A stretch of 56,351 nt of DNA from Nitriliruptorales bacterium (GTDB lineage Bacteria > Actinomycetota > Nitriliruptoria > Euzebyales > Egibacteraceae): the NCBI GenBank assembly GCA_007119035.1, contig SKQL01000057.1:1-56351 (forward strand). Direction: 5' to 3'. This document shows, in pieces, positions 1 to 56,351 of this stretch. Below the pieces are notes generated by a model that saw nothing but the letters and a program-made list of their open reading frames with translations, had not been told where the DNA came from and made no database searches. Numbering within the stretch: position 1 is the stretch's first letter; each line of letters starts with the position of its first letter. A program made the position numbers and the translations under genes.

Positions 1-294
1 AGTACCGTCGCAACCGCTATTGCCAGGACGGCAGCAGCTCCCGCGATCCGTCCGCCGAAGCGACCTGGCCGCTCAGAGGGTCGACTCCACGCCGCCTTGT
101 CATCCTTCACTGTCCGCCCCGCGGGGTCCCCTACTCCTCATGGCTCAATCCCGGTTGGAGGGCAACCGCTCGGAGCCTCGACGGGCGATGCGGGCGCTCG
201 GGGGGGCTAGTCCACGTCCCCTGCTCCTCCACAGCCATCCCTCCACTGGAGGCGGGACCCGGGTCCGGTCGCGCTCGACCAGGCGCCCGCCCAC

Positions 295-1725
295 CTACGC
301 GCCGACGTGAACGACCTTGCCGGGGTTCATGATGTCCTGCGGATCGAGGCATGCCTTGATCGCGCGCATCGTGTCGACCGCGTCACCGTGCTCCTCGACG
401 AGGTAGTCCATCTTCCCGAAGCCGACCCCGTGCTCGCCAGTGCAGGTCCCGCCCATCGCCAGCGCTCGGCGCACGAGCCGGCGATTGAGCTCCCTCGCCT
501 CCCGGACCTCCTCCTCGTCATCGGTGTCGATGAGGATCACGAGGTGGAAGTTGCCGTCCCCGACGTGCCCGACGAGGGGGGCGAGGAGGGAAGTCTCGGC
601 GAAGTCCCTCTTGGTCTCGCTGATGCACTCACCGAGGCGGGAGATCGGGACGCACACGTCGGTGGTGATCCCGCGACAGCCGGGACGCATGGCGAGCGCC
701 GCCCAGTACGCGTCGTGGCGGGCCTGCCAGAGGCGGTTGCGATCCTCGGTCCGCGTAGCCCACTCGAAGTCGGCTCCACCGCACTCGCCGGCGATCTCCT
801 GCACCTCCTTCGCCTGCTCGACGACCCCCTTCTCGGAGCCGTGGAACTCGAGGAAGAGCGTCGGCTCCAGAACGCAGTCCAGTCCCGAGAAGTCGTTCAC
901 CGCCTGAAGGCCGAGCTCGTCGAGCAGCTCCACACGGGCGACGGGGATGCCGAACTGGATGGTGGAGATCACCGCGGACACCGCGTCGTCGACGGTCGGG
1001 AAACGGCAGATCGCCGAGGATATGGCAGGGGGAACGCCCTGCAGGCGGACGGTCACCTCGGTGATGATCCCGAGGGTCCCCTCCGACCCGATGAAGAGGC
1101 GAGTGAGGTCGTACCCCGCCGAGGACTTCCGTGCCCGCGAGCCGGTCCGGATCACACGGCCGTCCGCGAGCACGACGGTCATGGCGAGGATGTTGTCCCG
1201 CATCGTCCCGTAACGCACCGCCGTGGTCCCCGACGCCCTCGTCGCGGCCATGCCGCCCAGCGACGCGTCCGCTCCCGGATCGATGGGGAAGAACAAGCCG
1301 TGGTCGCGCAACGAGTCGTTGAGCTGCTTGCGCGTCACGCCCGCCTGCACCGTCGCGTCAAGGTCGTCGACGTTGACCTCGAGGACCTGGTTCATCCCCG
1401 TCATCACGACGGCCACGCCCCCGTGTGTGGCGAGCACATGTCCCTCCAGCGACGTTCCCGCGCCGAAGGGGATGACGGGGGTTCGGTGCTGCGCGCAGAG
1501 CCGCACGAGCTCGCTGGCCTCCTCGGTCGACTCCAGGAAGGCCACCGCTTGGGGCGCCGGCGCGGAGAAGGAGGATTCGTCCATGCCGTAGTTGGCTCGC
1601 TCCGTCTCGTTCAGGGAGAGCCGATCCCCCAGCAACTCACGAAGCCCGTCGAGCAGATCCGCGGTGAGGGATGTGCCAGCGGTATCGGTGGCGATGGCCG
1701 ACCTCCGGGTCGAGCCGCCGGTCAC
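295..1725 (-). CDS. FAD-binding oxidase / glycolate oxidase (GlcD-like) or D-lactate dehydrogenase
   Basis: 476 aa ORF; FAD_binding_4 motifs (PVIPFGAGTSLEGH, GSEGTLGIITEVTVRL) and C-terminal GEHGVGFGK. Confidence 0.9.
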   Translation of the reverse strand: MTGGSTRRSAIATDTAGTSLTADLLDGLRELLGDRLSLNETERANYGMDESSFSAPAPQAVAFLESTEEASELVRLCAQHRTPVIPFGAGTSLEGHVLATHGGVAVVMTGMNQVLEVNVDDLDATVQAGVTRKQLNDSLRDHGLFFPIDPGADASLGGMAATRASGTTAVRYGTMRDNILAMTVVLADGRVIRTGSRARKSSAGYDLTRLFIGSEGTLGIITEVTVRLQGVPPAISSAICRFPTVDDAVSAVISTIQFGIPVARVELLDELGLQAVNDFSGLDCVLEPTLFLEFHGSEKGVVEQAKEVQEIAGECGGADFEWATRTEDRNRLWQARHDAYWAALAMRPGCRGITTDVCVPISRLGECISETKRDFAETSLLAPLVGHVGDGNFHLVILIDTDDEEEVREARELNRRLVRRALAMGGTCTGEHGVGFGKMDYLVEEHGDAVDTMRAIKACLDPQDIMNPGKVVHVGA

Positions 1726-1834
1726 GACGGCGGGGTGGTCCTCCTGAGTCTATGGGCCTGTACACGAGCCATGCAAACACGAGCCGTGCAAGGACGGCTT
1801 GCCCACCGCGCTGACACTGTGGCATGGTTCCGCA

Positions 1835-2149
1835 ATGATCATCGAAAAGCGCACCTACGTGCTCCATCCGGGTCGTGTGCCCGAGTACCTGAGGCTCTAC
1901 GAGGAGGAGGGGTTCGCGATCCAGGAACCTGTTCTCGGCAACCTCATCGGCTACTTCTACACCGAGATCGGCACGGCGAACGAGGTGATCCACATGTGGG
2001 GGTACGAGGACTACGCGGACCGTGATCGGCGGCGGGCCGAGCTCGCGGCGAGGCCCGACTGGCAGGCCTACCTCGCGAAGATCCTGCCCATGATCCGGAC
2101 CATGGAGAACGCGATCCTCAAGGGCGCGAGCATCTCCCCTATTCGATGA
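1835..2149 (+). CDS. NIPSNAP family protein
   Basis: MIIEKRTYVLHPGRVPEYLRLYEEEG...; stop overlaps the next start by ATGA. Confidence 0.8.
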   Translation: MIIEKRTYVLHPGRVPEYLRLYEEEGFAIQEPVLGNLIGYFYTEIGTANEVIHMWGYEDYADRDRRRAELAARPDWQAYLAKILPMIRTMENAILKGASISPIR

Positions 2150-3123
2150 GCGAGGCCCCCTCGGCCACCATCGTGGCCACGGATCCGGAGTGGCTCGAGC
2201 TCGACGTCGAGAGAGAGGTCCTCGAGCCCTTGGGGTTGTCGGTCGTGCGTGCACAGGGCCGTTCCCCCGAGGAGGTGCTGGCATCGGCCGAGGACGCGGT
2301 GGGCGTCCTCGTCCAGTACGCGACGATCGATGATTCCGTGCTCCGTGGACTGCCCGGCCTACGCATCGTCAGCCGCTACGGAGCCGGCGTCGACAGCGTC
2401 GATCTCGAGGCGGCACGGGCCCACGGCGTCTGGGTCGCCAACGTGCCCGACACGGGGACCGAGGAGGTCGCCGGGCACGCGAGCGCCATGCTGCTCGGCG
2501 TCATCCGGCACCTCCCCCATCACGACCACGCCATCCGCTCCGGCGTATGGGATTTCAAGACTGCGGGCTCCGTCCCACGCCTCAGTGAGCTGACGCTCGG
2601 CATCGTCGGGTTCGGCCGCATCGGCAAGGCGGTGGCAGAGGGAGTCGGCCACTGGTTCGGGCGGGTCGTCGCCCACGATCCCTACGCAGGCGATGCGGAC
2701 TGGCCGAGCTCGGTCGAGCGGCTCGGGATCGAGGAGCTCTTCTCGCAGAGCAACGCGGTGACCCTGCATCTGCCGCTCGGGCCCGACACCCAACAGCTCA
2801 TCGATAGCAGCCTCCTTGATCGGATGCCCTGGGGCAGCTACCTCGTCAACACCGCGCGCGGTGGCCTGGTGGACCCCGTGGCGGTGCGCGAGGCGCTTGA
2901 CTCGGGTGCGCTCGCGGGCGCGGGCCTCGATGTGCTCGCCCCCGAGCCGCCGCCCACGGACCATCCGCTGCTCGGTCACGACTCGGTCACGCTGAGCCCG
3001 CACGCAGCCTGGTACTCCGACCAGAGCCTGATCGATCTGCGGCGCGCTGCGGCCCAGAACATCGCCCGCTGGTGGCAGGACGGCGAGCCACGCCGCTACG
3101 TCGTCGGCCCGAGCAAGCGATAG
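2146..3123 (+). CDS. D-isomer specific 2-hydroxyacid dehydrogenase (CtBP-like)
   Basis: GIVGFGRIGKAVAEG Rossmann motif, NTARGGLVD, SPHAAWYS. Confidence 0.9.
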   Translation: MSEAPSATIVATDPEWLELDVEREVLEPLGLSVVRAQGRSPEEVLASAEDAVGVLVQYATIDDSVLRGLPGLRIVSRYGAGVDSVDLEAARAHGVWVANVPDTGTEEVAGHASAMLLGVIRHLPHHDHAIRSGVWDFKTAGSVPRLSELTLGIVGFGRIGKAVAEGVGHWFGRVVAHDPYAGDADWPSSVERLGIEELFSQSNAVTLHLPLGPDTQQLIDSSLLDRMPWGSYLVNTARGGLVDPVAVREALDSGALAGAGLDVLAPEPPPTDHPLLGHDSVTLSPHAAWYSDQSLIDLRRAAAQNIARWWQDGEPRRYVVGPSKR

Positions 3124-3142
3124 GCCCGTAGGAAGGGACGAG

Positions 3143-4180
3143 ATGTTCACGGTGGGAGTGACGCGGGACTTCCTGACCCCCGAGGGCGAGCTCGGTTTCG
3201 GCGACATCGGACTGGGATTGCTCGACGACGCCGAAGGCGTGGCCTGGGAGTTCCTGCCCGACGATGTCACCGAGTTGCGACCCCAGGACATCGCCCCCTA
3301 TGACGCGCTGCTCGTGCTCGGCCCCCGCATCACGCGTGCGACGTTGTCAGGCAACGACCGGCTCTCGCTCGTTGCGCGGTTCGGGGTCGGGTACGACTCG
3401 GTCGACGTGGAGGCGTGCACCGACCATGGGGTGCTGCTCACGATCACACCCGACGGGGTCCGTCGCCCGATGGGCGTCGCCACCCTCACCGCGATGCTCG
3501 CGCTCAGCCATCGACTGGTCGCGAAGGACCGCTTGACGCGTGCCGGCAGATGGCACGACCGCCTGGACTGGATGGGCATGGGCCTCACCGGTCGGACCCT
3601 CGGCGTGGTGGGCCTGGGCAACATCGCCACGGAGTTCCTGCAGCTCGCCGCTCCCCTCGGGATGCGCGTCCTCGCCCACGACCCCTACGCGACCGCTGAG
3701 CATGCGGCGCGGGTCGGCGCGGAGCTGGTGGACCTGGACACGCTGCTGTCGACCTCGGATGTCGTCAGTATCCATTGCGCGCTGACCGAGGAGACGCGCC
3801 ACCTCATCGACGCGGACAAGCTCAGGCTGATGAGACCGACCGGTTTGCTCCTCAACCTCTCGCGCGGGCCCATCGTCGACGAGCGGGCCCTGACCGACGC
3901 CCTGCGTGAGCGACGCATCGGGGGCGCCGCGCTCGACGTCTTCGAGGAGGAGCCGACCGACCCCGACAACGAGCTGCTGACGCTCGACAACGTCATCGTC
4001 ACTCCACACGCCCTGTGCTGGACCGACGAGCTTGCCTGGGGAAACGGCAGCAGCGCGTGCCGCTCGATCTTGGAGGTGGCGTCCGGGCTGGTGCCGGAGA
4101 CCGTCGTGAACAAGCAGGTGGCTCACCATCCTGAGCTGAACGAGAGACTACGTACCTACTCGGAGCGGAGGACCCCGTGA
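3143..4180 (+). CDS. D-2-hydroxyacid dehydrogenase
   Basis: GVVGLGNIATEFL, NLSRGPIVDERAL, TPHALCWTDE. Confidence 0.9.
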   Translation: MFTVGVTRDFLTPEGELGFGDIGLGLLDDAEGVAWEFLPDDVTELRPQDIAPYDALLVLGPRITRATLSGNDRLSLVARFGVGYDSVDVEACTDHGVLLTITPDGVRRPMGVATLTAMLALSHRLVAKDRLTRAGRWHDRLDWMGMGLTGRTLGVVGLGNIATEFLQLAAPLGMRVLAHDPYATAEHAARVGAELVDLDTLLSTSDVVSIHCALTEETRHLIDADKLRLMRPTGLLLNLSRGPIVDERALTDALRERRIGGAALDVFEEEPTDPDNELLTLDNVIVTPHALCWTDELAWGNGSSACRSILEVASGLVPETVVNKQVAHHPELNERLRTYSERRTP

Positions 4181-4953
4181 GACGCAATGCGATGAAGCAG
4201 CGACTGGGAGACGGTGGCACCGCCGTCGGCTCCATGGTCTTCGAGTTCAAGACCCCCGGGATCGCCCGGATCGCCGCCGCCAGCGGCGCGGAGTTCGTGG
4301 TCTTCGACATGGAGCACACGGGTTGGCACGACGAGACGGTGGCCATGCTGATGGCGACCGCGCGGTCCACCGATCTCGTGCCGCTCGTGCGGGTCCCCGG
4401 CAAGCTCTACCACCTCCTGTCCCGCCCGATGGACGCGGGCGCCCTAGGCCTGATGGTCCCGATGGTCGAGAGCGCGGAGCAGGCCAGGAGCCTCGTCGAC
4501 TCCATCAAGTACCCGCCGGTCGGCTCGCGGGGGGCCGCGTTCGGGATCGCCCATGACGACTACATCCCGGGCGACGTGACCGCGACGATGACCGCGGCCA
4601 ACAACGAGGGTCTCCTCCTCACGCAGATCGAGAGTGTGGAAGGGCTCAAGAACGTCGACGAGATAGCCGCGGTCGACGGGGTGGACATCGTGTGGCTCGG
4701 ACAGTTCGACCTGACCGCGTCGATGGGCATCCCGGGCCAGTTCACCAACCAGCGCTACCTCGACGGCGTCGCTGCGATCGTCGAAGCGGCTGACCGCCAC
4801 GGCAAGGCCGCGGGGTTCATGGCGACGAGCCCCGAGGAGGCTGCGTGGGCCTTCGACCAGGGCTTCCGTGCGGTGGCCTACTGGGCCGACCTGTGGATCT
4901 ACGGGTCGGCGCTCAAGCAGGGCCTGGATCAGATACGCGACCACCTGAGCTAG
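4177..4953 (+). CDS. HpcH/HpaI aldolase/citrate lyase family protein
   Basis: EFVVFDMEHTGW, LTQIESVEGLKNVDEIAAVDGVDIVWLGQFDLTASMG; 4-nt overlap with the upstream gene. Confidence 0.9.
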   Translation: MRRNAMKQRLGDGGTAVGSMVFEFKTPGIARIAAASGAEFVVFDMEHTGWHDETVAMLMATARSTDLVPLVRVPGKLYHLLSRPMDAGALGLMVPMVESAEQARSLVDSIKYPPVGSRGAAFGIAHDDYIPGDVTATMTAANNEGLLLTQIESVEGLKNVDEIAAVDGVDIVWLGQFDLTASMGIPGQFTNQRYLDGVAAIVEAADRHGKAAGFMATSPEEAAWAFDQGFRAVAYWADLWIYGSALKQGLDQIRDHLS

Positions 4954-4962
4954 GGCGTCCGC

Positions 4963-5003
4963 CCCGATCGGGAGCCGTGCGCCTACCCGATCGGGAGCCG
5001 TGC
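4963..5003. repeat. 18-nt direct repeat (two copies) between convergent genes
   Basis: cccgatcgggagccgtgc at 4963-4980 and 4986-5003. Confidence 0.95.
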
Positions 5004-5005
5004 CT

Positions 5006-5926
5006 CTAGTAGCCGCGCCTGGCGTCGACGACGCCCAAGAGGTCCTCTCCGGCAGCGAACCGGCGGACGTTCTCCTCGACGCGGGCGCTGAGATTGGCCA
5101 TCATCTGCTCGGGAGGGTTCGAGACGTGAGGCGTCACGACGGCGCGCGGGTGCCCCCACAGCGGATGGCCATCGGGCAACGGCTCGGGGTCGGTGACGTC
5201 GAGAGCCGCGCCACCGATCACGCCTCGATCGAGCGCGTCGACGAGCGCGTCGGTATCGATGAGGTTGCCGCGGGCGATGTTCACGAGCCACGCGTGCTCC
5301 CGCATGGCCGACAGTGCGCCCGCGTCCACGAGATGTGCGGTCTCGGAGGTCGCGGGCGCGCCGATCACCACGTGATCGGCGACGGGCCACACCTGCCCGA
5401 CCTCGCTCGCTGGCAGGCTGTGGGCCGCACCAGGCACCTCGCGACCGCTTCTCGTCACCGCCCACACGTCGACACCGAACGGCTCGAGCAGCCCGATCAG
5501 CTCCTGCCCGATGCCGCCGCATCCCACGATCGCCACCGACGAGCCCATGAGCGGCCGGCCGAAGCGCTGCTCCTGGTCCCAGGAGGTCGCACGGACGCAC
5601 TCGGGGATGCGGCGGGCACCCGCCAGCATCAACGCGAGCGCGTGCTCGGCTACGGTGGGCGCGTACGCACCCTGCGCGGCGGTGAACGTCCGGCGCCCGT
5701 CGATCGCCCCGCTATCGAGCCAGTGCCCCACACCTGCGGAGGGAAGCTGCACCCACTCGACGCCATCATGGACCGCGGTGCCGAAGTCTGGGCTCCCGAA
5801 GCCCATCCAGACGACCGCACGGGCGTCCGCAGGCTCGACGAGCTCACCGCCGCCCCGCTCGACAGCCTCGACGATCAGGGGGTGCGCCTCGGGCCCGACG
5901 TGGACGGGTACCGCCTGGGGGCTCAT
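5006..5926 (-). CDS. D-isomer specific 2-hydroxyacid dehydrogenase
   Basis: AIVGCGGIGQELIG, NIARGNLIDTDAL, TPHVSNPPEQM. Confidence 0.88.
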   Translation of the reverse strand: MSPQAVPVHVGPEAHPLIVEAVERGGGELVEPADARAVVWMGFGSPDFGTAVHDGVEWVQLPSAGVGHWLDSGAIDGRRTFTAAQGAYAPTVAEHALALMLAGARRIPECVRATSWDQEQRFGRPLMGSSVAIVGCGGIGQELIGLLEPFGVDVWAVTRSGREVPGAAHSLPASEVGQVWPVADHVVIGAPATSETAHLVDAGALSAMREHAWLVNIARGNLIDTDALVDALDRGVIGGAALDVTDPEPLPDGHPLWGHPRAVVTPHVSNPPEQMMANLSARVEENVRRFAAGEDLLGVVDARRGY

Positions 5927-7392
5927 CGCTCGTCGGGGGTCGTCACGGACAGCGCGACCGTCTTCACCTGGGTGAACTCATTGATCGCCTCAAGTCCCTT
6001 CTCACGCCCGAACCCGGAGCGCTTGTAGCCACCGAACGGCAACGGCACCCCGCCGCCCGCGCCGTACGAGTTGATGTAGACCTGCCCGCTCTGGAGGTGC
6101 CGGGCGAGCCACATGGCCCGGTCGACGTCGCGGGTCCAGACCGCGGAGATCAGCCCGAAGTCCGTGCTGTCCGCCACCCGTAGCGCCTCCGCGTCGTCAT
6201 CGACGGTGAGGACCGCGAGCACCGGGCCGAACACCTCCTCGTTGGCCAGGCGCATGTCGGTGGTGACGCCGTCGAAGACCGTCGGTTCGACGAAGTTGCC
6301 TGAGCCGTCGAGGGAGCCTCCCCCGGCCACGAGGTCGGCCCCCTCCTCCTTGCCGACCTCGATGTAGCCCATGACCCGCTCACGTTGGGGCGGCGTGATC
6401 AGGGGGCCCATGTCGGGGTCCTCGAGGCCCGGGCCGACCCGGAGCGCGCCGACGGACTCGGTCAGGCGCTCGAGCATCTCTTCGTGGCGGGAGCGCTGCA
6501 CGATCAATCGACTCCCGGCCGAGCATGTCTGGCCGCAGTTCTGCACGAGCGCCTTCGTGATCACGGGGACCGCCCGCGCGAGGTCGGCGTCGTCGAGGAC
6601 GATGCTGGGGGACTTGCCGCCGAGCTCCATGGTCAACGGCTTGAGGTTCTCCGCAGCCGCGGCCATGACCTTTCGTCCTGTCTCGATCCCGCCCGTGAAG
6701 GAGATGTGGTCGACCTCGTCGCTCGAGGCGAGCGCAGCGCCCGCGCTCGCTCCGAGGCCGGGGACCACGTTGACGACACCGGGAGGTGCACCCGCGTCCC
6801 GGAGGATCCGCGCGAGCGTCAGTGTAGTGAGCGGTGCCTCCTCCGCAGGTTTGAGCACACACGCATTACCCGCGGCGAGCGACGCTCCGAGCGTCCGGCC
6901 GCTGATCTGCATCGGGTAGTTCCAGGGAATGATGTGACCCGTCACGCCGACGGGCTCGCGGAACGTGAAGGCGAAGTTGTTCCCATCCAAAGGGATCGTG
7001 TCGCCGTAGATCTTGTCCGCGTACCCGCCGTAGAACTCGAAGTAGTCCGCCGCGATCGCCACGTCCGCCTTGGCCTGTGCCAGGGGCTTGCCGGTGTCGG
7101 CGGACTCGGTCTCCGCGAGCTCTTCCGCGAGCGCCCGGATTCCCTCCGCGGTGCGCAACAGCACCTGCCCGCGCTCCCGTGGGGGGCGGGCCGCCCAGGC
7201 GGGCTGCGCCGAACGCGCTGCACGTAGGGCCCGTGCGATGTCAGAAGGCTGCGCGGCGCTCACCTCGGCGAGCGCCTGACCAGTGGATGGGTCCACATCG
7301 ATGAACGTCTCGCCTGTGTCCGCAGCGACGAACTCGCCGTCGATGAACAGTTCTCGTACCGCTTGCGCGGGCTCGGCGGTGATGGATGACAA
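5923..7392 (-). CDS. Aldehyde dehydrogenase family protein (probable TTG start)
   Basis: MELGGKSPSIVLDDADL, QNCGQTCSAGSRL, EVFGPVLAVLTVDDDAEAL; AGGAG upstream of TTG at 7392. Confidence 0.88.
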   Translation of the reverse strand: MSSITAEPAQAVRELFIDGEFVAADTGETFIDVDPSTGQALAEVSAAQPSDIARALRAARSAQPAWAARPPRERGQVLLRTAEGIRALAEELAETESADTGKPLAQAKADVAIAADYFEFYGGYADKIYGDTIPLDGNNFAFTFREPVGVTGHIIPWNYPMQISGRTLGASLAAGNACVLKPAEEAPLTTLTLARILRDAGAPPGVVNVVPGLGASAGAALASSDEVDHISFTGGIETGRKVMAAAAENLKPLTMELGGKSPSIVLDDADLARAVPVITKALVQNCGQTCSAGSRLIVQRSRHEEMLERLTESVGALRVGPGLEDPDMGPLITPPQRERVMGYIEVGKEEGADLVAGGGSLDGSGNFVEPTVFDGVTTDMRLANEEVFGPVLAVLTVDDDAEALRVADSTDFGLISAVWTRDVDRAMWLARHLQSGQVYINSYGAGGGVPLPFGGYKRSGFGREKGLEAINEFTQVKTVALSVTTPDER

Positions 7393-7516
7393 CGATGGCT
7401 CCTCGGGTCGCAGGTCTCCCCCAGCATCTCGCGCTTTCCCGAGGGAGGCAAGCCGGCGCCCTGCTAGTATGCATCGGCCCCGGAGATGGTCGACGAGCCG
7501 GCAGGAAGGCAGGGCT

Positions 7517-8308
7517 ATGCACCCACAACCGCTGGTGGACGAGGCTTGGCTCCGTGAGCACCTGGAGGATCCCCGGGTGCGCATCGTCGACTGCCGGTTC
7601 TTCCTCGGCGACGCCCGGGCGGGCCGGCGGGCCTATCTCGAGGAGCACATCGCGGGGGCGACGTTCGTGGACCTCGACACTGAGCTCGCAGACCCGCCCG
7701 GCGCCGGGGGCAGGCATCCGCTGCCGGACTCGGAGACCTTCGGCACGGCCGCCCGGGCGGCGGGCATCAGCGGGGACACGACCGTGGTGGCCTACGACCA
7801 GTCGATGACGGGAGGCGCGGCGCGCCTGTGGTGGCTGCTGCGCCACTTCGGCCACGTCCACGCGGCCGTCCTCGAGGGTGGGATGGCGGCCTGGGAAGGC
7901 CCGACCGCCGCCGGGGACGGTCGTCCCCCGCCCGGCGACTTCCGGCCGCGCGAGCCCCGCGAGGACACACGCGGCGCCCACGAGCTGTGCGCCGACCTGG
8001 GCGGGAATGACCGGCTGCTGCTCGACGCGCGCGCACCGGAGCGCTTCCTCGGCGCCGCTGAGCCTGTCGACCCGGTCGCCGGGCGGATCCCCGGCGCGCT
8101 GAACCTGCCCGCCTCGGAGGCCCTGACACCCCCCGGGGAGCTGCTGACCGACGACCGTGAGCTCGTCGCCTACTGCGGTTCCGGGGTCTCCGCCTGTGTC
8201 GTCGTGCTGGGGTTCGCCGCCGCGGGACGTGACGACGTCAAGCTGTACCCGGGGTCGTGGAGTGAGTGGTGCGGCCTGGGCCTCCCGCACACGTCAGGGG
8301 CGCCCTGA
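7517..8308 (+). CDS. Sulfurtransferase (two rhodanese domains, SseA-like)
   Basis: VRIVDCRFFLGD..., AYCGSGVSACVVVL active-site loop. Confidence 0.88.
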   Translation: MHPQPLVDEAWLREHLEDPRVRIVDCRFFLGDARAGRRAYLEEHIAGATFVDLDTELADPPGAGGRHPLPDSETFGTAARAAGISGDTTVVAYDQSMTGGAARLWWLLRHFGHVHAAVLEGGMAAWEGPTAAGDGRPPPGDFRPREPREDTRGAHELCADLGGNDRLLLDARAPERFLGAAEPVDPVAGRIPGALNLPASEALTPPGELLTDDRELVAYCGSGVSACVVVLGFAAAGRDDVKLYPGSWSEWCGLGLPHTSGAP

Positions 8309-8422
8309 CCTGCCCGTGACCCTCGCAGCGCAGGAGGATCTCCGCTTGCTAGCGGTACTCGCACCTGCGTAGATTCGGTGCGCGAGCCGACCCCAGCGCC
8401 CGAGCGGATAGGAACCCGAGCC

Positions 8423-9505
8423 ATGCCTGCCCACAAGATCGCGGTACTGCCCGGAGACGGCATCGGCAAGGAGGTGGTGCCCGCCGCCCAGCAGGTGCTG
8501 GACAAGGCCGCGGAGATGTGGGGCTTCGAGCTGACATGGACCGAGTTCCCGTGGAGCTGCGAGTACTTCCGTGAGCACAACCGGATGATGCCCACCGACG
8601 CGATCGATCAGCTGGCCGCGTTCGACGAGGTGTTCCTGGGTGCGGTGGGCGACCCTGCGATTCCCGACCACGTCTCCCTGTGGGGCCTGCTCATCCCGAT
8701 CCGGCGCAGTTTCCGTCAGTACGTGAACCTCCGTCCTATCAAGCTGCTCGATGGCATCCAGAGTGTGCTCCGCGACGTCGCCGAACCGATCGACTTCCTC
8801 GTCGTGCGCGAGAACAACGAAGGGGAGTACTCCGAGGTGGGAGGGCGACTCTACGAGGGGACACCCCAGGAGCTCGCTGTCCAGGAGTCGATCTTCACCC
8901 GGACGGGGGTCGAGCGGGTGATGGAGTACGCGTTCGACCTCGCGGCCGGGCGCGGCGGCAAGGTCGTCTCCGCCACCAAGTCCAACGGCATCATCCACAC
9001 CATGCCCTTCTGGGACCAGATCGGTCGGGAGGTCGCGGCACGGTATCCCGACATCGAGCTCGAGGAGGTGCACATCGACGCGCTGGCGGCACACTTCACG
9101 CTGCGCCCCACGACCTTCGACGTCGTCGTCGCCTCGAACCTGTTCGGCGACATCCTCACCGACCTCGGCGCGGCACTCGTGGGAAGCATCGGCATCGCCC
9201 CCTCCGCCAACCTCAACCCCGAGCGGGCGTTCCCGTCCATGTTCGAGCCCATCCACGGCTCCGCCCCCGACATCGCGGGCAAGGGCGTCGCGAACCCGAT
9301 AGGCCAGATCTGGAGCGGGGCGATGATGCTCGAGCACATCGGCTACCCGGAGGCGGGGGAAGACATCCTCGCGGCGGTGGAGGACGTACTCGCCGGCTCG
9401 CAGGTCCGCACACCGGACCTCGGGGGCACCGCCGGGACCAGCGAGGTGACCGACGCGGTGGTCGCTGCGTTGGAGAGGACGTCGAATCGTCGCGACCGAG
9501 CATGA
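8423..9505 (+). CDS. Tartrate dehydrogenase/decarboxylase or D-malate dehydrogenase family (TtuC/YeaU type)
   Basis: IAVLPGDGIGKEVVPAA, FLVVRENNEGEYSEVGGRLYEGTPQELAVQESIFTRTGVERVM, SNLFGDILTDLGAALVGSIGIAPSANLNP. Confidence 0.88.
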   Translation: MPAHKIAVLPGDGIGKEVVPAAQQVLDKAAEMWGFELTWTEFPWSCEYFREHNRMMPTDAIDQLAAFDEVFLGAVGDPAIPDHVSLWGLLIPIRRSFRQYVNLRPIKLLDGIQSVLRDVAEPIDFLVVRENNEGEYSEVGGRLYEGTPQELAVQESIFTRTGVERVMEYAFDLAAGRGGKVVSATKSNGIIHTMPFWDQIGREVAARYPDIELEEVHIDALAAHFTLRPTTFDVVVASNLFGDILTDLGAALVGSIGIAPSANLNPERAFPSMFEPIHGSAPDIAGKGVANPIGQIWSGAMMLEHIGYPEAGEDILAAVEDVLAGSQVRTPDLGGTAGTSEVTDAVVAALERTSNRRDRA

Positions 9506-10509
9506 ACGGCCCGAGCACGGAGGGGACCACGCCCGAGGCGATCGAGGCGTGGGTGCGCCAGCAAGCTCTTTTTGCGACCGATGCGCCGGTGCGGGTCAGG
9601 CCCCTTCTCGGCGGAGTCTCCTCGGAGGTCTTCGACGTGCAGGCAGGCGACACCCGGATGGTCGTCAAGCGGGCCGGCCCCTACATGCTGACCGACGACG
9701 TGTGGCCGGCCGCACCCCGGCGGGTGGTGCACGAAGGCGAGGTACTGCGGGCGCTGGGCTCACTCACCCCGGGCGCAGTGGCGCCCGTGCTGGCGATCGA
9801 CGAAGGCACCTTCACCATCGCGATGCAGCATGCACCCCCGTCGTGGACGGTGTGGAAGTCGGCGCTGCTCGAGGGGGATGTGGACCCTGGAGTCGGTGCC
9901 CGCCTGGGGTCACTGCTCGGCACCTGGCACCAACGGACGCTGGGCGACGAGCGCTTCTCCCACCTCGACGACTACGAGCTGTTCGAGCAACTACGCCTCT
10001 CCCCCTACCTCACGACGACCGCCCAGCGATGCCCGGGTCAACGGGCGTCCCTGGAAGAGGTCGAGGCGCGGGTCCGCGCGACGAGGACGTGCCTCGTGCA
10101 CGGCGACTTCTCCCCGAAGAACATCCTCCTCGGCGACGAGGGGCTATGGGCCCTCGACTGCGAGGTCGCACACATCGGCGATCCCCAGTTCGACCTCGCG
10201 TTCATGTTGAACCATCTTCTGATGAAGGCCCTGCACCGCCCCGCGTCGAGCGGTGCGTACCGGCTCGTCAGTCAGCAGTTCACCACGGAGTACACCCGCG
10301 CGGCCCCTGACGGGGGGGAGGTGGACGGTGAGCCGCTGTGCGGCCTTCTCGCAGCCCTGCTGCTAGCGAGGGTCCACGGCAAGTCGCCCGCGGAGTACCT
10401 CGACGGGCACGGCAGGGCGCGCGCGGAAGCGCTCAGCACCTGGGCTCTCGAGAGGCACGTCGACGCACTGGACGACATCTGGGACCGCCTGGAGGAGAGT
10501 GCCCCATGA
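9502..10509 (+). CDS. Aminoglycoside phosphotransferase/choline kinase-fold small-molecule kinase
   Basis: LLGGVSSEVFDV, VVKRA, LVHGDFSPKNILL, ALDCEVAHIGDPQFDLAF; ATGA overlaps with both neighbours. Confidence 0.82.
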   Translation: MNGPSTEGTTPEAIEAWVRQQALFATDAPVRVRPLLGGVSSEVFDVQAGDTRMVVKRAGPYMLTDDVWPAAPRRVVHEGEVLRALGSLTPGAVAPVLAIDEGTFTIAMQHAPPSWTVWKSALLEGDVDPGVGARLGSLLGTWHQRTLGDERFSHLDDYELFEQLRLSPYLTTTAQRCPGQRASLEEVEARVRATRTCLVHGDFSPKNILLGDEGLWALDCEVAHIGDPQFDLAFMLNHLLMKALHRPASSGAYRLVSQQFTTEYTRAAPDGGEVDGEPLCGLLAALLLARVHGKSPAEYLDGHGRARAEALSTWALERHVDALDDIWDRLEESAP

Positions 10510-11804
10510 GCGAGATCGCCCACGTCCGTGGATGGGAGGCATTCGATTCCCGCGGCACTCCCACCGTGGGATGCACGGTCACGTTGCGTGACGGGTCGGC
10601 GGGTCGGGCCGTGGCGCCCAGTGGCGCGTCGACGGGCCGCTACGAGGCCCACGAGCTCCGTGACGAGGATGCGAATCGGTTCGAAGGACGTGGCGTCAGC
10701 CGTGCGGTGAGAAACGTCGGGACAGAGCTCGCCGATGCGGTGAGGGGCATGGACGCGCGTGAGTGGCGAGCCGTGGACGCGCGACTGGCCGCCGCGGATG
10801 GGACCGAATCCATGGAGCGACTCGGTGCCAATGCGGTGCTCGCTGTCTCGCTCGCCTCGTGCATCGCGGGAGCCGCGTCGGAGCGCACGCCCCTCCATGT
10901 CCACCTCGGGGAGGGCAGAGGGGACCTCGAGATCCCCCTGCCGATGGTCAACGTCGTATCCGGGGGCGCGCACGCCTCCGGTGCGATCGACCTCCAAGAC
11001 GTCTTGGTCGTCCCACTGGCCGCGGGCACGTTCGCGGAGGCGATCGCGTGGGCGTGGCAGGTGCGACGGGGCACGAGGCTCGAAGCCGAGGAGCGGGGGA
11101 TGCCGACCGCGCTGGTGGCCGACGAAGGAGGGCTGGGTCTCCCCTTGGCCCGCAACGAGGACGCGTTCGAGATCGTGGTCTCAGGCGCACACCGGGCGGG
11201 GCTCGAACCAGGCGTCGACGTTGCGCTGGCCGTCGACGTCGCGGCCAACCAGCTTCAGGACGGCGACGCATACCGTCTCGCGGTCGAAGGTCGTGCCCTC
11301 GACTCCGACGAGCTCGGCGCTCAGGTCGCCGCCTGGTGCGAGGCGTATCCCATCGTGTCGGTGGAGGACGCCTTGAGCGATGACGACTGGAGCGGCTGGA
11401 CGTCGCTCGCCGATCGGCTGCCGGCCCACGTCCAGCTGCTGGGTGACGACCTGTTCGTCACCAACGCGGAGCGCATCAGGAGGGGCTACGAGTCGAAGGC
11501 GGCCAACGCGGTCCTGCTCAAGCCGAACCAGGCGGGCACGCTGGCGCGCACCGAGCAGGCCCTGCTCACCGCCCGGGACAGTGGCTACCGCACCGTCTTG
11601 TCCGCCCGCTCGGGCGACACCGAGGACCCGTGGCTCGCAGACCTCGGGGTGGGCTGGCGCACAGGGCAGATCAAGGTCGGGTCGACCATGCGCTCGGAGC
11701 GCACCGCCAAGTGGAATCGGCTGCTGGAGATCGAGGCCGAGGTAGAGGCCGGGGGCGGGACGAGTCGCCTCGCGACGCCCTTCCGGGACGGGACGGCGCC
11801 CTAG
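10506..11804 (+). CDS. Divergent enolase (phosphopyruvate hydratase-like)
   Basis: FDSRGTPTVG, PSGASTGRYEAHELRD, ADEGG, SVEDALSDDDW, LLGDDLFVTN, LLKPNQAGT, GQIKVGSTMRSER. Confidence 0.88.
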   Translation: MSEIAHVRGWEAFDSRGTPTVGCTVTLRDGSAGRAVAPSGASTGRYEAHELRDEDANRFEGRGVSRAVRNVGTELADAVRGMDAREWRAVDARLAAADGTESMERLGANAVLAVSLASCIAGAASERTPLHVHLGEGRGDLEIPLPMVNVVSGGAHASGAIDLQDVLVVPLAAGTFAEAIAWAWQVRRGTRLEAEERGMPTALVADEGGLGLPLARNEDAFEIVVSGAHRAGLEPGVDVALAVDVAANQLQDGDAYRLAVEGRALDSDELGAQVAAWCEAYPIVSVEDALSDDDWSGWTSLADRLPAHVQLLGDDLFVTNAERIRRGYESKAANAVLLKPNQAGTLARTEQALLTARDSGYRTVLSARSGDTEDPWLADLGVGWRTGQIKVGSTMRSERTAKWNRLLEIEAEVEAGGGTSRLATPFRDGTAP

Positions 11805-11805
11805 C

Positions 11806-12228
11806 TCACCCTCCGTCCCATCCGACGAGCTGGTCGACCGCCAGAATGATGACGGGGCCCTCAGGACGGTCGTCCCGGTACTGCGTGTACTTGACGGCGA
11901 GGCTCTCGAGGGCCTCGTCGAACTCGTGGCCCTCGCCGACGATCCGTGCGGTGGCGTCCGCCCGCACCCACCACAACCGCGTCCAATCCTCGTCGTATCG
12001 ATCCACGAGGAGACTCACACGCGGCTCGTGCTCGATGTTGGCGAGCCGTTGGAGCCGCGTGCTGCGCTTGGGCTTCGCGTCCACCGCGGTGCAGACGCGC
12101 CGACGCCCGAGGACGGCGAACGTCACGGGTACGAGGTGAGGGGCACCCGTCGGCCGAACGGTGCCCAGACGCCCCACGCGGGCGTCGCTCAACCGCTCCC
12201 AACGCCCGGGCGATCCTCCCCGACTCAT
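11806..12228 (-). CDS. PPOX class F420-dependent/flavin-binding protein
   Basis: RVGRLGTVRPTGAPHLVPVTFAVLGRRRVCTAVDAKPK... NIEHEPRVSLLVDRYDEDWTRLWWVRADATARIV. Confidence 0.82.
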   Translation of the reverse strand: MSRGGSPGRWERLSDARVGRLGTVRPTGAPHLVPVTFAVLGRRRVCTAVDAKPKRSTRLQRLANIEHEPRVSLLVDRYDEDWTRLWWVRADATARIVGEGHEFDEALESLAVKYTQYRDDRPEGPVIILAVDQLVGWDGG

Positions 12229-13067
12229 GCGCCCCGGTACCGCTCGACCAGCTGCGCGTGGCTGGACAGGGTCGGCAGGACCTCGTCGGCCGACGCGGAG
12301 GGAAGCGGGAACACGCAGCGCGTCACGCCCGCCTCCTCGTAGGACTCGATGGTCGCCTCGTCCGGACGGGTGCCGAACACCGACACGGGCATCCGGGGGC
12401 GACCGAGCTCCTCGGTGCGCCGGTGGAACTCAACGACTCGATCCGGCAGGTCGCGCACCCGTCCTCTCGGGAACCACTGGTCGCCGTAGGCGAGAACGCG
12501 GTCGATCGCGGAGGGCCCTTCGCCACCGACGAGGACGGGGGGATGTGGCTGCTGCACCGGCTTCGGCCACGACCAGATGTCGTCGAAATCGACGTGCTCG
12601 CCGTGGAAGCTCGCCTCCTCCTGGGTCCATATCCGCTTCATCGCCTCGACGCGCTCAGCCAGGAGGGCAAAGCGGGTGCTGGGGTCGGTGCCGTGATTGG
12701 CCATCTCCTCCCGGTTCCAGCCGGCCCCGACGCCGAAGAGGACGCGACCTCCCGACAGGTGGTCGAGGGTCGCGACCTCCTTCGCCGTCGTGATCGGGTC
12801 CCGCTCCACCAGGAGGCAGATACCGAACCCGAGCCGGAGATGCTCGGTCACCGCGGCCACGGCACTGAGCGCGACGAACGGATCGAGTGTGCGCAGGTAC
12901 TCCCTCGGCAGCTCACCTCCGCCCGGATAGGGCGACTCCCGGCTCGTGGGGATGTGGGTGTGCTCGGGGAGGAAGAGCGAATCGAAGCCATGGTCCTCGA
13001 CCGCCCGGCCGAGCTCGCGGGGGTGCATCGCCTCGTCGGTGCTGAACATGAAGACGCCAAAGTCCAT
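12225..13067 (-). CDS. LLM class F420-dependent oxidoreductase
   Basis: MDFGVFMFSTDEAMHPRELGRAVEDHGFDSLFLPEHTHIP..., GGRVLFGVGAGWNREEMANHG. Confidence 0.9.
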   Translation of the reverse strand: MDFGVFMFSTDEAMHPRELGRAVEDHGFDSLFLPEHTHIPTSRESPYPGGGELPREYLRTLDPFVALSAVAAVTEHLRLGFGICLLVERDPITTAKEVATLDHLSGGRVLFGVGAGWNREEMANHGTDPSTRFALLAERVEAMKRIWTQEEASFHGEHVDFDDIWSWPKPVQQPHPPVLVGGEGPSAIDRVLAYGDQWFPRGRVRDLPDRVVEFHRRTEELGRPRMPVSVFGTRPDEATIESYEEAGVTRCVFPLPSASADEVLPTLSSHAQLVERYRGA

Positions 13068-13368
13068 CCTCGGGCTCCTGATCGTTGCTGTTGACGCGCC
13101 CCTCACCGAGCGCTTCGGAGACCCTACCCCCCACATCCGAACGGCGCTCGCGTCGTCAGACGCAGAGTCAGGATTGGCCGTCGTGCGCTGTTGTGGTCGG
13201 CATGGGACCCGGGAACGTCATGCTCCAGCGCCGTGATACGACCACTGCCTCGCGGCGCGCGACCGCAGGCAGACTCAAAGACTCGAGTCGACTTCCAGCG
13301 AACTGGTCAGTGCGGGCATACGTGAGATCGCCGCGGCCCAGCGCAGCAGCGGGGAGCCCTGGGCCAGG

Positions 13369-14856
13369 TCAGGGCGTCCGGAGCTCACCGTCGACGCGCC
13401 GTGGGATGACGAGGGAGGTCTGCTCGCGTAGCTCCTCGGGCAGCAGCACCTCCGGTGTGTCCTGGAAGGCGACCGGTCGCAGGAAGCGGCGGATCGCGGT
13501 AGCGCCGACCGAGGTGTGCAGCGCCGAGGTCGTCGACGGCCACGGTCCGCCATGCTGCTGAGCCCAGTTGACCGCGACCCCGGTCGGCCAGCCCCCGAAG
13601 ATCACGCGGCCTGCGAGCTCGCGCAGCCGGTCAACCAGCGGCGCGATGTCGTCGAACTCAGCGTCCTCGGCATGGACGGTGACCGTGAGGCTGCCCGGCA
13701 AGATCTCGACTGCCCGCGCGAGCTCGTGCTCGTCGGCGTATCGAACGAGCAGCGTCGAGGGGCCGAAGCACTCCTCGAGCAGCACATCCTTGGCGACCGT
13801 GAGGTCATCGACGGTCGTGGCCACCACTACGGGCGCGGCCGCCCCCGAGCTCACCGAGGAGCTGGCGTCGCCCGCGACCACATCGACTCGGTCGGTGCGC
13901 AGCAGCCCGTCCAGCGCTTCGGCGAACGACTCGGCGATGCGGTCGTTCAGCATTGGCTGGGGGCCGCGGTGGCCGAGCCCCTCAGCGAGTGCCTGCTCGA
14001 TCTCGCCGCCGTCGGGCACTAGGACGATGCCCGGCTTGGTGCAGAACTGGCCCACGCCCAACGTGAACGACCCGATTAGTCCCTGGACCAGCTCGTCCGC
14101 GCGGGCGGCCGCGGCACCGGGGGTGATAACCACCGGGTTGATGCTCGACAGTTCACCATAGAAGGGGATCGGGTCGGGGCGGGAGTTCGCCAGGTCGAAA
14201 AGGGCGCGGCCCCCGCTCAACGAACCTGTGAACCCCGCTGCCTTGATCGCCGGGTCACATACCAGCGAACGACCGGCCTCGCGGCCGCCGACATGGGCGA
14301 AGGTCCCCTCGGGCACCCCGCTCTCGCGTAGGGCGCCGAGCACGATCTCGGCCGTGCGCTCGGATAGTCGCGGGTGGCCGGAGTGGGCCTTGACGACCAC
14401 TGGACAGCCAGCCGCCAGCGCCGAAGCGGTGTCTCCTCCGGCCACGCTGAACGCGAAGGGGAAGTTGCTGGCGGTGAACACGGCGACCGGTCCGAGGGGG
14501 AACAGCATGCGCCTCAGGTCCGGCTTCGGGGGCGTTGCGTGCGGGTCGGCGTGGTCGATGATCGCTTCGAGGTAGCCGCCGTCGGTGATGACGCTGCCGA
14601 AAAGCCGCAGCTGTCCGGTGGTGCGGGCCACCTCGCCGCGCAGCCGAGTCTCCCCGAGCGAGGTCTCCTCCTCGGCGAGCGGAACCAGCTCATCGGCCGC
14701 GGCGTCGATGGCGTCAGCGACCGCGTTCAGCCAGTCTCGACGCTCGGCGGCGGTGGTGCGCGCCAGTGCCGACGCGGCCTCGTGAGCGGCGGCTGTGACG
14801 TGAGCGAGCGTGTCGCTGTCGGTCTCGGATGTGATCGCCGGAACGGTCGTGACCAT
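13369..14856 (-). CDS. Aldehyde dehydrogenase (NADP+), 2,5-dioxovalerate dehydrogenase-like
   Basis: FPLGPVAVFTASNFPFAFSVAGGDTASALAAGCPVVVKAHSGHP, VGQFCTKPGIVLVP. Confidence 0.85.
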   Translation of the reverse strand: MVTTVPAITSETDSDTLAHVTAAAHEAASALARTTAAERRDWLNAVADAIDAAADELVPLAEEETSLGETRLRGEVARTTGQLRLFGSVITDGGYLEAIIDHADPHATPPKPDLRRMLFPLGPVAVFTASNFPFAFSVAGGDTASALAAGCPVVVKAHSGHPRLSERTAEIVLGALRESGVPEGTFAHVGGREAGRSLVCDPAIKAAGFTGSLSGGRALFDLANSRPDPIPFYGELSSINPVVITPGAAAARADELVQGLIGSFTLGVGQFCTKPGIVLVPDGGEIEQALAEGLGHRGPQPMLNDRIAESFAEALDGLLRTDRVDVVAGDASSSVSSGAAAPVVVATTVDDLTVAKDVLLEECFGPSTLLVRYADEHELARAVEILPGSLTVTVHAEDAEFDDIAPLVDRLRELAGRVIFGGWPTGVAVNWAQQHGGPWPSTTSALHTSVGATAIRRFLRPVAFQDTPEVLLPEELREQTSLVIPRRVDGELRTP

Positions 14857-15033
14857 TGTGCCCCCTCGGGCTCGGGTTCGGGGTGATTGTCGCCTGGCCC
14901 GGCCGGTCGGAACGTCCACTGGCCACGGCAACTCGGCCCCGACTATAGCGGACTCCCCCGCCGGCTCGCGAGGCCGGCCGGCTCTTGATGCCCTGAAGGA
15001 ACGGGACCTCCGCTCCCAGCGCGGCGTGGGGCC

Positions 15034-15759
15034 CTACTGGATACGCTCGTGGGACTTGTTGATGTGGGCCTGCACGAGGATGGAGGCCTTCGCGCCGTCC
15101 TGCGCCGCGATGGCCTGGTAGACCTCCTCGTGCTCGGCCACCATCTCCGCCTGCATCGTGGACCAGTCCGCGCTCCCGGTGAAGATGTCACCGAGCATCG
15201 CCTCGATGATCTCGCGGATCGACTCCATCAGGTAGGCGTTGAGCCTGTTGGCCGAGGCCTTCGCGAGCACGAGATGAAAGGAGCTGTCGAGCTCGAGGAA
15301 GTCCACCGGGCTGAGTGACGGTTCGGCCATCCGCCGGACGAGGTCCTCGAGGACCTCGAGGTCCTCCTCGGTGCGCCGGGCAGCGGCCTGCTCGACGCCA
15401 TAGCCCTCGAGCGCGGTGCGAACCCCCACCACCTCATCGAGGGACAGGTGGTCGAGCGCGGTGTGCATGAGGAGGACGTCGCCCATCGAATGGCCGACCT
15501 CGCCCACGATGATGCTGCCGGAATCCGCGCCGGTCCCTGTGCGGGCACGGACGATGTGCGCGTTCTCGAGCACCCGGAGCGCCTCTCGGACCGACGCGCG
15601 GCTCACACCGAGGATGTCGCTCAGCTGGCGCTCACCGGGGAGCCGGTCGCCGGACTTCAGGCGACCGGCGAGGATCTCGCCGCGGATCTGGTCGACGACC
15701 TCCTCGTACGCACGGCGGCGCGCCACGGGCTTGAGCTTGAGGTTCGTAGCCGAATCCAT
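15034..15759 (-). CDS. FadR/GntR family transcriptional regulator (FCD domain)
   Basis: VDQIRGEILAGRLKSGDRLPGERQLSDILGVSRASVREALRVLENAHIV wHTH; C-terminal FCD-type helices. Confidence 0.92.
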   Translation of the reverse strand: MDSATNLKLKPVARRRAYEEVVDQIRGEILAGRLKSGDRLPGERQLSDILGVSRASVREALRVLENAHIVRARTGTGADSGSIIVGEVGHSMGDVLLMHTALDHLSLDEVVGVRTALEGYGVEQAAARRTEEDLEVLEDLVRRMAEPSLSPVDFLELDSSFHLVLAKASANRLNAYLMESIREIIEAMLGDIFTGSADWSTMQAEMVAEHEEVYQAIAAQDGAKASILVQAHINKSHERIQ

Positions 15760-15874
15760 GCGAATCCACCCTTCACGTCACCCGTTCACCCCGAGGCCTG
15801 ACCATAGTGAGGATAAACCACCCGGAGAATCGCCGTGGAGGTTCTCCCCGCGAGGCCGGCTCCCCTGGCGGCGG

Positions 15875-16882
15875 TCAGGGCCCCGAGGTGGGCTCCCGGT
15901 CCCCCTCGACGACCACGGAACGGGGCCGTTCCCCCTTCAGCCACCCCGCCACATTGAGGGCGGCCTTGCGCCTGAGGTCAAGCTCCGAGGCCTCCGAGTA
16001 CCAGGCGACATGAGGGGTCATGACGGCCCGCTCGTGAAGGGCGAGCGGATCCTGCGGCGCCGGTGGCTCCTCGGGGTGGACATCGAGCGCGGCCGCGCGG
16101 AGGCGACCGTCGTCCAAGGCGTCGATGACCGCCGCCGGGTCGATCAGGCCTCCCCTGGCGGTGTTGACCAGCACGGCACCCGGCCCCGTCCGGGCCAGCA
16201 GGTCGGCGTTGACCATTCCCCGGGTCGACTCGTTCAACGGAAGATGCAGGGTGAGAACGTCCGAGGAGGCGAACAGCTCGTCGAGGGCGCACGCGCGCAT
16301 GCCCTCGGGGAAGTCCTCGGCGGGCACCATCGGGTCGTGGCCGAGCACGTGGCCGAACGCACCGCCGAGCAGGTCGTGCAGACGGCGGCCGATCCGGCCC
16401 ACGCCCGCCACGCCGAGGGTGAGATCCCCGATCGCGGGGATCGGACCGGCGGAACGGTAGTGCCAGCGGCCCTCGCGAATCTCCCGGTCGAGGAACGGCA
16501 CGTGGCGCAATGCCCCGAGCATCATCGCGGCCGTGTGGAGGGTGACCTCCTCCGCGCCGTAGTCGACGACGTTGCACACCCACACGCCTCGCTCCCGCGC
16601 TGCCTCCAGGTCGACGGTGTCGACGCCCACCCCGTAGCGGCTGACGAGCCCTACCGTGTCGAGCGCGTCGAGCACCCGGCCGTCGACCGCGCCGTACTGG
16701 ACGAGCAACGCGCTCGCGCCGTCGGCCGCCGCGATGACCTCCTCGGGCGTGCGCGCTTGCGTGGCAACGAGGTCCACACCGAGTGGCTCGAGCACCTCAC
16801 GCTCGATCTGGAGGTCGGACCACTCCCAGTCGGTGATCACGACGCGGGCGGACGCGGCCTGCTCAGTCATGCTGTGCTCCAT
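15875..16882 (-). CDS. D-isomer specific 2-hydroxyacid dehydrogenase (CtBP-like), paralog of 2146..3123
   Basis: VAGVGRIGRRLHDLL, NTARGGLIDPAAV, TPHVAWYSEASELDLRRKAA; start may be 16870. Confidence 0.9.
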   Translation of the reverse strand: MEHSMTEQAASARVVITDWEWSDLQIEREVLEPLGVDLVATQARTPEEVIAAADGASALLVQYGAVDGRVLDALDTVGLVSRYGVGVDTVDLEAARERGVWVCNVVDYGAEEVTLHTAAMMLGALRHVPFLDREIREGRWHYRSAGPIPAIGDLTLGVAGVGRIGRRLHDLLGGAFGHVLGHDPMVPAEDFPEGMRACALDELFASSDVLTLHLPLNESTRGMVNADLLARTGPGAVLVNTARGGLIDPAAVIDALDDGRLRAAALDVHPEEPPAPQDPLALHERAVMTPHVAWYSEASELDLRRKAALNVAGWLKGERPRSVVVEGDREPTSGP

Positions 16883-18168
16883 TCTGGTCCGTCGGGAAAG
16901 CGGAACCGCTCCAGGGTCGATGGATGCATCTCTGCGCTGTATCCCGGCATGGTGGGCGTTACGTAATGCGCGTTCTCGACCCGGGCGGGATCGAGGAAGT
17001 GCTCGTGGAGATGATCCACGTACTCGATCAGGCGCCTCTCCCGGGTCCCCGTGAGCGCGACGTAGTCGAATGTGGCGAGGTGCTGGACGTACTCGCAGAG
17101 GCCCACTCCCCCCGCGTGGGGGCAGACGGGAACGTCGTGCTTGCGGGCGAGCAGGATGACGGCGAGGGCCTCATTGACGCCTCCCAGACGACATGCGTCG
17201 ATCTGGCAGAACTGCATGGCGTCGGACTGCAGGAACTGCTTGAACATGACCCGGTTGTGCGCGTGCTCACCGGTGGCGACGCCGATGGGAGCCAGCTCCC
17301 GGCTGATGCGCGCATGACCGAGGACGTCGTCGGGGTTGATGGGCTCCTCGATCCACAGCGGGTGGAACTCCTCGAGTCCGCGCATCCAGTCGATGGCCTC
17401 GTCGACCTCCCAGACTTGGTTGGCGTCGAACATGAGGGTCGCGTCCGGCCCCGCCTCCTCGCGCAGGATCGCCGCGCGGCGCCGGTCGGTGGCGAGGTCC
17501 TGACCCACCTTCAGCTTGAAATGGCTCCAACCCTCGGCAACACCCTCGCGACACAGTTCGCGGACCTTCTCCTCGTCGTAGCCCAGCCAGCCGACCGAGG
17601 TGGTGTAGGCGGGCACGCCCAACTCCCGGATCTCGCGCTCGCGCCGTGGCTTGTCCTCGACCCCCTGCCGCAGGAGCTCGGTCGCCTCCTCGGGTGTGAG
17701 GGCGTCGGTGATGTGACGGAAGTCGACGCACGACACGAGCTCCTCGGGCGTCATGTCGACGAGGTACTTCCACAGCGGCTTGCCGGCGGCCTTGGCGAGA
17801 GCGTCCCACACCGCGTTGACGATCGCGGCTGACGCGAGGTGGATGACCCCCTTCTCGGGGCCCACCCAGCGCAGCTGGCTGTCGCCGACGATGCGCCGCC
17901 AGAGCCCCGCGAGGTCGTGGCGGGCCTCGTCGAGGTCGACACCTTCGATCAAAGGCGCGAGGGAGCGGATGGCCGCGACACAGAGCTCGTTGCCCCGGCC
18001 GATCGTGAACGTGAAACCGTGACCGTCGATGCCCTCCCTGTCCGTGCGCAGCGTCACGTACGCGGCTGAGTAGTCCGGCGCGGGGTTCATCGCGTCCGAG
18101 CCGTCGAGGGAACGCGACGTGGGGAAACGGATGTCGGTGGCCTCCACCCCGGTGACCCGCATCGTCAC
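16867..18168 (-). CDS. L-fuconate dehydratase (mandelate racemase/enolase superfamily)
   Basis: VTGVEATDIRFPTSRSLDGSDAMNPAPDYSAAYV, FKLKVGQDLATDRRR, FDANQVWEVDEAI, VCPHAGGVGLCEYVQHL. Confidence 0.9.
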   Translation of the reverse strand: MTMRVTGVEATDIRFPTSRSLDGSDAMNPAPDYSAAYVTLRTDREGIDGHGFTFTIGRGNELCVAAIRSLAPLIEGVDLDEARHDLAGLWRRIVGDSQLRWVGPEKGVIHLASAAIVNAVWDALAKAAGKPLWKYLVDMTPEELVSCVDFRHITDALTPEEATELLRQGVEDKPRREREIRELGVPAYTTSVGWLGYDEEKVRELCREGVAEGWSHFKLKVGQDLATDRRRAAILREEAGPDATLMFDANQVWEVDEAIDWMRGLEEFHPLWIEEPINPDDVLGHARISRELAPIGVATGEHAHNRVMFKQFLQSDAMQFCQIDACRLGGVNEALAVILLARKHDVPVCPHAGGVGLCEYVQHLATFDYVALTGTRERRLIEYVDHLHEHFLDPARVENAHYVTPTMPGYSAEMHPSTLERFRFPDGPEWSTA

Positions 18169-19040
18169 CGGTCACTCACCTCGGGGATGACGCGGCCCAC
18201 GCGCTCCACGGGGTTGGCGAGGCGTCCGAGGCCGGGCATGGAGATCGAGACCCGGTCCTCCTCCTCGAGGGTGAAGTCCCCCGGTGGCACCATCGCGGTG
18301 CCGGTCAGCAGGATCGCACCGACGGGGAAGGCGACCGCAGAGAACAACCAGTCAACGAGCTCTTCGGGGGTGCGGCGCAGATCGCGGACCGACACCTCCT
18401 CGGAGAAGATCTGCGTGCCGCCCCGATCGACGAGCAGTTGGATGACCATGTCCTCGCGGGGAGGCGCGAAATCGACGGGGACGAGGCAGGGACCGAGGCC
18501 GCAGCTGTGGTCGTAGGCCTTGGCCTGCGGGAGGTACAGGGGGTTCTCACCCTCGATGCTCCGCGACGACATGTCGTTGCCGAGCACGTAGCCCACGATC
18601 GAACCGCCCGCATCAGCGACGACGCCGAGCTCCGGCTCCGGCACGTCCCACACGGAGTCCCGGCGGATGCCTAGTGTCTGGCCGGGTCCCCGGGCCCGCC
18701 ATCCGGCGGCCTTGTAGAAGACCTCGGGGCGAGTGGCGTCATACACCCGGTCGTAGTGATCGGGGTTGGTCGACTCCTCCATGCGCGCATCGCGGCTGCG
18801 CATGTATGTGACACCCGCCGCCCAGATCTCCTGGGACGCGACAGGGGCGAGCACCGAATGCTCCTCGGGCACGGGGCCGGACACGGGGAGGCGGTCGAGG
18901 TCGGCGAGCGTCGCGGCGCCGTCGCCGAGCAACTCGTCGATCGTGACATCGGGAGCGAGGAGCTGCGTCGGGCCCTCCCCGGGCCCACCGCGTGCGAGTC
19001 GAATGCCCGCAGAAGTACCTAATCGCCACAATCCACTCAT
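18165..19040 (-). CDS. Fumarylacetoacetate hydrolase family protein
   Basis: EIWAAGVTYMRSRDARMEES..., VGYVLGNDMSSRSIEGENPLYLPQAKAYDHSCGLGP. Confidence 0.88.
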   Translation of the reverse strand: MSGLWRLGTSAGIRLARGGPGEGPTQLLAPDVTIDELLGDGAATLADLDRLPVSGPVPEEHSVLAPVASQEIWAAGVTYMRSRDARMEESTNPDHYDRVYDATRPEVFYKAAGWRARGPGQTLGIRRDSVWDVPEPELGVVADAGGSIVGYVLGNDMSSRSIEGENPLYLPQAKAYDHSCGLGPCLVPVDFAPPREDMVIQLLVDRGGTQIFSEEVSVRDLRRTPEELVDWLFSAVAFPVGAILLTGTAMVPPGDFTLEEEDRVSISMPGLGRLANPVERVGRVIPEVSDR

Positions 19041-19174
19041 CGCACCCTCGCCTTCATCCCTATACTGAGCACCCTCTTGGTCAGACTATCCGTCCGCCGT
19101 CCGAGCGGGCAAAGGGGCACCGAGACGGGGCGGCGGGCACCCGGAGCGCCAACCTCCACGAAAGGCAAGCCGCG

Positions 19175-20287
19175 ATGGACGAGACCAGCCGCATAGCAGT
19201 CCTCGGCGCGTACGACACGCCGTTCGAGATCCAATCGTTCCCGGTGCCCGATGCGGAGCCAGGTGGGGCCATAGCGCGCGTGTCGTATGGCGGGATCTGC
19301 GGGACCGACGTCCACCTCCAGGACGGCCGGCTGCCGATCCCCTGCCCGGTGGGATTCGGGCACGAGGGCGTGGGACGCATCGAGCAGCTCGGGGACGGCC
19401 TGTCGACCGACGCCTCGGGCCGCCCGTTGTCCGAGGGCGATGCAGTGCTGTGGGCGTCCAATATCCCATGCGGGCGCTGCCGCTACTGCGTACTGCACGG
19501 GGAGCGAACCCTCTGCATCGATCGCCGTGTGTACGGGATCAATCAGAGCTCAGCCGACTGGCCTCACCTTTCCGGCAGTTGGAGCGACGCGATCGTGCTC
19601 CGTCCCGGCTCCACCATCATCCGACTGCCTGACGGGGTGGAGGAGCTCGACGCGATCTCCCTCGGCTGCGCCGGCCCGACGTCGATCCACGGCTTCGAGC
19701 GTCTCCCTGAGCCCGGGGCGCTCGGGACCGTGCTCGTGCAGGGCGCGGGACCGGTGGGGCTGGCGTCGGCGATGCTCGCACGGACACGCGGCGCCGACCG
19801 GGTCGTGCTCGTGGGCGGGCCCGCCGACCGGATCAAGCTCGCGCAGAGCCTGGGGATCGGCGACGACCACGTCGACATCTTCTCCATCCCCGACGACAGC
19901 GAGCGCGACGAGCACATCCGCACGCTGCTCGGCCCCGACGGCGCGGACACCGTCATCGAGTGCACGGGGGTGCCCGCGGCGGTCGCGGAGACCTTCGCGC
20001 TCGCACGCCCGAGCGGGCAGTGCCTCATCCTCGGTCAGTACACCGACCGGGGCCCCACGTCGCTGAACCCGCACCTCATCACCAAGAAGCAGCTGCAGAT
20101 CGCAGGCTCCTGGGCATTCGCGGAGCGCCACTACGTCGGCTATGTTCAGGCACTGCCGAAGTTCCTCGAGTCGATCCCGCTGCGGGAGCTCGTCACTGTC
20201 TTCGCGCTCGACGAGGTGAACGCCGCCATCGAAGCGGTCCGGACCGGCACCGTCACGAAGGCCGCATTGGAGCCCTCGTCGAACTGA
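19175..20287 (+). CDS. Zinc-binding (MDR) alcohol/polyol dehydrogenase
   Basis: GICGTDVHLQDGRLP, GHEGVGRIEQLG, PCGRCRYCVLHGERTLC. Confidence 0.9.
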   Translation: MDETSRIAVLGAYDTPFEIQSFPVPDAEPGGAIARVSYGGICGTDVHLQDGRLPIPCPVGFGHEGVGRIEQLGDGLSTDASGRPLSEGDAVLWASNIPCGRCRYCVLHGERTLCIDRRVYGINQSSADWPHLSGSWSDAIVLRPGSTIIRLPDGVEELDAISLGCAGPTSIHGFERLPEPGALGTVLVQGAGPVGLASAMLARTRGADRVVLVGGPADRIKLAQSLGIGDDHVDIFSIPDDSERDEHIRTLLGPDGADTVIECTGVPAAVAETFALARPSGQCLILGQYTDRGPTSLNPHLITKKQLQIAGSWAFAERHYVGYVQALPKFLESIPLRELVTVFALDEVNAAIEAVRTGTVTKAALEPSSN

Positions 20288-20309
20288 ACCCTCCTGAAGG
20301 AGTCAACCC

Positions 20310-21284
20310 ATGCCCGCAACAGACGGCCCCGTCAACGCACTGACCCCTCCGATGTCGGCCCTCTCCCTCGGGGTCATGACGTTCGGCGACCAGGTCACCG
20401 ATGTGGGCGAGGCCACGCGGATGGTCGACATGGCCAGGGACGCGGGCGTGACGTGCTTCGATACCGCGGACGCCTACCACCGGGGGGCGTCCGAGGAGCT
20501 GCTCAGCAAGGCGCTGGGCGGCGCGCGCGACGAGGTCATCATCGCGTCGAAGGTCGGGCAGGTCGTCGACGACGACCCCGCTCACCGCGGGTTGAGCCGA
20601 CGCTGGATGCGCGAATCCATCGAGGGGACGCTGCGACGGCTCGACACCGATCACGTCGATCTCTACTACCTCCACGTCCCCGACTACACGGTCCCGTTGG
20701 CTGAGTCCCTCGAGACGCTGAGCGAGCTCGTCGACGAGGGAAAGGTCCGGGTTCCCGCGGTCTCCAACCACGCGGCCTGGCAGCTCGCGCAGATCGACTG
20801 CCTCACCGACACCAACGGGTGGCACCGCATCGGGGTCTCCCAGGTCCTCTACAACATCATGGCACGCCGGCTCGAGGACGAGTACGTCGCGTACGCGAAG
20901 CAGGCGGGCCTCGCGAGCGTCGCGTACAACCCCCTGGCCGGTGGGTTGCTGACAGGCAAGCACCAGCTCGACGCTCCCGTCGACAGCGGTCGGTTCACCA
21001 ATCCCCAGTACCGGGACCGCTACTGGCATGCCCAGGAGTTCCAGGCGGTCGAGGAGCTCGGCAGGGTCGCCGAGGAGGCGGGCCTGTCGTTGCTGGAGCT
21101 CTCCCTTCGGTGGGTGCTCTCACGCGACGTCATCGACAGCGTGCTGCTCGGCGCGTCGAGCCCCGAGCAGCTGCAAGCCAACCTGGCCGCGTGCGCGGGC
21201 GGGGCGCTGCCCGCCGACGTGCTCGAGCGCTGCGAGGACGTGTGGCCGGTGACGGGAGGAACTGCACCGCGCTACAACCGCTAG
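20310..21284 (+). CDS. Aldo/keto reductase
   Basis: GVTCFDTADAYHRGASEELLSKAL, IIASKVGQ, LGASSPEQLQANL. Confidence 0.9.
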   Translation: MPATDGPVNALTPPMSALSLGVMTFGDQVTDVGEATRMVDMARDAGVTCFDTADAYHRGASEELLSKALGGARDEVIIASKVGQVVDDDPAHRGLSRRWMRESIEGTLRRLDTDHVDLYYLHVPDYTVPLAESLETLSELVDEGKVRVPAVSNHAAWQLAQIDCLTDTNGWHRIGVSQVLYNIMARRLEDEYVAYAKQAGLASVAYNPLAGGLLTGKHQLDAPVDSGRFTNPQYRDRYWHAQEFQAVEELGRVAEEAGLSLLELSLRWVLSRDVIDSVLLGASSPEQLQANLAACAGGALPADVLERCEDVWPVTGGTAPRYNR

Positions 21285-21316
21285 GGGAACCCCGCCGCAC
21301 CCCGGGAAGGGCTGCC

Positions 21317-23656
21317 TCAGGAATCGGGCCCCAGGGCCAGCAGCGCCGCGTTCAGCACCGACCCCGCGTCGAGCTCGTGTGCGGAGTAGAGGTCCGAGAT
21401 CGTGCCGGACTGCCCGAACCCGTCCACGCCCAACGGGACGACGGTGGTGCCCAGGGCCGCGCCCACCCAGGCCATCGCATGGCTGGCCGCGTCGTGCACG
21501 GTCACGACCGGGGCGCTTCGCTCGCGGGAGGGGACGAGCGTCGCGAGGTGATGCGATCCCGTGGCGTAACGGCCGTTGCGAACACCGTGCGTGACCTGTC
21601 GTCGCCACGACCGGTACATGCGGTCGAGCGAGGTCACTTCGATCACGTTCGCCGCCACTCCCTCCCGTTCGAGCAGGGCGGCGGCCTCGAGCACCTCGGG
21701 GACCACCGCTCCGCACGTGAGGAGGTTGACGAGCGGAGCGTCGGGCATATCGGCCTCGAGGAGGCGGTAGCCCCCCGCCAGCACGTCTCTCCGCAGGACG
21801 TCGTCCCCGAGCCGCTTGCGCGCGGCCTCGAAAGGTCCCTGGTCGACAGGGCGCGTCGACAGCCGAAGGTACAGCGACTCGCCGTTCTCGCGATCGAGCA
21901 GGCGCTCCAACCCGTCGCAGAGCAGCCAATCGAGCTCTGTGGCGTACGCGGGCTCGCAGGCGCTGATACCGGGCAGCTCGAGCCCGATCGAAGGCGTGAT
22001 GGTCGACTGGTGTGCGCCACCCTCGGAGGCGAGGGTGACTCCCGAGGGCGTCCCGGCCACGATGAACTTCGAGCCCGAGTAGAGGCCGTGGATCAACGCG
22101 TCGAGGCCGCGACACACGAACGGGTCGTACAGCGTGCCGACGGGCAGCAGCAGCTCCCCCGCCAGCTCCGCACTCAAGCCCAGCTGGCCGAGGAGCATGA
22201 AGAAGTTCATCTCGCTGATGCCCAGCTCGATGTGCTGTCCGCCGGGATGCTCCTGCCAGCGGAGCAGGCGCTCCGCGTCGCTGTACTCACGCTTCTCCTC
22301 GGGGGCGAAGATCCCCACCTTGTTGATCCAGCCTCCGAGGTTGGTCGATGTGGCCACGTCCGGGCTCGTCGTGACGAGACGCTCCCCCAGCCCCTTCTCG
22401 CGGGAGAGCCCCACCAGCAGGCGTCCGAACGTCTCCTGAGTGGAAGCCCGCTGTCGCCGTCCGGCGCCCACCGCGTCCGGCACCTCGATCGCACGCCGGT
22501 GCGTGTCCTCGGAGCCATCCTCGTGGAGACGACGCCCGACCTCCTCGCACAACCTCCCTTCGGGAGAGTCCGGGTCGAAGCGGTCGAGGTCGGTCTCCGG
22601 GTCGAGGCCCGTCTCGGCGCGCAACGCGTCGATCTGCTCCCCGGTCAGCAAGGCCGCATGGTTGAACGGATCGCCTGCGATGGGCAGGCCCCACCCCTTC
22701 ACGGTGTAGGCGAAGATGACCGACGGGCGGTCGGTGACCGAGTCCGCCTCCTCGAGCACCTCCCGGACCACCCGCAGGTCGTGGCCTCCCAGATTGGTGA
22801 CGAGCGCGGCCATCTCCTCGTCGGGCATGTCGCTAAGGAGGCGCTTGACGACCGGGTCGGCCTCCTCGAGGAATCGGTCGCGCAGGGTGCCGCCGGCCAG
22901 GCCGAAGAGGCTCTGGTACTGCTCGTTCGACATCGCGTCGATGTGCTCGCGCAGAGCCTCCCCGTCCTCCTGAGCGAAGAAGGAGCGGAGTCGGTGCCCG
23001 TACTTGGCCTCCGCGACGTGCCAGCCGCTGTCCTCGAATATCCTCTTGAGCTTGGCGGCCTTGATCCCCGGGACCACCCGGTCCAGGCTCTGCCGGTTGA
23101 GGTCGACCACCCAGGTGACGTTGCCGAGACCGTCGGTCGCGGGCTCGACCAAGGCCTCCCAGACGTTGCCCTCGTCGAGCTCCGCGTCGCCGAGCACTGA
23201 GATGAAGCGGGTCCCCGCGTTGCGCTCCCCGAAGTGCGCCTCGGCGTACCGGTTCATCACCGCTCCGAAGAGGGGGGCGACCGCGCCCAGGCCGACCGAG
23301 CCGGTGGAGTAGTCGACCGGGTCGGGGTCCTTGGTCCGACTGGGGTACGCCTGCAGGCCCCCGAAGGCACGCAACTGATCCAGGTAGGAGCGGTCGAGTG
23401 CCCCCAGGAGGTACTGGACCGCGTGGAAGGCCGGCGAGGCGTGGGGCTTCACCGCGACGCGGTCGCCCCTCTCGAGGTGGTCGAACCACAGAACCGTCAT
23501 GAGGGTCACGAGCGAGGCGGAGGAGGCCTGGTGCCCGCCGACCTTGACGCCCTCGGCATTCGGGCGCACCCGGTTGGCAAGATCCACTATTCGCGTTGAG
23601 AGCCACAGGACACGGCGCTGGATCGAGTCCAAGACCTCGATGCTCGCATCTGCCAT
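21317..23656 (-). CDS. Transketolase-like / pyruvate dehydrogenase E1-like protein
   Basis: 779 aa; TPP-binding region GDAELDEGNVWEALVEPATDGLGNVTWVVDLNRQSLDR. Confidence 0.85.
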   Translation of the reverse strand: MADASIEVLDSIQRRVLWLSTRIVDLANRVRPNAEGVKVGGHQASSASLVTLMTVLWFDHLERGDRVAVKPHASPAFHAVQYLLGALDRSYLDQLRAFGGLQAYPSRTKDPDPVDYSTGSVGLGAVAPLFGAVMNRYAEAHFGERNAGTRFISVLGDAELDEGNVWEALVEPATDGLGNVTWVVDLNRQSLDRVVPGIKAAKLKRIFEDSGWHVAEAKYGHRLRSFFAQEDGEALREHIDAMSNEQYQSLFGLAGGTLRDRFLEEADPVVKRLLSDMPDEEMAALVTNLGGHDLRVVREVLEEADSVTDRPSVIFAYTVKGWGLPIAGDPFNHAALLTGEQIDALRAETGLDPETDLDRFDPDSPEGRLCEEVGRRLHEDGSEDTHRRAIEVPDAVGAGRRQRASTQETFGRLLVGLSREKGLGERLVTTSPDVATSTNLGGWINKVGIFAPEEKREYSDAERLLRWQEHPGGQHIELGISEMNFFMLLGQLGLSAELAGELLLPVGTLYDPFVCRGLDALIHGLYSGSKFIVAGTPSGVTLASEGGAHQSTITPSIGLELPGISACEPAYATELDWLLCDGLERLLDRENGESLYLRLSTRPVDQGPFEAARKRLGDDVLRRDVLAGGYRLLEADMPDAPLVNLLTCGAVVPEVLEAAALLEREGVAANVIEVTSLDRMYRSWRRQVTHGVRNGRYATGSHHLATLVPSRERSAPVVTVHDAASHAMAWVGAALGTTVVPLGVDGFGQSGTISDLYSAHELDAGSVLNAALLALGPDS

Positions 23657-23815
23657 CACGCTGCTCCTAGGTCGCCGACCGTACGGTAACAGGCGAGCAG
23701 TCGGGCCGGCCCGGGATCGCGACCGCCGGGGCAACCGCCCGCGCCCCCCCTAATGTATGCCCGTGCGCGAGTCGCTGTCAGACCAGCCGCTGCAGAGATC
23801 GGCGGGCTGCTGCTG

Positions 23816-24481
23816 CTAGGACTCGCTCACCGGCAGGTCGGCGCGTGCCTGCCTGAGCAACGCCGATACCTCCTCGTCCGAGGTCTGCCCGAAGTTCTGG
23901 TAAGCCTGCCCCACCGCGCGGAACACCGCCGGAGCGTGGATACAGATGACCTGATCGGCTTCGCCCTCCAGGCGCTCGGCGGTCCCACCGGAGCAGACCG
24001 GCACCGCGAGGATCCGGCGACTGGCTCCCCGCCGGGCGAGCGCGCCGAGGGCAGCCCGGGCGGTCACCCCTGTGGCCAGGCCGTCGTCCACGAGGATCGC
24101 GGTCCTCCCCTGTGCGTCGATGCGGTGGGCGACGCCTCGGTACTCCTCAATGCGCTCGAGAAGCTCCTCCCGCGCGGTCGCGGCCGACTCCCGCAGGTCC
24201 TCCACCGTCATACCCGTTGCGGAGAGCAGGCGCGCGTCTAACTGGGGCTCACCTCCCTCGGCGATCGCACCGAGCCCGAGCTCGGGTTGCATGGGGTGGC
24301 CGATCTTTCGCGCGACGAGCACGTCCAACGGCGCTCCGAGAGCACGCGCGACCTCGTAGCCGACCGGCACCCCACCCCGCGGTAACGCGAACACCACCGG
24401 GTCCTCGAGATCGAGGGTGACGAGGCGCTGCGCAAGCTGCCTACCCGCGTCGAACCGATCCTTGAACTTCCCGAATCGCAT
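23816..24481 (-). CDS. Phosphoribosyltransferase family protein
   Basis: RFGKFKDRFDAGRQLAQRL, VFALPRGGVPVGYEVARALGAPLDVLVARKIGHP, AILVDDGLATGVTARAAL PRPP loop. Confidence 0.9.
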   Translation of the reverse strand: MRFGKFKDRFDAGRQLAQRLVTLDLEDPVVFALPRGGVPVGYEVARALGAPLDVLVARKIGHPMQPELGLGAIAEGGEPQLDARLLSATGMTVEDLRESAATAREELLERIEEYRGVAHRIDAQGRTAILVDDGLATGVTARAALGALARRGASRRILAVPVCSGGTAERLEGEADQVICIHAPAVFRAVGQAYQNFGQTSDEEVSALLRQARADLPVSES

Positions 24482-24667
24482 GGGGGCCTCCTCGGTTGCC
24501 TCCCGCACATCGAGATACCCCCGTGCGCCGTCGGCGATGCAACCCCATCCCCGGGGCGGGCCCCGGCCTTTGTCATAGTGCGCATCCCCCGCCTGCGATC
24601 GGGGAATCGGTGAGACCGCCCGGAACGGCCACCCCCTCCGGGACCACTACGAGTCAGGGAGGTCCCC

Positions 24668-25390
24668 ATGTCGGCAATGCAATTCCTAAGGGCCACTACC
24701 GCGCACACACTCGGCTGGACATCGGTGCTCCTCAAGGGGGGGTCGGCCGCGCTCGGCCTGACCGCCTCCGGGCTGTCGCAGGCGACCTCTGCGCTCAAGC
24801 ACCTAGGCCAGCAGGTGGCCCCTGACGAGGAGACCGCCCAGGAGGTGGGCACCGAGGGCCAGGCCGCGGAACAGGCGATACACGCGATCGAGGCGCTGCT
24901 CAAGCAGGTGGACCCCTCTCAGGTGCTCCAAACAGTCCGCGAGCACGTCGATCTGGGGAACCTCCTAGGGACCGAACAGGCCCAAGACACCGCCCAACAA
25001 GCCACCGAACAGGCCCAAGACACCGCCCAACAAGCCACCGACCAAGCCCAAGACACCGCCCAACAAGCCACCGACCAAGCCCAAGACACCGCCCAACAAG
25101 CCACCGACCAGGCCCGCAAACAGGTGCAGGACCCTGCCAAGCAAGCCACGGAGGTAGTCGAGAAGGCAGTGGATCGAGGCGAAGGTGAACAGGAATCGGG
25201 CGAAGATCAGGGCGGCGACGGCCAGGAGGCCGACCAGGAAAGCGGCGGCGGGTTGAAGCAGCGACTCCGCGAGCTCAGCAACCGGGAGCTGGTCGAGTTG
25301 TACGCCCATGAGTCCGAGACGCAGAGCCGTCAGCGTGTCCTGGAGGCGATCGAGGCGGTGGCGAACGAGCGCCGGACGTCGGTCAGTTGA
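24668..25390 (+). CDS. Gas-vesicle-operon leader protein with 11-residue Ala/Gln-rich repeats (LEA group 3-like); uncharacterised
   Basis: First gene of the gvp operon; TEQAQDTAQQA x2 + TDQAQDTAQQA x2; helical C-terminus LRELSNRELVELYAHESETQSRQRVLEAIEAV. Confidence 0.75.
   Translation: MSAMQFLRATTAHTLGWTSVLLKGGSAALGLTASGLSQATSALKHLGQQVAPDEETAQEVGTEGQAAEQAIHAIEALLKQVDPSQVLQTVREHVDLGNLLGTEQAQDTAQQATEQAQDTAQQATDQAQDTAQQATDQAQDTAQQATDQARKQVQDPAKQATEVVEKAVDRGEGEQESGEDQGGDGQEADQESGGGLKQRLRELSNRELVELYAHESETQSRQRVLEAIEAVANERRTSVS
24971..25102 (+). repeat. Four tandem 33-bp repeats (copy 1 = copy 2, copy 3 = copy 4) inside the CDS
   Basis: accga(a/c)ca(g/a)gcccaagacaccgcccaacaagcc at 24971, 25004, 25037, 25070; degenerate fifth copy begins at 25103. 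Confidence 0.97.
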
Positions 25391-25464
25391 CGGACCCCCA
25401 GGTGTGAGCACGCGAGCTTCGGGGGAGATCAGGGGTCCCGCAACGGATGTGAAAGGACGACAGC

Positions 25465-25887
25465 ATGGCCCTCGCTGCACAGCCGGTCACACGCGCACCT
25501 GCTTCGAGCAGTCTCTACGACGTGCTGGATCTCATCCTGGACAAGGGTCTCGTCATAGACGCGTACGTACGCGTCTCCTTGATCGGCATCGAGATATTGA
25601 CCATCGATGCCCGGATCGTGGTGGCGAGCGTGGACACCTACCTACGCTTCGCCGAGGCCGTCAACCGCCTTGACCTGCGGCAGCAGTCAGACGCCCAGGA
25701 TCTCGGCGACCTCACGAGCGGGATGATGCCCGACGCCGGGGAGGCGGGCGAAGCTGCCGGCGATGCCGCGAAGGGCGCCGCGGAGAGCGCCTTGCCCGAC
25801 AGCCTGCAGAACGCCGCCCAGAAGCTCGGCCTCCTCGACGAGGACGAAGAGGAAGGCGAGGAGCAGGAGCAGTCGGAGGAAGAGTGA
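25465..25887 (+). CDS. gvpA: Gas vesicle structural protein GvpA (with acidic C-terminal extension)
   Basis: [52 protein letters not shown]. Confidence 0.95.
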
Positions 25888-26678
25888 CCGTATCCAGGGA
25901 GAGCGAGCGCGCGGGCCCGGTGACGGACCAGCCCACCGGGGTGTGGGTCTACGGGGTCTGTCCGATGGATGAGGACCTGGACCTCGACACGCTGACCGAC
26001 GACCTGGGGACAGGCCGCATGTGGGCAGTCGAGCAGGACGGCCTGCGCACGGTGGTCGGGGAGGCATCAGAGACGCCCGCGTCTGCCGCGGAGAGCACCG
26101 CGCTGCGCGCCCACCTCCGGGTGCTGGAGGCCCTGCACGCCAAGACCACGCTCGTACCGGCGGCGTTCGGTACGGTGCTGCCCGACGAGCAAGCGATACG
26201 CACCCATCTCCTCGCGGGCAGGGCCGAGGAGTTGCGGCGACTGCTCGAGCGGCTCGCGGGCCGGGTCGAGGTGATCGTGCGGGCGGAGGCCGACGACGAC
26301 GCAGTGGTCGAGACCGTGCTGGCCGAGCATCCCGACATCCGCCAGCAGGGCAGGGGCATCGAGAGCGCGCGCGACCCCATGGCGCGCCTGCGGGGGCGCC
26401 TAGCCCTCGGTGAGCGCGTCGCGGAAGCCGTTGCCGCGCACCAGCGAGCGGTCGCCTCGGCGCTGTTGGAGCGCCTCTCGAGCCACGCGGACGCGGTCGC
26501 TCCCCGCGACGAGGAAGCCCTCACGAGCCTTGACGCCGCCTTCCTGATCGAGGAGGGCCAGCTCGACGTGTTCGATGCCGACGTCGACGAGTTGGCCGCC
26601 GAGCACCCCGGGTGGCGCTTCCGGTCCGTCGGGCCGGCACCTCCCCACCATTTCGTCGATGCGCCCTGGAGCGGCTGA
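25884..26678 (+). CDS. gvpF: GvpL/GvpF family gas vesicle protein
   Basis: [10 protein letters not shown]..., [10 protein letters not shown]-like [14 protein letters not shown]-terminal [11 protein letters not shown]. Confidence 0.88.
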
Positions 26679-26926
26679 TGTTGTTGCGACTTCTCGCCGC
26701 CCCGGTGACCGCGCCGCTGCGCGGGATCCTCTGGATATCCGAGTACGCGGTGGACGAGGCCTACAAGCGTCGCCGGGCCGAGATCCAGGAGGAGCTCGAG
26801 AGCCTGGCGGCCGCACGAGCCGCAGGCACGATCGAAGACGACGACGCAACTGCTCGCGAGGACACGCTGCTCCAGGAGCTCTCAGCGATTCGAGCCCACC
26901 AGGCAAGCAACGAAAGGCAGCACTGA
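26678..26926 (+). CDS. gvpG: Gas vesicle protein GvpG
   Basis: [43 protein letters not shown]; start overlaps gvpF stop. Confidence 0.9.
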   Translation: MLLRLLAAPVTAPLRGILWISEYAVDEAYKRRRAEIQEELESLAAARAAGTIEDDDATAREDTLLQELSAIRAHQASNERQH

Positions 26927-27195
26927 TGGCCACCCCGCAGGCCGCTTCGGACATCATCGGGCAAGCCAAGGAGCAGCTACCGAACCTCATCGGCAAGCCG
27001 GCCGAGTCCGTGTCAGGGATCGAGCGCGCCGAGGACAACGGATGGCGGGTGACCCTCGAGGTACTCGAGCTCGAGCGCATCCCCCCTACGACCGATGTCC
27101 TCGGCACCTACGAGGTGCTGCTCGACGAGGAGGGGACACTGCAGAGCTTCCAGCGCATCTACCGCTACCACCGCAGTCAGGCTACGCGGGAATGA
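26926..27195 (+). CDS. gvpO: Gas vesicle protein GvpO
   Basis: GWRVTLEVLELERIPPTTDVLGTYEVLLDEEGTLQSFQRIYRYHRSQ. Confidence 0.93.
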   Translation: MATPQAASDIIGQAKEQLPNLIGKPAESVSGIERAEDNGWRVTLEVLELERIPPTTDVLGTYEVLLDEEGTLQSFQRIYRYHRSQATRE

Positions 27196-27581
27196 CCGCC
27201 TGGGAACCGCAAGGATCGCCCTTCGGTACGTCTGCCTCCCCCATGGCCGGAGCCGCAGGCATCGCTCCCGCGCCGTCCCCCGCGGGACTCGCGGACGTCC
27301 TCGACCGCATTCTCGACAAGGGCCTCGTGGTGGCGGGCGACATCCGTGTGGACCTCGTCGGGGTGGAGCTCCTCACCATCAAGATCCGGCTGCTGCTGGC
27401 CTCAGCGGACCGTGCCGCGGAGTTGGGCATGGACTGGTGGCGCACCGATCCCTACTTCTCCTCCAAGGCCCTCGCCCTCGAGGAGGAGAACCGGGCACTG
27501 CGTCAGCGCCTCGACCGCCTCGAGGACGCTCTGGAGACATCCAGCGAGGAAGAGGAAGACGAGGACGAGTATGCGGACTAG
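27192..27581 (+). CDS. gvpJ: Gas vesicle protein GvpJ (GvpA/J family)
   Basis: LADVLDRILDKGLVVAGDIRVDLVGVELLTIKIRLLLASADRAAELGMDWW; acidic tail. Confidence 0.9.
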   Translation: MTAWEPQGSPFGTSASPMAGAAGIAPAPSPAGLADVLDRILDKGLVVAGDIRVDLVGVELLTIKIRLLLASADRAAELGMDWWRTDPYFSSKALALEEENRALRQRLDRLEDALETSSEEEEDEDEYAD

Positions 27582-27595
27582 CGAAGGTCGACCGA

Positions 27596-28384
27596 GTGGA
27601 CACTGAGCAGCCACGCGAGCTCTGCTGGGTCTACGGGATCCTTCGTGAGGGTCACCCGATCGCACCCGACATGACGGGTGTGCCGGGCAGCGGCCCGGTG
27701 GAGGCCATCTCGGAGGGCGGCCTCGCAGCTGCGGTGAGCCGGGGCGCCCCGGACACGATGCCGTCGGACGAGGTCCTCATGGACGACAACGAGCGACTGC
27801 GGACCGTCCTGCTCGCCCACGATGCGGTGCAGCGGGCCCTGGTCGAGGATGGCGACGTCCTTCCCACCCGATTCGCGACCGTCTGCACGGAAACGGACGC
27901 GAGATCACTGTTGTCTGCGCATCGACCGACGCTCGACTCGGCGTTCGCGCAGGTGGGCAGCCAGCGGGAATGGGGTGTGCAGATGTTCGTGGGCGCGGGC
28001 TCGGCCCATCACTCCGCCCCACGGCAGAGGAGAGACGCCCCCGGTGCGGGACGTGCGTACCTGGCCGGCAGGCAGGAGCAGGCCCGACAGCGGGGCACCC
28101 GCCATGAACGCGGCAAGCGGTCCAGCGAGGACCTGCACGGGCGCCTTGCATCCGTGGCCACCGCGGGAGTGCGGATCGGCCTGCATGCCCAACACGTCAC
28201 CGGACGCACTGACGAGATGGTCTACAACGCCTCCTTCCTCGTCGCGCGGGAAGCGGAGGACCGGTTCAAGGCGATCGTCACGCGAGCGGGGGGCGCGGAC
28301 ATCACGTGCGTGCTCACCGGCCCATGGCCCCCGCACCACTTCGTCGACCTCGATCTCAGTGGGGATGCGAATGTCCATGCGTGA
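27596..28384 (+). CDS. gvpL: GvpL/GvpF family gas vesicle protein (GTG start)
   Basis: ELCWVYGILREGHPI..., LPTRFATVCTE, GAGRAYLAGRQEQARQRG, CVLTGPWPPHHFVDLDL; GAAGG RBS upstream of GTG. Confidence 0.87.
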   Translation: MDTEQPRELCWVYGILREGHPIAPDMTGVPGSGPVEAISEGGLAAAVSRGAPDTMPSDEVLMDDNERLRTVLLAHDAVQRALVEDGDVLPTRFATVCTETDARSLLSAHRPTLDSAFAQVGSQREWGVQMFVGAGSAHHSAPRQRRDAPGAGRAYLAGRQEQARQRGTRHERGKRSSEDLHGRLASVATAGVRIGLHAQHVTGRTDEMVYNASFLVAREAEDRFKAIVTRAGGADITCVLTGPWPPHHFVDLDLSGDANVHA

Positions 28385-28658
28385 CGGCTTCAACGAGGAG
28401 TCGGTCCTCGACCTGGCGGGGGACGCCACCGTCGTGGACCTCGTCGACCGGCTACTGGACCGGGGTGTCGTCCTCGCGGCCGAGATCACCCTCGCGGTAG
28501 CCGATGTCGACCTCGTCCACGTAAGCCTCCGGGCGCTGCTCGGCACCTCCGACCGAGCCCTGCGCATGAGCGCCGACCCGTCGAGGGACCGCGAGCCGGC
28601 CACGCTGACCACGGAGGGATTGACCGGCTCGCGGGCACCGCTCCCCCGCCATGGCTGA
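28377..28658 (+). CDS. gvpS: Gas vesicle protein GvpS (GvpA/J family)
   Basis: TVVDLVDRLLDRGVVLAAEITLAVADVDLVHVSLRALLGTSDRA; start could also be 28371. Confidence 0.87.
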   Translation: MRDGFNEESVLDLAGDATVVDLVDRLLDRGVVLAAEITLAVADVDLVHVSLRALLGTSDRALRMSADPSRDREPATLTTEGLTGSRAPLPRHG

Positions 28659-29367
28659 GTCCCTCGTGTACTGCTACGCCGTCACGGACGCGGCGCACGA
28701 CCTGGGGGATCTCCGTGGGCTCGACGACGCGCCCGTGCTCGTCCGTTTCCTGGGTGGCGTCCATGCCGCCCTCAGCCGCCACCGCGACCTCGTCCTGGGC
28801 GCGAGCACGGACCAACTCCTCCGGTGCGCGGCCGTCACCGACTCAGCTATGGAGCACGGCAGCGCGGTTCCGTTGCGGTTCGGGACACTCATGGAGGAGG
28901 ATCAGCTCGCCGCGCTCCTTGCGCAACGTGCCGAGGAGCTGAGAGCGGACCTCCACTTCGTGAGGGGCCGTGTCGAAGTCGGGTTGCGTGTGACGAGCGC
29001 CTCGACCGAGGACCCCGCCACCGTCGGATCCCCTGGCCGGATGCCCCGCGGCGATCCGGCCCCGCAACCCGGCGACGGACGTGAGCACATGCGGCGCCTC
29101 CAGCGTCGGGAGCGGGAGTCGACGAGTGCCTCCGAGCTCGCGGCCGACCGGTGCCATGAGCGACTTGCGCAGCACGCGCCCACCCATCGTCTATGGCGGC
29201 GTCCCCGGGAGGGAGTGCTCCTCACCGCCGCGTATCTCGTGGAGCGCGCACAGGTCGACGAGCTTGCCGCGGTCGTCGACGAGCTGGAACGTCATGAGAC
29301 GACCGTCCGGCTGGCGCTCACAGGACCGTGGGCGCCCTACAGCTTCGTGGGTGGGATCGACCGATGA
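28651..29367 (+). CDS. Third GvpL/GvpF family gas vesicle protein
   Basis: LVYCYAVTDAAHD..., AVPLRFGTLMEEDQLAALL, LALTGPWAPYSFVG. Confidence 0.87.
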   Translation: MAESLVYCYAVTDAAHDLGDLRGLDDAPVLVRFLGGVHAALSRHRDLVLGASTDQLLRCAAVTDSAMEHGSAVPLRFGTLMEEDQLAALLAQRAEELRADLHFVRGRVEVGLRVTSASTEDPATVGSPGRMPRGDPAPQPGDGREHMRRLQRRERESTSASELAADRCHERLAQHAPTHRLWRRPREGVLLTAAYLVERAQVDELAAVVDELERHETTVRLALTGPWAPYSFVGGIDR

Positions 29368-29735
29368 ACGAGACAGAGGCTCGTGAGCGGATCGACCGCC
29401 TGCTGGCGGGCCACGACGGGGATCTGCTGGGTCTCGTCACCCAGATGGAGCACACCGCCGGAGGAACACCTGGCCGGATCAACGCCGATCCCGAGAACGT
29501 CGAGCGAGGCCTCGCGCAGCTCGTCCTCACGCTCGTGGAGCTGCTCCGCCAGGTAATGGAGCGCCAAGCCGTCCGCCGCATGGAACGTGGAACGCTGAGC
29601 GACGACGAGGTCGAACGGTTGGGCATCGCCTTCCTCCGCCTCGACCAGCGCATGGAGGAGCTGCTCGCCACATTCGAGCTGGAGCGTGCCGACCTGCAGA
29701 TCCACCTGGGACCGCTGGGCAACCTGCTCGATTAG
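29364..29735 (+). CDS. gvpK: Gas vesicle protein GvpK
   Basis: [64 protein letters not shown]. Confidence 0.95.
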
Positions 29736-29766
29736 CGTTACGCCCGCTTTGTGCCCATCCCATGCC

Positions 29767-29815
29767 GAGGTTTGTAGAAAGTTGCCGCCTCACGCGGCAA
29801 CTTTCTACAAACCTC
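29767..29815. repeat. Perfect 22-bp inverted repeat, 5-nt loop (intergenic hairpin, copy 1)
   Basis: gaggtttgtagaaagttgccgc-ctcac-gcggcaactttctacaaacctc, downstream of gvpK. Confidence 0.97.
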
Positions 29816-29958
29816 TGGTGGGCGGCCCGGTGGGCGGCTGGCTGCGGTGGGCGGCTGAGGGAGCGGGGATTCCGCCGCCCGCCGACCGGCTCCCGAACCG
29901 CTACCATTGCACGTGCCCGTCTTTCGCGGTCGCACCCGCCTATACCTCGAGCTCTCCC

Positions 29959-31779
29959 ATGCCTGCACGCTCTGACCTGCGCAATGTTGCCATCGTCGCC
30001 CATGTCGATCACGGCAAGACCACCCTCGTCGACGCCATGCTCTGGCAGTCGGGGGTCTTCCGGGAGAACCAGGACGTCAACGAGCGCGTGATGGACTCGA
30101 CGGACCTCGAGCGGGAGAAGGGCATCACCATCCTCGCGAAGAACACCGCGGTTCGGTACGGGGACCTCAAGATCAACATCATCGACACACCCGGGCATGC
30201 GGATTTCGGTGGAGAGGTCGAGCGTGGCCTCGCCATGGTCGACGCGGTCGTGTTGCTCGTCGACGCCTCCGAGGGCCCGCTGCCCCAGACCCGCTTCGTG
30301 CTGCGCAAGGCCCTCGAGCGCGGCCTGCCCGTCGTGCTCGTCGTCAACAAGATCGACCGTCCCGACGCCCGGGTGGCCGAGGTGGTCGACGAGGTCTACC
30401 AGCTCTTCATCGACCTCGACGCCCGCGACGATCAGATCGACTTCCCCGTCGTCTACTGCGTGGCGCGCGACGGGCAGGCGAGCCTCGACCCCGAGACGCC
30501 GGGTGTCGACCTCAAGCCGCTCTTCGAGACCCTGATCGAGCACGTCCCCGCCCCCACCTACACCGAGGATGCGCCCCTGCAAGCGCTCGTCACCAACCTC
30601 GACGCCTCGCCCTACGTCGGCCGCCTCGCGCTGTGCCGGGTGCACGAGGGGTCGTTGCGCAAAGGCCAGCAGGTGGCGTGGTGCCGCACTGACGGCAGCG
30701 TCGAGAAGGTGAAGATCACCGAGCTGTACGTCACCGAGGCGCTGGACCGCGTCGATGCGGTGGAGGCGCACCAGGGCGACATCATCGCAATCGCGGGCCT
30801 GGCCGACGTGACGATCGGGGAGACGCTGGCCGACCCGGAGCATCCCGTCGCCCTGCCCGCGCTGACCGTCGACGAGCCCAGCCTTGCGATGACCATCGGG
30901 CTCAACACCGCGCCGGGCGCGGGAACCGAGGGCGACAAGGTCACCGCCCGCCTGCTCAAGGCGCGCCTGGATTCCGAGCTCGTGGGCAACGTCTCGATCC
31001 GCGTCCTGCCGACGGAGCGACCCGATACCTGGGAGGTACAGGGACGAGGCGAGCTCGCACTGGCTGTACTCGTGGAGACGATGCGCCGCGAGGGCTACGA
31101 GCTGACCGTGGGCAAGCCCCAGGTCGTGACGCGTGAGATCGACGGGAGCGTGCACGAGCCCGTGGAGCGCGTCTCGATCGATGTGCCCGAGGAGTATCTG
31201 GGGGTCGTGACGCAATTGCTCGCGCTGCGAAAAGGGCGTATGGAGCAGATGATCAACCACGGCACCGGGTGGGTGCGCCTCGAGTACCTCGTGCCCGCAC
31301 GGGGACTCATCGGATTCCGCACGGAGTTCCTCACCGAGACACGAGGCACGGGCTTGCTGCACCACGTCTTCGAGCGCTACGACCCCTGGCACGGCGAGCT
31401 CCGCACCCGGCCGACGGGAAGCCTCGTGGCGGACCGCAAGGGCCCGACCACCGCGTTCGCGCTCGCGAACCTACAGCAACGTGGGACGCTGTTCGTCGCG
31501 CCGGGAACGGAGGTGTACGAGGGCATGATCGTGGGAGAGAACGCCCGGCAGGAAGACATGGACGTCAATCCCACCAAGCAGAAGAAGCTGACCAACATGC
31601 GCGCGGCCGCAGGCGACGAGTTGGTGCCCCTCGTGCCCCACACCGCGTTGTCACTCGAGCAGGCGCTCGAGTTCTGCCGCGCAGACGAGTGCGTGGAGGT
31701 CACTCCCCGGTCGGTCCGCTTGCGCAAGGTGATCCTGGAGCAGACCGCCCGAAAGCGTGCGGGCTCGGCCGCGTCCTGA
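29959..31779 (+). CDS. typA: Translational GTPase TypA/BipA
   Basis: [68 protein letters not shown]. Confidence 0.97.
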
Positions 31780-31854
31780 GCCGCGAGGCCGCCGCCATCT
31801 CAGGGGGGTGGTGGGGCACACTGCTCTCGTGAGGCTGGTGGGAAGGCACGGCAC

Positions 31855-33648
31855 ATGAGCAAAGAGGCGCTGAGGGTGGCCAACTGCAGCGGCTTCTTCG
31901 GGGACCGGTTGTCCGCGGCACGGGAGATGGTCCACGGGGGACCGATCGATGTGCTGACCGGCGACTGGCTCGCCGAGCTCACCATGGGCGTGCTCCTGAA
32001 GCAACGTCGCCGCGACCCCGAGACGGGCTACGCACGGACGTTCATCGCCCAACTCGACGACGTGCTCGAGGACTGCCTCGACCGGGACATCAAGATCGTC
32101 TCGAACGCGGGAGGGCTGAACCCGCAGGCCTGTGCCCGGGCGGTCGAGGAGATCGCGGAGCAGCTGGGCCGGGAGGTACGGGTCGCCTGCGTCAGCGGCG
32201 ACGACGTGACCGAGCTCTTCCGCCGCGAGCGGGCCGACGGGTGGAGGGCCGACCACCTCGACACAGGCGCCGCGCTCGACGCGGCCTTCGAAGGGCGCGA
32301 GCTCGACGTCGAGGTGGCGAACGCCTACCTGGGTGGCTGGGGGATCGCGGAGGCGCTGTCGGCGGGTGCCGATGTCGTGGTCACCGGAAGGGTCAGCGAT
32401 GCCTCGGTCATCGTCGGGCCGGCGGCGTGGCACTTCGGATGGGCCGCCGACGACTGGGACGCCCTCGCGGGGGCGGTCGCCGCGGGCCACGTGATCGAGT
32501 GCGGGGCCCAGGCGACAGGGGGCAACTTCTCCTTCTTCACCGAGTTGGGCGATGTGCGGCGCTGCGGGTTCCCGATCGCTGAGATCTCCGCTGATGGCTC
32601 CGCGACCATCACGAAGCATCCGGGCACGGGAGGGGCGGTGACCACCGAGACCGTGACCGCCCAGCTCCTCTACGAGATCGGGGGGCCACGCTACGCGAAC
32701 CCCGACGTGGTCGTGAGGCTCGACACGCTGACCCTCGCGCAGGAGGGTCGCGACCGCGTCAGGATGAGCGGCACCCGGGGGGAACCCGCCCCGAGCACCG
32801 TCAAAGTGGGGGCCCTGTGCCCCGCGGGCTGGCGCAACGCCATGACGTTCGTCCTCACCGGCCTCGACATCGAAGAGAAGGCAGCGGTCGCCCAGGACGC
32901 GTTGTGGGAGGGCGTGCCAGGTGGTCGCAGCGCCTTCGAAGCAGTCGGGATCCGCCTGATACGAGCCGATTCCCATGACCCCGGGTGGACGACCGACGCG
33001 GTCTCGCTGCTCACGGTCTCGGTCACCACCCCGGACCGGGGACTCGCCGCCCGGTTCTCACGCGCGGCCACGGAGACAACGCTCGCGAGCTACCCCGGCT
33101 TGTTCCTCGCCGACCCGCCCGGCCCCGGCAGGGACTACGCCGTCTTCTGGCCCACCCTCTTGCCGGCCGAACGCGTCGAGCAGCGGGTATCCCTGGGCCA
33201 CGACACGTGGACGGCCGGCAGGCCACCGCTCGAGGAGCCGAGGGATACGGCCACGGGGGAGCCTCCGAACGCAATCCCCGCGGACGCACGCGACGACGAG
33301 ACGAGGCTCGTGCCCCTCGGCACGGTGCTCGGCGCCCGTTCGGGGGACAAGGCGGGCAACGCAACGCTGGGCGTATGGGCACGCGACGACGCCACCTTCG
33401 AGTGGCTCGCGGGCTGGTGGGGCGAATCCGAGCTCAGGGCACTGCTGCCCGAGGCGGCGGATTGCGACATGAACGTGTGGTGGCTGCCGAACCTGCGCGC
33501 CGCGGGATGCACGATCCTCGGGTTCCTCGGTCACGGCGTCGCGGCGAACCTCGACCTCGACTCGCAGGCGAAGGGTCTCGGCGAGTACCTGCGGGCCAAG
33601 CACGTGGAGGTGCCCTCCGTGCTGCTGCGGGGAGCGAGCCGTGGGTGA
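31855..33648 (+). CDS. AtuA family (acyclic terpene utilisation; DUF1446-type) protein
   Basis: VANCSGFFGDRLSAAREMVHGGPIDVLTGDWLAELTMGVLLKQRRRDP; C-terminal ARSGDKAGNATLGVWARDD. Confidence 0.9.
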   Translation: MSKEALRVANCSGFFGDRLSAAREMVHGGPIDVLTGDWLAELTMGVLLKQRRRDPETGYARTFIAQLDDVLEDCLDRDIKIVSNAGGLNPQACARAVEEIAEQLGREVRVACVSGDDVTELFRRERADGWRADHLDTGAALDAAFEGRELDVEVANAYLGGWGIAEALSAGADVVVTGRVSDASVIVGPAAWHFGWAADDWDALAGAVAAGHVIECGAQATGGNFSFFTELGDVRRCGFPIAEISADGSATITKHPGTGGAVTTETVTAQLLYEIGGPRYANPDVVVRLDTLTLAQEGRDRVRMSGTRGEPAPSTVKVGALCPAGWRNAMTFVLTGLDIEEKAAVAQDALWEGVPGGRSAFEAVGIRLIRADSHDPGWTTDAVSLLTVSVTTPDRGLAARFSRAATETTLASYPGLFLADPPGPGRDYAVFWPTLLPAERVEQRVSLGHDTWTAGRPPLEEPRDTATGEPPNAIPADARDDETRLVPLGTVLGARSGDKAGNATLGVWARDDATFEWLAGWWGESELRALLPEAADCDMNVWWLPNLRAAGCTILGFLGHGVAANLDLDSQAKGLGEYLRAKHVEVPSVLLRGASRG

Positions 33649-34432
33649 GGGCCGACCGCAAACGCTGGTCCACCTCGACGTCGAAGGCGGCGTCGCGACC
33701 ATCACGCTGGACTCGCCGCACAACCGCAACGCGCTGTCCGCCCGACTGCGCGCGGAGCTATCAGAAAGTCTCGGGAACGCGCTCGCGGACGAGCACGTCC
33801 GGGTCATCGTGCTGACGCACCGGGGGCCGGTCTTCTGCGCGGGGATGGACCTCAAGGAGTCCCGAGGCTCCACGCCTCCTGAGGAGGGGAGCCCCGGCCT
33901 GCCCGCGATCCTCGAGGCGCTGTGGACCTCGCCGAAACCCGTCCTCGCCCGCCTGGCCGGGCCCGCTCGCGCGGGGGGGCTGGGGTTGGTGGCCGCCTGC
34001 GACATCGCGGTGGCCTCGGACACGATCGATCTCGCCTTCCCGGAGGTGCGGCTCGGCGTCGTCCCCGCCCTGATCTCCGTCACCGTGCTGCCTCGCATGC
34101 TGCCCCGCGCCGCCCACGAGCTGTTCCTGACGGGCGAGGCCTTCGACGCGCACCGCGCGGTGGAGGTGGGCCTGCTAAACGCCGCGGTACCTCACGCCGA
34201 GCTCGACGACGAGGTCCGCCGCTACACGGCCCTGCTGTTGCGTGGCGCCCCGGAGGCACTCGCGGCTACCAAGGAAGTGCTGCGCACCCCACCGACCGGA
34301 TCCGTCGGGGAGCAGCTAGCCGCGATGGGCGAGGTGTCCACGCGTCATTTCTCCTCGCCCGAGGGTCAGGAGGGCCTCCGCGCGTTCGCCGAGAGACGTC
34401 GACCCGAGTGGGTTCCCCCCGACAACGCGTAA
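33641..34432 (+). CDS. Enoyl-CoA hydratase/isomerase family protein
   Basis: VRVIVLTHRGPVFCAGMDLKE, AGGLGLVAACDIAVASD, LPEVRLG-like FPEVRLGVVPALIS. Confidence 0.92.
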   Translation: MGEGRPQTLVHLDVEGGVATITLDSPHNRNALSARLRAELSESLGNALADEHVRVIVLTHRGPVFCAGMDLKESRGSTPPEEGSPGLPAILEALWTSPKPVLARLAGPARAGGLGLVAACDIAVASDTIDLAFPEVRLGVVPALISVTVLPRMLPRAAHELFLTGEAFDAHRAVEVGLLNAAVPHAELDDEVRRYTALLLRGAPEALAATKEVLRTPPTGSVGEQLAAMGEVSTRHFSSPEGQEGLRAFAERRRPEWVPPDNA

Positions 34433-34448
34433 GGACGACCCGCACCGA

Positions 34449-36458
34449 TCACGGGGAGGTCGCGGGCGGGTCGGCACCCTCCGTCGGCACGGCGTCGACG
34501 CGGGCGAGCGGCTGATCGAAGGCCACCTGGTCACCGACGCCGACAGCGATCTCCGTGACCACGCCCGACAACGGGGCCACGATCGCGTGCTCCATCTTCA
34601 TCGCCTCGACGACGAGCAGGGCGCTGCCTTCCTCCACCCGGTCGCCTCGAGCCGCGCGCACCGACACGACCGCGCCCGGCATCGGACTGCGGACCTCGCC
34701 GTCCACCGTGGCGACCGCCCGCTGCCGGCGGGCGAGGGGGACCGCCCTCACCGCGTGACCCACGCCGTCCGACCACACCCACGTGACGTCGCCGTCGTCT
34801 GCGGTCCAGACACGACGGGTGCGCCCGTCGAGCGTCAGCTCGAGCCCATCGTCCAGCTCGACGACGCTTGCCTGGACGGGGTCTGCGTCCCCGATCCGCA
34901 CGTGGGCCGCGCCAGGCGTGCCCGTCACCTCGAGGGCAAGGGGCGCGCCGTCCGGTCCGGGGACCGTCCAGGAGATGCCAGCGTGACCACCGAGACGCCA
35001 GCCGCTCGGGACCTCCCAGGGATCGATGACCGCCCCGCGCGGCCACAACCCGAGCACGCGGTGGAGCAGGTAGGCGGCGTACACGTGGGCGGGGACGTCG
35101 GCGGATGTCATGGCGGGCAGATCACGCTCCACCAGCCCCGTATCCAGACGCCCCGCACGGACGTCGGGGTGGCCGACGAGCGCGCGAAGGAACCCGACGT
35201 TGGTGCGCAGGCCCAGCACGACGTTGTCGGCCAGCGCGCGATCGAGCCGACCGAGGGCGGACGCCCGGTCATCGCCCCAGGCGATGACCTTGCTGAGGAG
35301 GGGATCGTAGACGGTGCCCACCACCTCGCCCTCGACCAGGGAGCTGTCGACCCGCACGAAGGGCAGGGCAGGTTCGCGCACGAGCAATGCCCGCCCCCCC
35401 GTGGGCAGGAAGTCGCGGCCGGGGTCCTCGGCGTAGACGCGCGCCTCCACCGCGTGTCCCTCGAGGGAGACGTCGGCCTGCTCGAGCGCGAGCGCCTCCC
35501 CCGCGGCGACCCGTAGCTGCTGCTCGACGAGGTCGATGCCCGTGACGAGCTCGGTGACGGGATGCTCGACCTGCAACCGCGTGTTCATCTCCATGAAGAA
35601 GAACTCGTCGGGTGCTCGGGCGGAGACGATGAACTCGACCGTGCCCGCCCCCTCGTAGGCGACCGAGCGGGCGGCCTCCACCGCGGCCTCCCCGATACGG
35701 GCGCGGGTCAAGTCGTCGAGCAGCGGCGAGGGAGCCTCCTCGACGATCTTCTGGTGCCGGCGCTGCAGGCTGCACTCGCGCTCGCCGAGGTGGACGACAC
35801 GACCGTGCGCATCCGCGAGGACCTGCACCTCGATGTGGCGCGGTTGGGAGACGAGTCGCTCCACGAACAGCGTGTCGTCGCCGAACGACGAGTGCGCCTC
35901 GCGGCGTGCGCTCGCGAGCGACTCGGGCAGGACGGATCGATCGTGGACCAGCCGCATGCCTTTGCCGCCACCCCCGGCGGCGGGCTTGACGAGGACGGGG
36001 TAGCCGATCTCGTCCGCCGCGGCGACGAGGTCGTCGTCGCTCATCGCAGGGTCCGAGCGGCCGGGGACCACGGGCACCCCGGACGCCGCGACCGCGCGTC
36101 TGGCCCGGATCTTGTCGCCCATCGTCTCGATCGCCTGAGCGGGTGGCCCCACGAAGACGAGGCCCGCGCGTGTGCAGGCGCGCGCGAAATCGGCGCTCTC
36201 GGCGAGGAACCCGTAGCCGGGATGCACGGCCTCGGCGCCTGTCTCCGCGGCCGCACGGAGGATCGCCCCGATATCGAGGTAGCTCTCGGCAGAGGGGGCG
36301 GGGCCGACACGGATCGCGACGTCGGCCTCGCGCACGTGGCGGGCGCCAGCGTCCGCGTCGCTGTGCACCGCGACCGCGCGCACCCCGAGGTGGCGCAACG
36401 TGCGGATGACACGAACCGCGATCTCCCCGCGGTTGGCGATCAGGACGCTCTCGAACAT
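34449..36458 (-). CDS. Acyl-CoA carboxylase biotin-carboxylase/BCCP subunit
   Basis: [61 protein letters not shown] biotinyl site. Confidence 0.95.
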
Positions 36459-36465
36459 GGCTCCC

Positions 36466-38088
36466 CTACATCCTGAAGACACCGCGGGACACCGGGTCGA
36501 GCGGCGCGTTGCCGCAGACGGAGAGGGCGAGGCCCAGCACCATGCGCGTGTCGAGCGGGTCTATCACCCCGTCGTCCCACAGCCGTGCGGTCGAGTAATA
36601 GGGGTTGCCCTGGCGTTCGTACTGCTCGCGCACGGGACCCCTGATCGCCTCCTCGTCCTCCGCGGTCCACTGCTCGCCGCGTCCCTCCACCTGCTCGCGA
36701 CGCACGGTCGCGAGGACCGCGGCCGCCTGCTCCCCGCCCATCACCGAGATGCGCGCGCTCGGCCACGTCCACAAGAACCGCGGCGCGAACGCCCGCCCGC
36801 ACATCGAATAGTTGCCCGCCCCGAAGGAGCCGCCGATCACCACGGTGAGCTTGGGCACACGGGCGCACGCCACCGCGGTGACCATCTTCGCGCCATGCTT
36901 CGCGATGCCACCGGCCTCGTACTCACGCCCGACCATGAAGCCGTTGATGTTCTGGAGGAACAGCAACGGGACCTTCCGCTGGTCGCAGAGCTCGATGAAG
37001 TGGGTGCCCTTGAGCGCGGACTCGCTGAACAGCACCCCGTTGTTCGCCACCACCCCCACCGGGTGACCGTGAATTCGGGCGAACCCGGTGACCAGCGTGG
37101 TGCCGTACTCGGCCTTGAACTCCTGCAGGCGGCTTCCGTCCACGATTCGCGCGATGACCTCCCGCACGTCGTAGGCGGTCCTCGGGTCGCTCGGCAGCAC
37201 CCCGTAGAGCTCCGTCGGATCGACCACGGGCTCCTCGGTCGGGGCGACCTCCCACGGTGGCGAGGATCGCGGGCCGAGGCCGTCGACGATCGCCCGGACG
37301 ATCCTCAACGCGTGGCTGTCGTCGTCGGCGAGGTGGTCGGTGACCCCCGACGTCCTCGCGTGCAAGGTCCCACCGCCGAGTTCCTCCGCACTCACGACCT
37401 CGCCGGTGGCTGCCTTCACCAGAGGCGGGCCTCCGAGGAATATCGTGCCCTGGTTGGCGACGATGACCGCCTCGTCGCTCATCGCCGGCACATAGGCGCC
37501 GCCCGCGGTGCAGGAGCCCAGGACCGCGGCGATCTGAGGTATGCCCTGCGCGCTCATCGTGGCCTGGTTGTAGAAGATCCGGCCGAAGTGGTCCCGATCT
37601 GCGAACACCTCGTCCTGATGCGGCAGGAAGACGCCGCCGGAGTCCACGAGGTATACGCAGGGCAGCTTGTTGTGCAGCGCCACCTCCTGCGCGCGGAGGT
37701 GCTTCTTCACCGTCATCGGGTAGTACGTGCCCCCCTTGACCGTGGCGTCGTTCGCGACGATGACGCACTCGCGTCCCGATATGCGCCCCACCCCCGTGAT
37801 GATGCCCGCGCCCGGCGGCTCGTCGTCGTACATGCCGAACGCGGCCAAGGGTGAGAGCTCGAGCAGGGGGCTACCCGGATCGAGCAGCGCGTCGACCCGC
37901 TGGCGCGGAAGCAACTTGCCCCGATCGAGGTGCCGCGCCCGGGCACGCTCCGGTCCGCCGAGCGCTGCCCGACTCATGTGCCCTCGCAATGTGTCCGCGA
38001 GCTCCCGCTGCGCGCGGGCGGCGTCGACGAACGACGCGGACCGGGGGTCGGCCTTCGTGCGCAGGACCTGCTCGTCGCTCACCTCCAC
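36466..38088 (-). CDS. Acyl-CoA carboxylase carboxyltransferase (methylcrotonyl/geranyl-CoA carboxylase beta-like)
   Basis: [67 protein letters not shown]. Confidence 0.94.
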
Positions 38089-38110
38089 CTCCGCGATCGG
38101 GACGGGGGTC

Positions 38111-38839
38111 TCAACCGAACTCGAACAACTCGACTGCGACCGCGGCCTCGCATCCGGCCCTCGCGCCCGCGTCGGCCACCACCCAGCGGAGGAACTCCGG
38201 GTCGGCCATCGGGTGGTCGCCGAGGCCCTCCAGGTACGCCCGGTGCTCGGAGAGGGAGGCCACCCCGACGTCGACGGTGCCTGTCACCTCGATCGCGTGA
38301 CGGGCCAACGGTGACCCCGCGACCATCGCCCACCTGACCCGGTGGGCCTCACCGCCCACTCCCGGGAAGATCCAGCGGTTGCCCGCGTCCGCGATCGCGT
38401 CCAGGAGGGCCGCACCCGTCACACGGTGGTCAGCGGAGTTCAGCGCTCCCGGACCCCAGGTCTCCCGATGGTTGAGGGTGATGACCGTGTCGGGACGGTG
38501 GCGCCTGATCGCGCCGACGAAGTCACGGCGCAGGTCGAGGCCGTACTCGAGCACGCCGTCCGCGTGGTCGAGGAACTCGACGACGTCCACGCCCACGACC
38601 GCGGCGCTGCGTTGCTGCTCGACCACCCGCAACGGTCCTGCCTCCTCGGGTGACAGGGCGTCGATCCCCGCTTCCCCTCGGGTGGCCAGAAGGTAGACGA
38701 CGTCGTGGCCCTCACCAGTCCAGCGCGCGACCGCGGCCGCCGCCCCGTACTCGAGATCGTCGGGATGGGCCACGACCGCGAGAACCCGGCCGACGTCTCC
38801 GTCGAAGCGCTCGAGCTCAGATTCAGGTGCTCCCGCCAT
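38111..38839 (-). CDS. PIG-L family deacetylase
   Basis: [60 protein letters not shown]. Confidence 0.92.
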
Positions 38840-38912
38840 GTTGCGCCTCCAAGACTCAACCGACCGATGCGCCACCGGCGTGGCCAGCTTAGCCCTCAGG
38901 TAGGGGCCGGGG

Positions 38913-39323
38913 TCAGAGCAGCTGCCGACCCGATATCTCGTCAGGGACTATGCGCAGGTAGCGCAAGCCGTCACTGGTCGCCCACTGCTGCAGGCGCAGC
39001 CGCCGCAGCTCCGCTGCCTCCGCACCGCCGGTGACCGCGGCGCACGTGCCCTTCACGAGGACGCTCCACCCTTCCTGCCAGGTCGGGTCGAGCTCGTCGA
39101 CCTCGAACGCCACGGGCCCTTGGGAGGCTCCCGCATCCAGCGCCCCTCCCGCCTTGGTCCTCAGGACGATCGTGCCCTTGTGCATGGCGTAGTTGACGGG
39201 CAGCACGGACAGCCCCCCGTCGAGCACGAAGGCGACCCGACCGATCTGGGGCACGTGCTCGGTCAGTCGACGCACACATTCGTCCACCTCGAGCACCTGC
39301 AGTCGTGCGGGGTCGTTGCCCAT
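38913..39323 (-). CDS. Pyridoxamine 5'-phosphate oxidase family protein (PPOX-1)
   Basis: IGRVAFVLDGGLSVLPVNYAMHKGTIVLRTKAGGALDAG...VAFEVDELDPTWQEGWSVLVKGTC; paralog of 42881..43273. Confidence 0.9.
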   Translation of the reverse strand: MGNDPARLQVLEVDECVRRLTEHVPQIGRVAFVLDGGLSVLPVNYAMHKGTIVLRTKAGGALDAGASQGPVAFEVDELDPTWQEGWSVLVKGTCAAVTGGAEAAELRRLRLQQWATSDGLRYLRIVPDEISGRQLL

Positions 39324-39343
39324 GCCAGTCCTCACCGTCCCCG

Positions 39344-40498
39344 TCACAGCCCCGCGTACGTCTGGAGTGCGATGTCGTCCTGCTCCCATTCGAGCTCGCC
39401 CCGCAGCGCCACGACGCCGTCGACCTCCTCGAGGAGGCCCTCGAGCTGGGAGATCCGGCTGCGTCGGCCGACCCCGCCGGACAAGGTGACCTCCCCCCAC
39501 TGCACCGTCGCACGCACGTCTGGCTCCCCGAATCCCTCCAGGGCATCGTCGACAGCGGCCTGCACCGCGACATCTGTGCGCAACAGCACCTCGAGAACGT
39601 CGTGCCTGCTGATCACACCCGCCACGGCACTGTCCGCGAGGACCACGAGTCGGGACACATCCCGGTCGATGAGCTCGCGCGCGACCGCCCGCAAGGTCGC
39701 CTCCGGCGCGGTGACCAGCGCCGGCCGCGAGCACGCCTCGCCGACGGTGACGGCCCGCCGGCGGCGATGACCGGCCGCGGCTCCACGGCCGAGCCGCAGT
39801 CCGTGGGCGGCCGTCTTGTCGAGTAGGTCGCGCTCGCTCAGCACGCCAATCAGCTCACCCGTCTCCGATACGACCGGAGCGCCGCTGACACCGAAGTGGA
39901 ACAGCAGGAGTGCCGCCGTGCGCACGGGCATCCCCTCCTCGAGGACAAGTGGGTCGGCGGTCATGACGTCGGCGACCCGGAGTGGGGATGCCGTACTCCG
40001 TGGAGGTGGTGGTTCGAGTTCGCCCACATCACGCCGGAGCGAGATCGCGAGGCGCTGGAGAAGCCCCTCGGCGGTACGGTCGACGATGCCACGCAGCATG
40101 GTCGCGTCCACCGCAGCGCCCAGCAGGCCGAGCGGTGTCGTGTAGCTCCCGACCAACGTGAGCTGGGCCCTCGAGCGGGACAACGGCTCGAGCTCGATGT
40201 CACCCTCGAACTCGGGGAAGACCTGGCGGGCGGGGTCCGCATGCCACCGCAGGGGGATCTTCACCCGCGAGCCGGCACGCACGGCCACGCCGGTGGACAC
40301 CCGTACGCGCTTGGCGAGCGCCACCCCCGCAGCGGAGGTGTCGACGGACACGAGGAAGGACCCGTCCGCGTCCCGGGCGATCCCCGATTCGGCGGCGTCA
40401 TCGCACAGGAGGTCGACGATCCGGCGTCGCAGGGTCTCCTCGAGGCGTGCGGGATCACCCGGCACGTTGCGATGTGCGTAGAGCCAGCGCCTCATCAT
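39344..40498 (-). CDS. N-terminal SRPBCC-like/uncharacterised domain + two CBS domains + BON domain
   Basis: VADVMTADPLVLEEGMPVRTAALLLFHFGVSGAPVVSETGELIGVLSERDLL (CBS); VQAAVDDALEGFGEPDVRATVQWGEVTLSGGV (BON). Confidence 0.85.
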   Translation of the reverse strand: MMRRWLYAHRNVPGDPARLEETLRRRIVDLLCDDAAESGIARDADGSFLVSVDTSAAGVALAKRVRVSTGVAVRAGSRVKIPLRWHADPARQVFPEFEGDIELEPLSRSRAQLTLVGSYTTPLGLLGAAVDATMLRGIVDRTAEGLLQRLAISLRRDVGELEPPPPRSTASPLRVADVMTADPLVLEEGMPVRTAALLLFHFGVSGAPVVSETGELIGVLSERDLLDKTAAHGLRLGRGAAAGHRRRRAVTVGEACSRPALVTAPEATLRAVARELIDRDVSRLVVLADSAVAGVISRHDVLEVLLRTDVAVQAAVDDALEGFGEPDVRATVQWGEVTLSGGVGRRSRISQLEGLLEEVDGVVALRGELEWEQDDIALQTYAGL

Positions 40499-40620
40499 CG
40501 TCTCCCTCCGCGTCGGACCCGTCTCATGGCGGCACGAGCCACTCTGCGCGCGAGGAGCCGGGGGAGGTAGGGCCGATGGTCCCTGTGCGGCGGGGCTGCC
40601 GGGCCCGACCGCGTGCGACC

Positions 40621-41268
40621 TCAGCGGGACTTGTCCTGCGGCCGGTGGCCGGCCAGGTAGGCAGCGGCCTCGGCACGTCGGGCGACCTGCAGCTTCGAGA
40701 GGATCGTGGAGACGTAGTTCTTCACCGTCTTCTCCGCGAGGTGCACGTGCTCACCGATCTGCCGGTTCGTCAGCCCCTCCGCGATCATGTCCAGGATCCG
40801 GGCCTCCGTCGGTGTCAGGCGGGCCAGTCGGGGATCCTCGTCGCTCTTGGGGTTACGGACCCGTTCGAGAACGCGTGCGGTGACTCCGGGGTCGAGGAGG
40901 GACTCGCCCGCCGCGACCCGGCGAATGCCGTCCACGAGATCCGACCCGCGAATCTGCTTGAGCACATACCCCGCCGCGCCTGCCATGATCGAGTCGAACA
41001 ATGCCTGGTCGTCCGAGAACGACGTCAGCATCAGGACTGCCATGTCGGGATGCTCGGCACGGATGTCCCGGCACGCCTCCACACCCGACCGGTCCGGCAG
41101 GCGAACATCGAGCACGACGACGTCGGGCTTGTATGAACGGGCTCGCAGGACCGCCTCTCCGGCCGTGCCGGCCTCAGCGACGACCTCGAGGTCCTCGTGG
41201 GCCTCGAGCATTCCGCGCAAACCTGTCCGCACGACCTCGTGATCGTCGACCAACATCACTCGCACCAT
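40621..41268 (-). CDS. LuxR/NarL-family response regulator, DevR/DosR-like
   Basis: VMLVDDHEVVRTGLRGML, DVVVLDVRLPDRSGVEACRDIR, LTPTEARILDMIAEGLTNRQIGEHVHLAEKTVKNYVSTILSKL. Confidence 0.92.
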   Translation of the reverse strand: MVRVMLVDDHEVVRTGLRGMLEAHEDLEVVAEAGTAGEAVLRARSYKPDVVVLDVRLPDRSGVEACRDIRAEHPDMAVLMLTSFSDDQALFDSIMAGAAGYVLKQIRGSDLVDGIRRVAAGESLLDPGVTARVLERVRNPKSDEDPRLARLTPTEARILDMIAEGLTNRQIGEHVHLAEKTVKNYVSTILSKLQVARRAEAAAYLAGHRPQDKSR

Positions 41269-41270
41269 GT

Positions 41271-42395
41271 CTAACGTCCCCCAACCGGTACTCGCAGGCG
41301 CACGGTCGTGCCCTGTCCCTTCACATTGTCGATCACACATTCCCCGCCGACCGCATCGGCTCGCTCCCGGATGTTGTCGAGGCCGCGGCCCACCCTGGAC
41401 GCGCTGGGCTCGAACCCTGTCCCGTCGTCCGCGACGACGACCTCGACCGAATCGTCGAGTCCACGCGCGGATACCGTCACCGCGGAGGCGTCCGCGTGCT
41501 TGGCGACATTCGACAATGCCTCCCGGACGACTTGGAGCAGGTCCGGAACCACCGCGTCGGGCAACCATTCGTCGAGCCCCCCCTGCACGTCGAGGCGTGG
41601 ACGCACGAGTGCGTTGACCTCGTGCTCCCGGGCCAACTCCGCCAATCCCCGCTCCAGTCCCATCCCCGCTGCCTGACCGGGCCTCAGCTGGAAGATGTAG
41701 TTGCGGAGCTCGCGTATGGCACCGTCCAGCGCATCGACGGCCGCGTCCAGCCGCGCGTCCACGCGGGCGGGGTCGGTGTCCACCAGGCCCCTCGCGGACT
41801 CCAAGCCCATCCCGATGGAGAACAGCGCTTGGATGACCCCGTCGTGGAGCTCACGGGAAATCCGGTCACGCTCGTCCGCGACCGCCATGGACTGCAGCCG
41901 CTCAGCCAGCTGGGCGTTCTCGACGGCCGCGCCGGCTTGCGCAGCCAGCACCGCGACCAACTCCTCGTCGCGTTCGTCGAAGCCTCCGGGCTTCTCGGTC
42001 AGATAGAGGTTGCCGTACACCTGCCCACCGGAGCGCACGGGTGCCCCCAAGAAGCTGCGCATGGGCGGATGCCCCTCGGGGAAGCCGTAGGAGGCGGGGT
42101 GCGAGTTGATGTCGTCCGTGCGGATGATGCGCGGATCCCGGATCAGCAATCCCAGCAAGCCCTCTCCGCGGGGCAGGTGCCCGATCCGGGCCACCGTGTC
42201 CTCGTCAACCCCCCGGTGCACGAACGACGAGATCGTCTCGTCCTCACCGAGCACCCCCAACGCGGCATACTGCGCCCCCGTCGCACGGGCAGCCGCGTCG
42301 ACGATCGTCTCGAGCACCCCGTCGAGCGTGAGCGCACCCGCGAGCGCCCCTGCCGCGTCGGCCAGACCTCGCAGCCGTTCGTGTGCGCCGTTCAC
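41271..42395 (-). CDS. GAF-domain sensor histidine kinase, DevS/DosS-like (GTG start)
   Basis: GAF region then DERDRISRELHDGVIQALFSIGMGLESA (HisKA_3), VVREALSNVAKHADAS, RGLDNIRERADAVGG. Confidence 0.9.
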   Translation of the reverse strand: MNGAHERLRGLADAAGALAGALTLDGVLETIVDAAARATGAQYAALGVLGEDETISSFVHRGVDEDTVARIGHLPRGEGLLGLLIRDPRIIRTDDINSHPASYGFPEGHPPMRSFLGAPVRSGGQVYGNLYLTEKPGGFDERDEELVAVLAAQAGAAVENAQLAERLQSMAVADERDRISRELHDGVIQALFSIGMGLESARGLVDTDPARVDARLDAAVDALDGAIRELRNYIFQLRPGQAAGMGLERGLAELAREHEVNALVRPRLDVQGGLDEWLPDAVVPDLLQVVREALSNVAKHADASAVTVSARGLDDSVEVVVADDGTGFEPSASRVGRGLDNIRERADAVGGECVIDNVKGQGTTVRLRVPVGGR

Positions 42396-42871
42396 GTGGA
42401 GAGCATAACGATCCCCGCAAGTCGATCCGCGACGTCGAGCACGAACCGGCGCACGCACGCCTCCGCGACACGGTGGCCGACGAGTCGGTCGCCCGCTCCC
42501 CCGACGACCGACAGCGGGGGCCGGTACGAGCCCATGAGCGAGAGCTGGCATCCGTGACCTCGCAGCGACGCCAGCTCGAGGTCCGCCTCCAGAACGGGCA
42601 CGACCCGATCGGCCGAGGCAGAGCGCCACTCGACGCGTCGAAGCATCGCTCCCCCCTGCCCCACGACGCCGGGCTCCCCCACTCCCGTCCACGTCCGGTG
42701 CGCTGCCAAGGCGGAGGGCAGAGCCCGATCCGCACGCACGTCCACGAGCCATCCGCCGGCGGAGTCCTCGGCCGGGGATGGCAACCACTGCCCGGGATCG
42801 CCTCCGAAGCCGCTCTCGAGGTCCGCGAGCTCGTGCTCCAGGTATGTGTAGAAGTAGACATGTCGCCGCAT
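42392..42871 (-). CDS. Standalone SRPBCC-like/uncharacterised domain protein homologous to the N-terminus of 39344..40498
   Basis: PVLEADLELASLRGHGCQLSLMGSYRPPLSVVGGAGDRLVGHRVAEACVRRFV vs PEFEGDIELEPLSRSRAQLTLVGSYTTPLGLLGAAVDATMLRGIVDRTAEGLL. Confidence 0.8.
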   Translation of the reverse strand: MRRHVYFYTYLEHELADLESGFGGDPGQWLPSPAEDSAGGWLVDVRADRALPSALAAHRTWTGVGEPGVVGQGGAMLRRVEWRSASADRVVPVLEADLELASLRGHGCQLSLMGSYRPPLSVVGGAGDRLVGHRVAEACVRRFVLDVADRLAGIVMLST

Positions 42872-42880
42872 GCCGACCCC

Positions 42881-43273
42881 TCAGGCGATCCGGCGGCCGG
42901 TGATGGCCCGCGGCAGCACCCGGACGTAGTGCACCCGGTCACCGGCCGCCCATGGCCGGAGAGGCAACTCACGGGCGCGCTCGAGCTCATCGGGATCCCA
43001 CACCTCCTGCGCTTTCCCGTGGACCACCACGCTCCAGCCGCTCTGCCATCCCGCGTCCACCTCGTCGACCTCGAACGCGACGGTGGCACCATGCACCTGA
43101 TCGAGAAGCCCCCCGCGGTCGGTGCGGAAGACGACGCTGCCCTCGTGGAACAGGTAGTTGACCGGCAATAGCTCCGGGACCCCGTCGCGGAGGAACGCGA
43201 GCCGTCCGAGGTATTGCTGTCCCAACAGGCGCAAGCATTCCTCGACGGGCAAGTCGACCAGTTCCCTCATCAC
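42881..43273 (-). CDS. Pyridoxamine 5'-phosphate oxidase family protein (PPOX-2)
   Basis: LGRLAFLRDGVPELLPVNYLFHEGSVVFRTDRGGLLDQVHGATVAFEVDEVDAGWQSGWSVVVHG. Confidence 0.9.
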   Translation of the reverse strand: MMRELVDLPVEECLRLLGQQYLGRLAFLRDGVPELLPVNYLFHEGSVVFRTDRGGLLDQVHGATVAFEVDEVDAGWQSGWSVVVHGKAQEVWDPDELERARELPLRPWAAGDRVHYVRVLPRAITGRRIA

Positions 43274-43493
43274 CGTCTCCTACCTTGAGGTGCTTGTTCC
43301 AAAGTGGCTCCGGGACCAGGATCGCCTCCGCCCCCGTACGACGGCAGTACCGAACGTCCCGCCACACCTACCCGAAGGTCCCCCACGCGGTGGGGCTTGC
43401 GCCCTTCGTGTCGCACTGGGGCGACGCCCACTCTTGGCGCAGACCGTTCGTGGCCGGTGGGATCTGGCCGTCTGAGCACAGGAGCGATACGAG

Positions 43494-44813
43494 ATGACGC
43501 AAGCAAGTGGCTTCGCCCGCCTTTGGGCCGCGATCGCAGCGATCCTGGCGTTGATGCTGGGGGTGACCGTGGCGCTGACCTTCGGTGGGGGGCTCGGTGA
43601 CTCGGGTGGCACCGCGGCCGCGGAGACCGAGGCCGTCAGCGTGACATTGACGGAGTTCGCGATCGAGCCGGGCGATCTCACCGTGCCCTCGGGAGTGCCC
43701 CTGACGTTCGAGGTCGCGAACGAGGGGGCGACGCCCCACGATTTCGTGATCGAGGGCGTGGCTGCCACCTCGGTCCTCCAGTCGGGCGAGAGCGAGACGT
43801 TAGAGGTGGACGCGCTCGAGCCGGGCACCTACGAGGTCATCTGCGAGGAGCCCGGCCACGAGGGAGCGGGGATGGTCGGGACCCTGACGGTGAGCGAGGA
43901 CGGAGCGGCCGACTCCGGAGGCGAAGACGGGGCGGAGGCCCCGGCGGACGAGGAGATGTCGGCCGAGGAGATGGCGGCCATGCACGACGACCTCTCGGCC
44001 TTCCCCGCCGAGACCGAGGGGCAGGGCAATCAGCCGATGGAGCCCGAGATCGACGACGACGGGACGAAGGTCTTCGAGCTCACCGCCACCCATGTCGAGT
44101 GGGAGACGGAGCCGGGCGAGATCCGCGAGGCGCTCGCTTACAACGACCAGATCCCCGGGCCGCGGATCGACGTCGACGAGGGCGACGACGTGCGTTTGGT
44201 CCTGCACAACGAGCTCGAGGTGCCGACCGCCCTGCACCTGCACGGCCTCGTGCTGCCCAACGCGATGGACGGCGTCCCCGGCCTCACGCAGGACTCGGTG
44301 CTGCCCGGTGAGTCGTTCGACTACGAGCTGACCGTCGAGAACAGCGGCTCGCACATGTACCACTCGCACTTCGACTCCGCGAACCAGGTGCCATCCGGCT
44401 TGCTGGGCGCGTTCGTGGTCCACGGCGACGACGAGCCCGAGGTCGACCACGACATCGTGATGGTGCTCAACGACGGGCCGCTGGGTTACACGCTCAACGG
44501 CAAGGGCTTCCCCGCGACGGAGCCCCTCGTCGTTGACGAGGGCGACACCGTGCGCGTCCGCTATATGAACGAGGGGCTCGAGGTGCATCCCATGCACCTG
44601 CACGGGATGCCGCAGGAGGTCATCGCGCGCGATGGCTACCCACTCGACTCCCCCTATATCGAGGACAACATCCTCGTCGGTCCTGGCGACCGCATCGATG
44701 TCATAGTCGAGGCGACCGAGGTCGGCGCCTGGGCGTGGCACTGCCACATCCTCACGCACGCGGAAGGCCCTCACGGGATGTTCGGTATGGTGACCGCCCT
44801 TATCGTGGAGTAA
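43494..44813 (+). CDS. Multicopper oxidase with additional N-terminal cupredoxin domain
   Basis: N-terminal cupredoxin (ATPHDFVIEG, TYEVICEEPGHEGAGMVGTLTV); copper motifs HLHGLVLPN, MYHSHFDS, HPMHLHG, HCHILTHAEGPHGM. Confidence 0.9.
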   Translation: MTQASGFARLWAAIAAILALMLGVTVALTFGGGLGDSGGTAAAETEAVSVTLTEFAIEPGDLTVPSGVPLTFEVANEGATPHDFVIEGVAATSVLQSGESETLEVDALEPGTYEVICEEPGHEGAGMVGTLTVSEDGAADSGGEDGAEAPADEEMSAEEMAAMHDDLSAFPAETEGQGNQPMEPEIDDDGTKVFELTATHVEWETEPGEIREALAYNDQIPGPRIDVDEGDDVRLVLHNELEVPTALHLHGLVLPNAMDGVPGLTQDSVLPGESFDYELTVENSGSHMYHSHFDSANQVPSGLLGAFVVHGDDEPEVDHDIVMVLNDGPLGYTLNGKGFPATEPLVVDEGDTVRVRYMNEGLEVHPMHLHGMPQEVIARDGYPLDSPYIEDNILVGPGDRIDVIVEATEVGAWAWHCHILTHAEGPHGMFGMVTALIVE

Positions 44814-44855
44814 CGCCCAGACAACGTCCCTACCGGACAGGAAGGACGCACGGCC

Positions 44856-45290
44856 ATGGCCAAGATCATCGTGGGAGTCGACGGCTCCCCGCACGCCCAA
44901 GCCGCACTGCAGTGGGCGGTCGAGGAGGCACGGCTCCGGGGCGCGAGCCTCACCGCCGTGTACGCGTACACGCCCTACTCCGCCGAGTTGTACGGCCTGC
45001 CGGGCGAACAACTCCAAACGGTCATCGACGAGGCCGATAACCAGGCCGAGGGGATCCTCTCCGAGGCTGTCGCAGCAGTCCGGGAGGAGGCCGGCGCCAT
45101 CAAGATCGACACTGAGGTGGCGAGGGGCGAGAGCGCCGCGCGCGCACTCGTCGATCGCTCGTCGGACGCGGACATGCTCGTGGTCGGCTCCAGGGGGCGC
45201 GGCGGGATCGCCGGGATGCTGCTGGGCTCGGTGAGCCAACAGGCAGCCCAGCACTCCCCCTGCCCCGTGACCATCATCCGGTCGGACTGA
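44856..45290 (+). CDS. Universal stress protein (USP)
   Basis: IIVGVDGSPHAQAALQWAVEEA, DMLVVGSRGRGGIAGMLLGSVSQQAAQHSPCPVTIIR. Confidence 0.95.
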   Translation: MAKIIVGVDGSPHAQAALQWAVEEARLRGASLTAVYAYTPYSAELYGLPGEQLQTVIDEADNQAEGILSEAVAAVREEAGAIKIDTEVARGESAARALVDRSSDADMLVVGSRGRGGIAGMLLGSVSQQAAQHSPCPVTIIRSD

Positions 45291-45291
45291 C

Positions 45292-45789
45292 ATGCGCACA
45301 CACACCCGACGCGGCGTCACGCGTGTCGCGGCACTGCTGCTCGCCCCGGCCCTGCTCGCGGCCTGCGGCCCGTCCGCCTCGGACGCCGATGGTCCCGTCG
45401 ACCCGCAGACGGTACTGGCCGAGGCGGACGATGTCGCGCACGTGTTCCGGTCCGCGACGTGCGAGTGCTGCGGTGCCCATGCCGATCACCTCGAGGAAGC
45501 GGGCTTCGAGGTCGTCGAGCACGTGGTCGACGACGTGAACGCGGCGAAGGCGACCGCCGAGATCCCCGAGCAGCTCTTCAGCTGCCACACCACGATGATC
45601 GGCGGTTATGCGGTCGAGGGGCATGTCCCCGCGGAGTCGATCGAGCGGATGCTCGCCGACGCGCCGCCCATCGACGGGATCGCTCTCGCTGGCATGCCCG
45701 CAGGAGCCCCGGGAATGCCCGGTGAGGTGGAGGCGCCACTCGACGTTCGTGCGTTCGTCGGCGGAGAGGACTCGGGCGCTGTCCGCTGA
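45292..45789 (+). CDS. DUF411 metal-related lipoprotein
   Basis: Lipobox LLAAC; VFRSATCECCGAHADHLEEAGFEVVEHVVDD, QLFSCHTTMIGGYAVEGHVPAESIERML. Confidence 0.9.
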   Translation: MRTHTRRGVTRVAALLLAPALLAACGPSASDADGPVDPQTVLAEADDVAHVFRSATCECCGAHADHLEEAGFEVVEHVVDDVNAAKATAEIPEQLFSCHTTMIGGYAVEGHVPAESIERMLADAPPIDGIALAGMPAGAPGMPGEVEAPLDVRAFVGGEDSGAVR

Positions 45790-45794
45790 GGGCC

Positions 45795-46244
45795 TCACCC
45801 GGGAGGGTCCACCGGGAGCACGACGGTGAACGTGGACCCCACTCCAACGGTGCTGTCGAGCTCGGCGACGAGTCGGCCGACCCGCTCCGCGATGTCGTCG
45901 CGGATCGCTCGCACCTCCTGCATGGGGCGGCCCTTCGGGTCCTCGAGCTCCCAGTCCTCCATGGGGGTGGTCGTCGCGGGGCACGCCTCCCCGACATTGC
46001 ATCCCATCGAGATCAGGCGGTCCGCGCTGTCGGCGAGATCGGGAGTGAGCATTCGCCCGGGCGTCTCCGGGACATCGACGCCGATCTCGTCCATGGCGGC
46101 GATGACCTCCGGGTGCGGCCGCCCGGCCGGCTCGGTGCCCGCGGACGACGCCAGATAACGGCCTCCCGCGGCCTCGTTGAACAATGCCTCGGCCATCCGT
46201 GACCGTCCGGCGTTGTGCACGCATACGAATAGGACGTCAGGCAT
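45795..46244 (-). CDS. Low-MW phosphatase-type arsenate reductase (ArsC) with a histidine-kinase-like C-terminal tail
   Basis: VLFVCVHNAGRSRMAEALFNEAAGG...MGCNVGEACP; terminal DSTVGVGSTFTVVLPVDPPG. Confidence 0.9.
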   Translation of the reverse strand: MPDVLFVCVHNAGRSRMAEALFNEAAGGRYLASSAGTEPAGRPHPEVIAAMDEIGVDVPETPGRMLTPDLADSADRLISMGCNVGEACPATTTPMEDWELEDPKGRPMQEVRAIRDDIAERVGRLVAELDSTVGVGSTFTVVLPVDPPG

Positions 46245-46400
46245 CGTTGCTCCTCGGCTGACTCGAACGCCAATGTAGCGCCGGAGCCCGCCTGCACCCA
46301 GGCCACGGACAGGCCCACCGAGGACTACATCACCGGCCGTTTCGGCTGACAACCTCCCGCGGGCATACTGCCGGTTGTCAGCGAGGAGAGGACATCCGGA

Positions 46401-46742
46401 GTGGCGATCATCGCCTGCCCTGCCTGCGGTGAGGACGAGGCCCTCGAGGGCACGCGGTCCGACGCGCACACCCTCGATGTCGAATGCACCGCCTGCGGTG
46501 CCGCGTGGCAGCGCCACACGGACCGACGGTGCGCCCTGTGCGGGTCGACGGACCTCAAGTACACCCCCCGCGACGTTCTCGAGCGATCCCGGGGAAACCA
46601 GCACACCCCCACCGGGCGCATCGACGCCTGGGCGTGCTACTCCTGCGGCGGCCGGGACGTGACGGGCCCGCATCCGGAGGCGGGCGACCCCGCGGACCTG
46701 CTGGGCGGCGACCTGCGAGAGGGCTGGGCCCGGCACCGGTGA
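46401..46742 (+). CDS. Small multi-zinc-ribbon protein
   Basis: CPACGEDEA, CTACGAAW, CALCGSTD, CYSCGGRD. Confidence 0.75.
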   Translation: MAIIACPACGEDEALEGTRSDAHTLDVECTACGAAWQRHTDRRCALCGSTDLKYTPRDVLERSRGNQHTPTGRIDAWACYSCGGRDVTGPHPEAGDPADLLGGDLREGWARHR

Positions 46743-46890
46743 CGGGACGGTCCTTGCCGTCCGCAGCGGACCACGGCGTCGAGTTGGCGCGCCAGGTGAC
46801 GTACTTCCTCACCGGCGACCGAGTGCGGTAGCCCGCCCGGTTTGCCTGGTTTACGCCACCCGACTTGCCCTATTTGCCCGTTTCCTTTCA

Positions 46891-46939
46891 GAGGTTTGTA
46901 GAGAAATGCTGCTTCAGGCGGCAATTCTCTACAAACCTC
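46891..46939. repeat. 22-5-22 inverted repeat, copy 2 (one mismatch and one G-U wobble)
   Basis: gaggtttgtagagaaatgctgc-ttcag-gcggcaattctctacaaacctc. Confidence 0.95.
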
Positions 46940-46994
46940 AGGTCGGGAGGGGGACCAAACCTCGGGTAGGGAGGGATCGAACCTCGGCGCGGAA

Positions 46995-47112
46995 TCAGAG
47001 CTCGGCACGCTCGAAGCGCCAGGCCGCCACGAGGAGGGCCAGCGCGGTGGAGGCCACGGTTACGGCCACCAGCTGGGTGAAGGCGAGGACGCCCTGGGAC
47101 GGCCCGGCGGGC
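46995..47112 (-). pseudogene. Possible C-terminal remnant of an ABC-2-type permease
   Basis: Minus-strand PAGPSQGVLAFTQLVAVTVASTALALLVAAWRFERAEL*; last-TM-plus-WRFxRxxL tail style; no upstream coding body. Confidence 0.4.
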
Positions 47113-47127
47113 CTCGACCCGCTCTCG

Positions 47128-48777
47128 CTACCCCACGGGTCCGTCCCCACGGCCGGTGAGCACCCCCACGGCGTGGTCCGCGGCTCGGTCGAAGGGTCGC
47201 AGCACGTACTCCGCACCCGCACGCTCGAACAACTCCGCGTCGGCTTCGGTATCCGCGGCGAGCGCGATCCCACCCTCGTAGCCGTGGTGCCGCAAGGCGT
47301 GGTGCAGGCCCAGTGCCGCGTCGCGGCGTCGGGCGGTGACCACGACCCAGCGCGTGGCTGCGAGGGGCAGCGCATCGGGGACCTCGGGATCCTCTGCGTC
47401 GCCGTACATCACCGGCACGCCGTGCTCCTCCCATCGACCCAGCACCGTGGGGTCGATGTCGACACCCATCACCGGAACCCCCGAAGACGTCAGTCCCGAC
47501 ATGATCGAGTCACCGAGGCGGCCGAGGCCGAACACGATCACCTCCGGATCGCTGACAGAGGACTCCGGCAGCTTGACCTCCTTGGCGCTTCGGCGTTCGA
47601 AGAGGCTCAACGGACCGGCCAGGCGCTCGAACAGCCAGCCCGAGTTGTAGATGAGGTAGGTCGACAGGCCGATCGTGATCAGCCCGACTGTGGTGATCAG
47701 CCCCACGATGTCGCCACCGATGTGACCGAGGCCAGCCCCCAGGGCGGCGAGGATCAGGGAGAACTCGCTGATCTGGGCCACCGTGAGCCCTGCGAGGAAG
47801 GACACGCGCTTGCGGTAGCCCATCGCCCCCATGATCACGAGCACGATCAGCGGGTTGCCGATGAGCACGAACACCGAGAGCACGAGGGCGGGGACGAGCA
47901 GCTCGCCGGCCTGGCCGAGGTCGAGCCCCACCCCGAGCTCGATGAAGAAGAACAGCACGAGGAAGTCGCGCAGGCTCGTGAGCCGGCCACCGATGGCTTC
48001 GCGGTACGGCGTCGATGCGAGGGAGACCCCCGCGAGGAACGCTCCCACCTCTTCGCTGAAGCCGAGCACGTCGCTGATCGCGGCAAGGGCCACCGCCCAG
48101 GTGATCGCGAAGAGGACGAGCAGCTCGGGGTGGTGGGCGACCCGGTGCAGCAGCGGTGGGATGACCCAGCGGGTGAGCGCGACGAGACCCCCGATCAGCG
48201 CCGCTCCCCGCAGTGCTACGAGCAGGAACTCCCTGCCGAGGCCGTCGGCGGTGACCGGGTCGCCGAACGCGGTCAACGCGATCATCACGAGCACCACGAC
48301 GATGTCCTGGACGATCAGGAACCCGATGGCGATCCGCCCGTGCAGGTCCTCGGTCTCGCGCTTGTCCGAGAGCAGCTTGACGATGATGATCGTGGACGAG
48401 AAGGTGAGCGCCACGGCGACGTACAACGCGGGCACCGTCGACAGGCCCAGTGCGAGCGCGATCCCGAAGCCGACCGCCGACGTGAACGCGACCTGCCCCA
48501 GTCCGGTGGCGAGCGCCACAGGGCCGACCGTGCGGATCAGCCCCACGTCGAGCTTCAGGCCGACCACGAACAGCAGCAGCGAGATCCCGATGCTCGCGAG
48601 CAACTCGATCTCGGCCGTCTCCGCCACGAGACCCAGTCCTTCGGGGCCGGCGAGGATCCCCGCTGCGATGAAACCCACGATGAGTGGCTGACGCAGACGC
48701 GCGGCGACGAGACCGACGAGCGCGCACAGCGCCAACACCAACGCGATCTGGTGGAAGACGCTGTCTATCTCCGGCAT
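47128..48777 (-). CDS. Monovalent cation:proton antiporter-2 family protein with TrkA_N domain
   Basis: VAARLRQPLIVGFIAAGILAGPEGLGL, Na_H_Exchanger TM segments, VIVFGLGRLGDSIMSGL. Confidence 0.92.
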   Translation of the reverse strand: MPEIDSVFHQIALVLALCALVGLVAARLRQPLIVGFIAAGILAGPEGLGLVAETAEIELLASIGISLLLFVVGLKLDVGLIRTVGPVALATGLGQVAFTSAVGFGIALALGLSTVPALYVAVALTFSSTIIIVKLLSDKRETEDLHGRIAIGFLIVQDIVVVLVMIALTAFGDPVTADGLGREFLLVALRGAALIGGLVALTRWVIPPLLHRVAHHPELLVLFAITWAVALAAISDVLGFSEEVGAFLAGVSLASTPYREAIGGRLTSLRDFLVLFFFIELGVGLDLGQAGELLVPALVLSVFVLIGNPLIVLVIMGAMGYRKRVSFLAGLTVAQISEFSLILAALGAGLGHIGGDIVGLITTVGLITIGLSTYLIYNSGWLFERLAGPLSLFERRSAKEVKLPESSVSDPEVIVFGLGRLGDSIMSGLTSSGVPVMGVDIDPTVLGRWEEHGVPVMYGDAEDPEVPDALPLAATRWVVVTARRRDAALGLHHALRHHGYEGGIALAADTEADAELFERAGAEYVLRPFDRAADHAVGVLTGRGDGPVG

Positions 48778-48868
48778 GCCGCCTGTCGAGCCCCCATCGC
48801 TGCCTACGCCCGGTCACACCCTGCCCCGCGTAGCTTCCGGACCGCGGTCAGGGCTCAGCGCGGTAAGC

Positions 48869-51550
48869 CTATGCGTCCGCCGCCGATCCCGTGGTGATTC
48901 CCAGCGCAGCGTGCGCGGCCGCGAGCCTCGCGACGGGTACCCGCATCGGCGAGCACGATACGTAGTCGAGTCCCATCTCGTGGCACAGGTGGACCGAGGC
49001 AGGGTCCCCACCGTGCTCGCCGCAAAGGCCGAGATGGAGGTCTGGCCGGGCCGAGCGGCCCTCCTCCACCGCGATCCGCACGAGGCGCCCCACACCGGTG
49101 GGATCGAGCGTCCCGAACGGGTCGGCCTCGAGCAGGCCGCGCTCGAGGTAAGTCGGCATGATCCTCGCCTCGACGTCGTCGCGGGAGAAACCGAACGCCA
49201 TCTGCGTCAGATCGTTCGTGCCGAAGGAGAAGAACTCCGCCGTCTGGGCGAGTTGATCCGCACGAAGAGCAGCCCGCGGGGTCTCTATCATGGTCCCGAT
49301 CCGGTACGTCACGTCCACGCCCGCCTCCGCGAGCACCGCCTCGACCGTCTCCCGCACCCAACCCGCCACGAGGTCGAGCTCGCGGGCGGTGACGGTGAGC
49401 GGGACCATGATCTCGACCTGCGGGTCGCCACCGGAGCGCTTGACGTCCGCGGCCGCTTCGAGCAGCGCCCTCGTCTGCATCACGTACAAGCCCGGCTTGA
49501 TGATCCCGAGCCGGCACCCACGGGTGCCGAGCATCGGGTTGGCTTCGCTCCAGTACTGAGCGGCGGCCAGTAGCTCGCGTCCCTTGTCGTCGAGCTCGCC
49601 CTTCGCTTCGCTCACGAGGAGCTCGGCCGGGTCCGGCAGGAACTCGTGCAGCGGCGGGTCGAGCAGGCGGACGGTGACGGGCAAGCCGTCCATCACCTCC
49701 AGCAGAGCGCGGAAGTCGTCGCGCTGGACTTCGCCCAGTGCATCCAACGCGGCCTGCTCGTCCGCTTCGTCATCGGCGAGGATCATCCGCCGGACGAGCG
49801 GAAGCCGGTCCCCCAGGAACATGTGCTCGGTGCGGCAGAGGCCGATTCCCTCCGCTCCGAGCTCACGCGCCTTCGCCGCATCAGCGGGCAGGTCCGCGTT
49901 CGCGCGGACCCCCAGTCGGCGAAACACGTCCCCCCACTCGAGGAGGGTCGCGAACGCCCCGGTCGGTTCCGGCGTGACGAGCGGGACCTCCCCCCGGGCT
50001 ACGAGTCCCCGGGAGCCGTCGATCGAGATGACATCCCCCTCGGCGACCGTCACCTCACCCACGGTGAGAATGCGACGCTTGTCGTCCACCACGAGGCCGT
50101 CCGCGCCGCACACGGCGGGCTTGCCCATACCGCGCGCGACGACCGCAGCATGGCTCACCAGCCCTCCGCGGGCGGTGAGGATCCCCTCCGCGGCGATCAT
50201 GCCGTGGAGGTCGTCGGGCGCAGTCTCCATCCGGACGAGGATCACGGGCCGGCCCTCGGCGGCGCGGGCCTCCGCGTCGTCGGCGTCGAAGCAGACCTCT
50301 CCGACCGCCGCTCCAGGTGAGGCGTTGAGCCCCGTGGTCAGCACCTCGGGCTCGGCGGTCGGCTCGAACCTGGGGTGCAGCAACTGCTCGAGTTGAGCGG
50401 GCTGCACCCTGGCGACCGCCTCACGTCGGTCGATCAGCCCTTCCTCGGCCATGTCGACCGCCATGCGAAAGGCCGCGTGGGCCGTCCGCTTGCCGACACG
50501 GGTCTGGAGTATGTAGAGGCAGTCATCCTCGATGGTGAACTCGACGTCGCACATGTCCCGATAATGCGCCTCGAGGGTGGCGAGCGCGTCGGTGAGCTCG
50601 GCGGCGCACCGGGGGAACTCGGTACCGAGCTCGCTCAGATGACGGGTGCGCCGGATCCCCGCGACGACGTCCTCTCCCTGGGCACGCGGGAGCCAGTCAC
50701 CGTAGGCCCGCGGCTCGCCGGTCGCGGGGTCACGCGTGAACGCGACACCGGTGCCGCTGCGCGAGCCGAGGTTGCCGAACACCATCTGCTGCACGGTGAC
50801 GGCCGTGCCGAGGTCGTCGGCGATCCCCTCCATACGCCGGTAGTCCCGCGCACGCCGGCCGTTCCACGAATGGAACACCGCCTGCACCGCTCGGTGCAGC
50901 TGCTCCACCGGGTCCCGGGGGATCGCCTCCCCCGCCTCCCTACGGATCAGCTCGGCGAAGACCTTCGTGAGGTCGACCAGGCCATCGATGGGGAGCTCGG
51001 CGTCCTCGGCGACCCCCGCCTTGCCCATCTGGCGCTGCAATGCCTCCTCGAACAGAGCGCCGTCGACGCCCATGACGACCTTGCCGTAGAGCTGGAGGAA
51101 ACGGCGGTACGCATCAAAAGCGAACCGCCGATCTCCCGTCACCCGTGCCAGACCCTCGACGGTCACGTCGTCGATGCCGAGGTTCAAGACCGTGTCCATC
51201 ATCCCCGGCATCGAGTAGCGCGCGCCGGAGCGCACGGACAGGAGTAGGGGACGCTCAGGGTCACCCAGCCGACGGCCGGCGGTCGACTCGAGATGAGCGA
51301 GCGCAGCCCGCAGGTCCTCCCACAGCGTGTCCGGCACCTCACCATCGCGCAGGAAGGCCCGGCACGCCTCCGTGGTGACGATGAAGCCGGGGGGCACGGG
51401 GAGCCCGAGCCGTGTCATCTCCGCGAGGTTGGCCCCCTTACCCCCGAGCAGGTCCCGCTGGCTTCCGTCCCCCTCGGGGAAGGGAACGACCCAACCCTTC
51501 GGCATCGAAGGTGTCGTTGAGGTCGCTGTCGCAGTCATCGTCGGCTCCAT
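48869..51550 (-). CDS. ppdK: Pyruvate, phosphate dikinase
   Basis: LLGGKGANLAEMTRLGLPVPPGFIVTTEAC, GGLVSHAAVVARGMGKPAVCGA, FFSFGTNDLTQMAFGFSRDD, LCGEHGGDPASVHLCHEMGLDYVSCSP. Confidence 0.96.
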   Translation of the reverse strand: MEPTMTATATSTTPSMPKGWVVPFPEGDGSQRDLLGGKGANLAEMTRLGLPVPPGFIVTTEACRAFLRDGEVPDTLWEDLRAALAHLESTAGRRLGDPERPLLLSVRSGARYSMPGMMDTVLNLGIDDVTVEGLARVTGDRRFAFDAYRRFLQLYGKVVMGVDGALFEEALQRQMGKAGVAEDAELPIDGLVDLTKVFAELIRREAGEAIPRDPVEQLHRAVQAVFHSWNGRRARDYRRMEGIADDLGTAVTVQQMVFGNLGSRSGTGVAFTRDPATGEPRAYGDWLPRAQGEDVVAGIRRTRHLSELGTEFPRCAAELTDALATLEAHYRDMCDVEFTIEDDCLYILQTRVGKRTAHAAFRMAVDMAEEGLIDRREAVARVQPAQLEQLLHPRFEPTAEPEVLTTGLNASPGAAVGEVCFDADDAEARAAEGRPVILVRMETAPDDLHGMIAAEGILTARGGLVSHAAVVARGMGKPAVCGADGLVVDDKRRILTVGEVTVAEGDVISIDGSRGLVARGEVPLVTPEPTGAFATLLEWGDVFRRLGVRANADLPADAAKARELGAEGIGLCRTEHMFLGDRLPLVRRMILADDEADEQAALDALGEVQRDDFRALLEVMDGLPVTVRLLDPPLHEFLPDPAELLVSEAKGELDDKGRELLAAAQYWSEANPMLGTRGCRLGIIKPGLYVMQTRALLEAAADVKRSGGDPQVEIMVPLTVTARELDLVAGWVRETVEAVLAEAGVDVTYRIGTMIETPRAALRADQLAQTAEFFSFGTNDLTQMAFGFSRDDVEARIMPTYLERGLLEADPFGTLDPTGVGRLVRIAVEEGRSARPDLHLGLCGEHGGDPASVHLCHEMGLDYVSCSPMRVPVARLAAAHAALGITTGSAADA

Positions 51551-51798
51551 CGTCGAAGTGCCGTCATGGTCGATCGGGTCGGACGCGGGGGTCAAGGGCC
51601 GTCGGTCCCGCCGTCGATGAACCCGAGGTCCTCCATCCTGCAGGGACCAGCCCGGTCGCTGCCGAGCCGAGGGTCCCCCGCGCACCGGGTCACATGACCC
51701 TCGACCGCGCATGGCGGGCGGGCTACGTTTCGCCCTGAGGCCACCACGGCCTCGATCGCATCGGGCCAGTGACCAACGGAAACAGGGGGTGTGCCAGG

Positions 51799-52224
51799 AT
51801 GTCCACACCAGAGGAAAGCCCTCCCCGCGTCGAGGAGGACCCGGGTGAGATAGGACCCCCGGTGCTGCGTCGCAGTCGGGAGAACCGGGTCCTGTTCGGC
51901 GTCTGCGGTGGCGTGGGTCGCTATCTCGGTGTCGACCCCGCGCTCGTACGCGTCGCGTTCGTCCTGCTCGTCGTGTTCGGTGGCTCCGGGGTGCTGCTGT
52001 ATCTCGTGGGCCTGATCGCCATCCCCTCAGAGGCGCCGGGAGAGTCGGTGCCGACAGGAGCCGCGACGGTGTCCAGCAACTCCGCCGCCATCCTGGGGAT
52101 CGTCCTCGTCGCCCTCGGCTCGCTGATGCTCGCCGGTAGGGTCATCCCGGCCTTCGGCGACCTCGTCGGGCCCCTGATCCTCATCTCCCTCGGGGTCCTC
52201 GTCGTCTTGGCGGGTCGGAGATGA
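51799..52224 (+). CDS. PspC domain-containing protein
   Basis: LRRSRENRVLFGVCGGVGRYLGVDPALVRVAFVLLVVFGGSGVLLYLVGLIAIPSE. Confidence 0.92.
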   Translation: MSTPEESPPRVEEDPGEIGPPVLRRSRENRVLFGVCGGVGRYLGVDPALVRVAFVLLVVFGGSGVLLYLVGLIAIPSEAPGESVPTGAATVSSNSAAILGIVLVALGSLMLAGRVIPAFGDLVGPLILISLGVLVVLAGRR

Positions 52225-52871
52225 GCGACGACACCCGCCTCGAGGACGCACAGGAGCAGACCTCCGCCTCGGCGGCCGACGCCCCGGGGGTCGCCACCGG
52301 CAGGATCGTGCTCGGCGGCCTCCTCGTAGTGCTCGGTGTCGTGTGGCTGCTCGACGCCGCGGGTGCCATCGACCTGCAATGGCGTGTCGTGTTGCCCGCC
52401 GTGCTGACGGTGATCGGCCTCGCCCTGCTCGCCACCGCGCGTCGAGGAGCGCACGGCGGGCTCGTGGCCACGGGCATCGTGCTCAGCGTCCTGGTCCTGC
52501 TGATCTCGGGCGTGACCTACGCGATCCCCCTGGGAGGTGTGGGGGAGCGTGTCGAGCGCCCATCGACGGTGGCCGAGGCGGAGGAGGGGCATTCGCTGGC
52601 CATGGGGCAGTTGACTGTCGATCTTCGTGATGTGGCCGACCTGGACGATGACGTCGAGGTGAGCGTGAGCGTCGGCATGGGCGAGATGCTGGTGCTGCTG
52701 CCCGAGGGCGTCGGCGCGGAGGTGGGGGCGAGCGCCGGCGCCGGCGAGGTGGCCGTTCTCGACGCCACCCGCAGTGGGGTCGGCATCTCGATGACCGAGA
52801 CGGCCCCCGGCGACCCGACGGTGACGCTCGATCTGTCCGTGGGCATGGGACGTATGGAGGTGCGGCGATGA
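52221..52871 (+). CDS. LiaF-like membrane protein with C-terminal adhesin-like beta domain
   Basis: Several TM helices, then VEVSVSVGMGEMLVLLPEGVGAEVGASAGAGEVAVLD; ATGA overlap. Confidence 0.75.
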   Translation: MSDDTRLEDAQEQTSASAADAPGVATGRIVLGGLLVVLGVVWLLDAAGAIDLQWRVVLPAVLTVIGLALLATARRGAHGGLVATGIVLSVLVLLISGVTYAIPLGGVGERVERPSTVAEAEEGHSLAMGQLTVDLRDVADLDDDVEVSVSVGMGEMLVLLPEGVGAEVGASAGAGEVAVLDATRSGVGISMTETAPGDPTVTLDLSVGMGRMEVRR

Positions 52872-53053
52872 GCACGGGCGGGCTGGACAGGGCGGCGCTG
52901 GTCTGGGGGGCGGTGTTCACTCTCCTCGGAGCCGCATTCCTCCTCCAGGAGCTGGGCGTGTGGCAGGTCCGGGCGGGGGTGTTCCTACCCGCCCTGCTGA
53001 TCGTCGCGGGAGTCGTGCTCGCACTGACCGGGCTCCGGGAGGAGTCGTCATGA
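52868..53053 (+). CDS. Small two-TM membrane protein
   Basis: 61 aa; LVWGAVFTLLGAAFLLQELGVW..LLIVAGVVLALTGL; 4-nt overlaps on both sides. Confidence 0.65.
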   Translation: MSTGGLDRAALVWGAVFTLLGAAFLLQELGVWQVRAGVFLPALLIVAGVVLALTGLREESS

Positions 53054-53991
53054 CGCCGCGGCGCTCCGCACTGGGGTGGGGGGTGGCCCTCATGGCCGTC
53101 GGGGTGGTCCTCCTGCTCCGCAACGCGGGGCTGGTGCCCGCCGACGTGGCGGTCTGGCCGTGGGCGCTGCTCGCCGCGGGCGCCGCCCTGCTCCCGCGCG
53201 CGACCTCGACCGAGGGCTCGGGCAGGGCATTGCCCGTGGCACTCGTCGTGGTAGGCGGCGTCTTCTCCCTGCGGGAGGTCGGCGCGTTGCCGCTCGAGAT
53301 CGGCATCTGGCCGGTTGCGCTCATCGCCGCGGGGGTGTTCCTGCTGACCCGCGGCATGTCCGATCGTAAGACGGTGCCCGCCACGACCGCCACGTCGTTC
53401 GACCTCGACGGGGCGGCCGCCGCACGTGTGAAGTTCTCCTACGGAGCAGGGATCCTGCGGGTGGCCGATGGTGCGGCAGCGGGCCTGCTGTACGAAGGCT
53501 CGTTCCTCGGCGGCATCCGCCAGGAGACGGAGCGCCACGGTGACGAGCTCGATATCGCGTTGCGCCACGCCAGCGACTTCCCGAGGGCCCTCGGCTCGAG
53601 CCGAGGCCTCGACTGGGACGTGCGGTTGGCGACCGACATCCCCCTGGATCTCGATGTCCGCACAGGCGCGTCGCGGGTCAAAGCGGACCTGAGCGAGCTG
53701 CAGGTCCGAAGCTTGAGCATCGAGACGGGCGCCAGCGACGTCGACGTCGTCCTGCCGGCGCGGCAGAGCTGCCGGGTCCAGATCGAGGCGGGCGCCGCTG
53801 ACGTCGCCATCCGCGTGCCGACGGGGGTCGCCGCCTCGGTGCGCACCAGCAGCGCGTTGGCCTCGGTCGACATCGATGGGTCCCGGTTCCCCCGTGTCGG
53901 GGGGACCCATCGATCACACGACTACGACACCGCAGCTTTCCGGGCCGACATCGAGATCGAAGGGGGGCTGTCGTCGTTCTCGGTGCGCTGA
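53050..53991 (+). CDS. LiaF/DUF4097-like membrane protein
   Basis: N-terminal TM helices plus C-terminal adhesin-like repeats (LDVRTGASRVKADLSELQVRSLSIETGASDVDVVLP). Confidence 0.75.
   Translation: MTPRRSALGWGVALMAVGVVLLLRNAGLVPADVAVWPWALLAAGAALLPRATSTEGSGRALPVALVVVGGVFSLREVGALPLEIGIWPVALIAAGVFLLTRGMSDRKTVPATTATSFDLDGAAAARVKFSYGAGILRVADGAAAGLLYEGSFLGGIRQETERHGDELDIALRHASDFPRALGSSRGLDWDVRLATDIPLDLDVRTGASRVKADLSELQVRSLSIETGASDVDVVLPARQSCRVQIEAGAADVAIRVPTGVAASVRTSSALASVDIDGSRFPRVGGTHRSHDYDTAAFRADIEIEGGLSSFSVR
53872..53914. repeat. 13-bp perfect inverted repeat, 17-nt spacer, inside CDS
   Basis: atcgatgggtccc ... gggacccatcgat. Confidence 0.95.
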
Positions 53992-54001
53992 GGCTCCCCG
54001 C

Positions 54002-54775
54002 TCATAGCGTCTCCGCCAGCCAGTCGACGAGGATCTGTGAGAGTCGCTCCGCCGCGCGACGTGACGTCACGAGGTGATCGGTACCGAGAAGGGGCAGGAA
54101 CGCCTTCGGCTGCCGTGCAATATGGAAGATGCGCTCGCCCTCGGTGACATGGACAACCTCGTCATCGACCGCGTGCACGACGAGGAGGGGACGGTCGAGG
54201 GTGGCGACCTGCCCCGCCTGGTCGTGCTTTTCGAGGTCGTCGAGGAAATCCGACGAGACCTCGAAGGCACGGTTCGCGATCTGCACCGTCGCGCTGCCCG
54301 TTCGCCGGATCTCCTCCTCATCCGACGCGAAGAGGTGCCCGACGTGCGAGGGCGCCGATGGCGCCCCGATGACCGCGACGGTGCGGACGGTCTTGAGTTG
54401 CTCCGCGGCCAGGAGCGTCGCCGCACCGCCCAGGCTGTGTCCCACCATCGCGCAGGGTGCGCTCCCCCGACGGATCAGCGCGGTGGCCGCGGCGACCAGA
54501 TCACGAACGTTGTTGGTGACCGTCTTGTCGACGAACTCGCCCTCGCTCTCCCCCACTGCGGCGAAATCGAAGCGCAGCACCTCGTGGCCGACATCGGCGA
54601 GCCCGTCGGCGAGGCGGCTCATGGTGTGCAGGTCCTTGGAGCACGTGAAGCAGTGGGCGAGCAGCACGCTCCCGAGCGGACTGCCGTCCGGGACATGCAG
54701 CACACCCGCCAGCTCGTTGCCGTCGCTGCCGGGGAATCGCATCGACTCGGTCTGTGCCACCTCGCCTCCGCACAT
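54002..54775 (-). CDS. Alpha/beta hydrolase
   Basis: GSVLLAHCFTCSKDLHTMSRLADGLADVGHEVLRFDFAAVGESEGEF, MVGHSLGGAATLLAA, LVVHAVDDEVVHV. Confidence 0.9.
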   Translation of the reverse strand: MCGGEVAQTESMRFPGSDGNELAGVLHVPDGSPLGSVLLAHCFTCSKDLHTMSRLADGLADVGHEVLRFDFAAVGESEGEFVDKTVTNNVRDLVAAATALIRRGSAPCAMVGHSLGGAATLLAAEQLKTVRTVAVIGAPSAPSHVGHLFASDEEEIRRTGSATVQIANRAFEVSSDFLDDLEKHDQAGQVATLDRPLLVVHAVDDEVVHVTEGERIFHIARQPKAFLPLLGTDHLVTSRRAAERLSQILVDWLAETL

Positions 54776-55031
54776 CGGGGAACATGGGGGTGGGCGTCAC
54801 TCTACGCCTCCATGCTCGTCGGGACTCGACTTTGGGGAGGATCGCGGAGGATGCTCGGAGCAACCGGGACAGGCGCCCCCCAGGAGAACGGGCTCAACCT
54901 CACGAGGACGCCCTTTACGGTCGCAACCGGGCGCTGCTCCTCATTCATCTTCGCGTTGAGGGCCACGATGGCGCCTGTGAACGTGGGCACCGCGTCCGCA
55001 CGTGGCCGCAGACACAGGTCGACGACCAGGG

Positions 55032-55754
55032 TCATGGTGACGTTCTCCCCGCGAACGCCTCCCGATCCATCGGCTTGCCATCGGGCCGCTCCAGGGCGAC
55101 CTTGGCGGTCCAGTGCCCGGTCGCGTACGTGCCCTCGTCGATGCTACGTAGCACCTCCTGCTCGTAAGCCTCCCTTGCCTCCGCACGCTCGACGACGGCG
55201 GCGAGCTCCTCCAGCTGGATCACCGCCACGCCGTCGCCGTCGCCCACAACCACATCGCCCTGCCGCACCGCGACACCACCGATAGCCACGGGAAAGCCGA
55301 TCTCGCCGGGGCCGTCCTTGGTCGGTCCGAGGTGGGTGATGCCGCATGCGAACACGGGGATGGGGGCCCGTCCCAACGCGTCGGCGTCACGGACAGAACC
55401 GTGCACCACGACGCCGACGGCACCACGGCTGGCGGCGTAGCGCGTCATGATCTCCCCGGTGATGGCCCGGCCTGTGTCCCCCTCCGCGTCGACGACCACG
55501 ACCTGTCCGGGAGCGACCATCTCGAGTGCCTGGTGCATTGCGAGGTTGTCGCCGAAGGCCACACGAACGGTGAGGGCCTGCCCCACCATCGGTGACGGAA
55601 ACGGGAACGGGGCTGGTGCGATGGGCCGCACCCCACGGATGGCGCTCATCCGCTCGATGCCGTCGGAGACGACGCTCGTCGACAACGTGCGCAGCCGCTC
55701 CAGTGCGGATGCGTCACACGGGGCATCGAGCGGATTCACCCGAATGGTGTGCAC
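55032..55754 (-). CDS. RraA family protein (probable GTG start)
   Basis: LSTSVVSDGIERMSAIRGVRPIAP, VVVDAEGDTGRAITGEIMTRYAASRGAVGVVVHGSVRDADAL. Confidence 0.87.
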   Translation of the reverse strand: MHTIRVNPLDAPCDASALERLRTLSTSVVSDGIERMSAIRGVRPIAPAPFPFPSPMVGQALTVRVAFGDNLAMHQALEMVAPGQVVVVDAEGDTGRAITGEIMTRYAASRGAVGVVVHGSVRDADALGRAPIPVFACGITHLGPTKDGPGEIGFPVAIGGVAVRQGDVVVGDGDGVAVIQLEELAAVVERAEAREAYEQEVLRSIDEGTYATGHWTAKVALERPDGKPMDREAFAGRTSP

Positions 55755-55821
55755 GGAAGCCTCCTCTTGTGGCCGGAGGCCACAGCGTAAGGGCATGCGG
55801 CTGGGAGGGGGCGGCGCACAA

Positions 55822-55851
55822 GCCATTCGCGCGCGACCGCGCGCGAATGGC
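55822..55851 (-). terminator. Candidate terminator-like hairpin downstream of 55852..56244
   Basis: 13-bp perfect stem gccattcgcgcgc-gacc-gcgcgcgaatggc abutting the minus-strand stop codon; no obvious U-tract. Confidence 0.5.
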
Positions 55852-56244
55852 CTATCCGGCCTCGACCGCGGCGGCTACCGCAGCCACGAGACGGTCCATG
55901 CCGAACGGGTAGATCACGTGGCAGCCATCGAGGAGTGACGCGTGCCGAGTGGCGGTGCGCTCAGGCACCTCGACCACGATGGGCATCTCCGGATGGGTCC
56001 GACGCAGTGCTCGGAGAACCTTGCGGTGAGCGTCCTTGTCGGGGTCGAGATCGTGGACGACGACATCGGCCGCATCGACCCAGGGGCATGGCTCGTCGAT
56101 CACGAGTGCGCAGGTCCTCCGCCGCTCGGCGTCAGGGCCCGGGCACACGGTCACGGAGAATCCCGCGGCCTCGAGGGCGCTCCTCTGGGCGTCCGTGGTG
56201 GCTGGGTTGCTGCCTTCGATGACGACATGGGCGGGGACGGACAT
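55852..56244 (-). CDS. Small alpha/beta protein, receiver-like fold suspected
   Basis: 130 aa; HVVIEGSNPATTDAQRSALEAAGFSVTVCPGP...ADVVVHDLDPDKDAHRKVLRALRRTHPEMPIVVEVPE. Confidence 0.6.
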   Translation of the reverse strand: MSVPAHVVIEGSNPATTDAQRSALEAAGFSVTVCPGPDAERRRTCALVIDEPCPWVDAADVVVHDLDPDKDAHRKVLRALRRTHPEMPIVVEVPERTATRHASLLDGCHVIYPFGMDRLVAAVAAAVEAG

Positions 56245-56351
56245 ATCGGCATCCTCCTGTGGGGCTGGGGCCTCGGTGGGTGGACTTCGAGCACAGGGTG
56301 TCGGATGTGATATGTCGCGCGCAGTGGCGAACGACCCGGCGCATGGGGGTC

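Follow-up and report, generated by a model that had tools for sequence, protein, structure and literature searches.

To our knowledge, GvpC is the sole well-established outer stiffener of gas vesicles. It forms an outer helix along the ribs of the vesicle, and each 33-residue repeat spans four copies of GvpA at 1.5 Å per residue (PMC9994262). No GvpC is listed for the gvp cluster of Streptomyces, gvpOAFG-JLSK (PMC9501494). Lipid droplets can be coated by Plin4, a perilipin whose long repetitive helix is devoid of bulky hydrophobic residues; its visible targeting needed at least four 33-residue repeats (PMC8064757). Here, we analysed a 56,351-nucleotide stretch of actinobacterial DNA (the window), in which a gas-vesicle cluster is headed by a gene for a repeat protein, hereafter referred to as P1. 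This protein combines an 11-residue helical array with a C-terminal domain of the lipid-droplet type, and we compare it with the known coat proteins.

The P1 gene and its setting

The gene for P1 begins with an ATG at 24668 and ends with a stop codon at 25388-25390, encoding 240 amino acids. The GC content by codon position, 0.77/0.44/0.79, is similar to that of the neighbouring gvp genes and the frame looks coding. The gene gvpA is located 74 bp downstream and belongs to a complete gvp cluster on the same strand, in the order A-F-G-O-J-F-S-F-K. The features of the gene and of the cluster are as follows.

24656-24662, + strand: AGGGAGG, resembling a ribosome-binding site, read directly, 5 nt before the P1 ATG
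24668-25390, + strand: P1 gene, 240-residue accessory protein (ORF call, GC by codon position, first gene of the gvp cluster)
24668-24970, + strand: N-terminal helical region, residues 1-101, an orphan with no relative found and low model confidence
24971-25102, + strand: four near-identical 11-residue units, residues 102-145 (TRF, helical moment, shuffles)
25103-25168, + strand: degenerate continuation of the array, residues 146-167 (inspection of units, predicted single helix 103-173)
25163-25246, + strand: acidic Gly/Glu/Gln linker, residues 166-193 (net charge -8, non-helical from residue 174)
25247-25387, + strand: C-terminal three-helix domain with lipid-droplet/phasin-like motif (HMM E=2.7e-4, NF033649 E=0.029, AF2 pLDDT 87)
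25465-25887, + strand: GvpA (PF00741 9.4e-14, NCBIfam GvpA 5.4e-47)
25884-26678, + strand: GvpF/L paralogue 1 (PF06386 5.2e-52)
26612-26926, + strand: GvpG (PF05120 5.8e-11)
26926-27195, + strand: GvpO (PF05800 1.7e-26)
27192-27581, + strand: GvpJ-like GvpA paralogue (PF00741 4.7e-15)
27584-28384, + strand: GvpF/L paralogue 2 (PF06386 1.7e-43)
28377-28658, + strand: GvpS/M-like GvpA paralogue (PF00741 5.1e-13)
28651-29367, + strand: GvpF/L paralogue 3 (PF06386 7.9e-41)
29328-29735, + strand: GvpK (PF05121 9e-34)

The upstream neighbour, an ORF at 23816-24508 that is phosphoribosyltransferase-like by inspection, points the other way, and P1 is therefore the first gene of the cluster. Judged from the spacing, P1 is likely co-transcribed with the gvp genes. 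A scan for sigma-70 promoters found none, and a terminator scan gave one terminator-like site, at chance level. An earlier note on this DNA had placed the gene at 24668-25390 at the head of a gvp operon, and these coordinates check out. Segment 25465-29367 holds three GvpF/L and three GvpA-type paralogues within one cluster. The source genome is 69% complete and comprises 140 contigs that total about 1.9 Mb.

Structure of the 11-residue array

The array consists of two copies of TEQAQDTAQQA followed by two copies of TDQAQDTAQQA, which together give the theme T(E/D)QAQDTAQQA, and a degenerate fifth unit, TDQARKQVQDP, comes after them. TRF reports a 33-bp period at 24971-25115, with 4.4 copies and a 97% match. 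In the protein, identity at a lag of 11 is 0.97 over 44 residues, while it is at most 0.50 at the other lags between 5 and 21. The units are almost identical at the DNA level as well, and we therefore regard the amplification of the array as recent.

The helical moment of the array peaks at 98.2 degrees per residue, which corresponds to an 11/3 helix. One face of this helix is made of T1, A8, A4, A11 and T7; the placing of Ala and Thr on a single face is almost optimal, and shuffled versions of the unit reach the same moment in only 0.015% of cases. A spacing like that of type I antifreeze proteins, TxxxAxxxAxx, was also considered for the array; LEA 11-mers have it as well. AlphaFold2 without an alignment predicted, at low confidence, a single helix of 71 residues, 103-173, and a non-helical chain from residue 174. 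The best 19-residue hydrophobicity window of P1 averages 1.0, and the protein has no clear transmembrane segment.

These results confirm the observation from which the analysis started, an ORF with an 11-mer array, an acidic linker and a helical C-terminus. The tandem units, the degenerate unit and the acidic linker of the earlier note are all present, and its LEA-like 11-mer register and amphipathic helix are borne out by the lag-11 identity and the position of the moment peak. The structure prediction that it proposed for the repeat helix did return one continuous helix, although at low confidence.

The N-terminal region and the C-terminal domain

Relatives of the N-terminal region were found in none of 397 genomes of the phylum, nor in GTDB contigs, where the search was pattern-based and left out the genome of P1 itself, nor in 80 gvp loci; the occurrence of this region in other actinobacterial gvp clusters, a check named in the earlier note, thus gave nothing in those 80 loci. 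Matches in the 397 genomes at E values of 0.001-0.008 were unrelated enzymes and ORFs that are not genes. No full-length homologue of P1 was found and its N-terminus has no detectable relatives, so that a single incomplete genome is the only known source of the whole protein.

The C-terminal domain has detectable relatives. When the isolated C-terminus was compared with NCBIfam, the sole match was NF033649, LipDrop_Rv1109c (E=0.029), at model positions 158-185, the C-terminal end of the model; the score of P1, 14.4 bits over the C-terminus only, lies below the curated cut-off of 110 bits. NF033649 itself had no match in the genome of P1. A search of the phylum found motif-bearing proteins of about 190-300 residues, some of which carry the motif twice. 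A first HMM of the motif, in which P1 scored E=4.6e-7, was circular because P1 had chosen its seeds, and it was discarded in favour of two independent HMMs. In the HMM built from motif copies not selected by P1, P1 ranks first with E=0.055. In the HMM built from proteins selected by NF033649, P1 is the first of 17,400 ORFs (E=2.7e-4), and its isolated C-terminus scores 24.8 bits, compared with at most 11.4 bits among 5000 shuffles. AF2 with an alignment of 20 sequences predicted three helices with a pLDDT of 87.

Judged from its sequence, the end of P1 is a member of a helical motif that actinobacteria have in the Rv1109c lipid-droplet family and in phasin-like proteins. The likeness to lipid-droplet proteins that the earlier note described is thus upheld by both independent HMMs and by NF033649, and the helical C-terminus that it described agrees with the predicted three helices. 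The phasin-like protein L147 is colinear with P1 over array, linker and motif, with a conditional E of 2.4e-7 and an E of 0.012 at Z=100000. Helices resembling the 11-mers precede the motif in both L147 and L171, two of the proteins recovered through the motif, and L171 carries ATERTAETARQ/VTEKAAETARQ in the same register as ATEQAQDTAQQ of P1. The phasin-like relatives, L147 and L171 among them, match phasin models below cut-off only, and by inspection no recognisable storage-granule genes adjoin them.

Relatives of the motif lie mostly away from gvp clusters. The HMM search for this domain in other actinobacterial gvp clusters, which the earlier note suggested, ended negatively for the genes directly upstream of gvpA: the NF033649-derived HMM found the motif in none of their proteins, and a regular-expression search of gvp loci also found none. 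A candidate ortholog for the P1 C-terminus, the small YPSH protein located upstream of gvpA in class relatives, was ruled out (2.4 bits). Among solved structures, no relative by sequence stood out for either P1 or the motif. For the model of 25247-25387, Foldseek places entries of the Sda antikinase near the top, with an rmsd of 0.8-1.0 Å over 35 residues; this likeness is a lead only, because the E values are 2 or more.

Comparison with known repeat and coat proteins

P1 resembles GvpC in the position of its gene next to gvpA, in its tandem helical repeats, three of which equal the 33-residue GvpC repeat in length, and in its possible place as an outer coat. However, the array lacks the conserved Leu, Phe and Arg needed for binding (PMC9994262), and T, E, D, Q and A are the only residues in its four full units. 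The array is also less hydrophobic, with a mean of -0.08 compared with 0.26 for the GvpC repeat, and P1 has an extra C-terminal domain. The Pfam scan of P1 and its neighbours gave no match to PF01304 (GvpC), and phmmer with the Anabaena consensus GvpC repeat did not find P1; PF01304 was also absent from a search of the genome, which had no positive control. The statement of the earlier note that GvpC is not evident holds to that extent.

The 11-mer theme T-A-x-x-A-x-x-x-A of group 3 LEA proteins (LEA_4, PF02987) is present in P1, but P1 gave no LEA_4 match in Pfam at E up to 1 and differs by its gvp context and its C-terminal domain. With LipDrop_Rv1109c, L147, L169 and L171 it has the C-terminal three-helix motif in common, whereas these proteins have another N-terminus and lie outside gvp clusters, and the score of P1 falls far short of the family cut-off. 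Like Plin4, P1 has a weakly hydrophobic, Thr/Ala-rich 11-mer amphipathic helix and a helical C-terminus (PMC8064757); Plin4 is eukaryotic, however, and its array is far longer, that of P1 corresponding to about 1.5-2 lengths of 33 residues, and P1 has no PAT domain and no detectable homology to it. Neither the perilipin/PAT nor the phasin models of Pfam matched P1, and membership in LEA_4, the phasins or the perilipins is not supported, no Pfam model of these having come above cut-off. The gvp accessory protein GvpQ (NF041670) gave a weak match to residues 72-181 of P1 (E=0.0024), but at 18.1 bits, against a cut-off of 100, and on the repeat region. By the tests run, P1 falls outside GvpC, LEA_4, perilipin and phasin, with one domain in common with a lipid-droplet family and one repeat theme in common with LEA proteins and perilipins.

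Arrays inside and outside other gvp clusters

For comparison we used 80 GvpA loci from GTDB together with class relatives, and arrays were located with a position-specific scan for T/S-A/G-x-x-A/T-x-x-x-A. Matches directly upstream of gvpA were obtained in L068 (Nocardia pneumoniae), L073 (Prauserella endophytica) and L085 (Nocardia amamiensis), in each case in SRPBCC genes. Further matches inside gvp clusters, in the class relatives L028, L030 and L035, fall in SAP-domain or SAP-GvpO proteins. These six loci have the 11-mer register of P1, but their arrays are joined to SRPBCC, SAP or GvpO domains and lack the lipid-droplet motif. The only matches outside gvp neighbourhoods were in L034 and L038, both of which had been chosen for matching P1. 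Among loci not chosen for the repeat, arrays number 5 in gvp neighbourhoods versus 0 outside (p=0.03), an enrichment that is suggestive only.

When the array alone was used to search the 397 genomes of the phylum, 18 genomes matched, 12 of them from one family (f15), and none of these 12 has a GvpO match. Six loci of this type were examined, and each is a non-gvp locus with several 11-mer proteins side by side; 11-mer helices are therefore not specific to gas vesicles. The earlier note had held that homologues mainly away from gvp clusters would speak against its reading. This is partly the case: motif relatives and many arrays do lie outside, while arrays recur inside gvp clusters.

Proposed role of P1

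As a whole, the interpretation given in the earlier note is partly supported. The best single reading is that of a coat protein, because P1 joins an 11-mer helix and a lipid-droplet-type domain within a gvp operon. We tentatively propose, at somewhat short of an even chance, that P1 is an amphipathic-helix accessory protein of the droplet-coat type, recruited to gas vesicles and functionally similar to GvpC. The array would fold into a long, weakly hydrophobic helix on contact with the outer surface of the GvpA shell and would run along the ribs, as GvpC does; at 1.5 Å per residue, three units would cover about 49.5 Å, as much as a single 33-residue GvpC repeat. The three helices at the C-terminus could bring subunits together in pairs or recruit a partner, and the acidic linker could keep coated vesicles at a distance from one another. 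Vesicles would thereby be stabilised and dispersed in an organism with no detectable GvpC. The array is without the residues by which GvpC binds and falls short of the lengths that Plin4 needs for visible targeting, which weighs against tight binding, and we also count against a coat the single incomplete genome with full-length P1 and the motif relatives and many arrays outside gvp clusters.

The main rival is that P1 serves as an assembly factor, bound only transiently to GvpA or to vesicles that are still growing; a similar task may fall to the SRPBCC, SAP-repeat and other helical proteins encoded at this position in other actinobacteria. In other actinobacteria the slot before gvpA is taken by unrelated accessory proteins, namely small helical proteins, GvpO in Streptomyces, or SRPBCC proteins with an acidic tail, for which a pattern count gives about 22 of the 80 loci. 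Accessory Gvp proteins are for the most part minor ones that serve in assembly (PMC9501494). Yet P1 matches no chaperone family in Pfam or NCBIfam, and its array and motif are closer to surface-coat proteins than to chaperones, so that we regard this role as possible but rather doubtful. The fit of the 11-mer to the group 3 LEA register, and the similar arrays away from gvp clusters, would also suit a protectant against drying or osmotic stress that is transcribed with the gvp genes by chance. This is unlikely, given the missing LEA_4 match, the recurrence of arrays of the same register within gvp clusters and a C-terminal motif that is not a LEA feature.

The motif held in common with the Rv1109c family and phasin-like proteins could instead make P1 a putative tether, its C-terminal domain and helix fastening vesicles to a membrane, a storage granule or a lipid droplet; without a clear transmembrane segment, we consider such a tether quite improbable. 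Finally, the near-identity of the units in DNA might reflect neutral slippage in a low-complexity linker, with no specific function for the array, but the rarity of shuffles that reproduce the amphipathic order, and the same register with different sequences in other gvp proteins, make this highly unlikely.

A broader possibility, one we hold with considerable reserve, is that actinobacterial vesicles lacking GvpC are coated by convergent, perilipin-like 11-mer helices on unrelated accessory proteins, P1 being the form with a C-terminal domain borrowed from lipid-droplet and granule proteins; fat droplets and gas bubbles would then have one coat chemistry. Should vesicles be stiffened by such weak 11-mer helices on unrelated proteins, one physical principle would underlie the coats of both vesicles and lipid droplets, and acoustic gas-vesicle engineering would gain a short coat module of a new kind.

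Other proteins near gvpA and with 11-mer repeats

Many actinobacteria (L050, L056, L066, L068, L073, L085, L097 and other loci, at about 8400-10000) have, directly upstream of gvpA, a gene for a polyketide cyclase-like SRPBCC protein whose N-terminus is helical and whose tail is often strongly acidic. In five class relatives (L027:5269-5619, L028:3474-3758, L030:3348-3632, L032:12916-13371 and L035:671-1192), gvpA is immediately preceded by a gene of a small family whose members carry a tandem pair of RYPS(H/L) helical motifs, and the genome of the window has a copy elsewhere, at L174:5954-6472, without gvp genes. Loci L177-L182 represent a conserved non-gvp locus of one actinobacterial family, with adjacent 11-mer proteins, some of which end in a segment resembling an E3-binding domain.

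Proteins with a 'LELGPVALDILGLEVHL' domain, which has no Pfam or NCBIfam match, are encoded at L028:5165-6994, L030:4776-6779, L035:2-667 and L038:3974-5713, mostly with the domain behind SAP domains and repeats. They lie inside or just upstream of gvp clusters in class relatives, while the copy in L038 is away from a gvp cluster. The ORF at L035:2512-4437 has 600 residues and comprises SAP domains, 11-mer repeats and acidic repeats, followed by GvpO. L034:9236-9607 and L035:2-667 are contig ends of one genome, both breaking within 11-mer repeats, and may be the halves of one gene upstream of gvpA.
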